From positions 1-64,000 of the forward strand of contig CALGJQ010000044.1 of assembly GCA_937928545.1 (NCBI GenBank): 64,000 bases of DNA, in the 5' to 3' direction. Positions 1-64,000 of the stretch are shown piece by piece. The translations under genes were made by a program, and so were the position numbers. Within the stretch, counting starts at the first letter, position 1; each line of letters starts with the position of its first letter. The notes under the pieces are model-generated. The model was not told the DNA's origin. It searched no databases and saw only the letters and a list, made by a program, of their open reading frames with translations. Source of the DNA: an uncultured Verrucomicrobiales bacterium (GTDB taxonomy: Bacteria; Verrucomicrobiota; Verrucomicrobiia; Verrucomicrobiales; Akkermansiaceae).

Positions 1-3000
1 GGGGTTTCCGCCGAGGGCGGTGGAGGGGCGCCAGGAGGTGGGGTCATTTCCGGGGAGTTGGGAGGGGGGGGAGATGCGGACGAGGGAGTAGCCGTCGCCA
101 TCTGCAGCGGCGGGCCAAGAGCCGGAGTCGTTGTAGGTGGCGGAGTCGATGAGGAAGCCGAGGGCGTCGGTGAGGGTGATGGTTTCGCCGTCGTTATCGA
201 GGGAGCCGGTGTAGTCGGCGGGGGTGAGGACGATTTGTGCGCCGGGGGGGAGGGTGGTGCCGATGGGGAAGGTGTAGGTGATTCCGGCGGTGAAGGTGAT
301 GTTGCTGAGGTCGATGGTTTGAGGGGAGAAGTTGGTGAGTTCGATGAACTCGTTTGTCTCATCGGGGCCGGGTTGGTTGTAGTAGATTTCTGAGATGATG
401 AGGTTGGATTCTCGGGCGGGGATGCCGGTGAGGATGTCTTGGGATTGGAGGGCGGACCATTCGCCGTTTTCTAAGACGCGGGAGTTATAGGTGGCGCTGG
501 TGGTGAGGGTGATGGGGCTGGTGTAGGTTTGGGCGGCTGGGTCGCGCGGGTCGGTGCCGTCGGTGGTGTAGTAGATGGTGCCAGCGCCATTTGGGTTGGT
601 CATGGTGAGGGTGTTGACGAGGTGGGAGTAGGTGGGGGCATCGACATCAGGGTAGAGGTTTCGGGCGCGGAGTTGGTTGAGGACGATGGCGGGGCGCTGG
701 GGGAGGTAGGTGTCTAGGATGTAGTCTTGGATGGGGTAGTAGTGGTCGTCTCGGGTGTAGAGTTCGAAGTCGGATGAGGACCATCCGCCTGCGGCTTGGA
801 CGTCGCGGCGGTAGTCTCCCCAGCGGGCGGATTCTGCGACGATGGCGAGGGAGAGGCAGTCTGAGCGGCGGCGCCAAGTGGCATCTGCTCCAGTGGGGGA
901 AAGGGGGCCGTTGTTGAAGAAGGCGAAGTGGGCGCGGTCGGCGAAGGCGAGGCGATATTCGGCGTTTTGGGCGAGATCTTGGTGGATGCCGGTGGGGCGG
1001 TTGTTGCCGTTTTTGGTGGTGACGTTGATGTTGAGTGCTCCGGCGATGTCGAGGTAGTCGGGGGCTGTGCGATTTGGGGAGATGGCGAATTCGGTGTCCC
1101 AGGGGATGAAGTGGAAGGGGAGGCCGGTGGGGCCGGTGCCGGCGGCGCGCCAGTTGTGGCCATCCCAGTCGTTATTTCCGATGTAGAAGTTGATGAGCAT
1201 GTAGTCGATGAAGGATGGGATATCGAGGTGGTCCTTCATCGTTTCATAGACGGCGGTAGAGGCGATGTTGCCTTCGGCGACATCGGCCATGGCATTGTAG
1301 GCGGTGGTGGTGCCGGAGGTGGCGACGTTGGAGTTGATGGCATCGTAATCTGAGTCATCGCCGCCGAAGTATGATTCCATGAAGTCTTGGTCGGGGCGCT
1401 CGTGGATGTGGTAGATGCCCCAGTAGATGCCGTTGATGTAGAGGTGAATCCAGCGGCCGTGAACGCCGGTGTTGTTCATGTCGAGGAAGAGGTCGTTGAC
1501 GAATTGGTCGCGGGCGTATTGGGCTTTATCGGCTTGCCAGAAGTGGCGGTGGGTCCAGCCGAAGTTGTAGCCGGAGCGGAGCTGGAGGGTGTCGAATTTT
1601 TCGACGGCGTCGCGGCCATCTGGGGCGTCACGGAAGAGGGGGTAGTTGAGTTTTCCAGCGCCGTATTGATTGCGGAAGCGGAGGGACATGGAGTGTTTTG
1701 GGGTGTCGGGGTTTCGGCTGGAGCCGCCTTGGATGCGGATGCCGGCGTCGATTTGGAAGCCGGTTTCTGAGCCGTCATGTGCGATGAGTTCGGCGGAGAC
1801 GGGGCGTTCCCAAGCGGAGCCGTCGCTTTGTGGGTTTTGGTAGATGCCTTGGGTTCCGTAGAAGTCATCGGGGTCGAGGGTGAGGGAGAGGGAGGCGAGT
1901 TTTTCGAGGGCGGGGATGATTTCGTCGGCGTAGTCGGGATCGGTGACGATGTCTGGGTCCATTTCGTAGTCGGCGATACGACCGGCCCAGGTGGTGGTGG
2001 TGTTGGGTGGGTTGTTGGGTTGGGTGATGACGTCGTTGAGGAAGATGTAGGATTGGGTGTCGGTGTTGGTGGGGAGGAAGTTGTCCTTAAAGGCGGCGGC
2101 GCGGAGGACGGTGGTGGTGGAGATGGTGAGGGGGGTGGTGTCGGTGTAGAGGGTTCCGTTGGTGGGGGTGGGTTCGGTGCCGTCGGTGGTGTAGTAGATG
2201 TTTGCGCTGGGGGTTTGGGTGGTGATGGTGAGGTTGAAGGGGGTGGTGTAGTGGCCGCGGTCGATGTCGAAGGTGGTGTCTTCGACGAAGCCTTGTTGTG
2301 GGGTGCCGGTGTTGGCGGCGCGGGGGGTGGGTTGTGCGAGGTAGCCGGAGGAGGTGTAGCTGACGTCGGTTTTTTGTTTGGGGTAGGCGGGTGCGAATTC
2401 TTGAATGATGGTGCCGGTGGGTGAGACGAGGGCGAGGTATTCGCCGCTGGAGTTTAGGGAGAAGTTGGTGTGGAGGTGTCCGGCGGAATCTGGGGAGTCA
2501 TTGCCGGAGGCGAAGACGAGGAAGTATTGGCTGCCGGTGAGGGTGGTGCCGGTGGGGAAGGTCCATTTGGTGAGGTTGGTGGCGTCATCGGTGAGGTGGT
2601 AGCCGGAGAGGTCGAAGGGGGTGGTGTTGCGGTTGTGGATTTCGATCCAGTCGGTGGAGTTGCCATCTCCATCATCGAGGGTGGAGTTGCTGGCGACGAA
2701 TTCGTTGAGGACGGGGGGGAGGGCGAGGCCATCGACGGTGATTTGTACGGTGGAGGTCGTACTTCCTTCGCTGTTGGTGGCGGTGAGGGTGTAGACCTCG
2801 GTGAAGGAGGCGGTGAAGGTGGTGTTTCCGATGGAGGGGACGGAGCCGATGGCGGGGGAGATTTGGACGGAGTCGGCATCGGTGATATTCCAGGAGAGGG
2901 TGACGGGATCGCCGGAGTTTGGGGAGGGGTTATTTGCGGTGAAGGAGTTGATGGTGGGTGGGGGTGCGGGAGGGTCGAAGGCGAGGGCGCCGATGTTATA

Positions 3001-3738
3001 GACTTGGGCGAGTTGGGCGTCGGTGAGGACGCCGAAGGTGTCGCCGGTTTGGAAGATGGCGAGGTCATCGATGGCGCCGCCGAAGTCGTTTGAGCCGGCG
3101 GCGGAGGAATCGTCTGCCGCGATGAAGACGCCGGTGGCGTGGGAAATGGCGTTGGTGCCGAGGGAGGAGGTGGTGGAGGTGGCGGAGGTGATGTTGGTGG
3201 AGGTGATGTTTCCGCCGGTGTCTTGGAGGATGGTGAGCTTGCAGGAGCCGTTGAGGGAGTCGTAGCGGAGGGCGGCAAAGTGCCAGTTTCCGGTGGTGAG
3301 GGTGAGGGGGTTTGTGATGGAGGTGTTGGAGGAGCCGTTGCCATCGCGGAGGAGGGCGCGGACTTTGGTGCCGGCGGAGCCGAGGTCGATACGGATGCCG
3401 GAGCCGTTGTTTCCGGTGCCGGCGAGGGTTTCGAAGAGGCGGTCGAAGGCGTCGAGGGTGGTGGGTCGGAACCACCAAGTGATGGTGAATTGGTCGGTGG
3501 GTTGGACTTCGGGGGAGGGGTCGATTTTGAAACCGGAGCGGAGAGGAAAGTCGTAGGCGGTGGCGTGTGGGGCGGTGAAGTTTTTGGTGGGGGAGGCGGA
3601 GCCGATGAGGGTGCCGTGGTTATCGCCTAGGGAGTCGGTGACGGTGGTGGAGGTGCCTGTTTCGTCGAGGGCGTAGTGGGCGACGAGGTCTGCTTTGAGG
3701 GGGAGAATGAGTAAGAGGAGGGGGAGGAATTTGGTCAT
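1..3738 (-). CDS. Secreted CotH-kinase / lamin-tail multidomain exoprotein, C-terminus cut by window edge
   Basis: Reading the minus strand from an ATG at 3738 gives 1246 uninterrupted codons that run off the left edge. A signal peptide (MTKFLPLLLLILPLKA) is followed by a LamG-like beta-sandwich (about residues 20-215), an Ig/PKD-like domain (about 264-335), a lamin-tail domain (about 340-460), a chitobiase-C-like segment with the YYTTDGTEPT motif (about 487-560), and a CotH kinase-like domain (about 590-900). The CotH part shows IRIQGGSSR, a DWDGHNW loop near residue 858 and PWDTEF near 878, matching the catalytic and metal-binding motifs of the family. A second chitobiase-like segment (near 1040) and a second lamin-tail domain (from about 1107) follow. 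It is very Thr/Pro rich. CotH domains phosphorylate proteins in spore formers; the bacterial secreted versions are of unknown function. The C-terminal sorting signal, if any, lies outside the window. Confidence 0.85.
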   Translation of the reverse strand, partial: MTKFLPLLLLILPLKADLVAHYALDETGTSTTVTDSLGDNHGTLIGSASPTKNFTAPHATAYDFPLRSGFKIDPSPEVQPTDQFTITWWFRPTTLDAFDRLFETLAGTGNNGSGIRIDLGSAGTKVRALLRDGNGSSNTSITNPLTLTTGNWHFAALRYDSLNGSCKLTILQDTGGNITSTNITSATSTTSSLGTNAISHATGVFIAADDSSAAGSNDFGGAIDDLAIFQTGDTFGVLTDAQLAQVYNIGALAFDPPAPPPTINSFTANNPSPNSGDPVTLSWNITDADSVQISPAIGSVPSIGNTTFTASFTEVYTLTATNSEGSTTSTVQITVDGLALPPVLNEFVASNSTLDDGDGNSTDWIEIHNRNTTPFDLSGYHLTDDATNLTKWTFPTGTTLTGSQYFLVFASGNDSPDSAGHLHTNFSLNSSGEYLALVSPTGTIIQEFAPAYPKQKTDVSYTSSGYLAQPTPRAANTGTPQQGFVEDTTFDIDRGHYTTPFNLTITTQTPSANIYYTTDGTEPTPTNGTLYTDTTPLTISTTTVLRAAAFKDNFLPTNTDTQSYIFLNDVITQPNNPPNTTTTWAGRIADYEMDPDIVTDPDYADEIIPALEKLASLSLTLDPDDFYGTQGIYQNPQSDGSAWERPVSAELIAHDGSETGFQIDAGIRIQGGSSRNPDTPKHSMSLRFRNQYGAGKLNYPLFRDAPDGRDAVEKFDTLQLRSGYNFGWTHRHFWQADKAQYARDQFVNDLFLDMNNTGVHGRWIHLYINGIYWGIYHIHERPDQDFMESYFGGDDSDYDAINSNVATSGTTTAYNAMADVAEGNIASTAVYETMKDHLDIPSFIDYMLINFYIGNNDWDGHNWRAAGTGPTGLPFHFIPWDTEFAISPNRTAPDYLDIAGALNINVTTKNGNNRPTGIHQDLAQNAEYRLAFADRAHFAFFNNGPLSPTGADATWRRRSDCLSLAIVAESARWGDYRRDVQAAGGWSSSDFELYTRDDHYYPIQDYILDTYLPQRPAIVLNQLRARNLYPDVDAPTYSHLVNTLTMTNPNGAGTIYYTTDGTDPRDPAAQTYTSPITLTTSATYNSRVLENGEWSALQSQDILTGIPARESNLIISEIYYNQPGPDETNEFIELTNFSPQTIDLSNITFTAGITYTFPIGTTLPPGAQIVLTPADYTGSLDNDGETITLTDALGFLIDSATYNDSGSWPAAADGDGYSLVRISPPSQLPGNDPTSWRPSTALGGNP

Positions 3739-3879
3739 AAAAGGAGCGTGTGAGAGAAGAAGGTATGCTTTTGAGAGTGATGGGGCAAGCAGCAGGGTGG
3801 ATTTATCGAATGTTACGGGGATGGGAGGGTTGGTGGGATACTTCGCGATTGGCTGTTAGCGGTTGGTTATTCGCTTTTT

Positions 3880-4044
3880 GTGGGGGAGGGTGTGGTCAGA
3901 ATATGGGTAACACTTTTGGTGTTCGGATATTTTGTGAGAAGGCTGCTGGAGTCGGTGCTTGAGAAGGTGATGGATTGGGTGGCGAAGGATCCTATGAGTC
4001 CAGACTATGTGATCGCAGAGGATAGGGAGGCGGAAGGGGATTAG
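3880..4044 (+). CDS. Possible small hydrophobic protein (weak call)
   Basis: The frame is open from 3781 to a TAG at 4042-4044, and a GTG at 3880 would give 54 residues with a hydrophobic stretch (VRIWVTLLVFGYFV), an amphipathic helix and an acidic tail. No ATG start exists and no homology is recognised. Its stop overlaps the stop of the convergent gene that begins at 4493. The rest of the 3739-4040 gap shows nothing clear, apart from the presumed promoter of the exoprotein. Confidence 0.25.
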   Translation: MGEGVVRIWVTLLVFGYFVRRLLESVLEKVMDWVAKDPMSPDYVIAEDREAEGD

Positions 4045-4493
4045 TTTGGTCGAGTGACGCCTTCTTCGATGATGTAGCCATCGGAATGGACTTCGAATTT
4101 GGAGCCGTTGGTGGAGATGCCCATGTGGCCTTTGTATCGGACGTTCGAATTTCGAACGTCGATTGAGTCATCCGAGGTGTGTAGGACGACACCATGTGAG
4201 TTGAAGATGATGAGTCGTTGGCCATTTTTCACAGAGATTGAGTCGGGTTTTGCTCCGTAGCCAAAGCGGAGCTGGTTATGGGGATCTGTGATGATGCGGG
4301 TTTTGGGGCCGTATCGGAATTCGAAGTGGGTGGTTTGATAGGGTTGATCGGTGGGGAGTTTACTGAGGTCGTAGTCGGGGGGCTTGCTGCGAAAGGTATA
4401 GTAGAGAATGAGAACCGCGAGGAGGGTGAGGATGACGAGTACAAGGGCAGCTGCGCGGGAGAGGTAGTCTCGGAATCTTGGCGGGTGGTTCAT
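4041..4493 (-). CDS. Small single-pass membrane protein, unknown function
   Basis: This 150-residue protein has a basic N-terminus, one transmembrane helix (about residues 14-32, AAALVLVILTLLAVLILYY) and a roughly 115-residue extracytoplasmic region predicted to be beta-rich, ending in short strands such as RLIIFNSHGVVL and GSKFEVHSDGYIIEEG. I do not recognise the family. It starts only a few bases beyond the end of crcB on the same strand, so the two are probably cotranscribed, but nothing connects it functionally to fluoride export. Confidence 0.7.
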   Translation of the reverse strand: MNHPPRFRDYLSRAAALVLVILTLLAVLILYYTFRSKPPDYDLSKLPTDQPYQTTHFEFRYGPKTRIITDPHNQLRFGYGAKPDSISVKNGQRLIIFNSHGVVLHTSDDSIDVRNSNVRYKGHMGISTNGSKFEVHSDGYIIEEGVTRPN

Positions 4494-4497
4494 CGTT

Positions 4498-4878
4498 TTA
4501 GGCGTGATGAGTCAGTTTTATGCCGAGGAAGACGGCGGTGATGCCTAGGAGGATGGAGAGGGTGATTTGGAGGATGGTTTGGGTGGTGAGGCCGGTGGTC
4601 CAGAGGGAGTGGGTGTCTTTTGCGAAGGTGGAGAAGGTGGTGAAGCCGCCGAGGAAGCCGGTAGCGAGGAGGGGGAAGACCCAGGGTGGGGTGGTTTTGT
4701 TGGTGAAGTAGCCAAAGAGGCAACCGATGAGAAAGCAGCCGAGGAGGTTGCAGGTGAGGATGCCGAGAGGGAAGCGGTGGAGGGCGGTTTTTGCGGCGAG
4801 GGTCTGGATGCCGGTGGAGAGGCCGAAGCGGGCGAGGGAGCCGAGGCCGCCGCCGAGGAAGACGAGGAGGGGGGTCAT
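4498..4878 (-). CDS. crcB: Fluoride channel CrcB/Fluc
   Basis: This 126-residue protein has four transmembrane helices and the family signature GFLGGFTTFSTF, plus the N-terminal GGGLGSLARF motif. CrcB/Fluc forms dual-topology dimers that export fluoride ions across the cytoplasmic membrane. The length is normal for the family. The ATG lies 7 bases from the octamer repeat array at 4886-4997, so the whole upstream leader back to the trpF stop is repeat; no Shine-Dalgarno sequence is visible. A crcB (fluoride) riboswitch would have to sit in that space and is not seen. Confidence 0.93.
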   Translation of the reverse strand: MTPLLVFLGGGLGSLARFGLSTGIQTLAAKTALHRFPLGILTCNLLGCFLIGCLFGYFTNKTTPPWVFPLLATGFLGGFTTFSTFAKDTHSLWTTGLTTQTILQITLSILLGITAVFLGIKLTHHA

Positions 4879-4885
4879 GGGTGGT

Positions 4886-4997
4886 GGGTTACTGGGTTAC
4901 TGGGTTACTGGGTTACTGGGTTACTGGGTTACTGGGTTACTGGGTTACTGGGTTACTGGGTTACTGGGTTAATGGGTTAATGGGTTAATGGGTTAAT
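4886..4997. repeat. Tandem octamer repeat, 10 x GGGTTACT then 4 x GGGTTAAT
   Basis: Fourteen perfect-length 8-base units occur without interruption; the first ten are GGGTTACT and the last four GGGTTAAT. The plus strand carries regularly spaced GGG triplets with 5-base loops, which fits the G-quadruplex consensus. The array fills the space between trpF and crcB, and its last units encode the final residues and stop codon of trpF on the minus strand. Confidence 0.97.
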
Positions 4998-5632
4998 GTG
5001 GTGAGGAGGGATTGAACTTTGTTGAAGTCTTTGTGGCCGGGGGAGAGTTCGGCGCCGGAGGCGATGTCTAGGGCGGCGGGGTGGACGGCGTGGAGGGCTT
5101 CGGCGGCGTTGGTGGGGTTTAGGCCACCGGCGAGGATGACGGGGGTGGTGGGGTTTTGTTTGATGAAGTTGGAGGCGAGAGACCAGTCGAAGGTTTCTCC
5201 GGTGCCGCCGTAGTCTTTGCCGGCGGGGGTATCGATGAGGAGGGCGAAGTTTTTGGTGGGGAGTTGGTAGTCGGGGAGATTGGTGGCGGAGACGGCGCGG
5301 ATGACGGGGATGTTTTGGTCAAGGAAGTGGGTGATGTCGTCGAGGGTTTCGTCACCGTGGAGTTGGACGACGTCGATGAGCTTATCGTTGAAGAGTTCGA
5401 GGGCGAGGGGGCGGGAGTTGTTGACGAAGACGCCGACGCGGAGGATTTGGTTGGCGATTTTTGGGGAGATTTCGGAGGCAGCTTCGGGCGAAAGGTGGCG
5501 CTTTGACGGGGGCCAGAAGTTGAAGCCGAGGGCTTGGACGCCGAGGGAGGCAAGTTGCTGGGCGTCGGAGAGGGTGGTGACGCCGCAGATCTTTAGGGAG
5601 GGGGATTGGTGGGAGAGGAAGGAGGAGAGCAC
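4985..5632 (-). CDS. trpF: Phosphoribosylanthranilate isomerase
   Basis: TrpF converts N-(5-phosphoribosyl)anthranilate to the 1-deoxyribulose form in tryptophan synthesis. The 215-residue sequence has the N-terminal KICGVT motif with the catalytic cysteine (near residue 16), VQLHGDE, the LIDTPAG strand with the catalytic aspartate, the phosphate-binding VILAGGLNP loop and DIASGAELSPGHKD near the C-terminus. It is a complete TIM barrel. No other trp gene is adjacent, so the pathway is dispersed in this genome. The last residues (Leu-Thr-His) and the stop come from units of the octamer repeat, showing that the array has grown into or up to the gene end. Confidence 0.96.
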   Translation of the reverse strand: MLSSFLSHQSPSLKICGVTTLSDAQQLASLGVQALGFNFWPPSKRHLSPEAASEISPKIANQILRVGVFVNNSRPLALELFNDKLIDVVQLHGDETLDDITHFLDQNIPVIRAVSATNLPDYQLPTKNFALLIDTPAGKDYGGTGETFDWSLASNFIKQNPTTPVILAGGLNPTNAAEALHAVHPAALDIASGAELSPGHKDFNKVQSLLTTLTH

Positions 5633-5772
5633 GGGGGGAATTTGGACCTTTGGGAGGTGTGGGCCAATGTTTTACTTGGGAGTTTTATTAGAGGTTGAGG
5701 GACGGGGTGAGGAGATGGTTGGAAGGGTGAGAGAATTCTTGATGCTTTGGAAAAGTTAAATACTCTTTGGGC

Positions 5773-7626
5773 ATGGCCGCTGCCCCCAGCTACACTGAAG
5801 ACGATATTAAGAGCCTTGATTGGCGAGAGCATATTCGTTTGCGCCCGGGAATGTACATTGGAAAGCTGGGGGATGGTTCCTCGGCGGATGACGGGATTTA
5901 TATTTTATTAAAGGAGGCTTTGGACAACTCGGTGGACGAGTTTGTGATGGGGCACGGTAAAGAGATCACGATCGAGATCGAAGAGGATGGTCATGTGGAG
6001 GTGCGGGACTTTGGACGGGGGATTCCGCTGGGGAAGTTGATGGATTGTGCGGCGAAGATTAATACGGGTGCGAAGTATGATAGTGAGGCTTTCAAGAAGT
6101 CAGTGGGATTGAACGGGGTGGGAATTAAGGCGGTGAATGCGTTGAGTGAGTTTTTTGAGATTCAGGCGTGGCGTGAGGGGAAGACGAAGGCGATTGAGTT
6201 TTCGAAAGGGGAAGTGGTGGAGGAGATGAAGAAGCCGAAGGCGGATAAGTCAAAGGATGGAACAAGGTTGGCCTTTGATGTGGATCGCTCGGTGTTTCCG
6301 AAGCGGACGAACTTTAGGGCTCCCTTTGTGGAGAAGATGTGCCGCTATTATTCGTATCTGAATCCGGGGCTGGCGTTGATCTACAACGGGGCGAAATTTA
6401 AGTCGAAAAATGGCCTCCTTGATCTTTTGACGGAGGAGATGGAAGAGGCACCTCTTTATGATCCGATTCATCTGACGGGGAGTGATATCGATGTGGCCTT
6501 TACGCATGGGCCGGGAAGTGGTGAGGATTATTACTCTTTTGTGAATGGTCAGAATACGACTCAGGGAGGGACGCATTTGGCGGCTTTTCGGGAGGCGATG
6601 GTGAAGGTGATTCGGGAGTTTTATAAGAAGAACTATGATCCGTCTGACATTCGGGCGGGAATTACGGGAGCGATTGCGGTGAAGATCGAGGAGCCGGTCT
6701 TTGAGAGTCAGACGAAGACGAAGTTGGGCTCGGCGACGGTTTCTCCGGAGGGGGAAACGGTGCGGACTTTCATCGGGAATTTCTTGAAGGAGGAATTGGA
6801 CAATTACCTTCACAAGCATCCACCGGTGGCGGAGGCGATTCAGAAGCGGATTTTATCAGCAGAAAAGGAGCGGAAAGAGCTGAGTGGGGTGAAGAAGCTG
6901 GCGCGGGATCGAGCGCGGCAGACGAAGGTTCACAATAAGAAGCTGCGCGATTGTCGGGCGCACTTGAATACGAAGCACAAGCGCCGTGAGGATACGACGG
7001 TGTTTTTGACGGAGGGAGATTCGGCGAGTGGTTCGATTACGAAGTGTCGTGATGTGGAGACGCAGGCGGTGTTTTCGCTGAGAGGAAAGCCTTTGAATAC
7101 CTTTTCGCTGACGAAAAAGGTCGTTTATGAGAATGAGGAATTTGCGCTTTTGCAGGCGGCCTTGGGAATTGAGGACGATATCGAGTCGTTGAGGTTTAAT
7201 CGGGTGGTGATCGCGACGGATGCGGACGTGGATGGAATGCACATTCGCTTGTTGCTGCTGACGTTCTTTCTGCAGTTTTTCCCGGAGTTGATTCGGGAGG
7301 GGCATCTTTATATTTTGCAGACGCCGCTCTTCCGGGTGCGGAATAAGAAGAAGACGATTTACTGTTACGATGACGAGGAGCGCGAGGCGGCGATGGCTGA
7401 GCTGGGTCGCAATCCCGAGATTACTCGATTCAAGGGATTGGGTGAAATTTCGCCCGATGAGTTTAAATTCATGATCGGGAAAGACATGCGTCTGGACCCC
7501 GTTTTGATGGAGGAAGGGAAGGGTCTTAAAGAGATGCTGACTTTTTATATGGGAAAAAATACGCCGGATCGTCAGGGCTTTATTATCGAGAATCTACGTG
7601 ATGACGTTGATTCAGCGGAGGTGTGA
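5773..7626 (+). CDS. parE: Topoisomerase IV subunit B (ParE-type ATPase)
   Basis: This is the ATPase subunit of a type IIA topoisomerase. The GHKL ATP-binding motifs are present ([27 protein letters not shown]), with the transducer lysine in the QTKTKLG loop. The Toprim motifs follow: TEGDSASGS near residue 413 and [10 protein letters not shown] near 483. At 617 residues it has ParE rather than GyrB length, and its ParC partner lies downstream at 9955. I chose the ATG at 5773 over a TTG two codons earlier. The gene is separated from parC by one inserted gene for a secreted protein. The family assignment (ParE versus a GyrB paralog) is an inference from length and pairing. Confidence 0.9.
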
Positions 7627-7731
7627 ATTTGTGACAGGCTTGTCACTCATTCGAGGGTTTGCCGGATGTGGAATTAAGGATACAAGTGGCATGGAATGTG
7701 TTTACGTTCTTGCTAACTTTCTAATTTCCCC

Positions 7732-9855
7732 ATGAAGAAACTGCTCTTGTCTATTTCCGCTGGTTTTCTGCCAGCTAGTCTTTCCGCCCAGCTTGTCATT
7801 AATGAAATCCTTTTTGATCCTGCATTTGACAATGGTGATCCGACTGTCGGAGACGCTAACGGAGATGGGACTCGGGATGCAGCCGAAGACGAGTTCGTGG
7901 AGTTGGTGAATATCGGAGGAAGTTCTCTCGATTTGACGGGATGGACGGTTTCAGATGGGCTCGGGGTAAAACACACTTTTGCTGGAGGAACACTGGCTGA
8001 TGGTCAATCTGTCGTGGTTTTTGGTGGGGGCGTTCCTACAGGAACTTTTGGGGGATCTTTGGTCGTTGTCGCGGATTCCGGAACCCTAGGTCTTTCGAAC
8101 GGTGGGGATTCAGTGATCGTGAGTGATCCCGGTGGTGTTGAAATTGATTCATATAGCTATGCGGGTGGGGAAGTGAATGACGAGTCGCTCGTTCTGTCGA
8201 TTGAGTTGGATGAGACATCTGGATATGTCGGTCACTCATCGGCGGTGGGGTCAGGAGGCTCTACTTATTCGCCAGGGACCCAGAATTCGGGAGCTCCTTT
8301 CGGTGGAGATGCCTTGTCGATCATGATTTCACCAAGTTCATTTTCAGAGAATGCTGGAGCGGCTGCGGCGACAGGAACGGTGACGCGCACTGGCGATAAT
8401 TCTTCGGCCCTTGTGGTGACTCTCTCAAGTGACGATACCTCAGAGGCAATTGTTCCGGGGACGGTGACAATCCCTGCGGGAATGAACTCGGTAGGATTCG
8501 ATGTGGATGCCGTAGATGATACTGCTCAGGATGCGGATCAAACAGTGACTATTTCTGCTACGGGAACGGGTGTTTTTTCAGGTTCATTCACTCTTACAGT
8601 TGAGGATGATGAAGCTCCAATCCCAACTTTCACGCTTATGGCTGACCCAAGCTCCATTTCTGAGAATGGGGGGGCATCGACCGTGACTTTGGAAGTGAGC
8701 GTTGGTAGCCCTTCAGGCTATGTTTTCGATCTATCCTCTTCTGATGCCTCTGAGTTGGCTGTTCCGGCTACTGTGACTGTCGCGGCGAATGCGACGACAG
8801 CGAGCTTTGTGGCAAGCGGGGTAGATGATGCCACTTCGGATGGGGCTCAGAATGTCACGATCACTGCGACTGATCCCAATGGCGTGATCAGCATGGTGAC
8901 TGTTGCGATCACTGTTTCTGACGACGAAGGTTTCCAGGTGCCAAATATCGTGATCAATGAAGTCCGGATTGATGATCCGAGCTTTGATGATGACGAGTAT
9001 GTTGAAATCTACTCGCCTGATGCTGGAACTGTTAGCCTCGACCGTGTCTCGATTGTCGTGATTGGAGATAGTGGAGCCGGATCAGGTGTTGTCGAGCGTG
9101 TGGTTGACCTCACTGGAGAGTCTCTTTCTGGTAACTATTTTCTGGTTGGGTCTGATACCATGACTCTTGCGACTCCCGATTTGACAACGTTTCAAAACTG
9201 GTTGGAGAACGGTGACAATATTTCAATTTTTCTTGCCGTTGATTTCACGGGGTCTGAAGGGGACGACTTGGATGCCGAAGACGATGGCGTCATGGAAACG
9301 AAGCCGTGGGCCGAGATCATCGACGGAGTTTCCTTGGTTGAGGAAGCAAACGGAGATGATGGTGCTGGAGGATTTTTTCAGCCTGGAGGAACTGAATGGG
9401 ACTACTCTGTTGAGCTAGGGCTGCCAAGTATCGGGCCCGACGGGCTTTTTGTTCCTGGACATGTTTTTCGCTCACCAAACGGAACGGGGACATGGCAAAT
9501 TGGAGCGTTTGCAGATGATCCAGGTGACCCTCTTGCCGATCCTCCGATTCCTGCAGTGACGGTCATGGACACTCCCAAAGCAGAGAATGGTACCACCGTG
9601 GTGGCGCCGGGCGATGATGTTGAGATCGTTGATTTCTCGGTGCAGCCTGGGGGCGCGACCGCGGTTATCGTTGCGACTGGGCTGGGGAATAAGCTATGGA
9701 AGATTCAGACCTCGAATGATCTTGGTGATACTGATCCTTGGGCTGATCTCTCGGTTGGGGTTTCGGAGTCTGACAATGCTGATGGTTCAACGAACTTCTC
9801 ATTTTCAACAACAGCTGGTGATCCAAAGCAATTCTACCGCTTGACTGAGCAGTAA
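7732..9855 (+). CDS. Secreted lamin-tail domain protein with Calx-beta-like repeats
   Basis: A 707-residue exported protein with a signal peptide (MKKLLLSISAGFLPASLSAQ). A first lamin-tail domain begins at about residue 21 (LVINEILFDP, FVELVNIG). Two Calx-beta-like repeats follow at about 200-295 and 300-400, both with SENxGA and ending in an acidic VDDA/VEDDE turn. A second lamin-tail domain starts at about 403 (IVINEVRIDD). The C-terminal 70 residues (KLWKIQTSNDLG, QFYRLTEQ) match the terminal module often seen on verrucomicrobial exoproteins. The acidic DGDP/DANGDGTRD stretch could bind calcium. It sits between parE and parC on the same strand and ends at a strong terminator, so it is likely its own transcript. 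No enzymatic domain is seen. Confidence 0.85.
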   Translation: MKKLLLSISAGFLPASLSAQLVINEILFDPAFDNGDPTVGDANGDGTRDAAEDEFVELVNIGGSSLDLTGWTVSDGLGVKHTFAGGTLADGQSVVVFGGGVPTGTFGGSLVVVADSGTLGLSNGGDSVIVSDPGGVEIDSYSYAGGEVNDESLVLSIELDETSGYVGHSSAVGSGGSTYSPGTQNSGAPFGGDALSIMISPSSFSENAGAAAATGTVTRTGDNSSALVVTLSSDDTSEAIVPGTVTIPAGMNSVGFDVDAVDDTAQDADQTVTISATGTGVFSGSFTLTVEDDEAPIPTFTLMADPSSISENGGASTVTLEVSVGSPSGYVFDLSSSDASELAVPATVTVAANATTASFVASGVDDATSDGAQNVTITATDPNGVISMVTVAITVSDDEGFQVPNIVINEVRIDDPSFDDDEYVEIYSPDAGTVSLDRVSIVVIGDSGAGSGVVERVVDLTGESLSGNYFLVGSDTMTLATPDLTTFQNWLENGDNISIFLAVDFTGSEGDDLDAEDDGVMETKPWAEIIDGVSLVEEANGDDGAGGFFQPGGTEWDYSVELGLPSIGPDGLFVPGHVFRSPNGTGTWQIGAFADDPGDPLADPPIPAVTVMDTPKAENGTTVVAPGDDVEIVDFSVQPGGATAVIVATGLGNKLWKIQTSNDLGDTDPWADLSVGVSESDNADGSTNFSFSTTAGDPKQFYRLTEQ

Positions 9856-9881
9856 TTGGCGGCTGAGGATAATTGATTTAC

Positions 9882-9911
9882 AAAAAGGGCGGGATTTCCC
9901 GCCTTTTTTTT
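9882..9911 (+). terminator. Rho-independent terminator after the LTD protein gene
   Basis: A perfect GGCGGGA / TCCCGCC stem with a tiny loop is flanked by an A-run and followed by eight T residues, 26 bases after the stop at 9855. Confidence 0.92.
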
Positions 9912-9954
9912 GTTGGGCTGGAGGGCTGAGATCGTTAAGGTTTCTTAACGAATC

Positions 9955-11961
9955 ATGGACGAGAGCGAAGAAGCGGAAGAAAACATCAAGGATTTACTAG
10001 TTCCTGAGGACTTGTCTCTTGGGGGCATGTATAAGGAATATTTCCTCGATTACGCGAGTTACGTGATCATGGAGCGTGCGGTGCCGCACTTGGGGGATGG
10101 TCTGAAGCCAGTGCAGCGGCGGATTCTGCACTCGATGAAGGAGCTGGAGGATGGTCGCTACAATAAGGTGGCGAACGTGGTGGGGAATACGATGAAGTAT
10201 CATCCGCACGGTGATGCTTCGATCGGTGATGCGATGGTTGCCTTGGGGCAAAAGGAACTTTTGATCGATACTCAGGGTAACTGGGGAAACGTGTTGACGG
10301 GTGACAGGGCGGCGGCGCCGCGATACATTGAGGCGCGTCTCACGCCTTTTGCTTTAGAGGTGGCTTTTAATGCCAAGACGACGAATTGGACTCGGAGTTA
10401 CGATGGCCGAAATAAGGAGCCGGTGACTTTGCCGATGAAGTTCCCGCTTTTGCTAGCGCAGGGGGTCGAGGGAATTGCGGTGGGCTTGGCTTGTAAGATT
10501 CTGCCGCATAATTTTATCGAGCTGATTGAGGCTTGTATTTGTGCCTTGCGAAAGCAGCCCTTTGAGTTGTTTCCAGATTTTCATACGGGGGGCTTGATCG
10601 ATGTGAGCGACTATCGAGATGGAATTCGAGGGGGTAAGGTACGAGTGCGCGCAAATGTGGAGGTGGTGAAGGCGAAGCTGATTCGAATTAGTTCAATTCC
10701 TTTCGGGACGACGACGGGTGGGGTCATGGATTCCATCGTCAGCGCGAATGAGAAGGGGAAGATTAAGATTTCAAAGATCGAGGACAATACGGCGGAGAAT
10801 GTGGAGATTTTGGTCCACTTGCCGGCGGGGGCTGACGCTGAGATGACGCGTGAAGCTCTTTTTGGTTTCACGGATTGTGAGGTGAGTATTTCACCAAACT
10901 CTTGTGTGATTCACGATGGGCGCCCGCACTTCATGCCGGTGACTGAGATTCTGAAGAATTGTGCGTTCATGACGAAGGATCTCCTTCTCTTGGAGTTGCA
11001 GATTCTTTTGGGAGAGCTCAATGACAAGTGGCACTACAGCTCGCTGGAGAAGATCTTTATCGAGAACCGGATCTATCGTGATATCGAGGAGTGTGAGACT
11101 TGGGAAGCGGTGATCGAGGCGATCGACAAGGGCTTGGAACCGTTTAAGAAAATCCTCAAACGTGAGGTGACCCGCGACGATATTATCCGTCTGACAGAGA
11201 TTAAGATTAAGCGGATTTCGAAGTACGATAGCTTCCGGGCTGACGAGGAAATCAAGGGCTTGGAAGATCGGATCGAGGAGACTGAGAAGAACATTAAGAA
11301 CATCACTCGCTACTCGATTGCTTACTTCAAGGCGCTGATTAAGAAGTATGGAAAGGGGAAAGAGCGTAAGACTGAGATTGCCGAGTTTGGGGTGGTAAAA
11401 CGCTCAGCGGTGGTTGTGGCGAGTGAGACTCTCTATCTGGATCGTAAGAACGGATTTGCGGGAATTAGTCTGAAGAAGGAGGAGGTCTTAGAGAAGTGCT
11501 CCACCTTGGATGAAATCATTATTTTCTCGCTCGATGCTGAGATGCGCGTGACTAAGGTTGCCGATAAGATCTTTGTCGGAAAGCGGCCAGTGCACGTCTC
11601 GGTTTTCCGGAAAGATGAGCCTAAGATTTACTCCATGATTTATCGTGAAGGTCGTGATGGCCCTCACTTTGCGAAGCGATTTAAAGCGGGCGGAGTAACG
11701 CGAGATAAGATCTATCCGATGGGTAAGGGGACCAAAGGTTCACGCGTCGTTTACTTCGCAGTGCATGACACTGAGGAGGAAAGTGCGGCGAATGCGGTGG
11801 TGGTTCATTTGAAGCCCGCGCTGAGGCTCCGGAATGTTTCTCGTCCCTTTGTCTTTGGTGAAATTGGCGTGAAGAGCCGAGGGTCGAAAGGAAATATTGT
11901 CACGAAATTGCCCGTAGATCGGGTGGTTCGGGCGACTTCGAGTGATTTAGATGAAAGTTAA
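9955..11961 (+). CDS. parC: Topoisomerase IV subunit A (ParC-type)
   Basis: This is the DNA-breaking subunit of topoisomerase IV. The breakage-reunion domain shows DYASYVIMERAVPHLGDGLKPVQRRILHSM in pieces, HPHGDASIGDAMV, and the catalytic tyrosine in AAAPRYIEARLT (Tyr124). The 668-residue length and the reduced C-terminal beta-pinwheel resemble the ParC-like proteins of Bacteroidota rather than full GyrA. It follows a terminator by about 45 bases and therefore probably has its own promoter. Partner of the ParE at 5773; together they decatenate daughter chromosomes. Quinolone-determining positions lie in the GDASIGDAMV region. Confidence 0.92.
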   Translation: MDESEEAEENIKDLLVPEDLSLGGMYKEYFLDYASYVIMERAVPHLGDGLKPVQRRILHSMKELEDGRYNKVANVVGNTMKYHPHGDASIGDAMVALGQKELLIDTQGNWGNVLTGDRAAAPRYIEARLTPFALEVAFNAKTTNWTRSYDGRNKEPVTLPMKFPLLLAQGVEGIAVGLACKILPHNFIELIEACICALRKQPFELFPDFHTGGLIDVSDYRDGIRGGKVRVRANVEVVKAKLIRISSIPFGTTTGGVMDSIVSANEKGKIKISKIEDNTAENVEILVHLPAGADAEMTREALFGFTDCEVSISPNSCVIHDGRPHFMPVTEILKNCAFMTKDLLLLELQILLGELNDKWHYSSLEKIFIENRIYRDIEECETWEAVIEAIDKGLEPFKKILKREVTRDDIIRLTEIKIKRISKYDSFRADEEIKGLEDRIEETEKNIKNITRYSIAYFKALIKKYGKGKERKTEIAEFGVVKRSAVVVASETLYLDRKNGFAGISLKKEEVLEKCSTLDEIIIFSLDAEMRVTKVADKIFVGKRPVHVSVFRKDEPKIYSMIYREGRDGPHFAKRFKAGGVTRDKIYPMGKGTKGSRVVYFAVHDTEEESAANAVVVHLKPALRLRNVSRPFVFGEIGVKSRGSKGNIVTKLPVDRVVRATSSDLDES

Positions 11962-11997
11962 GCTTGCCTGATAGTGTTCAAAAGTTAAGTTGTTCCC

Positions 11998-12147
11998 GTG
12001 AACACTAAAACTTATTGGAAGATCCGCCTTGGGTGGGCCCGTTGGAGAGTCAAAATGGGCCGCAGCCGAGTCTGGGGATTGCGTCGGAAGCTCCGTCTTT
12101 GTCGTGGCCGACTTCATGCGAAGCAGCTTGAGCTGCCATTTAACTAG
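11998..12147 (+). CDS. Very basic 49-residue ORF, unknown
   Basis: A GTG at 11998 opens 49 codons ending in TAG at 12145-12147. The product begins MNTKTYWKIRLGW, is exceptionally rich in Arg, Lys and Trp in its first 40 residues and ends with KQLELPFN. Its stop overlaps the stop of the convergent DUF1080 gene by a few bases. The start lies inside the right arm of an inverted repeat (GTGTTC at 11974 and GAACAC at 12000). The even spread of basic and aromatic residues and the clean end at the neighbouring gene suggest a real peptide, possibly nucleic-acid binding, but I know no family and chance cannot be ruled out. Confidence 0.4.
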   Translation: MNTKTYWKIRLGWARWRVKMGRSRVWGLRRKLRLCRGRLHAKQLELPFN

Positions 12148-12926
12148 TCCTTCTTTTTGGGTTCTTCAGCCTCGAGTGATTTGATCTCGATGTTGCGGAA
12201 CCAGATGGGTTGGCCTTCGGCTTGCAGGGCAATGTGCCCGTGAGAGAGTTGGATGGGCTGGCCGGCTTTGAGAAGGGACTCGGTGGGGACAACAGCTCCT
12301 TTCGGATCAATTTGAGGTTTCTGGTAACGCAGGACCTCTTTTCCGTTTACGCGGTGAATGATCTCTTCGTTTCCTCGGACTTCGATCTCAATTTTGACCC
12401 ATTGGTCGGCGTCGAGATTTTCGGCGGAGGATTTGACGATGTGCTGGGTGACGAGCTTACCGTCGATTTCGATGTTTGTTCCAGGAGTGCAAACGTTTCC
12501 GGTAGGGCGTGGGCCTTTTCCTTCGTCGGCGAGGAATTGGAATTCGAGGCTGACGGGGAAGCCTTGGTCGAGCGTCATGGATTGCGGTGGTTGTGAGTGA
12601 ACCATGATGCCGCTGTTGAGATTCACGTAGTGGGGAGCATCGGGCATCATTTTCCCGACGAATTTATATTCGAGCCGGAAAAGGTAATGTGAGTAGGAAA
12701 AGTCGGTGAAGAGGTGGCCGAATTTTCGATCGAAGGTGGGGTATTTGTCATACTCGCATTTCAGAATGCCGTCTTCGACGCGGAAGGTGTCGAAGGCATT
12801 TTCGCCGAGTGGATGTTTGGCGATTTTTGGAGTCCAGCCGGCGAGGTCTTTGCCGTTGAAGAGGGAGATCCACTCGGAGGCGTGAACGGGGAGGATGAGC
12901 GCGGCGACGAGAAGTGAGCGAAGCAT
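12144..12926 (-). CDS. Secreted DUF1080 (3-keto-disaccharide hydrolase-like) protein
   Basis: A 260-residue protein with a short signal peptide (MLRSLLVAALILPVHAS) followed at once by the DUF1080 signature SLFNGKDLAGW. The concanavalin-like beta-sandwich continues with the YSHYLFRLEYKF strand, NSGIMVHSQ, the VSLEFQFLADEG strand, DADQWVKIEIEVRG and a terminal GHIALQAEGQPIWFRNIEIK. The family binds or hydrolyses glycans, including 3-keto-glucosides, and is greatly expanded in Verrucomicrobiota and Planctomycetota. It should act in the periplasm or outside. The lysine-rich tail (EEPKKKD) is not part of the domain. Substrate unknown. Confidence 0.9.
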   Translation of the reverse strand: MLRSLLVAALILPVHASEWISLFNGKDLAGWTPKIAKHPLGENAFDTFRVEDGILKCEYDKYPTFDRKFGHLFTDFSYSHYLFRLEYKFVGKMMPDAPHYVNLNSGIMVHSQPPQSMTLDQGFPVSLEFQFLADEGKGPRPTGNVCTPGTNIEIDGKLVTQHIVKSSAENLDADQWVKIEIEVRGNEEIIHRVNGKEVLRYQKPQIDPKGAVVPTESLLKAGQPIQLSHGHIALQAEGQPIWFRNIEIKSLEAEEPKKKD

Positions 12927-12982
12927 GCCGAGAGAATGGCAGGCCGCGGTGATTTTGGAAGTCAGCTTTGAGGGTGGCTGTA

Positions 12983-13891
12983 TTACTCAGGTTTTTGACG
13001 AATGATGAGGGGATTGATTGGCATTCTCAGTGCTACTCGCGCTTCTTCTCTACGGATTTTCATGTCGCGGAGCATGTCGCGTGATTGGAGATACGCTTCC
13101 TTAGCTTGGATGTAAGTGTGTTGTTTGAGAGCAAGGTCGACGGTGTCGCCTTGTCTGTCGTCTACGGTCTCTCCGAGGGCTTCGATTTGTGCGTCGAGAA
13201 CCTTGAGTTGGAGGGCGAGTTCTTCCTGTGCACCTTTGTTTTCTTTCAAGACCTTTATTTTGGCCTGAAGTAGATCTCTCTCATTTTCCATTGTCGAGAG
13301 ACGTTTCCGAGATTCCGAGAACATTTCGAGTTCGGTTTTCCCCAAGGGAGAAGCGCTTTCTTCGAAGAAGGGGATTCCATATTGTTGAATGAGAACCATC
13401 ATGTCCTTCCGGCGATCTTGTCCAAGATCGCTCTGCGCCATGATTTGCTCGTCGAGCGCGTCGAGCGCACGTTCGGTTATTGAGCTTTGATTTTCCCTTC
13501 GGATTTGAATGTAGGCCTCGATGATGCCATTGACTGTATCTTTTGGGTCTCTTGCGTCAGCTGAGTGAACCGTGATACGCGCCATGTCCGTTCCTGCGAT
13601 TTCGTCTACTTGAATAGAATTTTTGATGTCTTCCATTTTTAGTCCTCGTGTCTCTAAACCAGTGAGATGAGCTGCAAGTTTGATGACTTCACCCATGGAG
13701 AGGCTGGCGATTTCATTGGCGATGAAGTTTTCGGTTCGAAGGGCGGGATCACCGAGGACTGGGGTGGAAGGAAGTATCTGGATTATCGCCGTGCTTTTGT
13801 GTTTTCCGGAGGGTGACTCGGTTTGGGCTTGGGACGAGTCACACGAAGGGAGTGCGAAGGCAAGGGTGAGGGAGGCGAGAATGGCTTTCAT
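12983..13891 (-). CDS. Lipoprotein with Wzz/GumC-like periplasmic domain
   Basis: A 302-residue predicted lipoprotein (lipobox ending ALPSC, Cys17). After a short linker the sequence reads STAIIQILPSTP, then a region with DIKNSIQVDEI and ARITVHSADARDPKDTVNGIIEAY, which resembles the alpha/beta base domain of chain-length-determinant and tyrosine-kinase adaptor proteins. A long helical coiled coil (about residues 130-280) follows and a short PINPLIIRQKP tail, which resembles the proline-rich end of that family, closes the protein. The usual two transmembrane helices and any kinase domain are absent, so it would be an outer- or inner-membrane-anchored stand-alone version. No polysaccharide genes are adjacent. 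Family assignment is by pattern only. Confidence 0.6.
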   Translation of the reverse strand: MKAILASLTLAFALPSCDSSQAQTESPSGKHKSTAIIQILPSTPVLGDPALRTENFIANEIASLSMGEVIKLAAHLTGLETRGLKMEDIKNSIQVDEIAGTDMARITVHSADARDPKDTVNGIIEAYIQIRRENQSSITERALDALDEQIMAQSDLGQDRRKDMMVLIQQYGIPFFEESASPLGKTELEMFSESRKRLSTMENERDLLQAKIKVLKENKGAQEELALQLKVLDAQIEALGETVDDRQGDTVDLALKQHTYIQAKEAYLQSRDMLRDMKIRREEARVALRMPINPLIIRQKPE

Positions 13892-13986
13892 GGTATTATG
13901 ATAGTGATTAAGACATGATAGATAGTGAGTTGTTCAATCCCCGTCAAAAAGAATCGGCATGAGAAGGGGAGGTGTCATAATCAGTT

Positions 13987-15348
13987 ATGAAGATTTTGGG
14001 AGCGTTGCTGGTGCTTTTTGGTGGGGGATTTGTTGAAGCAGACACGGTGATTTTGGAGCGATTTCGAAAGAATCCGACTTTGAAGACCGCATCGGTCGGG
14101 GTCTTTGTGATTCCGCTCGATGGTGATGCGGCGGTGATGGAGTGGCAGGCGGACCTAGGGTTGATGCCGGCTTCTACGATGAAGGCGATTACGACGGCGA
14201 CGGCTTTGGAACTGTTGGGGGCTGATTATACTTTTAGGACTCAGATCTATTTGAAAGGTGATGACTTGGTGGTTAAGGGGGGCGGTGATCCGACTTTATG
14301 TTCAACCAGTTTAACGGGAGATTTTGTATCTTGGCTTACCGCTTTGAAGGCGGCAGGGGTGAGCGAGATTAAGGGTGACTTGGTGATGGATGCCTCGCAC
14401 TTCGAATCACGGACGACGCCGAACGATTGGCCTTGGGGAGATGTGGGAAATTACTATGGCGCGGGGCCGTCGGGTTTGAATTTTCATAAGAACTCGTTCG
14501 CACTGACCTTCACGCCGGGCAAGGTGTGGGGGCCAGCGAAGTTGTCGAAAGTGTGGCCAAAGCCTCCGGGGGTGGAGTTTGAGAATCATATGAAAACCGG
14601 AAGGGCGGGGAGTGGTGATCAGGGCTATGTTTATGGTGGACCGGGGGCGACGCGGATTTCGATGAGAGGGACGGTGCCGGCGGGCGGGGCCTTTACGATT
14701 CATGGGGCTTTACCTGATCCGCCCAGAATGTGTGGGGTGGCTTTGAAGGACTTTTTGAAGGGAAAGGGAATTGCAGTTGGCGGAGAGGTGCGAGTAGAGA
14801 AGGTTTCGCTCGGAACGCTTGAACCGATTTTTGTGCAGAAGTCGCCGAGTTTGGCGAAGATCGCGCAAGGGACGAATTATCGGAGTGTGAATCTTTATGC
14901 TGATTCGATTTTCAAGGCTATAACGGCTGAGGGGAGCACGGCGGCATCGGCTGCGAAAGTCAGGAGTCATTGGGCGAAGCAGGGAGTCGATTTGACGGGC
15001 TTCGTGATGCAGGATGGATCGGGGCTTTCGCCACGAGATACGGTGACGGCGAGACAGATGGCGATGATTCTCAAAAAGGCGCGCCGAGAGGGAAAGGGGA
15101 AAGCGTTTTTAGAATCGCTCCCAGTGGCAGGGAGATCAGGGACGATGGCGAGTTTTGGGAATGGCACGGCGGTGGCGGGACGAGTGCAGGCGAAGTCGGG
15201 AAGCCTCACGCGGGTGAGGACTTATGCGGGATATGTGAAGGGGAAAAGTGGTCGGGAGTTCGCTTTCGCGGTTTTTGTGAACAATGAAGTAGGGCGATCC
15301 AAGGCGGAGATTGTGCAATTGCTCTCAAGTTTCATCTTGAAGCATTAA
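13987..15348 (+). CDS. dacB: D-alanyl-D-alanine carboxypeptidase/endopeptidase, PBP4 type (S13)
   Basis: This 453-residue exported penicillin-binding protein has all three active-site motifs: STMK (Ser63, Lys66), SVN (about residue 302) and KSG (about residue 403). The region between the first two motifs carries the family insertion (DLVMDASHFESRTTPNDWPWGD, quoted only in part: DASHF, PNDWPWGD). Class C low-molecular-mass PBPs trim or open peptidoglycan cross-links in the periplasm. A signal peptide precedes residue 19. The length is normal for the family. It stands alone, followed about 65 bases later by a lipoprotein gene on the same strand. Confidence 0.93.
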   Translation: MKILGALLVLFGGGFVEADTVILERFRKNPTLKTASVGVFVIPLDGDAAVMEWQADLGLMPASTMKAITTATALELLGADYTFRTQIYLKGDDLVVKGGGDPTLCSTSLTGDFVSWLTALKAAGVSEIKGDLVMDASHFESRTTPNDWPWGDVGNYYGAGPSGLNFHKNSFALTFTPGKVWGPAKLSKVWPKPPGVEFENHMKTGRAGSGDQGYVYGGPGATRISMRGTVPAGGAFTIHGALPDPPRMCGVALKDFLKGKGIAVGGEVRVEKVSLGTLEPIFVQKSPSLAKIAQGTNYRSVNLYADSIFKAITAEGSTAASAAKVRSHWAKQGVDLTGFVMQDGSGLSPRDTVTARQMAMILKKARREGKGKAFLESLPVAGRSGTMASFGNGTAVAGRVQAKSGSLTRVRTYAGYVKGKSGREFAFAVFVNNEVGRSKAEIVQLLSSFILKH

Positions 15349-15415
15349 AAGAAGGTGCCTTTATTTGAATATTCGCATGGTAAGAGCCGTCTTATCAAAG
15401 TTATCCACCGCTGTT

Positions 15416-16477
15416 ATGAAAAAGATCCTATTCCTCTCCTTGGTATTTCTAAGTTTGGTTTCCTGTAAGCAGGAGCGGGATCCAGAGGCCCGATCGGTCG
15501 AAAGCTTGGAAAATTATCAACAGATTTTTGACCTTGAGAAGCAATTGTCTGAAATGAAGAGCGAGTTGCTTAAGGAGCAAAATCTCCGACTGAGGAGAGA
15601 GAGTGAGCAAGCGGCACTATTGGCGGAGATGAAAGGTCTTTTAAACAAGGTGCTCGATTCTCAGAAGGAGGAGGCGGAGGAGGTGGTGGCACTTCCAGAG
15701 GTGAAGATCGAGGAGGAGCCAAATGAGGAAGAGTTGGAAGCCCGTCGAGTGGCTCGACTGAAAGCGGAAGGTGAGACCTTGGCTCATCTCGTGACTGTCT
15801 CGGGTGAAGAGTATCATGATTTGGTGATCAATCGGGTGAGCGACATTGGGGTGGTTTTCCGTCACCGAGGTGGGGTGGCTCGGGTTCCTTTTTCAGATTT
15901 AACCGAGGCTTGGCAGGAGCGGTTCTACTATGATGAAGAACTGGCCATGCTTGCTCTGAAGAATGAAAGGCTGGCGCGGATCCGCTTAGAGCGGGCGACC
16001 GAGGCCCGTTTAGCCAACATGGATCAGAAAGATCAAATCGATGCGAATTCTTTGAAGTTGGCAGGCCTAGAGAAGGCAGTCGGTGAACTGGACCGCGCGG
16101 GGATGCCGGTGAATTCAGTTGTGCATGAGCGGATTATTGTCGATCAACCGATCATTGTTCGTAACGACCGCTACCGTCGTGATGAAATTTACTGTCCACC
16201 GGTATTAACCCCGCCGGTCATCCGGACACCTTCTCATCAGATTCCTACGGTGAGGCCCCCTTCGGTTCAAAGTGGAATTTCAGTTCCTCTTCGTCCCGTT
16301 GTTTGTCCTCCGCCCACCCGTCCTACGGTGACGCCCACCCGTCCAGTTTCATCTAGACCTTCGATCCAGCGCCCGACTTCTCGGCCAACGCCAGTTCGGC
16401 CTTCGACGCGTCCAACTTCGGTTCGTCCGACAACCCGCCCAACTCCGGTTCGTCCGAGCACTTCGCGCGCGCGGTAA
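15416..16477 (+). CDS. Coiled-coil, proline/threonine-rich lipoprotein
   Basis: The ATG at 15416 gives a 353-residue lipoprotein with a clean signal (lipobox ending LSLVSC, Cys17); an upstream start at 15365 would bury the signal. Residues about 30-80 form an acidic coiled coil. A central module (about 115-160) reads ETLAHLVTVSGEEYHDLVIN then GGVARVPFSDLTEAWQERFYYD, a small beta module seen repeatedly in verrucomicrobial lipoproteins, here without an assigned name. A second helical part follows, and the last 80 residues are a low-complexity repeat of RPTxRPTPVRPS type. This end could cross or bind peptidoglycan because of its extended basic character. Function unknown. Confidence 0.8.
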   Translation: MKKILFLSLVFLSLVSCKQERDPEARSVESLENYQQIFDLEKQLSEMKSELLKEQNLRLRRESEQAALLAEMKGLLNKVLDSQKEEAEEVVALPEVKIEEEPNEEELEARRVARLKAEGETLAHLVTVSGEEYHDLVINRVSDIGVVFRHRGGVARVPFSDLTEAWQERFYYDEELAMLALKNERLARIRLERATEARLANMDQKDQIDANSLKLAGLEKAVGELDRAGMPVNSVVHERIIVDQPIIVRNDRYRRDEIYCPPVLTPPVIRTPSHQIPTVRPPSVQSGISVPLRPVVCPPPTRPTVTPTRPVSSRPSIQRPTSRPTPVRPSTRPTSVRPTTRPTPVRPSTSRAR

Positions 16478-16512
16478 TTGCGCTTTCCGTGCTTGTTTGG
16501 TAGCGTCTGCCC

Positions 16513-17004
16513 ATGAGCGATCTCACGGTGGATGTGACCCACCTTTATATTTCTTCTGGTCACAATTACTTTGGCCGACATGGCAAGGGTTCTGAGAGCC
16601 ACGAGATAGTGGCTTGCGAAGAGATCGAGCTGGTTACGGGAAGGGGCGTGGTGAATGACCGGTTTTTCGACTATGAAGAAGACTATAAGGGGCAGATTAC
16701 TCTGTTTGATCATGCGACTTACGAGGGGGTGAAAGAGCGCTTTAAGCTTCCCGATCTTGAGCCGAGTGCCTTTCGGCGCAATGTCGTGGTGAAGGGAGCT
16801 GATTTGAACGAATTGATCGGCGCGCACTTTTCGCTAGGAGAGGTCGAACTCACGGGAAGCCAAGAAGCGAAGCCGTGCTATTGGATGGATGAAGCGTGCG
16901 CTCCGGGGGTGGATCGATTTCTGAGAGGTTATGGCGGCTTGCGCTGTCGGATTGTGAAGGGTGGAAAGCTCGGCAAAGGATCAAAAACTCTCAAACGACT
17001 TTAG
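16513..17004 (+). CDS. MOSC domain protein
   Basis: This 163-residue stand-alone MOSC (molybdenum cofactor sulfurase C-terminal) domain has the family pattern: a start strand with HLYISSGHNYFGR, the AFRRNVVVKGADLNELIG core and the conserved cysteine in AKPCYWMDEA followed by the GGLRCRIVKGG strand. MOSC domains bind the molybdenum cofactor or transfer sulfur; small bacterial ones such as YiiM reduce N-hydroxylated compounds. No molybdoenzyme gene is nearby. It is followed 5 bases later by a DUF2288 gene, with which it may be cotranscribed. Confidence 0.82.
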   Translation: MSDLTVDVTHLYISSGHNYFGRHGKGSESHEIVACEEIELVTGRGVVNDRFFDYEEDYKGQITLFDHATYEGVKERFKLPDLEPSAFRRNVVVKGADLNELIGAHFSLGEVELTGSQEAKPCYWMDEACAPGVDRFLRGYGGLRCRIVKGGKLGKGSKTLKRL

Positions 17005-17009
17005 AGAAA

Positions 17010-17339
17010 ATGGCCTCGGAAAAAATGCGCTATGGGATGTTGGGAGAGGATGAAAGCTCCACGGAGGAAAAGTTGTCCAAGTATTCGGGTGAGGTTTCTT
17101 GGGAGTATCTCAAGGAGCACTACGAGAAGGGGTGTTTGTTTTTTGTCGATCCTGAATTGAAGTTAGAGGTGGTCGGTGCCGAGATTGTAGCTGATAATAA
17201 GACCCAGATCGAAGGCTGGTTGAAGTCGGCCGAGCTTGTGAAAATAGAGGTGCTTCATGCCTCGCAATGGGAGGGGACTGAGCAGCAGTTCGAGGCTTTG
17301 GTGGTCTCACCTTTTGTTCTTTGTCGTCCGATTTCCTAA
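17010..17339 (+). CDS. DUF2288 family protein
   Basis: The ATG at 17010 gives 109 residues that match the DUF2288 pattern throughout: YSGEVSWEYLKEHYEKG, LFFVDPELKLEVVGAEI, a WLKSAELVK strand and the closing FEALVVSPFVLCRP. The family is small, cytosolic and of unknown function. It lies between the MOSC gene and rlmN, and rlmN starts 16 bases after its stop, so the three probably form one transcript. Confidence 0.8.
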   Translation: MASEKMRYGMLGEDESSTEEKLSKYSGEVSWEYLKEHYEKGCLFFVDPELKLEVVGAEIVADNKTQIEGWLKSAELVKIEVLHASQWEGTEQQFEALVVSPFVLCRPIS

Positions 17340-17355
17340 GGTCATTTATTTCTAT

Positions 17356-18402
17356 ATGTTAACTCAAACCCAACTTGCGGAGCTTCTGGAGGAGCACGGG
17401 CAACCTGCTTATCGCGCGACTCAAATTCTTGATTGGATTTACAAGAAGCGCGCGCGGACTTGGGATGAGATGAGCAATCTTCCTGAAGGTCTCAGAGATG
17501 TGCTTGCTGAGAAATATCCTCTTCGTCCGCTTAAACACACCCTTACGAAAGGATCAGAGGATACCACGCGGAAGTTCCTCTTAGAGCTGCCCGATGGGCG
17601 TTATGTTGAGACCGTTCTGATTCCAGCATCTCCTGCTCTTTACGGAGAGAAATCTGATCGTAATACGTTGTGTGTGTCTTCGCAGGTCGGCTGTGCTTAC
17701 GGTTGCAAGTTCTGTGCGTCGGGACTGGATGGCTTTTCGCGAAATCTCACCGCAGCGGAAATTGTTTCCCAAATCATTTTGGCAGAGGAGCTCTCCGGCG
17801 AGAAGGTCAACAATCTCGTCTTCATGGGAATGGGTGAGCCTCTTGCGAACTTCGCGAACCTTTGCGACGCCCTTGAGATGATCACTTCGGACTGGGGTCT
17901 CAAGATTGGCGCGCGCCGGATCACGGTTTCGACCTCGGGATTAGTTCCTCAGATTAAAAAGCTTGCTGAGTTTCCTCGACAGATTCGTCTCGCGATTTCC
18001 CTGCACGGTCCAGATGACGAGACACGTGACAAGATTATGCCGGTGAATAAGAAGTTCCCCGTTGCCGATCTTTTCGATGCGCTCCGCATCTGGAACTCGA
18101 AGAAAAATCAAAAGATTACTCTGGAATACATCCTCATCGAAGGGGTGAATGCAAGTGTCGAACATGCGGCGATGTTGGCAAAGCGGGCCGCTTCGATTAA
18201 GGCCAAAGTAAACCTCATTCCTTACAATACGGTGGAGGGACTAGAGTGGGTTCGACCTTCGGATACGGACTGCACTCGCTTTAAGAATGTCCTGAGTAAA
18301 GCAGGGGTCTCAGCGACCTTGCGCCTTGAAAAAGGGCACGACATCGACGCAGCCTGCGGCCAGCTCCGACTTAAGAAAGAAAAGGGCCAGCTTACGGATT
18401 AG
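17356..18402 (+). CDS. rlmN: Dual-specificity RNA methyltransferase RlmN
   Basis: RlmN is a radical-SAM enzyme that methylates C2 of A2503 in 23S rRNA and A37 of some tRNAs. The radical-SAM cluster motif CAYGCKFC has cysteines at 113, 117 and 120. Other family motifs are present: VSSQVGCAYG, NLVFMGMGEPL, ITVSTSGLVPQI, LAISLHGPDDETRDKIMPVN and the C-terminal DIDAACGQL with the methyl-carrying cysteine. The ATG at 17356 (MLTQTQLAELLE) is chosen because the upstream 33 codons overlap the preceding gene and are unlike the family. Length 348 residues, normal. Confidence 0.96.
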   Translation: MLTQTQLAELLEEHGQPAYRATQILDWIYKKRARTWDEMSNLPEGLRDVLAEKYPLRPLKHTLTKGSEDTTRKFLLELPDGRYVETVLIPASPALYGEKSDRNTLCVSSQVGCAYGCKFCASGLDGFSRNLTAAEIVSQIILAEELSGEKVNNLVFMGMGEPLANFANLCDALEMITSDWGLKIGARRITVSTSGLVPQIKKLAEFPRQIRLAISLHGPDDETRDKIMPVNKKFPVADLFDALRIWNSKKNQKITLEYILIEGVNASVEHAAMLAKRAASIKAKVNLIPYNTVEGLEWVRPSDTDCTRFKNVLSKAGVSATLRLEKGHDIDAACGQLRLKKEKGQLTD

Positions 18403-18420
18403 TTTAGCCATCTCTAGGGT

Positions 18421-19620
18421 CTACTGACAGACGCCTAAGTCGCGTCCTACGCTGACGAATGCTTCAAGCGCTTGATTCAAATGATCTTGCGTATGCGCGG
18501 CAGAGATTTGAGTGCGGATCCGCGCTTTTCCCTGTGGCACGACGGGGAAGAAGAAGCCAATCGCGTAGATGTTTTTCTCCAGCAACTTTGCGGAGAATTG
18601 CTGGGATAATTCAGCGTCACCGAGGAGGACTGGGGAGATGGGGTGGTCTTCTCCAAGGATTTCGAAGCCGGTGGAGGCTAGGCCGTCACGGAAGTATTTC
18701 GTGTTCGCCTTCACGCGGTCCGCGAGTTCAGTCGAGGCGGTGAGGATTTCCAGAACCTTGAGTGAAGCGGCCACGATGGGTGGTGCGATGCTATTTGAAA
18801 AAAGGTAGGGGCGGGAGCGTTGGCGAAGGAGGTCGATGATTTCCTTTTTGCCGGAGGTGTAGCCTCCGGAGGCTCCGCCGAGGGCTTTCCCGAGAGTGCC
18901 GGTGGTGAGGTCGATTTTTCCGAAAAGGCCGCAGTGTTCGTGGGTGCCGCGTCCGCGTTCGCCGAGGAAGCCAGTGGAATGGCAGTCATCGAAGTGGACG
19001 AGGGCCTTGTATTTTTCGGCAAGGGCGTGGACGCCAGCGAGGTCGGCAATGACGCCGTCCATGGAGAAGGAACCATCTGTGGTGATGAGCTTATGGCGGG
19101 CGCCGGCGGCATCAGCGGCTTTGAGTTGTTCCTCTAGATCGGCAAGGTCATTGTTCGTATAGCGGAAGCGCTTGGCTTTGCAGAGGCGGACTCCGTCGAT
19201 GATGGAGGCGTGGTTCAGCGAGTCAGAGATGACGGCGTCTTCGGCCGTAAGGAGGGTTTCAAAGAGGCCGCCATTGGCATCGAAACAGGAGGGATAGAGG
19301 ATGGTATCTTCGGTGCCGAGAAACTCGGAGAGGGCTTCTTCGAGTTGGCGGTGGAGCGTTTGGGTTCCGCAGATGAAGCGGACGGAGGCGAGGCCGAAGC
19401 CGTGAGTAGAAATGGCAGAACGGGCGGCTTCACAGACTTCGGGGTGGTTCGCGAGACCGAGGTAGTTGTTGGCGCACATGTTGAGGACGCGGCGGCCGTC
19501 TTGGAGAGTGATTTCGGCATCTTGGGCGGAAGAGATTTGCCGCTCGGATTTGAAGAGGCCGGCGGATTTGATTTCGTCGAGGGTCTTGGCGAGTTGGGAT
19601 TGGAAGTTGGTGGTGAGCAT
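18421..19620 (-). CDS. kbl: 2-amino-3-ketobutyrate coenzyme A ligase (glycine C-acetyltransferase)
   Basis: Kbl is a PLP enzyme that cleaves 2-amino-3-ketobutyrate with CoA to glycine and acetyl-CoA, the second step of threonine breakdown. The 399-residue protein has the alpha-oxoamine synthase signatures: [43 protein letters not shown] and the PLP-lysine motif [13 protein letters not shown]. The identity as Kbl rather than BioF or a serine palmitoyltransferase comes from the adjacent tdh gene upstream on the same strand. The gap to tdh is about 158 bases and contains a small GC-rich dyad, so partial independent expression is possible. Confidence 0.95.
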
Positions 19621-19778
19621 TTTTTAAGTTTTTGAAGGTTAAGATTTGGTTGAGGGGTGAGTTTCACGCAGAGCTGCGGAGCAGCAGAGGGATCGTGAGT
19701 GGTTTGGGTCGTGGAAGGGGAGACTACGAAAAATGAGAATGGGGCCAAAGATGGGTGGGGGCTAAGGCTTTAGTTTCT

Positions 19779-20813
19779 TTAGCCGAGGTCGGCCCAGTGG
19801 AGGATGACTTTTCCACAAGATCCCTCATTCATGGCGGAGAAGCCTTTTTCGAAGTCAGTGTAGTCGAAACGGTGGGTGATGACGGGCTCGATGGAGAGGC
19901 CGGATTGGATCATTGAGGTCATTTGATACCAGGTATCAAACATCTTGCGTCCGTAGATCCCCTGAATGGTGAGAGAGTTGAAAATGACCTGATTCCAATC
20001 GATCCCGATCTCTGGTTCTGGGATGCCAAGGAGCGCGATCTGGCCACCATGACGCATGTTTGCGATGAGGTCATTGAAGGCGTTTTTGTTGCCAGACATT
20101 TCCATCCCTACGTCGAAGCCTTCTGTCATGCTGAGGTCTTTTTGCACTTCGGGAAGTGTTTCTTCCATGACATTCACGGTTCTTGTCGCTCCCATTGTTT
20201 TCGCGAGGGCAAGTCTTTTTGGGTTCAGATCGGTAACCACTACATGTCGCGCGCCGGAGTGCTTAGCGATCCCAGCCGCCATGCAACCGATTGGGCCTGC
20301 ACCGGTGATGAGGACATCCTCGCCAAGAAGGGGGAATGTCAGCGCGGTATGCGTAGCATTGCCAAAGGGATCAAAAATGGCAGCGCTATCCTTGGTGATT
20401 TCTGGCGCGAGCTTCCAAACGTTCGTAGCAGGTAAGACCATGAATTCAGCGAAGGCTCCTGGGGAATCGACCCCAACCCCACGGGTGTTTTTACAATAGT
20501 GGCGGCGCCCCGCGAGGCAGTTCCGGCAGCGCCCACAAATCAGGTGGCCTTCGCCAGAAACGAGGTCGCCGATTTTTAAAACGTCCACGTCTTTCCCTAG
20601 CTCGACAATGCGTCCCACGAATTCGTGACCTACGACGAGGGGGAGAGGGATCGTCTTTTGTGCCCAAGGATCCCAGTTGTAAATGTGCAGGTCAGTTCCA
20701 CAGATTCCAGTGCGATCGACTTGGATGAGGACTTCGCGTGGGCCAGGGGTGGGTTGCTCAATTTCAGTGAGAGTGAGGCCGGGAGCAGATTCCGCTTTAA
20801 TGAGTGCTTTCAT
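19779..20813 (-). CDS. tdh: L-threonine 3-dehydrogenase
   Basis: Tdh oxidises L-threonine to 2-amino-3-ketobutyrate with NAD, feeding Kbl encoded next. This zinc-dependent medium-chain dehydrogenase has the catalytic zinc site ([21 protein letters not shown]), the four-cysteine structural zinc loop ([15 protein letters not shown]), and the Rossmann motif [11 protein letters not shown]. At 344 residues it matches the E. coli enzyme. It is the first gene of the pair; the 140 bases to the divergent DUF1592 gene should hold both promoters. Confidence 0.95.
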
Positions 20814-20954
20814 GAGTGGTAGGAACTAGGTTCGATGGTGATTTCTGAGCGATGTCGGAAATGACACTAATTCTCAATTCAATACAATCTCGATAAAGTA
20901 GAATTTCCAACTTAGGAAGTAGGATTCTTCGGAAAGGGACGTATCTATTCCGCA

Positions 20955-23267
20955 ATGAAGCTTATTCTTGTTCTCTTATTTTTTCCGCTGAGTTTGCTGG
21001 GCGAGGTTTCTTTTGAGAAAGAGATCGAACCCCTGCTACAAGATTACTGCTTCGATTGCCATGGTGATGGTTCGGCAAAGGGGGATTTTTCGATGGATGA
21101 GTACGATGACCTTACGAAGCATCTCGATGACGTGGAGCACTGGCTAGCGGTTTGGCGGAACCTCCGTTCGCAGATCATGCCGCCGCCCAAAAAGGATCAG
21201 CCTGACCTGGAGGAAAAGCGCCAATTGCTTTCGTGGATCGAGAAACGGGTCTTCAAGCTCGATCCTAAGAACCCTGATCCTGGTCGGGTCACGATTCGTC
21301 GCCTGAACCGAGTCGAGTATCATTATGCCGTTCGCGATTTGCTGGGGGTGGAGTATGAGACTTGGGAGAATTTCCCTGCGGATGATACGGGCTATGGTTT
21401 CGATACTATCGGCGATGTTCTCAGTATCTCGCCGCTTCATATGGAGAAGTATCTCGCCGCGGCCTCCAGTATTGTGGAAAAGGCTCTGCCCAAAGGGACT
21501 GCGGCTCAGATTCCGGTGAGGACTTTTGATGGTGGTCAATTTCGAGAAGATGGCGACGAGAAGCAGAGTGCGGATTGGATTCCGTTTAAGAGTGAGCGGA
21601 AGGTTCGCTTGAAAACGAAAGCGCCAGCCAAAGGGGTCTATCAAGTGTCGCTGGACTATGCCGTGCGAGGTTCGGATCAGGCCACGGATCAGAGTGCTCA
21701 GGTCGAGCTTTGGGTGAATGGGAAGAAGGTCTCGGAGCGGCTCGCGGGATGGGATCAGAGTGAGAAAATTGTGCTCGCGGGTCAGGCTGATATGATCAAA
21801 GGGGACAATGTTGTCGAGGTGCGGATTTCTCCACGAGCAGCTCCTGGAGAAGGGCAGGGCGAGCAATCTGCGGTGCTGAAGCAAATCACCCTTAAGGGAC
21901 CGCTCGATGGAAGTTATAAAGAATTCCCCAAGGGTTATCGCATGATCATGGTCGATGGTGAGGCTCCGAAGGAAATGAGAGAGCGCGAACTCTATGCCCG
22001 CAAAATCATGCGCAGCTTTGTGAGCCGGGCCTTCCGACGTCCTCTGGATCGAGGGACGGTCGCTCGTCTCGTTAAGATGGCGATGGAGGTTGATCAATTG
22101 CCTGGCCGTAGTTTTGAAGACGGGATCAAGCATGCCATGACTGCGGTGCTGGCTTCTCCTCGTTTTCTTTTTCGAGCCGAAATCCAACCGGAACCCAATA
22201 ACAAGGGGAAGATCGTTCAGCTCGATGAATACGCGATTGCTTCACGGCTTTCCTTCTTCCTTTGGAGCTCAGTTCCTGATGACGAACTCTTGAGCCTCGC
22301 TTACAACAAAGAGCTTCGGAAGAATCTCCGCGCGCAAGTTGACCGAATGCTTGAGAGTCCAAAGTCCCGCCGCTTCGTCGATAACTTCGTAGGGCAATGG
22401 TTGCAGGCGCGTGATGTGGAGGGCTTGGCGTTGGATGCTCGTCGAATCATCGGCACCCGTGATCGGGGGAAGGCTGATCGGATTTTTAATGGGCGGCTCC
22501 GGAGTGACATGAAGACGGAGACCGAACTGTTCTTCGACTTCATTCTCAAAAATGATCGCCCTGCCGAAGAGCTGATTTCCGCTCGCTACAGTTTTCTCAA
22601 CGAACGTCTGGCCGAGTTCTACCAAATCCCCGGAGTGCGAGGACAAGAATTTCGTCTCGTTGATTTGCATGAACATCCTCAGCGTGGAGGAGTTTTGGGG
22701 CAGGGAACATTCTTGATTGTCACCTCGAACCCCACTCGGACATCACCCGTGAAGCGAGGGCTCTTCGTGCTCGATAACCTCCTCGGAACTCCCGCTCCTC
22801 CTGCTCCACCCGATATTCCAGAATTGGAAGAAGCGGCCCATGGGAGCGATAAGCCGCTTTCGATGCGCCAGATGATGGAGGTTCATCGAGAAAAGCCGCT
22901 TTGCGCGAGTTGTCACAAACGGATGGATCCGATCGGTCTGGGCTTGGAGAATTTTAATGCGATCGGGCAGTTCCGAACTAAGGAGCAAGGGATCAAGATT
23001 GATTCGGCAGGAGTTCTCATCACCGGCGAGAAATTTAACGATGTGGCCGGGCTGAAGAAGGTGCTCGCGAATGACCGGCGCGATGACTTTTACCGATGCT
23101 TGAGTGAGAAACTCCTCACTTATGCTCTGGGACGCGGGCCGGAGTATTATGACGCGGTGACCATCGATTTTTTGGTCAATCGCGCCAAGGCAAACAAGGG
23201 GAGCTTGAAAGAGCTCGTGATGGCTGTGATTGAGAGTGCGGCCTTCCAAAAACGTCGAGGAGGTTAG
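20955..23267 (+). CDS. Planctomycete-type cytochrome c protein (DUF1592/DUF1588/DUF1585)
   Basis: A 770-residue exported protein. Following a signal peptide comes a heme c motif CFDCHG (Cys32-His36) in the planctomycete cytochrome C domain, then DUF1587 (RRLNRVEYHYAVRDLLGV), a carbohydrate-binding-like beta domain (about 215-320), DUF1595 (FVSRAFRRPLDRG), DUF1592 (ASRLSFFLWSSVPDDELL), DUF1588 (RGGVLGQGTFLIVTSNPTRTSPVKRG with a second heme motif LCASCHKRMDPIG, near residue 650) and DUF1585 (LLTYALGRGPEYYDAVTID). The order is canonical. The next gene, 50 bases downstream, is the DUF1552 partner with which it is nearly always paired. The pair is thought to work in the periplasm; the substrate is unknown. 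Confidence 0.93.
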   Translation: MKLILVLLFFPLSLLGEVSFEKEIEPLLQDYCFDCHGDGSAKGDFSMDEYDDLTKHLDDVEHWLAVWRNLRSQIMPPPKKDQPDLEEKRQLLSWIEKRVFKLDPKNPDPGRVTIRRLNRVEYHYAVRDLLGVEYETWENFPADDTGYGFDTIGDVLSISPLHMEKYLAAASSIVEKALPKGTAAQIPVRTFDGGQFREDGDEKQSADWIPFKSERKVRLKTKAPAKGVYQVSLDYAVRGSDQATDQSAQVELWVNGKKVSERLAGWDQSEKIVLAGQADMIKGDNVVEVRISPRAAPGEGQGEQSAVLKQITLKGPLDGSYKEFPKGYRMIMVDGEAPKEMRERELYARKIMRSFVSRAFRRPLDRGTVARLVKMAMEVDQLPGRSFEDGIKHAMTAVLASPRFLFRAEIQPEPNNKGKIVQLDEYAIASRLSFFLWSSVPDDELLSLAYNKELRKNLRAQVDRMLESPKSRRFVDNFVGQWLQARDVEGLALDARRIIGTRDRGKADRIFNGRLRSDMKTETELFFDFILKNDRPAEELISARYSFLNERLAEFYQIPGVRGQEFRLVDLHEHPQRGGVLGQGTFLIVTSNPTRTSPVKRGLFVLDNLLGTPAPPAPPDIPELEEAAHGSDKPLSMRQMMEVHREKPLCASCHKRMDPIGLGLENFNAIGQFRTKEQGIKIDSAGVLITGEKFNDVAGLKKVLANDRRDDFYRCLSEKLLTYALGRGPEYYDAVTIDFLVNRAKANKGSLKELVMAVIESAAFQKRRGG

Positions 23268-23317
23268 CGAATCATTTTTTTGCGAGAAAATCTCCATTTT
23301 TCACGTAGACTCACCCT

Positions 23318-24676
23318 ATGAAGCATCGTTCTGGTTTGGATCGTCGTAAATTTCTCCGTGGTATCGGCGCAGCTGTGGGATTGCCCGCGATGGAATCGCT
23401 TAGCCCACTGATGGCCGCGACGACGGGAAGCTTAGCGACAACCGAGAAAGGTAGCCCGCTTCGCATGGCCTATCTCTACATTCCGAATGGGGTGAATTTG
23501 GAGCATTGGAGACCTTCCGGAAAGGGAGGGAACTACAAGCTTGGGAAGAGTATGGCTGCGCTCGAGGACCTGAAGAGTGATATGCAGATTTTCTCAGGTT
23601 TTGCTCATAAGCACGCCTATGCAGGTCGCGATGGAGCAGGGGATCATGCTCGTAGTAATGCCACCTTCCTGACGGGCCAGCGCGCTAAGAAGACCTCTGG
23701 ATCGGACATTAAAGTGGGAACGTCGGTGGATCAGATTGCGGCACGGGCCGTCGAGAATCAGACGCGTCTTTCCTCGCTCGAACTGACCTGCGACGGCGTT
23801 CGTAAGTCGGGTCGTTGTGATTCTGGATATTCTTGCGCCTATCAATTTAACCTTTCTTGGCGTTCGGAAAATCAGCCAAACACTCCTGAGGCGAATCCGC
23901 GTCTTGTCTTTGAGCGCCTCTTCGGAGCCGGTTCTGCGGAAGAGCGGGCAAAGAGTCTCGTCCAACGTCGTGCGACCCAGAAGTCGATCCTCGATTTCAT
24001 TTCAGATGATGCCAAGGCGATGCACCGGCACCTTGGCCGCAACGATCAGCACAAGCTTGAAGAATATCTTACGGGAGTCCGCGAAATTGAGCGTCAAATT
24101 CAGAAGAGCGAGACCCTCGGCGCTCCCATCGATCCCGGTGTGAAATCTCCAGAAGGTCAGCCCAGAAATTATAAAGATCACATGCGTCTGCTCATGGATA
24201 TGATGGTGCTGGCTTTTCAGACCGATAGCACCCGCATCTCGACCTTCCTCCTCGCTCATGATGGAAGTAATCGTTCTTTTAAAGAGATCGGAGTTTCGGA
24301 AGGTCACCATAACCTTTCTCATCACAAGAAGAAGAAAGACAACCTCGAGAAGATCCAAAAGATCGACCAATTCTACATCGAGCAACTTGCGTACTTCATG
24401 CAAAAGATGAAGACGACGGAAGATGTCGACGGGAAGTCGCTGCTGCACAATTCCATGATCGTTTACGGAAGTGGGATTGCTGACGGCGACCGCCACAGCC
24501 ATAGCGATCTCCCCGTGATTGTGGGAGGGAATGGAGGGGGAGCCTTCAATCCGGGACGCCATGTCGATCTCGGCGAGGACGTGCCGCTTTCTAATCTTTA
24601 CCTCCGGATGCTCAATGAATTCGGCGTCGATGATAAGCGCTTCGGCGACTCGACGGGGGCGCTAAAGAAAGTTTAA
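23318..24676 (+). CDS. DUF1552 family Tat-exported protein
   Basis: This 452-residue protein begins with a twin-arginine signal (DRRKFLRGIG, then AVGLPAMES) and continues with DUF1552 motifs: LRMAYLYIPNGVN, HWRPSG, IFSGFAHKHA, GDHARSNATFLTG, LSLELTCDG-like SSLELTCDG, and the C-terminal YGSGIADGDRHSHSDLPVIVGG. The family is related to the alkaline-phosphatase/sulfatase-like DUF1501 proteins and is found beside DUF1592 cytochromes in Planctomycetota and Verrucomicrobiota. Tat export suggests folding, perhaps with a metal, before secretion. Cotranscription with the preceding gene is likely, and a strong terminator follows. Confidence 0.92.
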   Translation: MKHRSGLDRRKFLRGIGAAVGLPAMESLSPLMAATTGSLATTEKGSPLRMAYLYIPNGVNLEHWRPSGKGGNYKLGKSMAALEDLKSDMQIFSGFAHKHAYAGRDGAGDHARSNATFLTGQRAKKTSGSDIKVGTSVDQIAARAVENQTRLSSLELTCDGVRKSGRCDSGYSCAYQFNLSWRSENQPNTPEANPRLVFERLFGAGSAEERAKSLVQRRATQKSILDFISDDAKAMHRHLGRNDQHKLEEYLTGVREIERQIQKSETLGAPIDPGVKSPEGQPRNYKDHMRLLMDMMVLAFQTDSTRISTFLLAHDGSNRSFKEIGVSEGHHNLSHHKKKKDNLEKIQKIDQFYIEQLAYFMQKMKTTEDVDGKSLLHNSMIVYGSGIADGDRHSHSDLPVIVGGNGGGAFNPGRHVDLGEDVPLSNLYLRMLNEFGVDDKRFGDSTGALKKV

Positions 24677-24687
24677 GATTTCTCTCC

Positions 24688-24730
24688 AAAAAAAAGCCCG
24701 CATGAGCATGGCTCGTGCGGGCTTTTTGTT
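24688..24730. terminator. Bidirectional rho-independent terminator
   Basis: AAAAAGCCCGCATGAG pairs with CTCGTGCGGGCTTTTT (one G-T pair) around a short loop, with A- and T-runs on both sides. It serves the DUF1552 gene (plus) and the convergent lipoprotein gene (minus). Confidence 0.93.
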
Positions 24731-24750
24731 TTGAGTGAGTGGTAGTCTCT

Positions 24751-25182
24751 CTACTGAGGAACTACGAAGATTTTTCCAGTGGTTGGATCCTTGGCGAGTT
24801 GACCAGGATTGAAGCCAGTGACGCGGACCTTATTGTAAGGCTTGTATGGGCTGAGGACGACACCGGGAATGTCACTGCGATTTGCGGTCGGGTAGCTTGG
24901 TGCAGTTTGCTGGACTGGAGCGTTTTGGATGGCGTCACCTCCAGTGTTGTAGGTGCCGTTCTGGCTGTTCTGGTGATCCTTGTAAGTGGCATAGCCGGCT
25001 CCTCCGAGTCCGCCTACGAGGATTCCTTTGACGATGTCTTTGGTGTCATCTCCAGCGACTGCGCCAACGGCGGCTCCAGCGACTGCGCCTCCGAGACCAT
25101 ATTGTTGTTGGCTCGGGGTGCATGAAACGAGGGTCAAGGCTCCTGCAGTGAGGCCAGTTGCGATAAGTTGGATGGTTTTCAT
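24751..25182 (-). CDS. Glycine-zipper lipoprotein
   Basis: A 143-residue lipoprotein (lipobox ending LTLVSC, Cys21) with a glycine-zipper helix pair (GLGGAVAGAAVGAVAGDD and ILVGGLGGAGYATYKD), a flexible Gln/Asn/Pro linker and a C-terminal module reading GVVLSPYKPYNKVRVTGFN and ending GKIFVVPQ. Glycine-zipper lipoproteins of the SlyB/YMGG kind sit in the outer membrane and influence envelope stability. The C-terminal part (SPYKPYNKV.V.G...G.LA.DP..GKIF.VP) occurs on many small verrucomicrobial lipoproteins. It ends at a terminator shared with the preceding operon. Confidence 0.85.
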   Translation of the reverse strand: MKTIQLIATGLTAGALTLVSCTPSQQQYGLGGAVAGAAVGAVAGDDTKDIVKGILVGGLGGAGYATYKDHQNSQNGTYNTGGDAIQNAPVQQTAPSYPTANRSDIPGVVLSPYKPYNKVRVTGFNPGQLAKDPTTGKIFVVPQ

Positions 25183-25220
25183 GTGGTTTTTAAACGGTTT
25201 AGTTCGTTATCTTATTCAAG

Positions 25221-25249
25221 AATGGCGTATTTTATACGTTTGCGCCATT
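25221..25249. promoter_or_regulatory. Inverted repeat upstream of the glycine-zipper lipoprotein gene
   Basis: Perfect 7-base arms AATGGCG and CGCCATT are separated by 15 AT-rich bases. The site lies 39 bases upstream of the lipoprotein start (minus strand). It could be an operator; no regulator is known. Confidence 0.35.
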
Positions 25250-25384
25250 AAGAACTGCATTTTTTTTAGCACTGAAAACCATGAGCGAAAGATCCCAAGG
25301 CTTTTTTTATTGGACAGAAGCGTTCTCCGGCGATAAATCCCGCCCGCATCCTTCGCCAAAGAAAGATGCACAAACCCAAAACAT

Positions 25385-25459
25385 GGCAGCGTAGCTCAGG
25401 GGTAGAGCAGAGGACTCATAAGCCTTTTGTCGGTGGTTCAAATCCACCCGTTGCTACCA
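25385..25459 (+). tRNA. tRNA with anticodon CAT (Met, or Ile2)
   Basis: A full cloverleaf is readable: acceptor GGCAGCG/CGTTGCT with encoded CCA at 25457-25459, D-arm with AGCTCAGGGGTAGAGC, anticodon loop CTCATAA (anticodon at 25417-25419) and T-arm GGTGGTTCAAATCCACC. The start is not C-A mismatched and lacks the three GC pairs of initiator tRNA, so it is elongator Met or a lysidine-modified Ile2. The 31:39 position of the anticodon stem is an A-G mismatch. Confidence 0.93.
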
Positions 25460-25465
25460 CTTTCT

Positions 25466-25504
25466 AAAAAGCCTCAATCCTATTCCTAGGGATTGGGGCT
25501 TTTT
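25466..25504 (+). terminator. Rho-independent terminator after the tRNA
   Basis: AAAAAGCCTCAATCC pairs with GGATTGGGGCTTTTT (one G-T pair) seven bases after the tRNA 3' end. Confidence 0.93.
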
Positions 25505-25540
25505 ACTGGGGGACGGGGCGGTCGGATTTGATTTCCTTGA

Positions 25541-25560
25541 AAAGTGTAAGGTGACACTTT
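25541..25560 (+). promoter_or_regulatory. 20-bp dyad overlapping the start of the Fic-MerR gene
   Basis: Perfect arms AAAGTGT and ACACTTT are separated by 6 bases (AAGGTG). The length and geometry suit a MerR-type dimer site, and the downstream gene carries a MerR-like DNA-binding domain, so autoregulation is a reasonable inference. Confidence 0.5.
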
Positions 25561-25571
25561 ATGGTTTATCC

Positions 25572-26549
25572 ATGGATTGGTCTCGCCTTACGGAATTGAA
25601 AACTGAGTTGGACGGGTATCGGCCGATGCCTCGTGAGTTGGTTCTCAATTTAGAGCAATGGTTTAAGGTGGAGCTGACCTATACCAGTAATGCTTTGGAA
25701 GGAAATACTCTGACTCGTCAGGAGACGGCTGTAGTCCTAGAGAAGGGATTGACCGTGAGTGGCAAGTCTCTGGTTGAGCATCTCGAAGCGACAAATCATG
25801 CTAAGGCTTATGACGAGATTCTGAGATTGGTTTCCGAGCGAGGGGTCTCGATCGGGGAAGAACAGATTTTAACGATTCATGATGCGATTTTAAAGGGGAT
25901 CGATGATGCTAATTCGGGCTGCTATCGCTCCATGATGGTCCGGATATCGGGATCGCAGGTTGTGCTTCCAAATCCGATGAAGGTCCCGAAGTTGATGGAG
26001 GAATTTTCCTCTTGGTTGAAAAAATCAAGTAAGCGTCATCCCGTTGAGATTGCTGCTGAAGCTCACTATCGACTGGTCACTATTCATCCTTTTTCTGATG
26101 GAAATGGGCGCTCTGCGAGGTTGCTGATGAACCTCTTGCTTTTGAGAGATGGATATCCGCCTGCCCTGATTCGAACCCGAGATCGGATTCGGTATCTCGA
26201 AAGCCTAGAAGAGGCTCAGCTTGGAGGAAGTAAAGAGAAGTTTTATAAGCTCATTGAGGCCGCTGTTAAGAGATCGTTCGATATCTACCTTAAAGCTCTT
26301 GCGGGCGATGATCGTCCTGAGGAACCTGAATACGCCTTGTTGAAGATTGGGCAGATTGCGAAACAATCGGGGTTAACGGTGCCGACTATTCGACACTGGG
26401 TGAAGAGTGGGCTTATTGAGGTGAGTGAATTGACTCCTTCCGGATATCAGCTCTTTGAGGAAATCGTCCTTAAGCGAATTCAAGAGATCCAAGTGCTTAA
26501 AGATCAGCGGTATTCGCTGGAAGAAATCAGGGTGAGGCTGAATTCATAA
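25572..26549 (+). CDS. Fic-domain AMPylase fused to a C-terminal MerR-type DNA-binding domain
   Basis: The Fic core is complete: HPFSDGNGRSARLLMNLLL (HxFx(D/E)GN(G/K)R) at about residue 175, so the enzyme should transfer AMP (or another nucleotide) to a hydroxyl of a target protein. The N-terminal TSNALEGN fits the class II inhibitory helix (S/T)xxxE(G/N), which blocks ATP until relieved. After the Fic fold, residues about 255-325 form a MerR-like winged helix (LKIGQIAKQSGLTVPTIRHW, YQLFEEIVLKRIQEI, YSLEEIRVRL). The ATG at 25572 is preferred; a GTG at 25551 would add seven residues and lies inside the dyad. No antitoxin gene is adjacent. It is a stand-alone gene after the tRNA terminator. Confidence 0.88.
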   Translation: MDWSRLTELKTELDGYRPMPRELVLNLEQWFKVELTYTSNALEGNTLTRQETAVVLEKGLTVSGKSLVEHLEATNHAKAYDEILRLVSERGVSIGEEQILTIHDAILKGIDDANSGCYRSMMVRISGSQVVLPNPMKVPKLMEEFSSWLKKSSKRHPVEIAAEAHYRLVTIHPFSDGNGRSARLLMNLLLLRDGYPPALIRTRDRIRYLESLEEAQLGGSKEKFYKLIEAAVKRSFDIYLKALAGDDRPEEPEYALLKIGQIAKQSGLTVPTIRHWVKSGLIEVSELTPSGYQLFEEIVLKRIQEIQVLKDQRYSLEEIRVRLNS

Positions 26550-26668
26550 TTCTGATTTAACTTCATTGATTTCAGAGACGAGGATTTCTTCCTGAGGCAT
26601 TTTAATCTTTGAATGAGGCTTGGATTGAAAAGTGATCTGGATGAGGCGAGGAAGAGGTGGGTGGTGAG

Positions 26669-27013
26669 ATGGGGGCCGCTCCGATTCGTTATGATCCGTT
26701 TTTGGATTGTTGGATGCGAGTGGTGGGACTGATTTTTTTCCTCATTGGACTGGGGTGTCTTTGGGTCACCCTGCATTTGGATCGCCACCTCGCGATAGTG
26801 CCGCTTTTTGGGTGGTTTCACTTGGTGATTGGAGTGGGCTCAGGAGTCTTAGCGAGGCAGTTGAAAATGGAACCGAGCCAACATCCGACTCTCGTGGCGG
26901 AAGTGGTCTTTTCGCTTACGATCGGAATCGTGCTCTTGGTGTTCTACGGAAGAACGTCAGATGAAGTCTGCAAAACAGATTCGGGTCCCTGCAGTTTTCG
27001 ATCCCAGACATAG
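26669..27013 (+). CDS. Small integral membrane protein, unknown
   Basis: About 114 residues from the ATG at 26669 with three hydrophobic helices (VVGLIFFLIGLGCLWVTL, VPLFGWFHLVIGVGSGVLA, VVFSLTIGIVLLVFY). No family recognised. Its last 70 bases overlap the 3' end of the convergent permease gene; the terminal residues after FYGRTS look like overrun rather than a structured tail. Confidence 0.6.
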   Translation: MGAAPIRYDPFLDCWMRVVGLIFFLIGLGCLWVTLHLDRHLAIVPLFGWFHLVIGVGSGVLARQLKMEPSQHPTLVAEVVFSLTIGIVLLVFYGRTSDEVCKTDSGPCSFRSQT

Positions 27014-28404
27014 CGGCGGAAGAGGACTTTGACGGCCGCAGTAAGGGGGACTGCAAGGAGGGCTCCAAGAAGGCCGCCGAGGAGGAGTGACCAGAAGAGC
27101 ATCGAGAAAATGACGCTCATGGGGTGCAGCCCCACCGAGTCACCCACGATTTTAGGAGCAGTGGCGAGGGAGTTGATCTGCTGAACGACAATAAAAATAA
27201 TCAGGACACCAAGAACAAATCCCCAGACTGGCAAACCCCAAGGGGGCGAAAGGTCGGGATCTGACCACGCGCTGAAAGATTGGAAGTAGGCGATGATGCA
27301 AGCTGGAATGAGGCAAATGATGTTCCCGAGATAGGGGATGATTCCGAGAAGAGCCATGAGGAGGCCGATGAGAAGGCCGTAGTTCAGGCCGTAAATAAAG
27401 AGGGCGAGGCCAACTAAAATACCATCGATAAAGGCAACGAGGACCTGTCCTCTGAAGAACGAGATGAGGTAGCCATTAATTTCGCGAAGGGTTTCAACGA
27501 CTTCGGTTTTAAATTGAGATGCTTTGAGCGGGACGTAGTCCTGCCAGTTTGCCTGAATACTATCGCTCTCTTTGAGGAAGTAATAGAGATAGATAGGAAT
27601 CATGGCGAATCCAATGATGATGCCAAAGAATCCAAGGATTTTTCCTGAGCTATCGGACAGCCAAAGAAGAGTGTTCTGGCCTAGGTTGGTGAGCCAATGC
27701 CCACCTCTCGTGAGTGGGAAGTTTTCGAGGGCAATGGTGTTTTCAGCGTGATCGCTGTCATTGATAGAGGTCTTCTCTTTCCAATCCGAGATCAGGAGGT
27801 TGCTGATCTTTTTCTCGTTTTCAGACAAACGAATGCCTTCGGAGGTGATTGGTTTGATGGTGATTGGTTCGAGGAGTCCAGTATTTGGGTTGAGACGCCA
27901 TTTTTGCTTTTCGAGTCCGGTCAGAGAACCGCCGTTCTCAAGGTGTTCTTTTACGGCTTTAGGATTTTTGGCGAAGAACCGACTGACAATCCAACCCCAC
28001 GCCTTGTTCTCTTTTTGGTATTGTAGATCCCCTGGCTTCATCGATTTGATGAGGCTCCCTTTTTCTTTGGCGGTGGCTTCGCCAAGTTCACTGGAAAGCT
28101 CGATGCCGACGAATGCGAAAAGCCCTGCAAAAAAGAGAATGAAGGCGCCAAACACGGCAATGATGCCTTTGATGCGGGAGAGTCCCTTTTTTTGAAGGAA
28201 GCGAACAACCGGTTCCAAGAGGTAAGCAATGATGCCCGCAACGGCGAGAGGGACGAGGACAGGTTGGAGATAGCCAAAGATGGAGCTGGTCAACCAGATG
28301 AGGCCAGCCAGAAGAGCCCCGAGAATCAGGATCGCAAGGCCGGTGACGGCTTTCCAGAGGGTCCTTTTTTGAAACTCGCTGGGAAATGATTTTTTCTCTT
28401 CCAC
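26944..28404 (-). CDS. AI-2E/PerM family permease
   Basis: A 486-residue membrane protein of the UPF0118/AI-2E transporter family. It has an N-terminal helix pair (about residues 13-65), the SGIIAYLLEPVV-like AGIIAYLLEPVVRFLQK segment, an enlarged soluble loop of about 150 residues, then helices with FFRGQVLVAFIDGILVGLAL, GLLIGLLMALLGIIPYLG and a final pore region (MSVIFSMLFWSLLLGGLLGA). Members export autoinducer-2 or act as Na+/H+ antiporters; the substrate cannot be told from sequence. The loop insertion (about residues 120-250) is longer than in typical members of around 350 residues. It follows a gap of 65 bases downstream of nusB and may be the last gene of the rib operon. Confidence 0.9.
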   Translation of the reverse strand: MEEKKSFPSEFQKRTLWKAVTGLAILILGALLAGLIWLTSSIFGYLQPVLVPLAVAGIIAYLLEPVVRFLQKKGLSRIKGIIAVFGAFILFFAGLFAFVGIELSSELGEATAKEKGSLIKSMKPGDLQYQKENKAWGWIVSRFFAKNPKAVKEHLENGGSLTGLEKQKWRLNPNTGLLEPITIKPITSEGIRLSENEKKISNLLISDWKEKTSINDSDHAENTIALENFPLTRGGHWLTNLGQNTLLWLSDSSGKILGFFGIIIGFAMIPIYLYYFLKESDSIQANWQDYVPLKASQFKTEVVETLREINGYLISFFRGQVLVAFIDGILVGLALFIYGLNYGLLIGLLMALLGIIPYLGNIICLIPACIIAYFQSFSAWSDPDLSPPWGLPVWGFVLGVLIIFIVVQQINSLATAPKIVGDSVGLHPMSVIFSMLFWSLLLGGLLGALLAVPLTAAVKVLFRRYVWDRKLQGPESVLQTSSDVLP

Positions 28405-28469
28405 GGTTGATAAGCTGACGAAGTCCGCTGAGATGTGGAAGTGTAAATTGTCGGCTGTTTTGTATGAGC

Positions 28470-29324
28470 CTAGGCTTTGGCAATTTTATCGAGGATGCCG
28501 TTCACGAAGGAGGCGGAGTCTTCTCCGGAAAATGAGCGGGCCAGGTCGATGGCTTCATTGATGGAAACCGCGGTGTCGATCTCGGGATCTTTGAGGATTT
28601 CCCAGGTAGCGAGGCGGAGAATGGAAAGGTCGACTTTGGAAATGCGGTTGATGTCGAAGTTGTCGACCGTTTGGTCGATGAGTTCGTCGAGTTCGACGAT
28701 GGCGGCCTCGACCAGATCGGCCCGTGCGACCGCTTCGTCTTCGAGTGTCTTCATTTCGCTGGTGAGTCGATGGAGATGGTCGAGGTCTCTTTGTTCGGAG
28801 TAATTTTCCGGAAATTGGACCATGCGCACGCGGTCGTCGTAGGCACTGAGCTTAGCAAAGATCTCATGGAGGGCCTGCTTTTGCTGTGGAGGGAAGGGTT
28901 CGATCTTTGGAAAGAGGGCTTCGCGTTCTTTTCTGAGCTGGTCTGATCCAGGGAGGAGGGCGTGAAGGTCGCGTCGCCATCCGCCGGTGTCGGCTTTGAG
29001 GAGGCGGCTGAGGTTTCCACAGCTTTCGGTCCAATTGATCTCGGCGGCGGCGTGCGCTTTGAGTTCACGAGCTAGTTTTTCACTTGGGTCAGCAGCGAGA
29101 ATGGCGGTGGCGGAGTCGGTGAGAATCGCGAGAAATTTCTTCGCGGCGGCTTCGCGGCCTTGTTGGAAGTGCGCGAGAACTTTGACGCGAGCGCGGTCAA
29201 AAGTGAGGCCGGCACGATCATTGATGAGATCCCATAGTTCAGGGCCGCCCTGATCTTTAGGGGAAGCTGAACGAGCGTAAAGAAGTTGGACGGCCGCTTG
29301 GCGGACCTGGCGGCGACTAGCCAT
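28470..29324 (-). CDS. nusB: Transcription antitermination factor NusB, enlarged
   Basis: The ATG at 29324 (MASRRQVRQAAVQLLYARS) matches the NusB N-terminus and the C-terminus is unmistakable (LSILRLATWEILKDPEIDTA, VSINEAIDLARSFSGEDSASFVNGILDKIA). NusB binds boxA RNA with S10 in rRNA antitermination. The protein is 284 residues, about twice the usual 140, because roughly 140 helical residues are inserted between the first and later helices (about residues 25-190). It overlaps the end of ribH by 8 bases, the common ribH-nusB arrangement. An upstream in-frame extension inside ribH is rejected as a start. Confidence 0.92.
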   Translation of the reverse strand: MASRRQVRQAAVQLLYARSASPKDQGGPELWDLINDRAGLTFDRARVKVLAHFQQGREAAAKKFLAILTDSATAILAADPSEKLARELKAHAAAEINWTESCGNLSRLLKADTGGWRRDLHALLPGSDQLRKEREALFPKIEPFPPQQKQALHEIFAKLSAYDDRVRMVQFPENYSEQRDLDHLHRLTSEMKTLEDEAVARADLVEAAIVELDELIDQTVDNFDINRISKVDLSILRLATWEILKDPEIDTAVSINEAIDLARSFSGEDSASFVNGILDKIAKA

Positions 29325-29829
29325 TACTTGGATGAAGGCGCAGAGATTGGTTTTCGCGGTTGATTTCTTGCATGATTTCAACGACCTCGACCGCGCTACG
29401 AGCAGCTTCGCGTCCGCGGTTAAGTTTCTTACCAATGCAGCGTGCGTAAGCTTGTTTTTCGTCTTCGACGAGAAGGACCTCGTGAATGATCGGAATGGTT
29501 TTCGAGACGGCGAGACTCTGGAGTGCTTCGGTCACGGAAGTTGCAACGAGGTCGGCGTGTCCAGTGCCTCCGCGAATGATGCAGCCTAGAGCGATGATGC
29601 AGTCTGGGGCTTCTTCTTCGATGACCGCCTTGCAGACGACCGGAATCTCAAAAGCGCCCGGAACACGCACAATGTCGATTCGGGCATCGGAGGCAATGTC
29701 TTCGATTTCATCGACCGCGTTTTCGACAAGAGCATTGGTAAACTCTTCATTGAACTTTGCCGCGACGATCGCAATCCGCATTTTTCCTCCGGAGAGAATG
29801 CGAGGTTTTGGTGGAATGATGGAAGACAT
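29317..29829 (-). CDS. ribH: 6,7-dimethyl-8-ribityllumazine synthase
   Basis: RibH condenses 5-amino-6-ribitylaminouracil with 3,4-dihydroxy-2-butanone 4-phosphate, the penultimate riboflavin step. Motifs present: AAKFNEEFTNALVENAV, VPGAFEIPVVCKA, ALGCIIRGGTGHADLV with the catalytic histidine and a C-terminal NRGREAARSAVEVVEIM. I chose the ATG at 29829 (MSSIIPPKPRIL); a TTG at 29868 would add 13 residues just after the ribBA stop. About 170 residues, normal. Cotranscribed with ribBA upstream and nusB downstream. Confidence 0.95.
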   Translation of the reverse strand: MSSIIPPKPRILSGGKMRIAIVAAKFNEEFTNALVENAVDEIEDIASDARIDIVRVPGAFEIPVVCKAVIEEEAPDCIIALGCIIRGGTGHADLVATSVTEALQSLAVSKTIPIIHEVLLVEDEKQAYARCIGKKLNRGREAARSAVEVVEIMQEINRENQSLRLHPSNG

Positions 29830-29868
29830 GTTCGAGGGGGATATGAAGATTGAAGATGGATTTGTCAA

Positions 29869-31068
29869 TTAGAGGTCGTGACCCATTCGGGTCCGTTTCG
29901 TTTCGAGATATTTTTCGTTGTGAGGGTTTGAGGGGAGTCGAATGGCGACTTCTTCGACGATTTCGAGCCCATATCCTTCGAGTCCAATGACTTTTTTAGG
30001 GTTATTGGTGAGGAGGCGGATTTTACGAATGCCGAGGTCGTAGAGCATTTGAGCACCCATGCCGTAGTCGCGGAGGTCTGAGCCGTAGCCGAGTTTTTCG
30101 TTGGCCTCGATGGTGTCGAAGCCTTGTTCTTGCAGTTTGTATGCGTGGATTTTTGCGGCGAGCCCGATGCCGCGCCCTTCTTGGCGGAGGTAGAGGAGGA
30201 CGCCACCTTCTTTGGAGATGTGCTCCATGGCGGTGTGAAGTTGGCCTCCGCAATCGCAACGACGGGAGCCGAAGACATCGCCCGTGAGGCATTCGGAATG
30301 AACGCGCACGCTGACGGGTTTGTCGGGGTCGATTTCACCACGGACGAAAGCGAGGTGCTCTGAGTCGTCGGTGCTGACTCGGTAGAGGTGGCAATTGAAG
30401 TCACCGTAGTCGGTGGGCATTTCGATGACTTCTTCGCAGGTGACGAGGCGCTCGGAGCGGCGGCGATACTCGATGAGCTGGGCGATGGTGCAGGATTTGA
30501 GATTGTGCTTTTGTTGATACTCACCGAGATCTCCAACTCGGCCCATCGTGCCGTCTTCGTGCATGATTTCGCAGATCACTCCAGCGGGAGCAAGTCCGGC
30601 GAGGCGGGCAAGATCGATGGCCGCTTCAGTATGTCCAGCGCGGCGGAGGACGCCGCCTTCTTTCGCCGCGAGTGGGAAAATGTGTCCGGGTTGGACGAAG
30701 GCTCCGGGCTTGGTCTCTGGATCCGCAAGAAGACGGATGGTGTGAGCACGATCGGCAGCGGAGATTCCGGTGGTGATGCCTTGGGCGGCATCGATGGAAA
30801 CGGTGAAGGCGGTCTTGTGCGATTCCCGATTTTTCGGAGTCATCGGAGGGAGGTCGAGAGCCTCCGCGCGGTCCGGTAGGATGGGGGTGCAAATTAAGCC
30901 ACGCCCGTGGTTGGCCATGAAGGCGATTGATTCGGCGGTGATGAGGGAGGCGGCGCCAATGAGGTCAGCTTCATTTTCGCGCCCGGGATCATCTGCGACG
31001 ATGACAAGGCGTCCCGCTTTCATCTCGGCGACGATTTCATCGATGGGGGAGAATTTCAGTTCGCTCAT
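29869..31068 (-). CDS. ribBA: Bifunctional 3,4-dihydroxy-2-butanone 4-phosphate synthase / GTP cyclohydrolase II
   Basis: The N-terminal half (about 1-200) is RibB, with DDPGRENEADLIGAA, NHGRGLICTP, TTGISAADRAHTI and AGHTEAAIDLARLAGL intact. The C-terminal half is RibA, with the zinc site CLTGDVFGSRRCDCGGQL, the catalytic RQEGRGIGLA loop and IRLLTNNPKKV. Both active sites appear complete, so the protein supplies both branches of riboflavin precursor synthesis. It heads the ribBA-ribH-nusB operon. The 39-base gap to the next gene upstream leaves no room for an FMN riboswitch. Confidence 0.96.
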   Translation of the reverse strand: MSELKFSPIDEIVAEMKAGRLVIVADDPGRENEADLIGAASLITAESIAFMANHGRGLICTPILPDRAEALDLPPMTPKNRESHKTAFTVSIDAAQGITTGISAADRAHTIRLLADPETKPGAFVQPGHIFPLAAKEGGVLRRAGHTEAAIDLARLAGLAPAGVICEIMHEDGTMGRVGDLGEYQQKHNLKSCTIAQLIEYRRRSERLVTCEEVIEMPTDYGDFNCHLYRVSTDDSEHLAFVRGEIDPDKPVSVRVHSECLTGDVFGSRRCDCGGQLHTAMEHISKEGGVLLYLRQEGRGIGLAAKIHAYKLQEQGFDTIEANEKLGYGSDLRDYGMGAQMLYDLGIRKIRLLTNNPKKVIGLEGYGLEIVEEVAIRLPSNPHNEKYLETKRTRMGHDL

Positions 31069-31107
31069 GGCTGAGCGATCATGGCAGCAAATCTCTACTG
31101 CGCAAGA

Positions 31108-31956
31108 TCAGCGCATGATGTCTGCGAGGGGATCTGGCTCTAGGATCCCAAGTTCGACGAGGAAGTGGTCGGTCGAGCGCAGAGTGAGCTCGTAGTTTTG
31201 CTCATCTGAATTGAAATTGAAGAAGGTATGTCCTGCTTTTTTAAATTCCATAAGCTCGCATTTGTTCCTTTTCTTGCGGTATCGCTTCGCAAAGCGATCC
31301 GATTGCTCGAAGGGGACCACTCGGTCGGCGTTCCCGTGGAAAATGAGGCAGGGAGGGAGGTCCTTTTTGGGAATGTTCGTGGATGGACTGAGGAGTTTCC
31401 CGATCTTAGGGGAGGCGAAGCTTTCGTTGCCAATGCCCTTCACCGTGGTGTCACTGATCGGGCCAAAAAGAACCATTGCGGCAGGTTTTGGAGAAAGGCG
31501 GCCCTCATCAAGATGGGGATGAACGGCAGTGCATAGGACTGCGTTGCCCCCCGCGCTGGCGCCGACGGCGATGATTTTTTCAGGGTTGATCCCCATGCTC
31601 GCGGCATGCGTTTTCAGGAAGATCATCATTTCCTTAGCGTCGATGATGGCATCTTCGGGAGTACCGTCGAAGTGAGCCTTATTCCGATATTCCACCGTGA
31701 TCGCAACCATGCCTCGTGAAGCGAAGTGATGGCAGTGGGGGATGAATTGAGCGGGAGCTGAAAGATCCCAGAGTCCGCCGTGGAAGAAGACGATGACAGG
31801 CCGGCAATCGACCTCGTAGTCATAGTCCTGAGGAAAGAAAAAGTGAGCCATGAGATCTCCCGCAGGGGTCTGCTGATAAATATAAGAGGTGGCGGAAGAC
31901 AGCATCTGCTGGTTCCGGGCTTCACCAATTATGGGCGCCTTGGGAGGGGTATTCAT
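31108..31956 (-). CDS. Alpha/beta-hydrolase, carboxylesterase-like
   Basis: The 282-residue protein from the ATG at 31956 has the oxyanion HGG motif (VIVFFHGGLWD), the nucleophile elbow GASAGG and the C-terminal acid and base in FHGNADRVVPFEQ and KKAGHTFFNF. This is the BD-FAE/hormone-sensitive-lipase-like esterase group. No signal peptide is evident with this start. A start at 32085 would overlap the divergent gene and is rejected. Its stop lies 39 bases upstream of ribBA on the same strand, so it may be transcribed into the rib operon. Substrate unknown. Confidence 0.85.
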   Translation of the reverse strand: MNTPPKAPIIGEARNQQMLSSATSYIYQQTPAGDLMAHFFFPQDYDYEVDCRPVIVFFHGGLWDLSAPAQFIPHCHHFASRGMVAITVEYRNKAHFDGTPEDAIIDAKEMMIFLKTHAASMGINPEKIIAVGASAGGNAVLCTAVHPHLDEGRLSPKPAAMVLFGPISDTTVKGIGNESFASPKIGKLLSPSTNIPKKDLPPCLIFHGNADRVVPFEQSDRFAKRYRKKRNKCELMEFKKAGHTFFNFNSDEQNYELTLRSTDHFLVELGILEPDPLADIMR

Positions 31957-32033
31957 GTGGGTCTCGGGAGACAAACTTGCGTTCGCGTAGAAAAGCTTTT
32001 CCAAATGTGGGTGCAATTGTCCATAGTTTCTCC

Positions 32034-32927
32034 ATGAAACGACTGATTTTGCTTCTGGGGCTCCTTTCAATGGTGACTCCCGCACCTGCTCAAGCCATGA
32101 GCGATAAGCAGCTGGTGGGCCATCTGAAGCAAATTTACATAAGTTGGCATGCCGCGATGGTTCGCAAGGATGCCAACACTTGGAAGCGCCTCACTTCAAC
32201 GACGCGGCAGATTAATGTGCGGAATCGGCTCTGGAGTGAGCGTAAAAAGTTTCCAGATTCTCTTTTCGCCGCGAATGTTGCGCCACCAAGCATTGCCAAT
32301 CTCAGTGCGCAGCGGGTCCGAGTGAAAGGGAATACCGCAAAGGCAATCTATTTTGGAAAAGTTGACTTTGGTGTCGGTGGTAAGCCCACTGATAATGTCT
32401 ATGTCATCTCCTACGTGAAGGAGACCTCCGGTTGGAAATATAATGGCGCGGAGTTCGTGAACCTAGGAGCTCTTCCTGAAGTTCGGAAACAACTGCAAGC
32501 TGGAGACCTGAAGTTTTTTGATACCGCAGATTTCCATCCGAATGGAATCGTCGAGCCAGCTCCGATTGCGATTCGGGGGCCGGTAAAATACATCGCCAAA
32601 ACCTACGTCTTTTGTCCCGGACGGGAGGTGAAGTTGTTGGTCAACAAAATCTCACCTCATCTATTTCAGAATACCAAGCGCTCGGACGTGGTGATCGGAG
32701 GCGCGGTCGATGGACTTAATGAAATGCAATATTCGATCAAAGACATTCCGGGGGGAGATCCGAAAGCGCCCATTACTTTGCGTCTTTACTTGATGTCTCA
32801 GGTCCCGGGAACAAAGCCTCTGAAAGTGGCTGAGTATCAGATTGAAGATGGGACAAAGCCCAAGACTTCCGGCACTTTACGCTTTCAAGTCACCCCTGAA
32901 ATGACCCTGAAATTGAAGGGGCGTTAG
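32034..32927 (+). CDS. Secreted protein of unknown function
   Basis: A 297-residue protein with a signal peptide (MKRLILLLGLLSMVTPAPAQA). The N-terminal half (about 22-150) resembles a small alpha/beta domain of the NTF2-like kind, starting with SDKQLVGHLKQIYISWHAAM and including YVISYVKETSGWKYNGAEFV. The C-terminal half is beta-rich and contains a structured IAKTYVFCPGREVKLLVNK strand. I assign no family to it. Start at 32034 is supported by the signal peptide; it is divergent from the esterase gene 77 bases away and precedes cdaA by 25 bases, so an operon with cdaA is likely. Confidence 0.75.
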   Translation: MKRLILLLGLLSMVTPAPAQAMSDKQLVGHLKQIYISWHAAMVRKDANTWKRLTSTTRQINVRNRLWSERKKFPDSLFAANVAPPSIANLSAQRVRVKGNTAKAIYFGKVDFGVGGKPTDNVYVISYVKETSGWKYNGAEFVNLGALPEVRKQLQAGDLKFFDTADFHPNGIVEPAPIAIRGPVKYIAKTYVFCPGREVKLLVNKISPHLFQNTKRSDVVIGGAVDGLNEMQYSIKDIPGGDPKAPITLRLYLMSQVPGTKPLKVAEYQIEDGTKPKTSGTLRFQVTPEMTLKLKGR

Positions 32928-32952
32928 TCAAAGTATCTCATATTACCATCCT

Positions 32953-33798
32953 GTGAATATCATCGAGTTCCTGAGCACCCACTGGCGCGCCGCGGTGGAG
33001 ATCTTGCTGCTCTGGGTGCTCATTTACCAAGTCTATCGCGTCTTCCGCGCGACTCGAGGGGCTCGCATTTTGGTAGGGCTCACGGTGGTGGTCATTCTCC
33101 TGACACTGACGTCGCAGGTTCTGCAGCTGAAGGTCATCGAGTGGATGATTAAGAGCGCGGCTGCGATCTTGGCCTTTGCTCTCCTCATTATCTTCCAGCC
33201 AGAACTCCGGAATGGCTTAGCGAAGTTGGGAAGTGCGAACCTCTTCTCGTTTTCGACCACTCAGCAAAAAGTCTTTTTAGAACTGCTTACCGAATCCGTG
33301 GTGAAGCTCTCTAAGAAGCGTTTTGGAGCCCTCTTTGCGATTGAGCGAGGCATCGACCTTGATGAATTTGAGAGCACGGGAGTTCCAATTGATAGCGTCC
33401 TGTCGGTCGAACTCGTGGCCACCATCTTTCACCCTAAGACGGCCCTTCACGATGGAGGAATGATTCTCAAAAAAGAGAGGATTGCTTCCGCCTCCTGCAT
33501 TTTTCCCGTGAGTCAAAAAGATCTCTCTGACCGTTCGCTGGGCCTGCGACATCGGGCCGGCTTTGGCATCAGTGAGGAGACCGATGCGGTGGCCGTCATC
33601 GTGAGTGAGGAGACCGGCGCGATCTCAATCGTGGTCGAAGGCAAAATTTTCCGCAATCTCTCCGGAGAGGAATTCCGCGAAAAACTCGAAGAAATATTCA
33701 TTACCCATGGCGAAAAAACTGAAGAAATTGATCCTGAGAAACTGGACCGCGAAAGTGGCGGCTCTGGCTCTGGCGATCGCGATCTGGTATCTGATTGA
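32953..33798 (+). CDS. cdaA: Diadenylate cyclase CdaA/DacA
   Basis: CdaA makes cyclic di-AMP from two ATP molecules at the cytoplasmic membrane. Three N-terminal helices (about residues 12-82) are followed by the DAC domain with its two signatures: DGGMIL and RHRAGFGISEETDA. The 281-residue length is typical. The start is a GTG at 32953. The 3' end overlaps by 92 bases, in another reading frame, with a short CdaR-like ORF that in turn overlaps bioD. Confidence 0.95.
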   Translation: MNIIEFLSTHWRAAVEILLLWVLIYQVYRVFRATRGARILVGLTVVVILLTLTSQVLQLKVIEWMIKSAAAILAFALLIIFQPELRNGLAKLGSANLFSFSTTQQKVFLELLTESVVKLSKKRFGALFAIERGIDLDEFESTGVPIDSVLSVELVATIFHPKTALHDGGMILKKERIASASCIFPVSQKDLSDRSLGLRHRAGFGISEETDAVAVIVSEETGAISIVVEGKIFRNLSGEEFREKLEEIFITHGEKTEEIDPEKLDRESGGSGSGDRDLVSD

Positions 33799-33862
33799 TC
33801 TCCACTTGAGTGGAGGTCAGAGTGATTTCACGGAGTCGGTCTTGGAAAGATTGGAGCGATGA
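33707..33862 (+). CDS. Minimal CdaR/YbbR-like membrane peptide (51 residues)
   Basis: An ATG at 33707 lies within the cdaA 3' end in another frame and runs to a TGA at 33860 that forms an ATGA overlap with the bioD start. The 51 residues begin MAKKLKKLILRNWTAKV and have one hydrophobic helix (VAALALAIAIWYLIDLHL), which is the N-terminal pattern of YbbR/CdaR proteins (basic, NW.xKl.aLalA..lW). CdaR normally follows cdaA and regulates it through YbbR domains outside the membrane; those domains are missing here. The double overlap argues it is translated. A degenerate remnant is the alternative. Confidence 0.7.
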   Translation: MAKKLKKLILRNWTAKVAALALAIAIWYLIDLHLSGGQSDFTESVLERLER

Positions 33863-34503
33863 AGCCTGATTTTTCAAAGGCTCCCGGCCTCTTGGTCACG
33901 GGCACGGATACGGGAATCGGGAAGACTTGGGTCTCGGCGCTGATTGTCGAGGAACTCAGAAAGAATGGAACCGCTGCGGTGGGGCTGAAGCCGGTCCTCA
34001 GTGGTGCCCGCGATGATGCCGAGCGACTTTGGGAAGCGAGTGGGGGAGTGCTGGATTTGGATGTGGTCAATCCGTGGTGGTATCGCACGCCGGTGGCACC
34101 TTTGGTCGCTTCACGCATCGAAGGGAATCCACTCGTCCTTGCGGAGATGGTTTCGCAAATCCATAAAGTACGAGATTCGCAAGACTTTACTCTCGTCGAA
34201 GGAGTGGGTGGTTGGGAGGTTCCAATGGCCGAAGACTTTGGTTTTCCGGAATTTGCCAAAGAGCTGGGTTTCCCCGTCCTTGTTGTGGCCGCCAATTGGC
34301 TGGGAACGATCAATCACACCTTGCTCACGGTGAAAGCGATCCAAGCGGCGGGTTTGGAATGTGTGGGAGTCGTTCTCAATCATCTTGAAGCCGAGCGCGA
34401 TGTCGCTGCTACGACCAACCGCATGATGCTCGACGAACTCTGCCCGGTGCCGATCATCGGAGAGGTTTTGACCGACGCAGATTGGATCGACTGGACGGAG
34501 TGA
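33859..34503 (+). CDS. bioD: Dethiobiotin synthetase
   Basis: BioD closes the ureido ring of biotin precursor DAPA using CO2 and ATP. The P-loop GTDTGIGKTWVSALI, the VEGVGGWEVPM motif, and the C-terminal VVLNHLE and PIIGEVL strands are present, in 214 residues. Translation appears coupled to the upstream CdaR-like peptide by ATGA. No other bio genes are adjacent. A region of 245 bases follows without a convincing gene; it has only a small dyad (CCACGCGTTGCGTGG). Confidence 0.93.
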   Translation: MKPDFSKAPGLLVTGTDTGIGKTWVSALIVEELRKNGTAAVGLKPVLSGARDDAERLWEASGGVLDLDVVNPWWYRTPVAPLVASRIEGNPLVLAEMVSQIHKVRDSQDFTLVEGVGGWEVPMAEDFGFPEFAKELGFPVLVVAANWLGTINHTLLTVKAIQAAGLECVGVVLNHLEAERDVAATTNRMMLDELCPVPIIGEVLTDADWIDWTE

Positions 34504-34748
34504 TCCGGCGTTCGTCCGTCAAATTGGCCAAAAGCCTCCCTCATGGCAGCATGGCGCAACGGCCCATGTTCGGTGGCGATAGGCCGGTTTGTCTGAAGGA
34601 CAAAGTCATAAGGCGGGTTTATGAGGTTCGCCTACTGACCCCACGCGTTGCGTGGAATGGCGGAGGCCGTTGGCCAAGGAGAGCGGGGCTTAGGCAATGA
34701 TGGTGACATAGTCTTGCGGGGCTGGCGGGGGCGCGATAGCTTCGGGGC

Positions 34749-35771
34749 ATGGCATTTACGGTGGCCAAGGCCTTTGAACTGATTGCGGCGGCGCATGAGC
34801 GTAGTCGCTTGGCGCATGCCTTTTTGGTGACGGGGCCGAAGGGGAGTGGGAAGGAAGAGCTGGCCGCGAAGATGGGGCACCTTTTGAATGGTGAGAGCGA
34901 TGAGGGAGATGATTTGTGGGGTGAGCCGGTGGAATCAGTGGCGCCCTCTCTGGATGAGCAGGAGGGAGAGTATATTCGGGTGGTTCGGCCTCGTTCGAAA
35001 TCACGACTGATCGCGGTGGATGACATCCGGGCGCTGGAGAAGATGATGCATCAATCATCGCCGGATGAGACTTGGAAGATCGGGGTGATTGTGGATGCCG
35101 ATCGCATGGGCGATAGTGCGGCGAACGCTTTTTTGAAGACTCTCGAAGAGCCACCCCGTGAGAGTTTACTTCTTCTCTTGTCGAGTGAGCCGGAGAAGTT
35201 GCTGACGACGATTTGGTCGCGCTGTGTGCACATTGCGCTGGCGGCGACGCCGGGGGCTGAGAAGCCGGAGCAGGTGCAGCGGATTTTACCGATGTTGGAA
35301 AAGGTGACCAAGGAAGGGATTGGCGAGATGGAATCGGGACTGGCGGTGAAGGCTGGCTTGGAGCAATTGCTCAGAGAGCGGAAGGTCGAGATAGAGAAGC
35401 AGTATGCGGCGGTTTTTAAGGAGGAGCGGGTGAAGTATCAGAAGATTGTCGATGCCAAGTGGATGGATGATCGTGAGAAAATTCACCTCGCGCAGGCTTC
35501 GGCGGATTATCTGGGTGAGCGGGCTTTGATGATCGAGACGATCCACGCTTGGGTGGGAGATTTGCTTCGGATCAAGGCAGGCGGTGAGGGGCTGGAGTTT
35601 CCGGAGTATGCCGCGGTGATGGCTGAAGCGGTGGCGAATGAAGATTTAGACGTGCTATTGCGTCGGGTTGCGGCCATGGAGGAGCTGCGACGCTTGTTGG
35701 AAACGAACGTTGTAGAGGCTCTCGCGCTTGAGGTCTCCTTAATGAATACCTTTGGAAAGATCAGCACATGA
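34749..35771 (+). CDS. holB: DNA polymerase III delta-prime subunit
   Basis: HolB is the stator of the clamp loader. The sequence has the AAA+ features HAFLVTGPKGSGKEELA, IRVVRPRSKSRLIAVDDIRAL, KIGVIVDADRMGDSAANAFLKTLEEPP and LLLLSSEPEKLLTTIWSRC (SRC motif). The zinc-binding cysteines usual in tau are absent. 340 residues. It overlaps obgE by ATGA at 35768. Confidence 0.92.
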   Translation: MAFTVAKAFELIAAAHERSRLAHAFLVTGPKGSGKEELAAKMGHLLNGESDEGDDLWGEPVESVAPSLDEQEGEYIRVVRPRSKSRLIAVDDIRALEKMMHQSSPDETWKIGVIVDADRMGDSAANAFLKTLEEPPRESLLLLLSSEPEKLLTTIWSRCVHIALAATPGAEKPEQVQRILPMLEKVTKEGIGEMESGLAVKAGLEQLLRERKVEIEKQYAAVFKEERVKYQKIVDAKWMDDREKIHLAQASADYLGERALMIETIHAWVGDLLRIKAGGEGLEFPEYAAVMAEAVANEDLDVLLRRVAAMEELRRLLETNVVEALALEVSLMNTFGKIST

Positions 35772-36826
35772 AGAGAGATAAATCATTCGTCGACCACATT
35801 CGTGTCCATTGCCGTGCCGGTGACGGAGGGCATGGTGTGGTGAGCTTTCGCCGTGAGAAGGGGGTTCCTCGTGGGGGTCCCGATGGTGGTGATGGCGGTG
35901 ACGGCGGGAAGGTGATTCTCATTGTCGATGGGAATACCGATAACCTCCGCTCTTTTCACTACGATCCTAAGTTGCTCGCGGAAGATGGCGCGCATGGTTC
36001 GAGCTACAAGCGTCACGGACGTGATGGGAAGACGAAGATCGGCCGCGTTCCTCCAGGGACGGTGGTTTATCGGAGCCCGGCGGTTGATGTGACCGAGGCG
36101 GTCGCGATGGAGCGCAGTGAGGAAGGGGTCGATCTGGTTCCGGTGTGCGATTTGACCGAAGAAGGTCAGGAATTTGTCCTGCTAGAGCCCGGCAAAGGTG
36201 GGCGTGGTAATTTCCACTTCCGGAGTGCTACGAACCAAGTCCCACAAGAGCGTGAGCTGGGGACGGAAGGGGATGAAGGGATTTTTTACTTTGAGCTGCG
36301 CCGTATTGCGGACGTGGGTTTGGTCGGTTTTCCGAATGCCGGGAAGTCGACTTTGCTTGGTAAAGTCTCGGCAAAGAAGCCAAAGGTGGCCTCTTATCCC
36401 TTCACGACGCTCACTCCGCAGATCGGGGTGGTGACTTTGGGGAAGGACCGTTGCACCGTCGCGGATATTCCGGGTTTGATTGCGGGTGCGCATGAGAATC
36501 GTGGCTTGGGGCATGAGTTCCTCCGCCACATCACGCGCTGTCGGGTTTTACTCTTTGTGGTGGATATGCCGGGAAGTGAAATGCGGGATCCGATTGAAGA
36601 TATTCAGACTCTGCGGACGGAAATCAAAATGTACGACGAGGACTTGGCAAAGTTCCCGTGGATGGTGGTCGCGAACAAAATGGACCTTGAGGGGGCGGAG
36701 GAGAACTTGGAGATTTTTAAAAGCCGTTTTCCGAAGGTGCCGGTGATTCCAATTTCGGCGATGGAAGGAGATGGAATTGACGAGTTGAAAGACGAGATCG
36801 CGAAGATTCTCGAGGCGAGTGAGTAG
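35768..36826 (+). CDS. obgE: GTPase Obg/CgtA
   Basis: An essential ribosome-associated GTPase involved in 50S assembly and stress signalling. The glycine-rich OBG fold is at the N-terminus (VHCRAGDGGHGVVSFRREKG, GGPDGGDGGDGGKV) and the G domain has GFPNAGKSTLLGK (G1), the G3 DIPGLIAGAHENRGLG and NKMDLEGAE (G4). 352 residues, lacking the long C-terminal extension of some homologs. Start codon overlaps the holB stop. Confidence 0.96.
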   Translation: MKRDKSFVDHIRVHCRAGDGGHGVVSFRREKGVPRGGPDGGDGGDGGKVILIVDGNTDNLRSFHYDPKLLAEDGAHGSSYKRHGRDGKTKIGRVPPGTVVYRSPAVDVTEAVAMERSEEGVDLVPVCDLTEEGQEFVLLEPGKGGRGNFHFRSATNQVPQERELGTEGDEGIFYFELRRIADVGLVGFPNAGKSTLLGKVSAKKPKVASYPFTTLTPQIGVVTLGKDRCTVADIPGLIAGAHENRGLGHEFLRHITRCRVLLFVVDMPGSEMRDPIEDIQTLRTEIKMYDEDLAKFPWMVVANKMDLEGAEENLEIFKSRFPKVPVIPISAMEGDGIDELKDEIAKILEASE

Positions 36827-36858
36827 GGTTATGGGTTACTCGTTATTGGTTATTGGTG
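36827..36858. repeat. Short degenerate GTTATTGG-type repeat
   Basis: Between obgE and the next gene the sequence GGGTTATGGGTTACT, then GTTATTGGTTATTGG, resembles the 4886-4997 array (GGGTTACT is shared) but is short and degenerate. Confidence 0.5.
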
Positions 36859-37236
36859 ATGAGTGAGTTGATTTTCGTTTATGGGGCGCTGCGCAAGGGG
36901 GCCTCGAACGATTGGCGGATGAAGGAGGCCCGCTGGCTGGGGCCTGCGGAAGTGGCGGGAACTTTGGTAAAGATTGATTGGTATCCGGGCTTGGTCCTTG
37001 GTGACGGGGGACTGGTGAAGGGGGAGGTTTATGAAGTTGGGCCTGATTTGCTGAAGGAGCTGGATGAATTTGAGGGGATTGGCTTGGAGGATGATCGGAA
37101 TGGGGAGTATCAGCGGATTCGGGTGGAGGTCCAGCTGGACGGAGAGTCAGAGGAAGTTTGGATCTACGAATGGCTGAAAGGGATTGAAGGATATCCCGTC
37201 GTGGCGAGTGGAGATTGGTTGGAGCAGGAAGCTTAG
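36859..37236 (+). CDS. Gamma-glutamylcyclotransferase-fold protein
   Basis: The 125-residue protein starts with LIFVYGALRKGASNDW, the family YG(S/T)L motif with substrate-binding loop, and has GEVYEVGPDLLKELDEFEG with the catalytic glutamate (ELDEFEG). The fold releases 5-oxoproline from gamma-glutamyl compounds. The ATG at 36859 is chosen; upstream GTG/TTG codons belong to the repeat. It is an AIG2/YtfP-like member; substrate not known. Confidence 0.87.
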   Translation: MSELIFVYGALRKGASNDWRMKEARWLGPAEVAGTLVKIDWYPGLVLGDGGLVKGEVYEVGPDLLKELDEFEGIGLEDDRNGEYQRIRVEVQLDGESEEVWIYEWLKGIEGYPVVASGDWLEQEA

Positions 37237-37248
37237 GTCTGATTTTTT

Positions 37249-37369
37249 ACGGAGCTTGGACTTTAGTCCGAGTACACCGTGCGACCTCTAAGGCATGCAT
37301 CGCTTGAGGATCACTCGGACTAAAGTACCCAAGGGGCATGCCATCCAAGCTCCGCGCTCCGTAGCGGAG
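37249..37369. repeat. Structured dispersed repeat, copy 1
   Basis: An imperfect long inverted repeat: ACGGAGCTTGGA and CTTTAGTCCGAGT at 37249-37273 match, in reverse complement, ACTCGGACTAAAG (37313-37325) and TCCAAGCTCCG (37344-37354). GGCATGC and GCATGCC are also paired, and a small CTCCG/CGGAG hairpin ends the unit. About 50 bases of the right arm (from TTGAGGATCACTCGG to CCAAGCTCCG) recur at 63850-63900. Confidence 0.85.
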
Positions 37370-37417
37370 TTGACTTTTGGAAGTGACAAATCTCTCCCGC
37401 TGGGTTTGTCTCGTCTC

Positions 37418-37465
37418 GTGAAGCTCACTTTGGCTCTTCTACTAGGATTGCGACTCGGACTCTAA
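37418..37465 (+). CDS. Leucine-rich leader peptide of leuA (leuL-like)
   Basis: GTG at 37418 opens 15 codons ending in TAA at 37463-37465. The product is MKLTLALLLGLRLGL: eight of fifteen residues are leucine, encoded by CTC, TTG, CTT and CTA codons. It lies 141 bases before leuA, and the stop codon sits in a hairpin that begins inside the last Leu codons (37450-37482). This is the organisation of a classical ribosome-mediated attenuator sensing leucyl-tRNA. No Shine-Dalgarno sequence is visible, which is usual in this window. Confidence 0.7.
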   Translation: MKLTLALLLGLRLGL

Positions 37466-37482
37466 TCAGAGCCCGCAGTCGC
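37450..37482 (+). promoter_or_regulatory. Hairpin overlapping the Leu leader peptide
   Basis: GCGACT, CGG and CTCT on the left pair with AGAG, CCG and AGTCGC on the right, giving an interrupted stem with the leader stop codon near its loop. A ribosome stalled on the Leu codons would cover the left arm. No strong U-run follows it, so it is more likely a pause or anti-structure than the terminator; a weaker stem near 37511-37535 precedes TTGTTTT. Confidence 0.5.
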
Positions 37483-37605
37483 TGTGTTTCCTTTGGGCCA
37501 TTTCCTAACTCCGTCATTTTTGACTCGTCGGATTGTTTTCAAAGAGCACAGCACATCTTAGAGAGGACTTGGTGTGATTCATGGAATCCAAAAATAACCG
37601 AGACG

Positions 37606-39276
37606 ATGAAATCCGACTCTATTAGCAAATATCGCCCGTTTCCGGCTGTCACTTTGACGGACCGGACATGGCCCGACCGTGTCATTACCGAAGCCCCGAT
37701 CTGGTGCTCCGTCGACCTACGCGACGGCAATCAGGCTCTTCCCATTCCGATGAGTGTGGAAGAGAAGCTGGAGATGTTTGACCTCCTCGTGAGTGTCGGG
37801 TTTAAGCAAATCGAGATCGGTTTTCCTTCGGCGAGCGATACCGAGTTCGCCTTTATGCGTCGTTTGATTGAGGAAAATCGCATTCCGAAAGATGTTACGG
37901 TGCAGGTGTTGGTGCAGACGCGGCGGCATTTGATCGAGCGGACCTTTGAGGCCATCAAAGGGGCTCATCGCGTGGTGGTGCACATTTACAATTCCACGAG
38001 CACGCTGCAGCGTCGCGTGACCTTTGGTGATGCCTCGCGCGAGGACATCAAGGCGATTGCGGTGACGGGAGCAGAGGTGGTGAAGGAGTTGGTGCCGACT
38101 ATTCCTGAGACCGAAGTGGTGCTGCAGTATTCGCCGGAGAGTTTTTCGGATACTGAGTTGGACTTTGCCTTGGAGTGCTGTGAAGCGGTGATTGAGGTTT
38201 GGGAGCCGACTCCGGAGAAGAAGTTGATTTTGAACCTGCCGGCGACGGTGGAATGGACCACGCCAAACGTGCACGCCGATCAGATCGAGTGGATGTGCCG
38301 GAATGTCTCGAAGCGGGACTCGGTGATTATTTCACTGCATACTCACAACGACCGGGGAACTGGGGTTGCCGCGACTGAGCTGGGCTTGATGGCCGGAGCC
38401 GATCGGGTGGAAGGAACGCTTTTTGGCAACGGAGAGCGGACCGGGAATCTCGATATCGTGATCGTGGCTTTGAACATGAATAGTCACGGGATTGAGACCG
38501 GTTTGGATTTCTCAAATCTCTCTAGTCTGCGCGAAGTCTATGAGCGGACCACTCGTATGACGGTGCCGGATCGCCAGCCTTATGCGGGTGAGTTGGTCTT
38601 TACCGCTTTTTCGGGAAGTCATCAGGATGCCATTAAGAAGGGGCTGGATCGGCGTGCTAAAGAAGAGGCTGAGAAGTGGGGGGTGCCTTATCTCACGATT
38701 GATCCGCACGATATCGGGCGCAGCTACGAGGCGATTGTGCGTATTAACTCGCAGTCCGGTAAGGGCGGGGTGGCTTACATCATCGACCAAGAACACGGCT
38801 ACGATCTTCCGAAGACGATGCATCCGCAGGTTGGCAAAAGGGTCTATGATCTGGCTGACCAGCGAGGTGAGGAACTGTCTTCCGAGGAGGTTGGGAAGGT
38901 TTTCTTTGAGGAGTTTGTGAATGTCTCATCAGAGATGGTTTTGGAAGACTACGAACTCGATCACAGCAGCGGGGAGCGTGGTGAAGTGGCTTGCCGCGCG
39001 GTGATTGCTAGAAATGGGAAGCAAGAGACCGTCGAGGGAGTCGGGAATGGTCCGATCAACGCCTTTGTGCAAGGGCTTGAGAAAGCAGGACTCAAAGATT
39101 TTACGCTCACTGATTATCGGTCCCACGCGGTGCATGGTGGCTCGAGCTCCGATGCGGCCGCTTATGTGCAGTTGCGGAAGGACGATGGCTCCATTCTCTG
39201 GGGAGTGGGCGTTGATCCTTCGATCGAGATGGCTGGCGTGAAGGCGCTGGTTTGTGCGTGGAACCTGCTTCGGTAG
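37606..39276 (+). CDS. leuA: 2-isopropylmalate synthase (long form)
   Basis: LeuA condenses acetyl-CoA with 2-oxoisovalerate, the committed step of leucine synthesis. Motifs present are CSVDLRDGNQALP, FKQIEIGFPSAS, HTHNDRGTGVAATELG with metal-binding histidines and GNGERTGNLD, and a C-terminal LeuA allosteric domain (about residues 430-556) with GVGNGPINAF. At 556 residues it is of the long, type 2 group. Control is probably through the leader peptide at 37418. It ends at a terminator shared with a convergent gene. Confidence 0.96.
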   Translation: MKSDSISKYRPFPAVTLTDRTWPDRVITEAPIWCSVDLRDGNQALPIPMSVEEKLEMFDLLVSVGFKQIEIGFPSASDTEFAFMRRLIEENRIPKDVTVQVLVQTRRHLIERTFEAIKGAHRVVVHIYNSTSTLQRRVTFGDASREDIKAIAVTGAEVVKELVPTIPETEVVLQYSPESFSDTELDFALECCEAVIEVWEPTPEKKLILNLPATVEWTTPNVHADQIEWMCRNVSKRDSVIISLHTHNDRGTGVAATELGLMAGADRVEGTLFGNGERTGNLDIVIVALNMNSHGIETGLDFSNLSSLREVYERTTRMTVPDRQPYAGELVFTAFSGSHQDAIKKGLDRRAKEEAEKWGVPYLTIDPHDIGRSYEAIVRINSQSGKGGVAYIIDQEHGYDLPKTMHPQVGKRVYDLADQRGEELSSEEVGKVFFEEFVNVSSEMVLEDYELDHSSGERGEVACRAVIARNGKQETVEGVGNGPINAFVQGLEKAGLKDFTLTDYRSHAVHGGSSSDAAAYVQLRKDDGSILWGVGVDPSIEMAGVKALVCAWNLLR

Positions 39277-39292
39277 ACGAGACAAGAGATCA

Positions 39293-39335
39293 TAAAAAAA
39301 CGCGCTCCCATTTTTTAGGAGAGCTCGTTTTTTGT
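39293..39335. terminator. Bidirectional terminator between leuA and the L,D-transpeptidase genes
   Basis: AAAAAACGCGCTCC pairs imperfectly with GGAGAGCTCGTTTTTT around an AT-rich loop, with runs on both sides, 17 bases after the leuA stop. Confidence 0.8.
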
Positions 39336-39350
39336 GAAAAGGATTTTAGA

Positions 39351-39950
39351 CTAAGGAACGACGACGATGGGAGTTCCTTTTTTGACCTTGGAGTAGATCT
39401 TGGGGATGACGGCGTGTGGGGTGCGGACGCAGCCACTGCTTCCTGGGTAGCGATGAACGCTGCCTGAGCCGTGCATGCCGATGCCGTCGCCGGTCATGCG
39501 CATCCAGTATGGGAGAGAGGCTCCGACATATTTGTCGCGAGGTCCGCGGTATTTGCGACGGTCACCGCCGTGGACGCGTCGGCCCTTATAGAATGTGGTG
39601 CCGAAGATGGTGGAGCGTTTGTCGACGATCTTTTCGGTGATGGGGTAGCGACCGGTTGGGGTGCGCTTTCCGGCACGACCGGTGCAGACTGGGGTGTCAA
39701 TGGCGACGGTTTCCTCAGGGCCAACGAGGAGTTGAGCGCGCTGATCGCTGAGATCGACCCGGATTTTCGTGTTCGCGGTGGTGGCGGAAGCGTAGGCGGC
39801 GTCGTTTTGATAAACCGCAGAGCCGCTGCGGTAGTCAGACTTGCCCTTGAACGAGTTGTAGGAGTTGGCTGACTTCAGGGGAGAGCTAGAACAACTAGCA
39901 AGGAAGAGAGCGCCGAAGGTGAGGGCGATGGTCAGAGCGAATTTTTTCAT
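39351..39950 (-). CDS. YkuD L,D-transpeptidase lipoprotein
   Basis: A 199-residue lipoprotein (Cys20 after FGALFLAS). The YkuD catalytic signature HGSGSVHRYPGSSGCVRTP holds the nucleophile cysteine (SGCxR). Upstream motifs are TKIRVDLSDQRAQLLVG and TPTGRYPITEKIVDKRSTIFG. L,D-transpeptidases form 3-3 cross-links in peptidoglycan or attach proteins to it. It is one of two adjacent paralogs that share about half of their motifs; this one is the downstream copy. Confidence 0.9.
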   Translation of the reverse strand: MKKFALTIALTFGALFLASCSSSPLKSANSYNSFKGKSDYRSGSAVYQNDAAYASATTANTKIRVDLSDQRAQLLVGPEETVAIDTPVCTGRAGKRTPTGRYPITEKIVDKRSTIFGTTFYKGRRVHGGDRRKYRGPRDKYVGASLPYWMRMTGDGIGMHGSGSVHRYPGSSGCVRTPHAVIPKIYSKVKKGTPIVVVP

Positions 39951-39988
39951 AGTGAGTGAGGATGTTACTTTTGGGGTTCTTAAAATGA

Positions 39989-40657
39989 TTAGTCTTCGAT
40001 GGTGACGGGAGTGCCGATCTTGGTTTTTTCGAAGACGATGGGGACGGCGGTCGCGTGAGTGCGGATACAGCCGTGGGAGGCGTAGCGGCGGTTGACGTTC
40101 CCTTCATGCATGCCGATGCCGGTGCTGGTGAGGCGCATCCAGTAAGGCATGCTGGCTCCGAGGAATTTGCCTCCGGTAGGGGCTTTGTCCTTTCGTGAGT
40201 CGGCATTGCTTTTGACGACACCGCCGCTGGCATTGAGGATTTTCCCGTAGAGATTAGAGCGTTTGTCCTTAATCTTCTCGGTGATTTTGTAGCTGCCGGT
40301 GGGAGTCTTGTGAGTTGAGCTGCCGGTGGAGACGCGGTAGTCCATTGCGATTTGATCACCAACCATGAGGAAGCCTCTTTGGGTAGAAAGATCAACTTTC
40401 ACGCTGGTGTTTTGAGGAGTCGCAGTGGCAAGGACGGGCACGTTTTTCCAAGTGCGAGTGGTTCCGGGGTAGGGACCAAATTTGAAGTGCTCGTAGCTTC
40501 CTGGAGGGTGAGGGTTTACTTTTTTAGCTGGCTTTACGACAACTGGTTCAGGCTTCGGTTCTGCGGGCTTAGTGAGCTTGGGGAAGCTACTACAACTCGC
40601 GAAAAAGAGGCAGGTTACGGCGACGGTAAGGTGGGGGAATTTACGGAAGAGTTTCAT
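39989..40657 (-). CDS. YkuD L,D-transpeptidase lipoprotein, paralog
   Basis: A 222-residue lipoprotein (Cys22 in LFFASC) with a Pro/Lys-rich linker, then TSVKVDLSTQRGFLMVGDQI, KTPTGSYKITEKIKDKRSNLYG and the catalytic SHGCIRTHATAVP. It precedes the 39351 gene by 38 bases on the same strand, so the two are likely cotranscribed. The linker (about residues 30-70) is longer than in its sister and would allow reach from the membrane to peptidoglycan. Confidence 0.9.
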   Translation of the reverse strand: MKLFRKFPHLTVAVTCLFFASCSSFPKLTKPAEPKPEPVVVKPAKKVNPHPPGSYEHFKFGPYPGTTRTWKNVPVLATATPQNTSVKVDLSTQRGFLMVGDQIAMDYRVSTGSSTHKTPTGSYKITEKIKDKRSNLYGKILNASGGVVKSNADSRKDKAPTGGKFLGASMPYWMRLTSTGIGMHEGNVNRRYASHGCIRTHATAVPIVFEKTKIGTPVTIED

Positions 40658-40755
40658 CTGAAGCTGGAGGCTTATGACCTTTTCAGGAGGTGGCGGTCAA
40701 GTGAACATAACGCAATTTTGTGAATAAGCCACCTGTTAAAAAAACTGCATTTAAG

Positions 40756-40771
40756 TTGACGGGAGGGTCAA
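40756..40771. promoter_or_regulatory. Inverted repeat in the divergent promoter region
   Basis: TTGAC and GTCAA arms enclose GGGAGG. The site lies between the L,D-transpeptidase pair and the divergent lipoprotein gene; TTGACG could also act as a -35 box for the gene at 40794. Confidence 0.25.
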
Positions 40772-40793
40772 TTGCTGTTTTTTTAGCATCGTT

Positions 40794-41618
40794 ATGAGAG
40801 TGAAACACTTCATTAGTTCCGGTGTGATCGTTGCGGGCTTTGCCTGGATGCTATCGAGTTGCAGTAACAACGGCGGTTATGCGCCAGTCGCGCCCGCGCC
40901 GATCACCCTGCCTTCGGCAGCTCCTGAGGGCGGAAGAGGATTATCGACAAGCGCTCCGTCTGCGAAACCGAAAGCGACGAAAAAGCGGACGGGGATTGCG
41001 ACGGGCTTTGGGCAAGAGGTGGAATCTGCGATGGGATACACCGATTTTGTGCGGACGAGCTCGAAGCCTAAATTTCTCTCCTCGATTCGCTATAACGATA
41101 GTGAAGGTGCGAAGGCGATGGGGGTGAGTCGTGGAACGAAGGGGAGTGGAATGCAGAAGGCGGCCGGAGGCTTGATCGAGTGGGGAATGAGCAGCGGTTG
41201 GGGAACGCTTGATAACTATTGGTGGCGTGGGGAACGCTTTGTGATCGGGAAGAAAGGTCGCGACTACCAATTGAAGGTGAAGAACCTGAGCAGCACGCGT
41301 GTTGAAGTGGTTTTGAGTGTCGATGGGCTGGATGTGATCGATGGAAAAGCGGCGTCGGTGAAGAAGCGCGGGTATATTATTGCTCCCGGGAAGACGGTTG
41401 TGGTGAAAGGATTCCGGACGAGTAACGATGCGGTTGCGAGTTTTAAGTTCTCTTCGGTCAGTGGTTCTTATGCAAACTTGAAGCATGGAAAGACGCGGAA
41501 TGTCGGAGTGGTTGGTTTGGCTCTCTTTACCGAGAGTGGTCGCGAGCCATGGGTCGAGGCGCAGCAGCGGGGAAGTGCGAGGGCTTTTGCTGAGGCTCCA
41601 AATATCCGTGCCCGTTAA
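40794..41618 (+). CDS. Lipoprotein of unknown function
   Basis: A 274-residue lipoprotein (Cys23 in MLSSCSNN) with an Ala/Pro-rich linker up to about residue 70. The remainder is a beta-rich domain: WWRGERFVIGKKGRDYQLKV, then VEVVLSVDGLDVIDGK, IIAPGKTVVVKGFRTSNDAV and a final VGVVGLALF strand. The DGLDVIDGKxA segment with later GRxPW is reminiscent of phage-tail-like or immunoglobulin folds, but I make no assignment. It is followed by a tiny lipoprotein gene. Confidence 0.75.
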   Translation: MRVKHFISSGVIVAGFAWMLSSCSNNGGYAPVAPAPITLPSAAPEGGRGLSTSAPSAKPKATKKRTGIATGFGQEVESAMGYTDFVRTSSKPKFLSSIRYNDSEGAKAMGVSRGTKGSGMQKAAGGLIEWGMSSGWGTLDNYWWRGERFVIGKKGRDYQLKVKNLSSTRVEVVLSVDGLDVIDGKAASVKKRGYIIAPGKTVVVKGFRTSNDAVASFKFSSVSGSYANLKHGKTRNVGVVGLALFTESGREPWVEAQQRGSARAFAEAPNIRAR

Positions 41619-41636
41619 TTGACGAAAATGATTCTT

Positions 41637-41768
41637 ATGAAAACAGTACTAAAAACACTCGCTCTTGTAGCGACACTTATCGGTCTTGCGAGCTGTGGTT
41701 CGAACCCAGCGGCGACCATCACGGAAGGTTTAACGACCTATATTAATCCCGATATCGGGACAAAGTAG
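41637..41768 (+). CDS. Small entericidin-like lipoprotein
   Basis: ATG at 41637 (an earlier ATG at 41628 is possible) gives 43 residues with a lipoprotein signal (LIGLASC, Cys20) and a short tail reading GSNPAATITEGL then TYINPDIGTK. It stops 27 bases before a strong terminator and follows the previous gene by 18 bases, so both belong to one transcript. Confidence 0.7.
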   Translation: MKTVLKTLALVATLIGLASCGSNPAATITEGLTTYINPDIGTK

Positions 41769-41795
41769 TCGTTGTTGGCCATAGAATTAGCAAAG

Positions 41796-41826
41796 CGCCT
41801 GACCTAGAAATGGGTCAGGCGTTTTT
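41796..41826 (+). terminator. Rho-independent terminator
   Basis: CGCCTGACC pairs with GGTCAGGCG around a 8-base loop, followed by five T residues. It closes the lipoprotein pair. Confidence 0.88.
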
Positions 41827-41827
41827 G

Positions 41828-43939
41828 TTAGGGTTTGATCTCAAAGCCAAGTGATTTGGAGAGGAAGGAGTATTTGTCGACGATGGCTTCGATTCTCTTC
41901 GAAGTGGGAGTGCCGGCTCCGTGTCCGGATTTGCTTTCGATCCGGATCAGGGAGGGGGCGGGAGCTTTTTGAGCAGCTTGGAGAGCGGCGGCAAATTTGA
42001 AGGAATGCGAGGGAACGACACGGTCGTCATGATCGGAGGTGATGACCATGGTGGCGGGGTAGGAGGCCGGTTTGAGGTTGTGATAGGGGGAGTAACGAAG
42101 GAGGTTTTCGAAGTCTTCCTTTTTGTCGGGCTCGCCATATTCAGGCTGCCAAGCCCAACCGATCGTGAATTTATGGAAGCGGAGCATGTCCATGACGCCG
42201 ACGGCGGGGAGGCAGGCGCCGAAGAGATCGGGACGCTGGACCATACAGGCTCCGACGAGGAGGCCGCCATTGGAGCCGCCGGCGATGGCGAGTTTTGGAG
42301 ATGAGGTGTATTTTTTGGAGATGAGGTGTTGGGCGCAGCCGATGAAGTCATCGAAGACGTTTTGCTTTTTGAGTTTCATGCCAGCTGCGTGCCATTCTTC
42401 GCCGTATTCACCGCCGCCGCGCAGGTTCGCCATGACGTAGATGCCGCCCATGTCCATCCATGCGATGGTGGCGGGGGAGTATGAGGGGCGGAGGGAGATA
42501 TTGAAGCCACCGTAGGCGTAGAGGAGGGTGGGGTTTGAGCCGTCGAGCTTGAGTCCTTTTTTGTGCACGACAAACATCGGGATCTTGGTGCCGTCTTTGG
42601 AGGGAGCGAAGATCTGTTGGGATTCGTAGTCGTCGGGGGTGAACTTGGTTTCGGGAGCTTTGAAAAGGGTCGCGGTGTTTTTGGCGACGTTGTATCGGTA
42701 AACTGCTCCGGGGCTGGTGAAGGAGGTGAAGTGGAAGAAGGTTTCTTTTTGGTCAGGCTTGCCGCCAAAGCCGGAAGCGGTGCCAAGGCCGGGGAGCTCG
42801 ACGGAGGGAAGAGGGGAGCCATCGAGCTGGAAACGGCGGATCTCGGTGCGGGCGTCTTTGAGATAGTTGGCGATGAGGATGCCACCGACGTGGGAGACGG
42901 AGCGAAGGGTTTCGTTGCTTTCAGGGATGAGGGTTTTCCAATTGGCGGGTTCGGGATTGTCGAGATCGATGGAGATGACTTTTTGTTTTGGAGCATCGAG
43001 ATCGGTGCGGAAGAGGAAATTTGAACCGAGATTGCCGATGAAACTATAAGAGGCGTCAAATTTGTTGAGGAGCTCGACGACTTTGGACTTGGGTTGAGTG
43101 AGGTCTTTGTAGAAGAGGCCGTTTTTTGTGTCGGTGCCTTGGGAAACGTGGATGATGAGGTATTTTCCGTCTTCGCTGAGGTCGGCGTAGAGGCCTTGTT
43201 TTGGTTTGGATGGTCGTTGGTAGACGAGGCGGTCATTGTCCTGAGCGTCGCCAATACGGTGGTAGTAGATCTTTTTGTGGGTGTTTTGCGCGGTCATTTT
43301 CTCACCGTCTTTCGGGGCGGGAAAGCGACCGTAGTAGAAGCCATTACTGTCTTTTGACCAGGTGGCGCCAGAAAACTTGGACCAGCGGAGGTGATCGGGC
43401 AGGTCTTGGCCGGTGGCGATTTCGCGGACCTTCCACTCGACCCAATCGGAACCTGAGGTGGAGGTGGAGTAGGCGATGAGACGGCCATCGGGCGAGACTT
43501 CGTAGTCGCTTAAGGCGACGGTGCCGTCTTCGGAGAGAGTGTTGGGGTCGAGGAGGACGGTGGGCTCTACGTCGAGTGAGGGTGTGGAGTAGAGAACGGA
43601 TTGATTTTGAAGTCCGTCGTTTTTGGTGAAGAAGAAGCGATTGCCTTCGAAAAAGGGGATGCCGAAGCGTTCGACGTTCCAAAGTTCAGTGAGGTGTTTT
43701 TCGAGTGCTTGGCGGCCGGGGATTTTTTCGAGGTAGGTTTCGGTGAGGTCGTTTTGTGCTTTGACCCAAGTGGCGGTTTCTTCGGAGTTGAGGTCTTCGA
43801 GCCAACGATAGGGGTCGGGGACTTTGAAGCCGTGAAGAGTGTCGACAGTGTCTCCGGGTTTGGAGTCGGGGTAGGCTAAATTAGGTTCTTTTGCAGAGAG
43901 TGAGGCCAGGGTCATGGTGAGGAGACTGAGGAGTTTCAT
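41828..43939 (-). CDS. Prolyl oligopeptidase family peptidase (S9A)
   Basis: A 703-residue exported serine peptidase. A signal peptide (about 1-18) precedes the N-terminal YPDSKPGDTVDTLHGFKVPDPYRWLED motif, a seven-bladed propeller and the catalytic alpha/beta domain. The catalytic residues are Ser556 in AGGSNGG, Asp638 in SDHDDRVVPSHS and His673 in KSGHGAGTP. It should cleave short peptides after proline in the periplasm. The stop lies 2 bases from the terminator of the convergent gene. Confidence 0.95.
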   Translation of the reverse strand: MKLLSLLTMTLASLSAKEPNLAYPDSKPGDTVDTLHGFKVPDPYRWLEDLNSEETATWVKAQNDLTETYLEKIPGRQALEKHLTELWNVERFGIPFFEGNRFFFTKNDGLQNQSVLYSTPSLDVEPTVLLDPNTLSEDGTVALSDYEVSPDGRLIAYSTSTSGSDWVEWKVREIATGQDLPDHLRWSKFSGATWSKDSNGFYYGRFPAPKDGEKMTAQNTHKKIYYHRIGDAQDNDRLVYQRPSKPKQGLYADLSEDGKYLIIHVSQGTDTKNGLFYKDLTQPKSKVVELLNKFDASYSFIGNLGSNFLFRTDLDAPKQKVISIDLDNPEPANWKTLIPESNETLRSVSHVGGILIANYLKDARTEIRRFQLDGSPLPSVELPGLGTASGFGGKPDQKETFFHFTSFTSPGAVYRYNVAKNTATLFKAPETKFTPDDYESQQIFAPSKDGTKIPMFVVHKKGLKLDGSNPTLLYAYGGFNISLRPSYSPATIAWMDMGGIYVMANLRGGGEYGEEWHAAGMKLKKQNVFDDFIGCAQHLISKKYTSSPKLAIAGGSNGGLLVGACMVQRPDLFGACLPAVGVMDMLRFHKFTIGWAWQPEYGEPDKKEDFENLLRYSPYHNLKPASYPATMVITSDHDDRVVPSHSFKFAAALQAAQKAPAPSLIRIESKSGHGAGTPTSKRIEAIVDKYSFLSKSLGFEIKP

Positions 43940-44076
43940 GTGGTGAGTTTAGGGCGGAAGAGTGATCATGCAAGGAGGGGGGAGTGATGGGGTCGGCGGC
44001 GGGACGCGCGCCGCTCCGTGGGGGAGGCGCGAATGCGGGCTAGACAATGCGCTCGTGTCGGTGGACAAGGGCGCAG

Positions 44077-44364
44077 ATGAAAAAGGTCTTCCCATTGGTT
44101 TCCGAGCGACACAAGCCTGCTCGGGTTGCTGAGCAGATTCGGAGTGAGGTGCGGAAGTATCTGAAGAGGGAGCGGAGTAAGAAGCTGGATGAAGAAGCGT
44201 TCGACTACTGGGGCTTCGATTGTCGGGCTGGGAAATCGGCGGATGAGGCTGAGACCTGCCATGAGAAAGAGATCGGGAAAGCGCTCGATGAAGCGGTGGC
44301 GCAGGAATGGCCAGCGATCTATTTGGAGATTTTGGCAAAGCCGATGAAGCGGGGCGATAAGTAG
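44077..44364 (+). CDS. DUF6172 family protein
   Basis: The ATG at 44077 gives 95 residues beginning MKKVFPLVSERHKPARV, with KYLKRERSKKLDEEAFDYW, FDCRAGKSADEA and the closing FYVEILAKP-like YLEILAKPMKRGDK. The pattern fits DUF6172, a small cytosolic family of unknown function. A start 30 bases earlier is possible but less like the family. It is convergent with the large minus-strand cluster that ends at 44374. Confidence 0.75.
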   Translation: MKKVFPLVSERHKPARVAEQIRSEVRKYLKRERSKKLDEEAFDYWGFDCRAGKSADEAETCHEKEIGKALDEAVAQEWPAIYLEILAKPMKRGDK

Positions 44365-44373
44365 GCGCCTCTT

Positions 44374-45759
44374 TTACCAATCGTCTGATTCTCCGCTGAT
44401 GCGGGCGGGGTCAAGGTTACGGTCCCAGATGTTGAATTGGATGCGCGAGAAGGCATTTACCTTGAACTCGGCATCGCCGTAGACTTGGGAGTAGCCTTTA
44501 ATCGTTTTCCCGTCGAAGGATTTGAGTTTGATGGTGACGTATCCGCCCTCGTGAAACCAGGCACGGACGTCGTTGACCTCCATGCGGTCTTCGTCTTCGA
44601 CCTCGGAGAGCATGATGCTCTTCATATTCCGAAGGGGGACGCTGACTTCACCGAAGCTCGTGCCGAGATGGACGAGATCTTTATCGATATTCTTGATGTC
44701 TCCAATGACGATGTCTCCATTGGCGAGGCGGATTTCTTGGCCTTCGAGTTTTGGAGTGTTTGTCTCAAGATCTTGTTCGGCGGGGTCGTCGTCAATGGAG
44801 ACGGGAAGAGAACCATCCCACTGACTGACTGAGATGTTTGAGAGCTTTAAGGAGCTGCTGCGGTTGGGGACGAAGTGAAGCCATTCACCTTCGAGAGTGG
44901 TGTCGTCAACATCGGTCCAAGTGCCGATGCGTTTGTCATCAAGGTAGACGGCGCTGCTTCCTTCTTTCGTCCGGTCGAGGTAGATGGTGATGGTCGTTTT
45001 CTCAATCTCACGCATGTTTTCGATGGCTTCAGAAAAGATATCGTTGTTACGTTGGTTGGGTGTGTTGCGATGGAGATTGAGGCGGTTTTGGCTGACGGCG
45101 AGCGAGTAGCCGCTGATGGGGTAGTCCACCTTACCGTCTTTAGAGAGGAAGAGGATTCGGAAATATGGGGAGCTTTTCCAGCGGGCGGTAACGGTGATTT
45201 TAGCGCGTTCAGGGATGTCGACTTTTCGCGCGATTCCATACTGGGTCTTCGAGGTGATCGTGCGGTTTTTGAAGGTCCAATTGTCGTCTAGTTTTCCGTT
45301 TGAGGTGACCCATCCTTCGGGGCCATTGGGGCCGGTGTAGAAGGTGGGGGACTGTGAGAAGATATCGAGGGCGTGGACGAGCGAGCGTTTGAGGGTGAGT
45401 TCACCCGCATACCAAGTATCTAGGGTGATGGTGTTTTCATCGAGGTGGACGAGGCGGCCTCGCAAGGTGTCACGATGGTGGTCATTGTGATGTCCCTTGA
45501 TGGTGGCGAGAGCGTAGTGATCGGATTCAATGTCTTCGGATTTCCCTCGGAGGGACATTTCCAGAAGGTCTGCGGTCCTTAAGGCAGCGTTTCCTTGAAG
45601 GGAGGGGGAATTTAAAGTGAGGATATTTTTCTCGCAGTTGACGTCGATGACCTGTCCGCTCATTCGGGTCTTATCGGAGAATAGCAAAGTTGATGGGGCT
45701 TCTTCGGCGGAACTCAGAAGAGGGGCGAAGAGAAGGGAGAGGGTGAGGAGGGCTTTCAC
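44374..45759 (-). CDS. Secreted NGD-repeat / LamG-like protein, paralog 3 of 3
   Basis: This 461-residue exported protein starts with a signal peptide (MKALLTLSLLFAPLLSSAE). Its architecture is shared with the next two genes upstream: short beta repeats with a ...L..G...GxI...T...TWYAGEL.L motif, then a central LamG-like beta-sandwich (about 175-300, with WKSSPYFRILFLSKDGK, TITIYLDRTKEGS and YLDDKRIGTW), then two more beta repeats, one with EIRLANGDIVIGDIKNID. No catalytic residues are apparent. It is the last gene of the cluster that starts at 53332. Function unknown; the paralogs suggest parallel or polymerising surface partners. Confidence 0.8.
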   Translation of the reverse strand: MKALLTLSLLFAPLLSSAEEAPSTLLFSDKTRMSGQVIDVNCEKNILTLNSPSLQGNAALRTADLLEMSLRGKSEDIESDHYALATIKGHHNDHHRDTLRGRLVHLDENTITLDTWYAGELTLKRSLVHALDIFSQSPTFYTGPNGPEGWVTSNGKLDDNWTFKNRTITSKTQYGIARKVDIPERAKITVTARWKSSPYFRILFLSKDGKVDYPISGYSLAVSQNRLNLHRNTPNQRNNDIFSEAIENMREIEKTTITIYLDRTKEGSSAVYLDDKRIGTWTDVDDTTLEGEWLHFVPNRSSSLKLSNISVSQWDGSLPVSIDDDPAEQDLETNTPKLEGQEIRLANGDIVIGDIKNIDKDLVHLGTSFGEVSVPLRNMKSIMLSEVEDEDRMEVNDVRAWFHEGGYVTIKLKSFDGKTIKGYSQVYGDAEFKVNAFSRIQFNIWDRNLDPARISGESDDW

Positions 45760-45784
45760 GGTGGTGGAGAGTGCGGGGATTCGC

Positions 45785-47083
45785 TTATTGGCCTTTGCTG
45801 ATGGAACTCATGATGCGGCGACTGACTTTGAGGTCACCGAGCCAAGGGTGGCTGGCGTCTAAGGTCTCTTTTCCGAGGCGAATGTTAGAGAGTGTGAGTT
45901 GGCCACCGGTGCGGAGGTCGAGGCGGTATTGTCCTTTTGCGGGGGCTTCGTCAGGGCCTTTTGCGAAATACATGACGGAGCAATGTGCGAGGGGGATTTG
46001 GATGGGGTCGGGGCTGAGGGGGCTTTTTACGGTGAAGAGGAGGTCAGGGCTATCAGGGTCATAGCCAATGATTTTTCCACTATAGCGGTCGCCTTCATCG
46101 ACGGAGAGGGTGTCGAGGTCATCGGCTTCGCGAGGTTCGAGACGCAGGAGTGGGGTTGAGGTGTCCCATTCTTGGACAATGAGTTCTCTGATGATGGTGT
46201 TGCCGCGGGTGCTGTTGAGGCTTTCGAAGAGAATGTGGGTGCCGCTTGGTGGGTCTGAAGGATCGATGCCTAGTTCTAACTCATTGCCATCGAGGTAGAG
46301 TTGGAGAGTGCGGTCTTTGCGATTGGCGCGGAGTTCAAGGCGGACGCTTTTTGAGGGCGAGGATGCGAGCTTAGTAGAGTGGGTGATGAGAGTGCGGTAA
46401 GCGGGTCCGGGGCTGCCTTTTGGCATGACGCGCTTCACGTCGATTCCGCTGCTGTTTACGGAAATGAGGTAGCTGTTGCCGGTTTTTTTTTCGATAGGTT
46501 GGAGTTGGTCAGAGCAGATGTGGATGCGGAGGTTTGGGCTGGTTTTCCAGGCAATGTTCACTCCGAAAATGAAATTTTCTGGGAGGTTTAGGTTCCGGCC
46601 AATGAAGGTGGCTTTTGAGGAGACGAGTGAGCCCTTGCTGAGGGTCCAGCCGCCGGAGTTGTCTTGGGTCCAGTCGCTGATGTTTTTTGGTCCTTGTGAG
46701 ATGGTCTTTTGAGGAGTCATCCCAAAGTGGACTGAGTTCACGAGGGTCCGTGGGACCTCGATGGTGCCCGCGAACCAGGTGTCGAAGCCGAGGTGAGTGT
46801 CGGTGAGGCTGGTGATTTGCCCGGGGAAGTGATCACCGTTGCGGAGGCTGAGGACTTGGGAGTTTTTGGGAAGCTCTCCGGTGTCAGTTCCTTCGAAGTT
46901 GAGCTGAAGGAGGTCCTTGTTGAGGATCTTTAGGGGGGTGTCGCTGTGCGGGCTTTTGAATTCGATGAGGCCATCTTTCAGGGCGACAACTTTGCCCATG
47001 AAAAGATCTTTATTCTCTAAGGTGATTTGGTCTTCGGCCAGGGCGGTGCTGAAGAGGGCGAAGAAGGTGAGTAAGCGGCGCAT
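45785..47083 (-). CDS. Secreted NGD-repeat / LamG-like protein, paralog 2 of 3
   Basis: From the ATG at 47083 this is a 432-residue exported protein (MRRLLTFFALFSTALAE). It carries the repeat LSLRNGDHFPGQITSL followed by TWFAGTIEVPRTLVNSVHFG, a central LamG-like domain (about 160-300, with TSPNLRIHICSDQLQPI and RTLQLYLDGNELELG) and a C-terminal repeat DEGDRYSGKIIGYDPD and LRTGGQLTLSNIRLGKETL. It is 28 bases after the preceding gene and 25 bases before the next one. A start at 47122 would only lengthen it with a poor signal peptide. Function unknown. Confidence 0.8.
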   Translation of the reverse strand: MRRLLTFFALFSTALAEDQITLENKDLFMGKVVALKDGLIEFKSPHSDTPLKILNKDLLQLNFEGTDTGELPKNSQVLSLRNGDHFPGQITSLTDTHLGFDTWFAGTIEVPRTLVNSVHFGMTPQKTISQGPKNISDWTQDNSGGWTLSKGSLVSSKATFIGRNLNLPENFIFGVNIAWKTSPNLRIHICSDQLQPIEKKTGNSYLISVNSSGIDVKRVMPKGSPGPAYRTLITHSTKLASSPSKSVRLELRANRKDRTLQLYLDGNELELGIDPSDPPSGTHILFESLNSTRGNTIIRELIVQEWDTSTPLLRLEPREADDLDTLSVDEGDRYSGKIIGYDPDSPDLLFTVKSPLSPDPIQIPLAHCSVMYFAKGPDEAPAKGQYRLDLRTGGQLTLSNIRLGKETLDASHPWLGDLKVSRRIMSSISKGQ

Positions 47084-47111
47084 GGAAGTGACGGTGGGAG
47101 AAGGTGAACTT

Positions 47112-48842
47112 TTAAAAGTCATCGAACCAAGAGGAAAGGTCTGGCGAGTCTTCGCTGAAACGAAGAAGGACTGCGGGAGTGAGGTCGAGGGTGACTTTCC
47201 CTAAAAAGGGGCTTTGACCGGTGAGTGATTTAGCGGTTGAGGAAAGGGGGCTTAGTTTGATCAAGCCGAAGGGTTGATAGACGACGGTGATGGAATCTTC
47301 TTCGACTTGAAAGCGGTCGGCATTTTCTTCGGCTTCGAGGTCGAGGCGCCCAGCTTGATTGAGGTTGATGAGCGAGAGTTCCTGCATGGGGATTTTGATC
47401 TCCGAGTAGCCTGTTTTGAAATGTGCTAGGCCGTCGCTAATTTTTGAGAGAGATCCTGAAAAGCGGTCAGTGCCGTTGGTGAGGAGGACGACATCGCGCT
47501 CCGGATGATCCATGCTGCGAGCGCTATCGGTGGATCCTTCCCATGAGGAAACAACGATTTCGGAGATGCGAATCTTAGAGCTGGTGTAGCGATTTATGAA
47601 TCCGAGTGAGCTTCCTTTGCCGAGGTAACCAGAAAGGTCATTCCATTGATTGGAATAGACGCCATTGATGTAAAGCATCACGAGGGATTTTTCGCGATTG
47701 AAGCGGATTTCGATATTGGCTTCACCGCTTTCGCCGAGTGAGGTATTGCTGCGAGTGGTGCTGAGGCGGACTTGGCGGGGGGTGCCGGTTTCGCTAAAGA
47801 AATTTCGAGTGAGAGTGGGATAGCCGGATTGAAGTGAGAGGGTGTAGCCGGTTCCGAAGAGCTCTGAGTGGCTTTGTTTGTTGGGATTGATCCAAGGGAT
47901 GCTTTGGAAGCCTGTTCCTTTGCGGAGATCGAGGATATTTTCGCGAACGAGAGGTGCGGGTGGGTCTTCTTCTCCTTCTTCCTGAGGGTCTTCAGCGGCT
48001 TCATTTTCCTCTTGAGCTGCTTCTTTATTCTCGTCCTCGTCTTCTTCTACGACAGCGGGGAGGACACGGGTGAGATCTGAGTGGAGGGAGAGCGCGATGC
48101 TGAGGCGGCCTTTCCAAGCGATGTTAAAATTGAGGCGGCCGGTGTCGGGGAGTTTGGCATCGGGGAGAATGAGAGGAGAGGTTCCTTGGCTGTAGAAGGA
48201 GGTTCCGGAGTGAATCCAAGAGGAAGATTTCTCTTTCGCCGTGGTCTTTTTTTCCTCGCCCTCGTCCTTGGGGTCTGCTTTTTCGGCAGCTTTTGATTCG
48301 ATGGGTTCGAGAGTGAGCCAGCCGTCGCTGCTGTATGGGCCAAGGTAGTGGAGTTCTCCGCTGAAGGGGTTTGGCGTGATGCTGCGGACGAGGTTGCGAG
48401 GGAGGGTGAGGTCGCCGATGATGGGGCTTTTTAGGAAGAGGCTAGAGTCATCGAGCGAGGTGATTTCGCCTGGGATACGGTCGCCGCTGGTGAGGGTGAC
48501 GAAGGAGGTTTTTTCATCGAGCTTCAGGCGGCGAGTGGAGTTGAAGACGATTTGTTTGACGCTGGGGACTCCGAATTTGATGGGCCGCTTAATGTCATTT
48601 CTTTCCCAAAGAAGGCCTTCGTCGATTCCGCCAAAGGTGCCGTGCATGAGGTCGCCATTGTTAAAGAGGACGAGGTCATCTCCGGCGGGGTCGGGCTTGG
48701 CTTTCTCGGGGGCCTTCTTTTGTTCCTGATTGGCCGCTAGGATGTGATCCAAAAGGACGCCTTTCTCGCCTACGATGACCTCTGCCGAGGAGATGAAGGG
48801 AGTGGCTACCAGAAGAATGAGGAAAGTCCTGCTGCGAATCAT
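47112..48842 (-). CDS. Secreted NGD-repeat / LamG-like protein, paralog 1 of 3
   Basis: Start at 48842 overlaps the preceding gene's TGA as ATGA, so it is translationally coupled. The 576-residue protein has a signal peptide (MIRSRTFLILLVATPFISSAE), an acidic Glu/Lys-rich insertion (about 200-300, containing EEDEDENKEAAQEENEAAED), and three NGD repeats: LFNNGDLMHGTFGGI, LTSGDRIPGEITSL and LLTNGTDRFSGSLSKI. The central LamG-like domain carries WKGRLSIALSLHSDL and KSLVMLYINGVYSNQW. It is the longest of the three because of the charged insert. Function unknown. Confidence 0.8.
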   Translation of the reverse strand: MIRSRTFLILLVATPFISSAEVIVGEKGVLLDHILAANQEQKKAPEKAKPDPAGDDLVLFNNGDLMHGTFGGIDEGLLWERNDIKRPIKFGVPSVKQIVFNSTRRLKLDEKTSFVTLTSGDRIPGEITSLDDSSLFLKSPIIGDLTLPRNLVRSITPNPFSGELHYLGPYSSDGWLTLEPIESKAAEKADPKDEGEEKKTTAKEKSSSWIHSGTSFYSQGTSPLILPDAKLPDTGRLNFNIAWKGRLSIALSLHSDLTRVLPAVVEEDEDENKEAAQEENEAAEDPQEEGEEDPPAPLVRENILDLRKGTGFQSIPWINPNKQSHSELFGTGYTLSLQSGYPTLTRNFFSETGTPRQVRLSTTRSNTSLGESGEANIEIRFNREKSLVMLYINGVYSNQWNDLSGYLGKGSSLGFINRYTSSKIRISEIVVSSWEGSTDSARSMDHPERDVVLLTNGTDRFSGSLSKISDGLAHFKTGYSEIKIPMQELSLINLNQAGRLDLEAEENADRFQVEEDSITVVYQPFGLIKLSPLSSTAKSLTGQSPFLGKVTLDLTPAVLLRFSEDSPDLSSWFDDF

Positions 48843-49822
48843 TTTTCGTAAATGGGAAGGAGGCGATAATTTAAGGCGAGGGAAAGGAGGGCGCCGGCGG
48901 TGCTGAATGCTTCCCCGCGATTGCCGGGGAAGGAGCCGTTTGCACCTTGAATAGCGGAGAGGTAACGGGTGTTTTTGCTGTTCCATTCTTTCCAGACTTC
49001 TTCGTCGGAATGGAAGAGGGCTTGGGCCATGTAATACTCGAAGTAGTAGGCGTAGTGGCGTTCGCGGTAGTTGAGGTTCTTGGCGAGATACTTCGCGCTG
49101 GCCTTGTAAGGTTTTGTTTCGTGCTGCTTAGCGAGTGATTCACAAAGGATGCCGATCGCGGTGAGGGTGGGGCGGTCGCCCATGGCGGATTGGTAGCCGT
49201 AGCCGCCGTCCTTTCCGCGGCATTTGCGCATGTATTTGTTTGCTTTTTCGAGCGCGGCGTCAGGGACGGGGATGCCGGCATTGCGCGCGGCGTAGAGGGC
49301 GACGATTTGGCAACCTGCGACGGAGGTGTCGGAGGTGGTGGCATCAGGGGAATAGCGCCAGCCGCCTTTGGGGTTTCGTTTTTGGGCACTCAGGATGAGG
49401 CTGACTGCTTTTTTGAGTGCGGGGGCGATGCGGGCGTCTTGATACATGCCGTAGGTTTCGGCGAGAGCGAGGGTGGCGAAGCCATGACTATACATCGAGC
49501 TGCCCATGTAGCCGTTTCCTTTTTGTTGCTGCTTGATGATGAAATCAATGCCGCGATTGATGTTTTTGGCGTAGGGGCCGTGGGTGGGATCTTCGCCATG
49601 AGCGAGGAAGGCCATGACGGCGAGTCCGACGACCCCGGGCTCGGCTCCGACTCCGTTGTCCCATGAGCCATCGTCCTTTTGGGTAGAGGCAAGGTGGCGG
49701 AGGCCGCGGGTGTAGATGTTTTCTACGGCGGCGGGAATGGGGTCTTCTTCTCGGCGAAGAGGGTTCTGCCCAAGGGCGGGGAGAGCCATGGTGATGGCGA
49801 GGAGGGAGGGAAGGAGTCGCAT
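48839..49822 (-). CDS. Exported prenyltransferase/squalene-oxidase repeat (alpha-toroid) protein
   Basis: A 327-residue exported protein (MRLLPSLLAITMALPALGQ) with repeats of the terpenoid-cyclase alpha/alpha toroid: RHLASTQKDDGSWDNG, TLALAETYGM, KNPKGGWRYSPDA and RKCRGKDGGYGYQS. The QxxDGSW and GGW signatures mark the repeats. Catalytic aspartates of the true cyclases (DXDD, DCTAE) are not visible, so it is likely a protein-binding or structural toroid. This fold commonly occurs with DUF4175-type proteins in this phylum. It is coupled by ATGA to the next gene. Confidence 0.85.
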   Translation of the reverse strand: MRLLPSLLAITMALPALGQNPLRREEDPIPAAVENIYTRGLRHLASTQKDDGSWDNGVGAEPGVVGLAVMAFLAHGEDPTHGPYAKNINRGIDFIIKQQQKGNGYMGSSMYSHGFATLALAETYGMYQDARIAPALKKAVSLILSAQKRNPKGGWRYSPDATTSDTSVAGCQIVALYAARNAGIPVPDAALEKANKYMRKCRGKDGGYGYQSAMGDRPTLTAIGILCESLAKQHETKPYKASAKYLAKNLNYRERHYAYYFEYYMAQALFHSDEEVWKEWNSKNTRYLSAIQGANGSFPGNRGEAFSTAGALLSLALNYRLLPIYEK

Positions 49823-49875
49823 GAGAAGAAGGGGAGATCCTGCTTCGGTGATGAAGCAGGATCTGAAGTTAAGGT

Positions 49876-50142
49876 TTACTTGGTTTGGGCTTTTTTATTG
49901 TAGCCATCGAGGGCTTTTTGAAACTCGGGCGGGAGTTTCGTGCCGGACTTGCCAGCAGCGCGGGGAACGCGACGCCCTCCTTTGCTGTCGGTGTTCAGCT
50001 TGCCTTGATTGTTAGAGTTGGCTGAGTCGGAAGCACCTTTGACTCCTTCTCCGCCTTTTTCACTTTCACCAGCCTTTTGGCCGGGTTTTTCACCAGGCTT
50101 TTTGCCCATCATCTGTCCCATCATTTCGAGCATGGCACCCAT
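49876..50142 (-). CDS. Small Gly/Lys-rich protein, possible 3' half of a split gene
   Basis: This 88-residue ORF begins MGAMLEMMGQMMGKKPG, is Gly/Lys/Ser rich and ends with GGRRVPRAAGKSGTKLPPEF followed by QKALDGYNKKA. It has no signal peptide. It is in the same reading frame as the preceding ORF (50179-50538), from which it is separated by 36 bases and two in-frame TGA codons. This suggests it was, or is, the C-terminal part of one exported protein. The RRVPxxxG...LP.EF..aLD.YN ending is recalled from exported proteins next to DUF4175 genes in relatives. Confidence 0.55.
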   Translation of the reverse strand: MGAMLEMMGQMMGKKPGEKPGQKAGESEKGGEGVKGASDSANSNNQGKLNTDSKGGRRVPRAAGKSGTKLPPEFQKALDGYNKKAQTK

Positions 50143-50178
50143 GCTCTTTTGCCGGCTTTGTCAATCGCCGGCGGATGC

Positions 50179-50538
50179 TCAATTCCCTTTGGCTTTTGCG
50201 GCCTCGTAGATTTTTTCGATGATTTCGGTCTGCATCGCAATGGTATCGCCATCGGTGTCGGCATCTTCGAGTCGGTCCGTGGCTTGTGCCATGAGGATCT
50301 CGACTTCGTTGAGAAGGGCGATGACTTGTGGGTTGGTTTGTTCGGCGAGAAGTTCCTGCGCGTTGGCAGCTTGCTTGTCTTGATCGATGGAGACCTTTTC
50401 AGATCCCTCCTGGTGCTTGACCAGAGCCTTGGCCTTTTCGGCTTCGGTGGGTTTCTTCGCTTCCTCTTTCACGGGATCGGCGAAGCCGGCCATGAGGAGT
50501 CCCGCCGAGGCGAGAGCGGTGAGTAGGGTTTGTTTCAT
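50179..50538 (-). CDS. Small exported helical protein
   Basis: Start at 50538 gives a 119-residue protein with a signal peptide (MKQTLLTALASAGLLMAGFA) followed by a charged helical region (EEAKKPTEAEKAKALVKHQE, LAEQTNPQVIALLNEVEILM, ATDRLEDADTDGDTIAMQTE). The DADTDGDT segment resembles a calcium loop. An N-terminal extension would overlap the previous gene and is rejected. Lies 20 bases downstream of the DUF4175-like gene. Confidence 0.65.
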   Translation of the reverse strand: MKQTLLTALASAGLLMAGFADPVKEEAKKPTEAEKAKALVKHQEGSEKVSIDQDKQAANAQELLAEQTNPQVIALLNEVEILMAQATDRLEDADTDGDTIAMQTEIIEKIYEAAKAKGN

Positions 50539-50557
50539 GATTTTAGGATAGTTGAGA

Positions 50558-53332
50558 TTAAGGTTCTTGCTTGGAAAGTTTGAGCGAACGGAGCATCTGC
50601 TCAAGCGAGCGAGTGCGAGCGCGGATGTCTTGTTCGGCTTGAACCATGCGCATGACTTTGAGCATGAATTCGAAGTCTTCATCTTCGGGCGAACCGCCGC
50701 CTCCGCCACCACCACCGCCGCCGCCATCATCTTTGGGGCCTTCGAGTTTATCTGCCCAGCTCTTCAAGGTCGCGGCCCATTCGTTGGAGAGGCGGGCTGA
50801 GGTGAAGGTGCGATTTTTGGTGATCATCTCGCGGAGGCGTTCGAGATTTTCATCGATGAGAGACTTACTCATGGCCTCGTAAATTTCTTTGTGAATGGGT
50901 TTCTGAGTGCGGGCGTGGAAGCGCTCGAGGTCTTCCTGAATCCAACGAACATCACTGGTGGTGTTGCGTTGGGTTTTTGAAAGTTCAGTGAGAAGGCGAG
51001 AGTGGACGGGGTCGATGTCATCGCTATTCGGTGCAGCTCCTAAAATCGGGAGGACGGCGTTTTCAGTTTCTCCACGGAAGGCGGACTGGAGGGAGGTGGA
51101 GATTCCGGATTCGTCAGTGGAGGCTTTTTTAAGACGGTTGACAAAGGTGGAGGCTTCGAAGTTTTCGTTGGCTTGGTTGGTCTTCTCGATGGTTTCCTGC
51201 ATCTTTTTGACGGCCTCTTTTTGCTTTTCGATGGCTTCTTTGAGGTCGCTTTCGGTTTTCTCAGGGGTTGATTTTTGGTCCTGAGCTTCACCGAGCTTGC
51301 TTTCAACTTCGGGAAGGTCTTCTTCGCCAAGCTCCTTCATGTTTTGCATGGCGTCGGCCATGTCCTTCATGGTCTTGTCGTCGAGTTCGCCATTGCGAGC
51401 GGCATCCTTGAAGACTTCTTCCATCTTCTTGGCGATTTCCTTCATCTTCTCGGCGTTTTTGGCTTCTTCTTCCTGAGCCTTGGCGAGTTTTTGTTGGTTC
51501 TCGTCGTTTTGAAGTTCCTCGGCGCTTTGGGTTTTATCGAGGCGTTCGTTGAGGTCGAGATTGGCTAGCTCTTTGCGGGCGGCGTCTTCGAGTTCACTGA
51601 TGATGCGGTCGAAGCGGCTTTTGAGAATTTGGGCATGTTCCTCACGAGTGAGGATGTAGACATTGATGGGCTCTGAAAAGATGATGCCGCGACCGATCTT
51701 GTAATCCATGGTGTAGGCCATGAGTTGGATTTTTTGAGGAGTGATGCCGTAAGTTTGAGGAGAGAAGATGACTTCGTCGCTCAGACGGGTGGAGGAGGGG
51801 GAGCCTTTTTGAAGGATAAGCGAACCGTTGGCGGGCTTTCCTTCGGTCGCTTTGGTGACTTCTCCTTCCCAAGCGATGCCGATTTCTTGAAGACCAAAGT
51901 CGTCTTCGCTCAGGATCTGAAATTCGAGAGTTTCTTCGGGGAGAATGATGATGTTGCGTTCGATTCCCTGAATGTAGGCAGAGGGAGCCATGTCCTTGGA
52001 GGTTTCAATGCCCACTTTGAAAGAGTCGGCGCCTTCGAGGCCCATGACGTCTTTCCAAGTGAAGGGGATGCTGGCGTGGAATTCTCCAAGTTCGATCGCT
52101 TCGGTAGATACAGACTGTCCTTCGATGTTGAGTTTGAGGTCGCGAGGAGCGGGGATTTCGGTGGCATTGGCGAGCGCTTTTTCGTCGGCTTTTGCCTTCT
52201 CTTCGGCCTCGGCGAGTTGGTCCGGTGTCTCTGCTTCAAGAGGGGCGGCGGCATCGACTGGTTCAAATTCTTCTAAGGCTTCCGCGCTGAAGTGAGCGGT
52301 GGCGCTTTCGATCTCGCGGGTGAAGGATCCTTTGAGGATGACTTTGCTTCCTTCGAGGGCGTTGAGTGATCCGGTGCGAAGGTCGACATTGCGAGGTTCG
52401 AGTTGGAGGTAGTCGGGAAGAGTGACGAGGGCTTCGAAGCTATTGACTTCGGGGCGGATGTTCGGGCTGACGTTGATTGAAAGTGAGGCATCTCCGGCTT
52501 CGAGGGAAATTTTTCCGCGAACCTCTTGGCCGGTGAAGTCGAAGCGGTAGGTGTTGTCTTCACTCAAGGTGGCTTCGACCCAATCTTGTTCGTTGTAGCG
52601 AGCGCGGGCGGTCTCGGGCTTTTCGTCGCTATTCGACTTAAGCGGTGCGCTGAAGGTGAAGGCTTCTCCCAAAGGAACGACTAAGGGGTCGGGCATTTGT
52701 GAGGTGTCAAACTGAGTGAAGGTATAGTGCTCAGTATCGGAGAGGGGCATGATCCAACGCTTGAGGGCGTTGTTGCCGGCCTTGGGAGCCATGGCGAATC
52801 CGAGGATGACGGCGGTGACTGCAGCGCCGACTCCAATGGCCAATTTTTTGTGGCGTGAGTAGGGGAGGGCCTCGGTCATGTCGCGCTTGGCGGCTTGATT
52901 GGCGACGTGAATCATGGCGGCCTCACGGAGTTCGGGCGAGAGGGCTTCGCGAGTTTCATGTTGGTCCTGAAGTTCGACGATTCCTAGGAGGCGGTCTCCA
53001 AGCTTGGGGAACTTTTGCGAAATGAGGCGAGCGAGTTGTTCTTCGCGGCGATGTCCGTAAACCCAGTGGCGCACCCAGTAGGGGGCGAAGATGGCGGCTA
53101 GAGAGGTGCCGGCGAGAAGAATAGCGAGACGGAAGATCGGGGGGATTGGGAAAAAGCGCTCGAGGAGAAAGACGAGAAGAAAGGAAATGATGAGTCCAAA
53201 AATGCCGGCAAGAACGGCCTCGGTGATTTTGATGCGCCAAAGGGCTCGTTGGAATTCCGCCAGCTGCTTACGAAGATCCTCGGGGATGGGGATCTGGTCT
53301 TTTTTGGAAGTGGAGGAGGGATTATCAGACAT
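50558..53332 (-). CDS. DUF4175-like large membrane protein
   Basis: A 924-residue protein from the ATG at 53332. Two or three N-terminal transmembrane helices (about 35-85 and 165-185) flank a cytoplasmic-type segment with REEQLARLISQKFPKLGDRL. A large extracytoplasmic part follows: beta-sandwich modules (about 200-520), then a long charged coiled coil (about 590-730, rich in EKMKEIAKKMEEVF-like heptads), an acidic helical region and a stretch of 12 consecutive glycines before the C-terminal helices. The layout matches DUF4175-like proteins found beside MoxR/DUF58 genes in Planctomycetota and Verrucomicrobiota; those partners are not in the window. First gene of the cluster, divergent from ftsZ. 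Function unknown. Confidence 0.8.
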   Translation of the reverse strand: MSDNPSSTSKKDQIPIPEDLRKQLAEFQRALWRIKITEAVLAGIFGLIISFLLVFLLERFFPIPPIFRLAILLAGTSLAAIFAPYWVRHWVYGHRREEQLARLISQKFPKLGDRLLGIVELQDQHETREALSPELREAAMIHVANQAAKRDMTEALPYSRHKKLAIGVGAAVTAVILGFAMAPKAGNNALKRWIMPLSDTEHYTFTQFDTSQMPDPLVVPLGEAFTFSAPLKSNSDEKPETARARYNEQDWVEATLSEDNTYRFDFTGQEVRGKISLEAGDASLSINVSPNIRPEVNSFEALVTLPDYLQLEPRNVDLRTGSLNALEGSKVILKGSFTREIESATAHFSAEALEEFEPVDAAAPLEAETPDQLAEAEEKAKADEKALANATEIPAPRDLKLNIEGQSVSTEAIELGEFHASIPFTWKDVMGLEGADSFKVGIETSKDMAPSAYIQGIERNIIILPEETLEFQILSEDDFGLQEIGIAWEGEVTKATEGKPANGSLILQKGSPSSTRLSDEVIFSPQTYGITPQKIQLMAYTMDYKIGRGIIFSEPINVYILTREEHAQILKSRFDRIISELEDAARKELANLDLNERLDKTQSAEELQNDENQQKLAKAQEEEAKNAEKMKEIAKKMEEVFKDAARNGELDDKTMKDMADAMQNMKELGEEDLPEVESKLGEAQDQKSTPEKTESDLKEAIEKQKEAVKKMQETIEKTNQANENFEASTFVNRLKKASTDESGISTSLQSAFRGETENAVLPILGAAPNSDDIDPVHSRLLTELSKTQRNTTSDVRWIQEDLERFHARTQKPIHKEIYEAMSKSLIDENLERLREMITKNRTFTSARLSNEWAATLKSWADKLEGPKDDGGGGGGGGGGGSPEDEDFEFMLKVMRMVQAEQDIRARTRSLEQMLRSLKLSKQEP

Positions 53333-53522
53333 CGCTTGATGGGCGGCAGAAAAATGATTGGAAAGGGGCAAAAGGAGCTTCGCAGACAAGCAGTGAAGGT
53401 GCCAGCGGGAATTTGCGCTTTTCCTCTCTATGAAACGACGCAAAAGAAGAGATTTTGCGCGCTTTTTTAGCTGGTGACCCCTAAGATGACTTGATTAAGT
53501 TCTCTTAACTTCCGAAGCCCCC
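53333..53522. promoter_or_regulatory. Divergent intergenic region between DUF4175-like gene and ftsZ
   Basis: The 190 bases must hold both promoters. Two dyads are visible: CGCAAAA/TTTTGCG at 53439-53459, and TTAAG/CTTAA at 53495-53508. A 15-codon ORF of basic residues (MKRRKRRDFARFFSW, 53430-53477) overlaps the first dyad and could be chance. Confidence 0.35.
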
Positions 53523-55163
53523 ATGATTGAATACCCAAGAAATCGTCAACAAACTATCCCTGAGAGCTCTGTAAAAATCGTCGGATTGGGCGGTGCGGGC
53601 AGTAATATGCTGGATCGAGTGGCCTTAGATGGGATCGAAGGAGCCGAGCTTTTGTCGCTCAATACGGACGTTCGCACACTTGCGAGCACGGTGGCGGGGG
53701 AGAAAATCCAGCTGGGTCGAAACCTCACCAAGGGACTGGGAGCTGGAGGTGATCCTGATTTGGGTGAAAACGCGATTTTAGAGGCGGAAGATGAGATTCG
53801 CGATTCTTTGCGTGATCGCCAGATTGTATTTCTCTGCGTCGGTTTAGGGGGCGGAACGGGATCGGGCGCAGCGCCGGTTTTGGTTCGTCTGGCTCGTGAG
53901 GCCGGAGCTTTTGTGGTGGTTTTCGCGACCATGCCATTCGCCTTTGAGGGAGGACGTCGTCGTCTGCAAGCGGAGGAGTCCTTGAATCAATTGGCGGTGC
54001 TTTCGAATGCCTTGGTCACTTTTGACAATGGCCGGATGGGTGAGTTGGTGCTTCCGAAGCAGGGAGTTCACGAGGCCTTTTCGGCGGCGGATCGGATGAT
54101 TTCTGATAGTATCACGGCGGTCGCTCGCTTGGTCTTGCGCCCTGGTTTGATCAATGTGGGGCTCGATGAGCTGATGGCGGCCTTGAAGACCAATCGTTCG
54201 CGTTGTCTCTTTGGTTCAGGCATGGGACGTGGTGAGAATCGCGCGCAGTCTGCTTTGAAGGCAGCCCTGAATAGTCCGCTGCTTGATCGAGGGTCTCTTT
54301 TGGAAGATGCCACGACGGTATTGGTGCACGTTTGCGGAGGTGATGATATGACTCTTTATGAAGTCGAGTTGCTGATGCAGGGGCTCACGAAATTTATCCC
54401 CGATGAAGCTCATCTTCTCTTTGGCGCGGCGACGGATTCGAACATGAAAGATGCCCTTAGCGTGACTGTCATTAGTGCGCTTCCTGAGGAACGTCTTCAA
54501 ACGGTCCCGGTCTATGCCGATCCGGACGAAACTGAAGTGATCGAGATCGATGGCTTGGAGGAAGAGTTGGCCGCGGAAGCAGCGAAGGCTGAAAAGAAGC
54601 CAAAGAAAGCTGACAAAAAGAAAGAAAAGGAGGAGCCGGAGCCAGAGGAGGTAAAGGAAGAGAAGAAAGAAAAAGAGAAGGCGAAGAAAGAGGAGCCAAA
54701 AGAAGAAGAGAAAGAGAAAGAGAAAGAGAAAGAGAAAGAGGTAGATGAGGAAGAGGTAGAAGAGGTAGAAGAGGTAGAAGAGGTAGAAGAGGTAGAAGAA
54801 TCAAAGGGCCTAGAAGATGAGGTCGAAGAAGAAGAGGAGGAGAAGATCGAGGAGTTTGAAATTGAAGAAGTTCCAGATCAAGAAGAGGAAGATTTTTCCA
54901 TCAACGAGGAAGAAATCGATGACTTCGCCGCTCCGGAGCCTATTGCGAAGAAAAAGACGAAGATTCCTGAGCCTAAGTCAAAGCCCGAACCTGAACCTGA
55001 ACCCGATTTGCCAGAACCGAAGAAGAAGTCGGGGAACCAAGGGGAGTTGTTGCTCGATGGTGCTCCGAAAGGACGGTTTGATGGCGAGAAGCCGAATACC
55101 GCGAAGGATGGCGAGGATCTCGATATCCCACCTTACCTCCGCAAGAAGAAGCGCCGGCGCTAG
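53523..55163 (+). CDS. ftsZ: Cell division protein FtsZ with long charged linker
   Basis: The GTPase domain (about 15-330) has the FtsZ motifs GLGGAGSNMLDR, LNTDVRTL, the tubulin signature GLGGGTGSGAAP, FAFEGGRRR and SGMGRGENRAQSALKAAL. The T7 synergy loop, normally NxDFAD, reads NVGLDEL, so the first catalytic aspartate is replaced. Residues about 335-525 form a very long linker dominated by Lys/Glu, with tandem GAGGTAGAA DNA repeats. The extreme C-terminus, DLDIPPYLRKKKRRR, is the conserved FtsA/ZipA-binding tail. Total 546 residues versus about 380 in E. coli. No ftsA or mur genes are adjacent. Confidence 0.93.
   Translation: MIEYPRNRQQTIPESSVKIVGLGGAGSNMLDRVALDGIEGAELLSLNTDVRTLASTVAGEKIQLGRNLTKGLGAGGDPDLGENAILEAEDEIRDSLRDRQIVFLCVGLGGGTGSGAAPVLVRLAREAGAFVVVFATMPFAFEGGRRRLQAEESLNQLAVLSNALVTFDNGRMGELVLPKQGVHEAFSAADRMISDSITAVARLVLRPGLINVGLDELMAALKTNRSRCLFGSGMGRGENRAQSALKAALNSPLLDRGSLLEDATTVLVHVCGGDDMTLYEVELLMQGLTKFIPDEAHLLFGAATDSNMKDALSVTVISALPEERLQTVPVYADPDETEVIEIDGLEEELAAEAAKAEKKPKKADKKKEKEEPEPEEVKEEKKEKEKAKKEEPKEEEKEKEKEKEKEVDEEEVEEVEEVEEVEEVEESKGLEDEVEEEEEEKIEEFEIEEVPDQEEEDFSINEEEIDDFAAPEPIAKKKTKIPEPKSKPEPEPEPDLPEPKKKSGNQGELLLDGAPKGRFDGEKPNTAKDGEDLDIPPYLRKKKRRR
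54707..54797 (+). repeat. In-frame GA-rich tandem repeats within ftsZ linker
   Basis: A run of AAAGAG hexamers is followed by five exact GAGGTAGAA nonamers (54753-54797) encoding Glu-Glu-Val. Length polymorphism by slippage would stay in frame. Confidence 0.9.
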
Positions 55164-55290
55164 CGCTTTGAAAACCTTAAAATGACGAATGTCTTCGACC
55201 GTTCATTCGAAATGACGGCGTTGGCATCCTTTTGGAGAATCCCGATTCACTGAAAGGCTTCCGCCTTGTTCTTCCGAAGCACTAGTTCAA

Positions 55291-56217
55291 TTGACAGAGC
55301 CGAGGCAATTGGCCTTGATCAGCGGCGTGCAGGTTTTTGAGAGTTTGGAATCGTTCGCGGAAGCGGGTCTTTCGTGTGGTCTTGCGCTCGGGGTTTTTGA
55401 TGGAGTGCATTTGGGGCATCAAGCGGTGATCGATGCGGCACGAGGGGTGGGCCAAGTGGGTGTGCTCACTTTTGATCCTCATCCGGTTCAGGTCTTAGCT
55501 CCTGATCGAGCTCCGCGACGGATTCTGGCAAGCTTGGATCATCAGAAAAAAATTCTCGCTGAACTCGGAGTGGATTTCATGGTGGTCATGAATTTCACGA
55601 AAGAATTTGCCGCGCGCGAAAGCCGAGATTTTGCCGACGAGCTATTTGCGACTGGAGTGAAGAGATTGGCAGCAGGCGAAGATTGGAGTTTTGGAAAAGG
55701 GCGAGCGGGAAACATGACTTGTTTGGCCGAATGGGGGAGCGAAGCTGGGGTCGAGGTTGTGGCCGTCGAGGCGGTGGAGCTGGGAGGTGAGCGGATTAGT
55801 AGCACCCGGATTCGAAAGTGTCTTCAGGATGGTGATTTAGAAGAGGCGGCGGAGATGCTCGGGCGGCCCTATTCGGTTTTTGGGAAAGTGCGCAAAGGCC
55901 GTCAGCTCGGACGAACAATCGGTTTTCCGACGGCCAATGTCGTGGTGGGAGAAGAGCAACTTCCTCCCAATGGTGTTTACGTGATCGAAGGGAATGGAAT
56001 CCCTGGTGTGGCCAATATTGGCACGCGACCCACGGTTGATGATTCCATGGAGCGCTCGCTCGAGGTGCATCTTTTCTCCGACGAAATCCCGATGGAGTAT
56101 GATTGGGATTTGGAAGTGGGCTTCCTAAAAAAGATCCGCGAGGAGAAGAAATTTGGTGGAGTGGAGGAGTTGAAAGAACAGATTGCAAAGGACGTGGAAT
56201 TTGCCCGAAAAGGCTAA
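55291..56217 (+). CDS. ribF: Bifunctional riboflavin kinase / FAD synthetase
   Basis: RibF phosphorylates riboflavin to FMN and adenylylates it to FAD. The N-terminal adenylyltransferase domain has GVFDGVHLGHQAVI, LTFDPHPVQVL and ISSTRIRKCLQDGD. The C-terminal kinase domain has GKVRKGRQLGRTIGFPTANV and NIGTRPTVDDS, with the PTAN motif. 308 residues. The only reasonable start is TTG at 55291, since the preceding in-frame region lacks alternatives. It lies 127 bases after ftsZ; its relation to the ribBA operon is metabolic only. Confidence 0.93.
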   Translation: MTEPRQLALISGVQVFESLESFAEAGLSCGLALGVFDGVHLGHQAVIDAARGVGQVGVLTFDPHPVQVLAPDRAPRRILASLDHQKKILAELGVDFMVVMNFTKEFAARESRDFADELFATGVKRLAAGEDWSFGKGRAGNMTCLAEWGSEAGVEVVAVEAVELGGERISSTRIRKCLQDGDLEEAAEMLGRPYSVFGKVRKGRQLGRTIGFPTANVVVGEEQLPPNGVYVIEGNGIPGVANIGTRPTVDDSMERSLEVHLFSDEIPMEYDWDLEVGFLKKIREEKKFGGVEELKEQIAKDVEFARKG

Positions 56218-56298
56218 AGTTGTTCGACAGATTCCATTTGCCTTTTCCGGTGGTCATGGCTAAGGCAAGCCTCTCCGCCGTCGCGCGGACTTATTGCC

Positions 56299-57732
56299 AT
56301 GGAAAAGAAAAGTGATTTCGGACTGATCGGTCTGGCCGTGATGGGCCAGAACCTCGTGCTCAATGTAGAAAGCCGCGGCTTTCAAGTTTCTGTCTATAAC
56401 CGGACGACTTCTAAGATGACTGAGTTCATCGAAGAGAACCCTGGGAAGCAGCTCGTTGGGGAAGAAACTCTTGAGGGCTTCGTCCAGTCCCTCGCCGTTC
56501 CTCGTAAGATTCAGATCATGGTTCAGGCGGGTGCGCCGGTTGATTATGTGATTAAGGACCTCATGCCTCTTCTCGATCCCGGTGATATTATCATCGATGG
56601 TGGTAATTCTCTCTACACTGACACCGAGCGGCGCGACAAGTATGTTGGCGAAGCTGGTTTCCGTTTCATCGGAGCGGGTGTTTCCGGTGGTGAAGAAGGC
56701 GCGCTCAAAGGCCCATCCATCATGCCCGGCGGACCTGAGTCCACTTGGGAGATCATGCAGCCGATTTTCGAATCCATTTCCGCCAAAGTTGATGGCGAGC
56801 CTTGCGTGGTTCACATCGGTGAAGGTGGCGCCGGTCACTTCGTGAAGATGGTTCACAATGGCATCGAGTATGGCGACATGCAGCTCATCTGTGAGGCTTA
56901 CAATATTTTCAAAGCGGCTGGTTTCTCTAATGAGGAGCAGGCTGAGATTTTCGCTGACTGGAATGCAGGAGACCTTGAGTCCTTCCTCATCGAAATTACC
57001 GCAAACATCCTCAAGCAAAAGGACCCTGAGACTGGCAAGGACATCGTCGATCTCATCGTCGACAAGGCAGGTCAGAAAGGCACCGGACGCTGGACTGTCA
57101 TGGGCTCGGTTGAGCAGGCCGTTCCTTTCTCAACGATCGCGGGATCGGTTGAAGCACGCATCCTTTCCTCGATGCGCGATCAGCGTAAGATTGCTTCTGG
57201 CATCCTCAAGGGACCAAGCAACTGGGACTTCAATCTCGAGATGAGCAAGGAAGACCTTGTGAAGAAAGTGCGCAACGCGCTCTATGCTTCCAAGATCGTT
57301 TCCTACGCTCAAGGCCTCGACCTCATCACGAAGGTTGGCGTTGATAAAGGCTGGGATCTCCAGCTTGGTGAGATCGCCAAGATCTGGCGTGGTGGCTGCA
57401 TTATCCGTGCTCGTTTCCTCAACCGGATCACTGAGGCTTATACTGCCGCCACTCCTCCGACCAACCTCATGCTTTCACCCTTCTTCACTGAGATTCTCAA
57501 TGAAGGTCAGCAAGACTGGCGTGAAGTGGTTGCCCTCGCAGCGACTAACGGCATCCCGGTTCCAAGTTTCGGCGGATCACTCGCCTACTACGACGCCTAC
57601 CGCGCCGAGCGACTTCCTGCGAACCTTCTCCAAGCGCAACGCGACTTCTTCGGAGCTCACACCTACGAGCGCATCGACAAGCCAGAAGGTGAGTTCTTCC
57701 ACACTGAAGACTGGCCTGAGTTGATGGGTTAA
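56299..57732 (+). CDS. gnd: 6-phosphogluconate dehydrogenase, decarboxylating
   Basis: Gnd converts 6-phosphogluconate to ribulose 5-phosphate with NADP in the oxidative pentose phosphate pathway. The Rossmann motif GLIGLAVMGQNLVLN, the substrate-binding FIGAGVSGGEEGALKGPSIM, the catalytic HFVKMVHNGIEYGDMQ and the C-terminal RAQRDFFGAHTYERID are all present. 477 residues. Codon choice is noticeably more C-ending and uniform than in the neighbours, consistent with high expression. Confidence 0.96.
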   Translation: MEKKSDFGLIGLAVMGQNLVLNVESRGFQVSVYNRTTSKMTEFIEENPGKQLVGEETLEGFVQSLAVPRKIQIMVQAGAPVDYVIKDLMPLLDPGDIIIDGGNSLYTDTERRDKYVGEAGFRFIGAGVSGGEEGALKGPSIMPGGPESTWEIMQPIFESISAKVDGEPCVVHIGEGGAGHFVKMVHNGIEYGDMQLICEAYNIFKAAGFSNEEQAEIFADWNAGDLESFLIEITANILKQKDPETGKDIVDLIVDKAGQKGTGRWTVMGSVEQAVPFSTIAGSVEARILSSMRDQRKIASGILKGPSNWDFNLEMSKEDLVKKVRNALYASKIVSYAQGLDLITKVGVDKGWDLQLGEIAKIWRGGCIIRARFLNRITEAYTAATPPTNLMLSPFFTEILNEGQQDWREVVALAATNGIPVPSFGGSLAYYDAYRAERLPANLLQAQRDFFGAHTYERIDKPEGEFFHTEDWPELMG

Positions 57733-57751
57733 AACTCATTGCGATCCTTCA

Positions 57752-57780
57752 AAGACGACCTCGTAAGAGGTCGTTTTTTT
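57752..57780 (+). terminator. Rho-independent terminator after gnd
   Basis: ACGACCTC and GAGGTCGT form a perfect stem with a GTAA tetraloop followed by a T-run; it also ends right before the convergent DUF4143 gene. Confidence 0.93.
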
Positions 57781-57782
57781 GG

Positions 57783-58988
57783 TTATATCGCGAGCTGATC
57801 GAGGAGCGGACTCAGATTTGTCCACGGAAGAACCCTGCCTTGGCTTCGCTTTTGCTCGTCCTTTCCAGCGTAGACAACCCAAGGATGGAGCTTGGTATGA
57901 GTGAGCTGATTTTGCCAATAGTTCAGGCCCGAGAAAAAGTCAGGATTGATGGTGGCTCCCGATTTGACCTCGACGGCATGGATTTGATCCAAGCCATGCT
58001 CGATCACGGCATCGATCTCGTTTCCCTGTTTATTACGGAGAAAATAAAGCCCTGGCTTTTCTCCCGCATGACATTGGGCTTTCAGGAGTTCGGTCATGAC
58101 CCAGTTTTCAAAAAGAGCTCCACGCTGGGGATGCGAGGTCAGATGACCTTCTTCGCGGACGCCGATCAACCACGCTGCTAAACCCGGATCACAGAAGTAG
58201 AGCTTGGGGCTTTTAATCACCCGCTTTGAAATGTTCCGTGACCACGGTGAGACGAGGAAAATCAAGTGACTCGCTTGCAAGACCGTGAGCCAGCTCTGCG
58301 CTGTCACTCGGGTGATTCCGGCATCGTTTGCCAGCGAACTCACATTCAAGAGTTGTCCGCAGCGCCCTGCACATAGCTGCACGAAGCGTTGGAAAGCGGC
58401 CATATCAACCACGTTGAGAATCTCACGGACATCGCGTTCCAAATAGGTCGCCACGTAGTTTTGTAACCAAACGTTAGCTGGGATATTACGATCATAGATC
58501 GGTGGGAAGAGTCCTCGGTAGAGAAGTTCATCCACGCTTTCGGGCGCTTTTTCGGTATTTTGAAGTTCAGTCAGTGAAAAGGGAAGAAGGGTCAGTAACG
58601 CCGTCCTTCCGGCCAAACTCTGAGTGATCGATTCGATCAGCTGAAACTGACTTGATCCCGTTAGAATGTAGCGGCCAGTTTCCCGTCCGGCATCCACCAC
58701 GCCTTGGAGATAGGAGAAAAGTTCTGGGGCTCTTTGAACTTCATCCAAAATCGTACCGCCTTCAGTCTGAGCTAGAAAACCTCGCGGGTCGTTCGTTGCA
58801 AATTCACGGATATCAGGATCTTCGAGCGAAAAGTATTTATATTCCGGGCGCAGAAGCTTTGCCAAAGTTGTTTTTCCTGATTGCCGAGGCCCCGTAATCG
58901 TTAAAATCGGGAATTCGCCAAGCCGCTTCTCTGCGATTGGGAGAATCGCACGCGGCACTGGATGAGGAGGTAACCCGAGTTGAGGCAT
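57783..58988 (-). CDS. AAA ATPase with DUF4143 / nuclease-like domain, copy 1
   Basis: A 401-residue cytosolic ATPase with Walker A GPRQSGKTTLAK, Walker B GGTILDEVQRAPEL and sensor YILTGSSQFQL, then the DUF4143 domain: PFSLTEL, a winged-helix part (NVSSLANDAGITRVTAQSWL) and a C-terminal PD-(D/E)xK-like fold (GNEIDAVIE, HAVEVKSGA). The EID...EVK spacing suits the catalytic set. Such proteins are widespread, laterally mobile and of unknown role. An upstream palindrome lies at 58994-59015. Confidence 0.88.
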   Translation of the reverse strand: MPQLGLPPHPVPRAILPIAEKRLGEFPILTITGPRQSGKTTLAKLLRPEYKYFSLEDPDIREFATNDPRGFLAQTEGGTILDEVQRAPELFSYLQGVVDAGRETGRYILTGSSQFQLIESITQSLAGRTALLTLLPFSLTELQNTEKAPESVDELLYRGLFPPIYDRNIPANVWLQNYVATYLERDVREILNVVDMAAFQRFVQLCAGRCGQLLNVSSLANDAGITRVTAQSWLTVLQASHLIFLVSPWSRNISKRVIKSPKLYFCDPGLAAWLIGVREEGHLTSHPQRGALFENWVMTELLKAQCHAGEKPGLYFLRNKQGNEIDAVIEHGLDQIHAVEVKSGATINPDFFSGLNYWQNQLTHTKLHPWVVYAGKDEQKRSQGRVLPWTNLSPLLDQLAI

Positions 58989-58993
58989 GACTA

Positions 58994-59015
58994 ATTGTAT
59001 AGTGAGATATACAAT
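58994..59015. promoter_or_regulatory. 22-bp palindrome upstream of DUF4143 copy 1
   Basis: Perfect arms ATTGTATA and TATACAAT surround GTGAGA. It begins 5 bases upstream of the ATG, so a bound protein would block expression. Confidence 0.6.
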
Positions 59016-59035
59016 CAGTCAAGAAATCGACGCTT

Positions 59036-60199
59036 TCAGTAGCTCAGATCGAACTCTGGGAGGTCGATGAGCGGAAGGGCGGTCATTTTTTCGTTGAGGG
59101 GGTATTGTTTTTGGCCGGGGTAGACGACGTAGAGGTGGTCGAGTTTTAGGTCGGCGGAGGTGGTGTGCATCGACTTGGTGGTTTTTGGGGCATCGGTGCA
59201 TTTAAATTCGAAGCCGTAGCGTTTGCCTTGGTGGGTGAGGAAGAGGTCGAGCTCGGCGCCGTTTTGGGTGGCGTAGAAGTAGGCGTTTTGGTCACCGAAT
59301 TTGGTGAGAATTTGCTCGAGGGCGAAGCCTTCCCAACTGGCTCCGTAGCGAGGGTGGGTGTGGAGTTGATGGTGGCTTTGGATGCCGAGTAGGTGGTGGA
59401 GGATACCGGAGTCGCGGAGGTAGACTTTGGGGGATTTGACGAGTCGCTTGCCGAGGTTTTCGAACCACGGTGGGAGGACGCGGATCATGAAGGTGCCGGC
59501 GAGGAGGTCTCGGTAACGGGTCACGGTTTTATGGCTGACGTCCATGGAGTTGGCCAGTTCTTGGGCGTTCCAGGTTTGGCCGTGGTAGTGGGCGAGCATT
59601 CGCCAGAAGCGGCTGAGGGCCTCGGGCGCGACTTGGGAGCCGATGCCGGGGATGTCTCGCTCGAGGAAGGTGCGGGTGAAGTTCTCCATCCAGAGTTGCC
59701 AGAGTTCCATGTCGGGGGCGAGGTAGGCTTTTGGGAAGCCACCTTTTAACCAGAGGTCGGATTGATTTTCGGGGCCGGTGGTCTCGAGGGAGAAGCCGCT
59801 GACATCGATGAAGGAGATGCGACCTGCGAGGGATTCTGAGACGCCTTTGATGAGGTCCCAAGAGGCGGAGCCGAGGAGGAGGAAGCGGGCCTTTCGCTTG
59901 GGGTTATCGATGATGGGGCGGAGGAGGGCGAAGAGCTCGGGGGCGCGCTGGACTTCATCGAGGATGACGAGGCCTTTCTGCTCTGAGAGAATGCGATGGG
60001 GATCGGTCGAGAGGGCTTCTCGGTCAGCGGGGAGTTCTAGGTCGTAAAAGGTGACTTCCTCTTTAATCAAGGCGGCGAAGTCTCTCGCTAAGGTTGTTTT
60101 TCCCACTTGCCTTGCTCCAAGGAGGGCAACAGCAGGGGTGAAGTCGATCCGTTTCTGGATTCCTTCGAGAAGGGTGTTGCGGTTGAGACTTCCAAGCAT
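59036..60199 (-). CDS. AAA ATPase with DUF4143 / nuclease-like domain, copy 2
   Basis: A 387-residue relative of copy 1: Walker A GARQVGKTTLARDF, Walker B LVILDEVQRAPELFALL, FLLLGSASWDLIKG, then DUF4143 with a winged-helix part (NAQELANSMDVSHKTVTRY) and a C-terminal nuclease-like fold (AELDLFLTHQGKRYGFEFKCTD). Only about a third of the sequence is shared with copy 1, so they are not a recent duplication. Lower-complexity G-rich plus strand, like the trpF region. It stands 47 bases upstream of copy 1 on the same strand but with its own upstream repeats. Confidence 0.88.
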   Translation of the reverse strand: MLGSLNRNTLLEGIQKRIDFTPAVALLGARQVGKTTLARDFAALIKEEVTFYDLELPADREALSTDPHRILSEQKGLVILDEVQRAPELFALLRPIIDNPKRKARFLLLGSASWDLIKGVSESLAGRISFIDVSGFSLETTGPENQSDLWLKGGFPKAYLAPDMELWQLWMENFTRTFLERDIPGIGSQVAPEALSRFWRMLAHYHGQTWNAQELANSMDVSHKTVTRYRDLLAGTFMIRVLPPWFENLGKRLVKSPKVYLRDSGILHHLLGIQSHHQLHTHPRYGASWEGFALEQILTKFGDQNAYFYATQNGAELDLFLTHQGKRYGFEFKCTDAPKTTKSMHTTSADLKLDHLYVVYPGQKQYPLNEKMTALPLIDLPEFDLSY

Positions 60200-60212
60200 A
60201 TTGGTCGAGAGG

Positions 60213-60315
60213 TGTCCAAATTACTTGGAAATATGGAATTTGTCAATATTCGGGGCTTTTTCTTGGTGAGTTCCATGTAAATCGGGACAATAATGTCCAA
60301 TTTACTTGAAACTAT
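60213..60315. repeat. Two direct repeats upstream of DUF4143 copy 2
   Basis: TGTCCAAATTACTTGGAAAT at 60213 and TGTCCAATTTACTTGAAACT at 60294 share 17 of 20 positions. The first contains the dyad CCAAATTACTTGG. They differ from the palindrome of copy 1. The 60200-60374 gap otherwise has no gene. Confidence 0.7.
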
Positions 60316-60374
60316 TGAAGGGAAGTCTTGGATTTCTCGTAAGAGGGCGTTTTTCGGCTTCGGCGAAGTGAGTT

Positions 60375-60785
60375 TCAGAGTCCGAGTGCCAGCTTCGCTT
60401 TCACGCAGATTTCGATGACTTCCTCAGCTGAGTATGGGGACTTGGCATCGGAGGCCCAGACGGTGCCGGGCCAGGCGGGGTCATCTTCGGAGCGGCCGAC
60501 GATGTGGATGTGCATTTGGCGGACGATGTTGCCGATGCAGGCGACGTTGAGTTTGTCGGGTTGAAAGTGGGAGGAGGCGAAGTCGGAAACTTGGCGGATG
60601 AGGAAGGCCACTTCGGCGAAGTGATCGGCGGGGAGTTGGTGGAGGTCTTCGATGCCTTCTTCGACTTCGGGGACGACAAGGAGCCAAGGGAAAGAGGCAT
60701 TGTCTTTGAGGAGGACTTGGCAACGGGCGCTACGTCCGATGAAGTGTGTTCCGGCTTCGAGGCGGGGGTGGAGTGTGAAGGACAT
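60375..60785 (-). CDS. HIT-family hydrolase/transferase
   Basis: This 136-residue protein has the HIT-type motif in VRQMHIHIVGR followed by DDPAWPGTVW. The first histidine of the usual HxHxH is Gln, as is common in one proteobacterial-type group of the family. The family hydrolyses or transfers nucleotides at an alpha-phosphate. The two copies of DUF4143 upstream are on the same strand but separated by their promoter region; no functional link is evident. Confidence 0.88.
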   Translation of the reverse strand: MSFTLHPRLEAGTHFIGRSARCQVLLKDNASFPWLLVVPEVEEGIEDLHQLPADHFAEVAFLIRQVSDFASSHFQPDKLNVACIGNIVRQMHIHIVGRSEDDPAWPGTVWASDAKSPYSAEEVIEICVKAKLALGL

Positions 60786-60806
60786 TGTTCAGATTGGAGC
60801 TATGCG

Positions 60807-63401
60807 CTAAAAAGCGCAAGGGCGCTTGCGGCGGAAGAGCATGAGGCTGGCGAGGAGGGTGAGAAGGGCAGTGGAGGGTTCAGGGACTCCTGGGATGGAG
60901 GGGGTGGTAGAGCCATCGACTTGTTTGAGGTCGAAGCGTTTGTAGTCCTGCGCGGTTTCTAAAACGACGGCCCCGCTGACGGGGGTGACGAGTTGATATT
61001 TCGCGGCAAGCTTCGCGAGGTAGTCGTGATTAGTAGAGCCGATGGCAGCTTCTTTGACCTGTTGCCAGACGTGCCAGCGGGCGAGGTGGTCCCAGACTTT
61101 TTTGCCTTCGGGTGGGGCTTCTGCTTGCTCAAGCCACTGGAATTTTTGAGAGCGAGGCTGAATGAGTTTTGCGAGTTCAACGGAGAGTTTATCGGGTGAA
61201 CTGGGGCGGGCGTTTCCGGCGATTCCGATGCGTTTCGCGGCTTTTTCGAGAAGACGGTTTGGGCCTCCGGCGAGGTCGATGACGCTGAAGTCGATTTGAT
61301 GAAATCCCCGCTCAAGAAGCTGGAGGAATCCTTCTTCACTCTTAAAGCTGATGGGCTGGGAGCCGTGCAGCCAGATGAGATGGCGGGTCTTCTTTTCGCT
61401 AGCGAGGCGGAGGCCTGCTTCGAGGGCTGGGATGCAATCTTGGCCGCCGCTGAAGTTGAAGTCGCGGAGGCTGGTGATGTTTTTATGAACCTCTTCATTG
61501 GCAGCGAGGATGACTTCGACTTCGTGACCTGCGTTGCGAAGTGCGGCGATGGCTTCATCTGCGGCCTCAGCCCAATCACCAAAGTAAGAGGAGCCATCGA
61601 CGACAAGGACGAGGCTTTGTTTCGCGGTCTTGGTGTTGCTTGGTAGAAGAGTGCGGACGATTTTTTTGCCGGAGAATTGATCGTCCGTCCAAACGGTGGT
61701 GACTTGTTCAGGAAGCGAACATTTCACATGGGTATGAGCGGCCATAAGATCGCGAGCGGAGAGGGAGCCGTGGGTTTCGCGCCACATGTCTTTGGCTCCT
61801 TTTCCTTTGAGTCCATCGAGGGACATTTCGAGGTCGCCTTGGACCCAGATGTCGGTGTCGAGTTCGGCGGAGATGCCGAAGTTTTTCTCGATGATACGGG
61901 GGAGGAAGAGGCGTCCGTCCGAGTCGAGGGGTGCCGTGATGCCAATGCGGATGCGCATGTCTTCTTCAGGGAGAACGGGGAAGCATTGGACGAGAACGCG
62001 ATCCGAGCCGACCCAACGAACAAGGACGGGATCGCGCCTTTCGGCGACGGCGACTGACTTGTAGGCTTTGGCGACTTTTGCGGTGGAAGAAAAGGCGGCT
62101 TCTTGGGGCTCGCCGTTGACCCAAAGAGTGAGGCGAGAGACGACGCCTTCGTTGGGAAGGAGGAGCTGCATGCGGGCTTCTTTGTTTCGATTGCCGGAGT
62201 TGTCGAACTCCATGGTCCATTCCCAGTAGCCGAGGCCGGAAGCAGAATCAATGTGGGCATCGAGGCGGGAGGTCGCGAGATCGAGGTCGGCGACGCGGGC
62301 GGAGACGCCATCGCCGCCGAGGTTTTCGTCAAAGGTTACTCCTCTGGGAGATCGACGAGGTCCTAAACTAAGGAGTTTTGAGTGTGGTGGTTCTTCGCTA
62401 TTAAAGGCGCGCCCTGTGACGCGGTAATAGAGTTCCCGATGTTGCTCACTTTTATCTTTACGGCTGGAATTCGTAGCAATCACTCCTGAAATTAAGACGT
62501 TCGGGATAAAGCCGGAGGTGTCGGTGAAGCTTCTTCGGCCGACTTTTCCTTCGTAGCACATGGAGAGAAGCGTTTCTTCTGAGCCGAAACTGCGGATTAG
62601 CGCAGGGTTATTTTGCGCGACTCCAATACGAGTGATGTAAGAGGGGGCTTCGACAAGGAGAAGCAGGACGAGGCCGAGGAGCATCCCGAGGAGCCAAGGC
62701 GTGCGATGGGAGTCGGGATAGCCTCGTTTGAGAAAACCAAAGGTAAGGTAAAGGGGAGCAGCGGCGGCCATTGCGCAAAGAAGGAATAGAGGAAGCGCGA
62801 TGAGAGCGATCCCGATGCTGTAAACGACTCCAGCGGCATATCCAAAGCTGCCGATGAGGAGGACGGGAATGAGGAGGAGTCCCCAATAGCCAGCGACAAT
62901 GACACCGGCGCCACGGAGAATGGTGAGCCATCGGGGTTTCGATTTTTCAAAGGTGTTGAAGAGATTAAAAAGGCCGAGAATGGCGAAGAAGAGAATGAGG
63001 ATGATTTGAGGAAAACGAGATAGGGGGTCGAAAAACATCGAGGCAAGTGTGCCGGTGAAAATTTCCCAAAGAACAACCAAGAGTGGCCAGATGCTGAAAT
63101 AAAAGGGAGTGGTGATGGAGTCTACACAGCGCTTCCAAAAGCCTCGGCTGGGTTCGGTTACAGAAGGAGTGGATTGCCAAACTGGCATGCTGGGTAGGGA
63201 CATGTCATCGATGGCCATTTCTACTTGGGTCTGGGTGACGGGGGCTTCGCTTCCCTCGCGGCTGTGCCAGAGGTGGGCTTCGAGGTCTGCTCGGACTTCT
63301 TTTGGATCTGCTTCTTCTCGCTCCCAGTGAATCTGGTGGGTTTTTTCCCAAGCATCGAGGGCGTGGCGGGCTTCTGAGGTGAGCCAATGATCGTTCTTCA
63401 T
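60807..63401 (-). CDS. HAAS-like / multi-TM / VIT domain protein with PEP-CTERM anchor
   Basis: An 864-residue membrane protein. The N-terminal 70 residues (ARHALDAWEKTHQIHWEREE and ADLEAHLWHSREGS) resemble the HAAS/DUF1700 helical domain that accompanies PadR regulators. About six transmembrane helices lie at residues 95-260. A VIT-like domain follows (about 385-500; DLATSRLDAHIDSASGLGYW, LLLPNEGVVSRLTLWVNGE) and a vWA-like part (about 615-740) whose MIDAS is degenerate (VDGSSY). The C-terminus is a PEP-CTERM sorting signal: GVPEPSTALLTLLASLMLFR with RKR. It follows the PadR gene by 6 bases. Sorting would be by an exosortase encoded elsewhere. Function unknown. Confidence 0.85.
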   Translation of the reverse strand: MKNDHWLTSEARHALDAWEKTHQIHWEREEADPKEVRADLEAHLWHSREGSEAPVTQTQVEMAIDDMSLPSMPVWQSTPSVTEPSRGFWKRCVDSITTPFYFSIWPLLVVLWEIFTGTLASMFFDPLSRFPQIILILFFAILGLFNLFNTFEKSKPRWLTILRGAGVIVAGYWGLLLIPVLLIGSFGYAAGVVYSIGIALIALPLFLLCAMAAAAPLYLTFGFLKRGYPDSHRTPWLLGMLLGLVLLLLVEAPSYITRIGVAQNNPALIRSFGSEETLLSMCYEGKVGRRSFTDTSGFIPNVLISGVIATNSSRKDKSEQHRELYYRVTGRAFNSEEPPHSKLLSLGPRRSPRGVTFDENLGGDGVSARVADLDLATSRLDAHIDSASGLGYWEWTMEFDNSGNRNKEARMQLLLPNEGVVSRLTLWVNGEPQEAAFSSTAKVAKAYKSVAVAERRDPVLVRWVGSDRVLVQCFPVLPEEDMRIRIGITAPLDSDGRLFLPRIIEKNFGISAELDTDIWVQGDLEMSLDGLKGKGAKDMWRETHGSLSARDLMAAHTHVKCSLPEQVTTVWTDDQFSGKKIVRTLLPSNTKTAKQSLVLVVDGSSYFGDWAEAADEAIAALRNAGHEVEVILAANEEVHKNITSLRDFNFSGGQDCIPALEAGLRLASEKKTRHLIWLHGSQPISFKSEEGFLQLLERGFHQIDFSVIDLAGGPNRLLEKAAKRIGIAGNARPSSPDKLSVELAKLIQPRSQKFQWLEQAEAPPEGKKVWDHLARWHVWQQVKEAAIGSTNHDYLAKLAAKYQLVTPVSGAVVLETAQDYKRFDLKQVDGSTTPSIPGVPEPSTALLTLLASLMLFRRKRPCAF

Positions 63402-63407
63402 GAAAAG

Positions 63408-63752
63408 CTATTTTTTAGGGTTCCGGAGTGATTGAACGGCGTCGGTGAGGCCGTCGTAATAGGACTGCATGGCGAGGCTGCGGGCCTTTCCAATGGCAGT
63501 GAGGCGGTAGTATTTACGGGCGGGGCCAGCATCGCTTTCTTCGAGGCGGGACTGGATGAGTCCTTGTTTTCTCATGCGTGAGAGAAGGGGGTAAATGCTT
63601 CCTTCTGAGGCATCGAGGCCGGGGGCGTTGACGAGTTTTTTGACGAGTTCGTAGCCGTAGCTTTCTTCTTCGTCAGCGATGGATGAGAGGACGCAGAACT
63701 CCAGGATGCCCTTCCGAAGTTGGACCGTCCAGTTGTCGAAGCCATCGCTCAT
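63408..63752 (-). CDS. PadR-family transcriptional regulator
   Basis: A 114-residue winged-helix regulator with the PadR pattern: RKGILEFCVLSSIADEEES, YGYELVKKLV, EGSIYPLLSRMRKQGLIQSR and GPARKYYRLTAIGKARS. PadR proteins of this type repress an operon containing a HAAS-domain membrane protein. The operator is probably the palindrome 24 bases upstream. Confidence 0.93.
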   Translation of the reverse strand: MSDGFDNWTVQLRKGILEFCVLSSIADEEESYGYELVKKLVNAPGLDASEGSIYPLLSRMRKQGLIQSRLEESDAGPARKYYRLTAIGKARSLAMQSYYDGLTDAVQSLRNPKK

Positions 63753-63775
63753 GTTAAGACTGTTTACGGCAAGCT

Positions 63776-63792
63776 ACCTTGTTATGCAAGGT
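63776..63792 (-). promoter_or_regulatory. Likely PadR operator
   Basis: ACCTTG, TTATG, CAAGGT: a perfect 6-base dyad with 5-base spacer, 24 bases upstream of the padR start, resembling known PadR-type operators (TAC-TTTG-type arms). Confidence 0.6.
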
Positions 63793-63849
63793 TTGTTTTG
63801 GAAGGAGTGGAAGAGATAGTCTGGAGACAGTAATTCCGGGGGGCTTGGG

Positions 63850-63916
63850 TTGAGGATTACTCGGACTAAAGCACCCAAGGGGCATGCCATCCAAGCTCCG
63901 TAGGCTCCTTGGGTGC
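63850..63916. repeat. Structured dispersed repeat, copy 2
   Basis: About 50 bases (TTGAGGATTACTCGG through CCAAGCTCCG) repeat the right arm of copy 1 at 37249-37369. Here GCACCCAAGG (63871-63880) and CCTTGGGTGC (63907-63916) also form a perfect 10-base inverted repeat, an outer pair not seen in copy 1. Confidence 0.85.
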
Positions 63917-63920
63917 GGTG

Positions 63921-64000
63921 CTAGAAAGGGGGTGGGGAATTAAAGGTGAGGCTTTCGCCTGTCGTGGGGTGGGTGAAGGTGAGTTCGGTGGCGTGGAGTT
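63921..64000 (-). CDS. RluA-family pseudouridine synthase, C-terminal fragment
   Basis: Only the last 26 residues lie in the window, ending TAG at 63921. They read LHATELTFTHPTTGESLTFN then SPPPF, matching the C-terminal signature of RluA/RluD proteins (LHA..L.F.HP.TGE...F..P.P). The family isomerises uridine in 23S rRNA or tRNA. The rest, including the catalytic aspartate, lies to the right. Confidence 0.78.
   Translation of the reverse strand, partial: LHATELTFTHPTTGESLTFNSPPPF

Follow-up and report, generated by a model that had tools for sequence, protein, structure and literature searches.

Leader ORF and hairpin upstream of leuA

The window, by which we mean the whole 64,000-nt stretch of DNA analysed, carries a leuA gene whose upstream region contains a short Leu-rich ORF and an RNA hairpin. 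The 15 codons of the ORF (GTG AAG CTC ACT TTG GCT CTT CTA CTA GGA TTG CGA CTC GGA CTC, followed by TAA) encode MKLTLALLLGLRLGL*, and 140 nt separate its stop codon from leuA. Eight of the 15 residues are leucine, three of them in a row at codons 7-9, as the original prediction had stated from the DNA alone. The hairpin that it had placed over the end of the ORF, with the stop codon near the loop, was recovered by folding (−17.6 kcal/mol), the T of the TAA being paired and both A lying in the loop. The GTG is kept as the leader start in the genus alignment, and an in-frame TTG is present further upstream. The first gene-like ORF after leuA (39351-39950) lies on the opposite strand. The features of the locus, with the evidence for each in brackets, are as follows.

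37383-37388, forward strand: −35-like hexamer GTGACA, 35 nt before the leader start (genus alignment and spacing)
37406-37411, forward strand: weak −10-like TTGTCT, a weak match that would put the transcript start at about 37418 (sequence and spacing)
37418-37465, forward strand: leader ORF MKLTLALLLGLRLGL* with GTG start, probably leaderless, the start codon being +1 (alignment, shuffles and promoter spacing)
37439-37444, forward strand: leader codons 8-9, CTA CTA (codon counts)
37450-37482, forward strand: stop-codon hairpin GCGACTCGGACTCTAATCAGAGCCCGCAGTCGC, which may be an intrinsic terminator or a pause hairpin (folding and terminator score)
37483-37494, forward strand: U-rich tail TGTGTTTCCTTT; the tails of relatives read, among others, TTTTTGTTCTTT and TGTTTTTCTTT (alignment and terminator scan)
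37490-37544, forward strand: partly conserved second segment that holds the previously suggested weak terminator and a weak inverted repeat (CTTTG..CAAAG; relatives have CCAAGG) (alignment and terminator scan)
37606-39276, forward strand: leuA, 2-isopropylmalate synthase of 556 aa, the presumed controlled gene (ORF, protein and family searches)

Recurrence of the Leu-rich leader in the genus and the phylum

Chance had been judged an improbable origin of the leader, and an equally Leu-rich ORF did appear in only two of 100 dinucleotide shuffles of the window; its recurrence in relatives is far stronger evidence. A protein search returned 80 named leuA loci, nearly all titled Verrucomicrobiota, and a family search located leuA in 167 of 260 genomes, from which 30 matches were taken as loci and 80 further upstream regions were fetched by position. 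After removal of unusable and duplicate sequences, 142 distinct leuA upstream regions were kept; L025, with too short an upstream, and L055, L082 and L117, whose gene start was not located, were left out before counting. A significant Leu-rich short ORF, defined as one whose Leu content is reached in no more than 5 of 100 dinucleotide shuffles, was present in 63 of the 142 upstream regions, and 39 of these 63 were matched by no shuffle. The remaining 79 fell below the threshold; they include L022, the clade whose preceding gene apparently extends near to leuA, and some marginal genus members.

Within the window's genus, alignment revealed the leader ORF in 20 of 21 distinct upstream regions, and 15 of the 21 also passed the shuffle threshold; members that still carry the ORF below it include L001 (9 of 100 shuffles) and L100 (25 of 100). 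The window and its 19 close relatives could be aligned with the ORF kept in all except L004, and L100 is an extra carrier from the genus. L004 retains the leader promoter and the flanks, with the reading frame broken.

The leader peptides vary by group, from LLLGLRLGL to NWT..LLVLRLGR, LNLELLLLLLLA-like peptides in Roseibacillus and ILRGLLLLPALLLGLATR-like peptides in Haloferula and its relatives. The largest group besides the genus comprises 29 leaders, mostly with LATR-like ends. A phylum-wide survey was also carried out, in which 387 genomes were searched, leuA was found in 191, and 54 upstream regions were examined, of which 50 were readable and four were dropped because the start was not located. 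A significant Leu-rich ORF was found in 20 of the 50 readable regions and the other 30 were below threshold; examples are MKNRFNSLELLLLAG (L351) and a leader ending in MQMTTHRNSLLMGALLILLPLLP (L314). The 142 and 50 upstream regions sample part of the Verrucomicrobiota leuA genes. Lack of a conserved Leu-rich ORF in relatives had been named at the outset as grounds for refutation, and the comparison did not refute the leader: the ORF recurs with its Leu codons, at a similar position and promoter spacing, and within the genus the stop-codon hairpin recurs too.

Several upstream regions have other layouts. Seven (L122, L135, L140, L141, L147, L170 and L175) have no leader and, by eye, a preceding gene that apparently ends near leuA, and three (L115, L116 and L124) seem to contain degenerate leader remains. 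A GVTR-ending peptide before leuA in several genomes was rejected as a leader, being apparently the tail of the upstream gene. Opitutaceae-like sequences (L075-L080, L338, L343, L344 and L347) have a recurrent short ORF before leuA that is poor in Leu and contains the motif LRLS/T, and a GCACGATC..GATCGTGC-like hairpin is present in several of these upstream regions.

Coding signal and codon choice of the leader

The ratio of nonsynonymous to synonymous polymorphism (pN/pS), calculated for the 19 genus leaders of equal length (L016, of a different length, was excluded), was 0.48 in the reading frame, compared with 0.80 and 1.45 in the other two frames. A value of 0.48 or lower was obtained in 15 of 300 column shuffles, so the synonymous bias is modest. 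For codons 2-10, which lie outside the hairpin, the ratio was 0.46. Codon 9 was CTA or TTA in 16 of the 19 genus leaders. Across 71 leaders, CTA made up 51 of 443 Leu codons, compared with 1.9% of 2209 in the leuA genes, and CTG accounted for 14% of Leu codons in leaders and 33% in leuA genes; in these counts the leaders are related, the events are not independent, and some of the ORFs are too short or too long.

Promoter spacing and a probable leaderless start

A match of at least five of six bases to TTGACA was located 34-39 nt before the start codon, mostly at 35-37 nt, in 75 of 92 leaders, compared with 80 of 4600 shuffles; in-frame starts were chosen partly by the −35 score, so the spacing counts of some leaders are not independent, and 13 leader starts were set by hand by motif, that of the window by position, while 21 phylum leaders were also hand-picked. 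TGACAA is invariant across the 20-sequence genus alignment. A Shine-Dalgarno-like motif was seen in one of the 71 leaders checked. Given the usual sigma-70 spacing, a −35 box this far upstream suggests that transcription begins at the leader start codon, and the window leader is probably leaderless, with its transcript starting at the GTG.

Specificity of the leader for leuA

The same kind of search was applied to control genes of the genus, with a threshold of three of 60 shuffles. An ORF rich in the fitting amino acid was found upstream of trpE in 1 of 21 cases, ilvB in 0 of 20, hisG in 0 of 22 and leuC in 2 of 20, one of the two positive leuC upstream regions containing masked bases. The loci used were 21 of 26 for trpE, 20 of 24 for ilvB, 24 of 25 for hisG and 21 of 24 for leuC, partial, poor or late matches being omitted; three were too short (two hisG and one leuC), and for trpE and hisG the position of the gene start is approximate. 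A covariance model built on the leader matched exactly once in 21 of the 26 genus genomes (E≤0.1), with no further hits. Nineteen of these matches lie 29-61 nt upstream of leuA, and the remaining two, from genomes outside the training set, also precede the leuA start. G239, the genome of L004, gave no match to the model. The Rfam models, including Leu_leader, gave no match at the window's leader even at E≤5.

The stop-codon hairpin and its relation to terminators

When positions were ranked by the stem that could enclose them, the stop codon came in the top 5% in 16 of 20 genus leaders and 6 of 12 leaders of the LRLGR group, in none of the LATR (0 of 29), Roseibacillus (0 of 3) or Opitutales-like (0 of 7) leaders, and in 3 of 21 phylum leaders. 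Across the genus, the pairs of the hairpin form in 90.8% of cells, compared with at most 45% when the structure is slid. Covariation in the hairpin was not clearly above that of shuffles (35 of 500 for pairing and 113 of 500 for double changes, with two pairs showing a double change); compensatory swaps were seen from G-C to C-G in L016, from A-U to G-C in L026 and from U-A to C-G in L007 and L015.

Terminator strength was estimated with the d'Aubenton-Carafa score. The stop hairpin scored above −20 in 15 of 20 genus leaders, compared with 3% of 160 shuffles, and above 0 in eight of them, with a maximum of +21.6 in L011 and L014; in the other 12 it was below 0 or unscored. For the window the score was −23.4, with the tail TGTGTTTCCTTT. 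The view that no strong U-run follows the leader thus describes the window itself and fails for the eight genus leaders with positive scores. The weak terminator that had been suggested near 37511-37535 (37503-37532 in our analysis) scored poorly, at −45.3, and the stop hairpin is the better candidate. Whether this hairpin acts as a terminator rather than as a pause site we regard as an about even question.

Outside the genus, scores above 0 were obtained for two of three Roseibacillus leaders, one of 12 LRLGR leaders, none of 29 LATR leaders and none of seven Opitutales-like leaders. In several LATR leaders a hairpin with a pyrimidine-rich tail lies further on, but in no case does it score above 0. 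Strong terminators (scores 35-58) were identified 46-74 nt past the leader stop in four of 21 distant phylum leaders, and in none of 105 shuffles. These four, L351, L353, L354 and L340, have an attenuator-like layout, the Leu-rich leader being followed by a strong hairpin and 6-9 T.

Proposed mechanism and alternative explanations

The recurring ORF, the kept Leu codons, the promoter spacing, the genus hairpin with its U-rich tail and the specificity for leuA were all obtained by computation, and together they point to ribosome-mediated leucine attenuation of leuA transcription, which we consider likely. Such control had been proposed in the original prediction and gains support from the recurrence in relatives, the response to leucine itself being presumed. 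RNA polymerase would start at the GTG, or one or two bases off, and a 70S ribosome would initiate at the 5′ end of the RNA. When leucyl-tRNA is plentiful, the ribosome would clear the Leu codons and leave, the hairpin over the last codons and the stop would then fold behind RNA polymerase, and hairpin and U-rich stretch would together stop most transcripts once they are about 65-77 nt long. When leucyl-tRNA is scarce, the ribosome would stall at Leu codon 9, 11 or 13, on the 5′ arm of the hairpin, and by preventing its full folding would let transcription continue into leuA.

The positions at which a stalled ribosome would matter were estimated by a folding model that puts the ribosome's 3′ edge 15 nt beyond the P site. 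With stalls at codons 5-8 the modelled hairpin stayed mostly whole, the largest loss being from 8.0 to 5.7 expected pairs at codon 8 in L016. A stall at codon 9 removed 16-63% of the hairpin pairing, one at codon 11 left at most 2.8 expected pairs and one at codon 13 left none, which would make codons 9, 11 and 13 the ones that exert control. A modelled ribosome at the stop codon also covers the hairpin, and termination would therefore need quick release, because a ribosome waiting there would block folding as well. The RNA polymerase path, at about 77 nt, gives a ribosome little time in which to initiate and translate as far as codon 9. Taken together, the cover by a ribosome at the stop and the short polymerase path imply either fast release or a hairpin that first pauses the polymerase, and it is because of these weak points that attenuation is held to be likely and the terminator role of the stop hairpin evenly balanced.

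In the foremost alternative, leucine attenuation would be of the trp type, with the stop hairpin serving as a pause hairpin (1:2) and the decision being made by the weaker downstream helices at 37490-37544. In the window the first hairpin carries the stop codon in its loop, and the distance from the start codon to the far side of this hairpin is about 65 nt; both features resemble the E. coli trp leader. The partly conserved second segment after the hairpin in the genus fits this layout, as do the distant leaders with separate strong terminators. For one of these, L340, folding predicted a switch: an antiterminator is favoured when the ribosome stalls within the run of Leu codons, the terminator when it has reached the stop; the folds of L351, L353 and L354 retained the terminator with a stalled ribosome. 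Within the genus, no downstream hairpin scored as a terminator (best −25.9). The test for antiterminator pairing, which covered the ORF against the post-stop region, gave genus duplex energies no better than those of shuffles (median 50.5 of 100), and individual helices were significant in 2 of 20 genus, 2 of 12 LRLGR, 1 of 29 LATR and 0 of 7 Opitutales-like leaders, although in all three Roseibacillus leaders. On this balance a trp-type decision appears rather doubtful for the window. A pairing between early leader codons and the post-stop region that had been noticed by eye (TTGGCYC with GGGCCA) was discarded on these results for all groups but Roseibacillus. The Roseibacillus-type leaders L019, L020 and L021 have a helix of 11-14 bp between the leader start region and a post-stop segment, which reaches into the start codon and could hide it.

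It is unlikely that the leader acts through leucine-dependent Rho termination or polarity, in which departure of the ribosome would expose a pyrimidine-rich leader to Rho and a stalled ribosome would prevent loading. The post-stop region looks pyrimidine-rich by eye, and Rho has been proposed for terminator-less cys leaders of Actinobacteria (PMC1262725), but the presence of U-tracts right behind the hairpin is difficult to account for in this way. Masking of the leuA start by the leader, that is, translational control, is very improbable. A precedent of this kind is the actinobacterial LEU element, for which pairing between Leu codons and the leuA Shine-Dalgarno has been proposed (PMC1262725), and removal of the 5′ part of the leader shifted the openness of the leuA start in several genus members, although downwards (from 0.65 to 0.40 in L005). 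Nested folding predicted an openness that differed by at most 0.03 between a codon-9 stall and a ribosome at the stop in 18 of 20 genus leaders (0.66 and 0.66 in the window), the exceptions being L100 (0.65 and 0.44) and L012 (0.36 and 0.26), so the control of leuA translation that had been suggested finds no support from folding. That the ORF is an untranslated by-product of a conserved RNA structure is scarcely plausible, since, although part of the ORF sits within the hairpin, Leu-rich peptides of other sequence recur in other groups and the synonymous bias extends to the codons outside the hairpin.

Beyond attenuation at this locus, we tentatively propose, at somewhat less than even confidence, a broader scenario in which a leucine attenuator is present across much of Verrucomicrobiota, its leaderless, Leu-rich +1 leader kept and its terminator rebuilt several times. 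In the window's genus it would then be reduced to a two-state device of about 77 nt that does without an antiterminator, a stalled ribosome blocking a terminator that overlaps the stop codon and the end of the ORF.

Comparison with known leader peptides

To our knowledge, ribosome-mediated attenuation has been described mainly in Proteobacteria, Actinobacteria and Firmicutes, and the leader reported here would add a phylum. The leuL leader of E. coli, represented by Leu_leader in Rfam, has a run of Leu codons with the rare CUA before leuA. The window leader has these traits in common with it; the E. coli leader differs in being longer and in having a Shine-Dalgarno sequence and a separate terminator.

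The closest known systems are the leaderless Leu and ilv leaders of Actinobacteria. Streptomyces lividans has leaderless LeuL leaders before leuS (MRAVRLLLSEPR) and leuA (MRFGLLLLSCRGEGL), as described in PMC8079986. Like the window leader, these are short and Leu-rich and open the transcript of the gene that they precede (leuA or leuS), a transcript start that is mapped there and deduced here, and the leuS leader is likewise followed by a hairpin and a U stretch (PMC8079986). Streptomyces belongs to another phylum, and its leuA leader is described as being without a typical terminator (PMC8079986). The ilvBNC operon of Corynebacterium glutamicum also has a leaderless leader peptide, with a near-start hairpin proposed to pause the polymerase; that system responds to branched-chain amino acids through an experimentally supported three-hairpin switch (PMC11857589), whereas no antiterminator was identified in the genus studied here.

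Actinobacterial ilvB leaders, in which the ORF overlaps a candidate terminator, are similar in layout; they precede ilvB rather than leuA, and their experimental support is called ambiguous in PMC1262725. The LEU element shares a Leu-rich ORF before leuA with the window and is described as a pseudoknot between Leu codons and the leuA Shine-Dalgarno (PMC1262725), whereas nested folding, by which it was compared here, gave no leucine-dependent masking. Further reported examples are the leuA leader of C. glutamicum with four consecutive Leu codons (PMC4046766), a leucine-rich attenuator peptide for branched-chain amino acid synthesis in Staphylococcus aureus, a member of another phylum (PMC5794164), and the leaderless polycysteine leaders of mycobacteria cited in PMC13236596. 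None of the papers listed by searches of the open-licence literature, made partly by phylum, reported a leader-peptide attenuator of Verrucomicrobiota, and the Lopatovskaya survey (cited through PMC4833913) might hold cases.

The sequence variants are numerous enough to trace how the terminator of an attenuator can change as its sensor is preserved. The compact, probably leaderless design could be tested in cultured Roseibacillus or Haloferula, the leader being present in Roseibacillus persicicus (L021) and Haloferula rosea (L032).

An inverted repeat at 37245-37370 adjoins the leader promoter on its upstream side, with the arms CGGAGCTTGG/CCAAGCTCCG and ACTTTAGTCCGAGT/ACTCGGACTAAAGT. Its inner motif occurs in 42 copies in the genome (22 exact and 20 with one mismatch; control 0) and is thus a dispersed repeat. 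The sequence ACTCGGACT is common to this inverted repeat and the leader hairpin.
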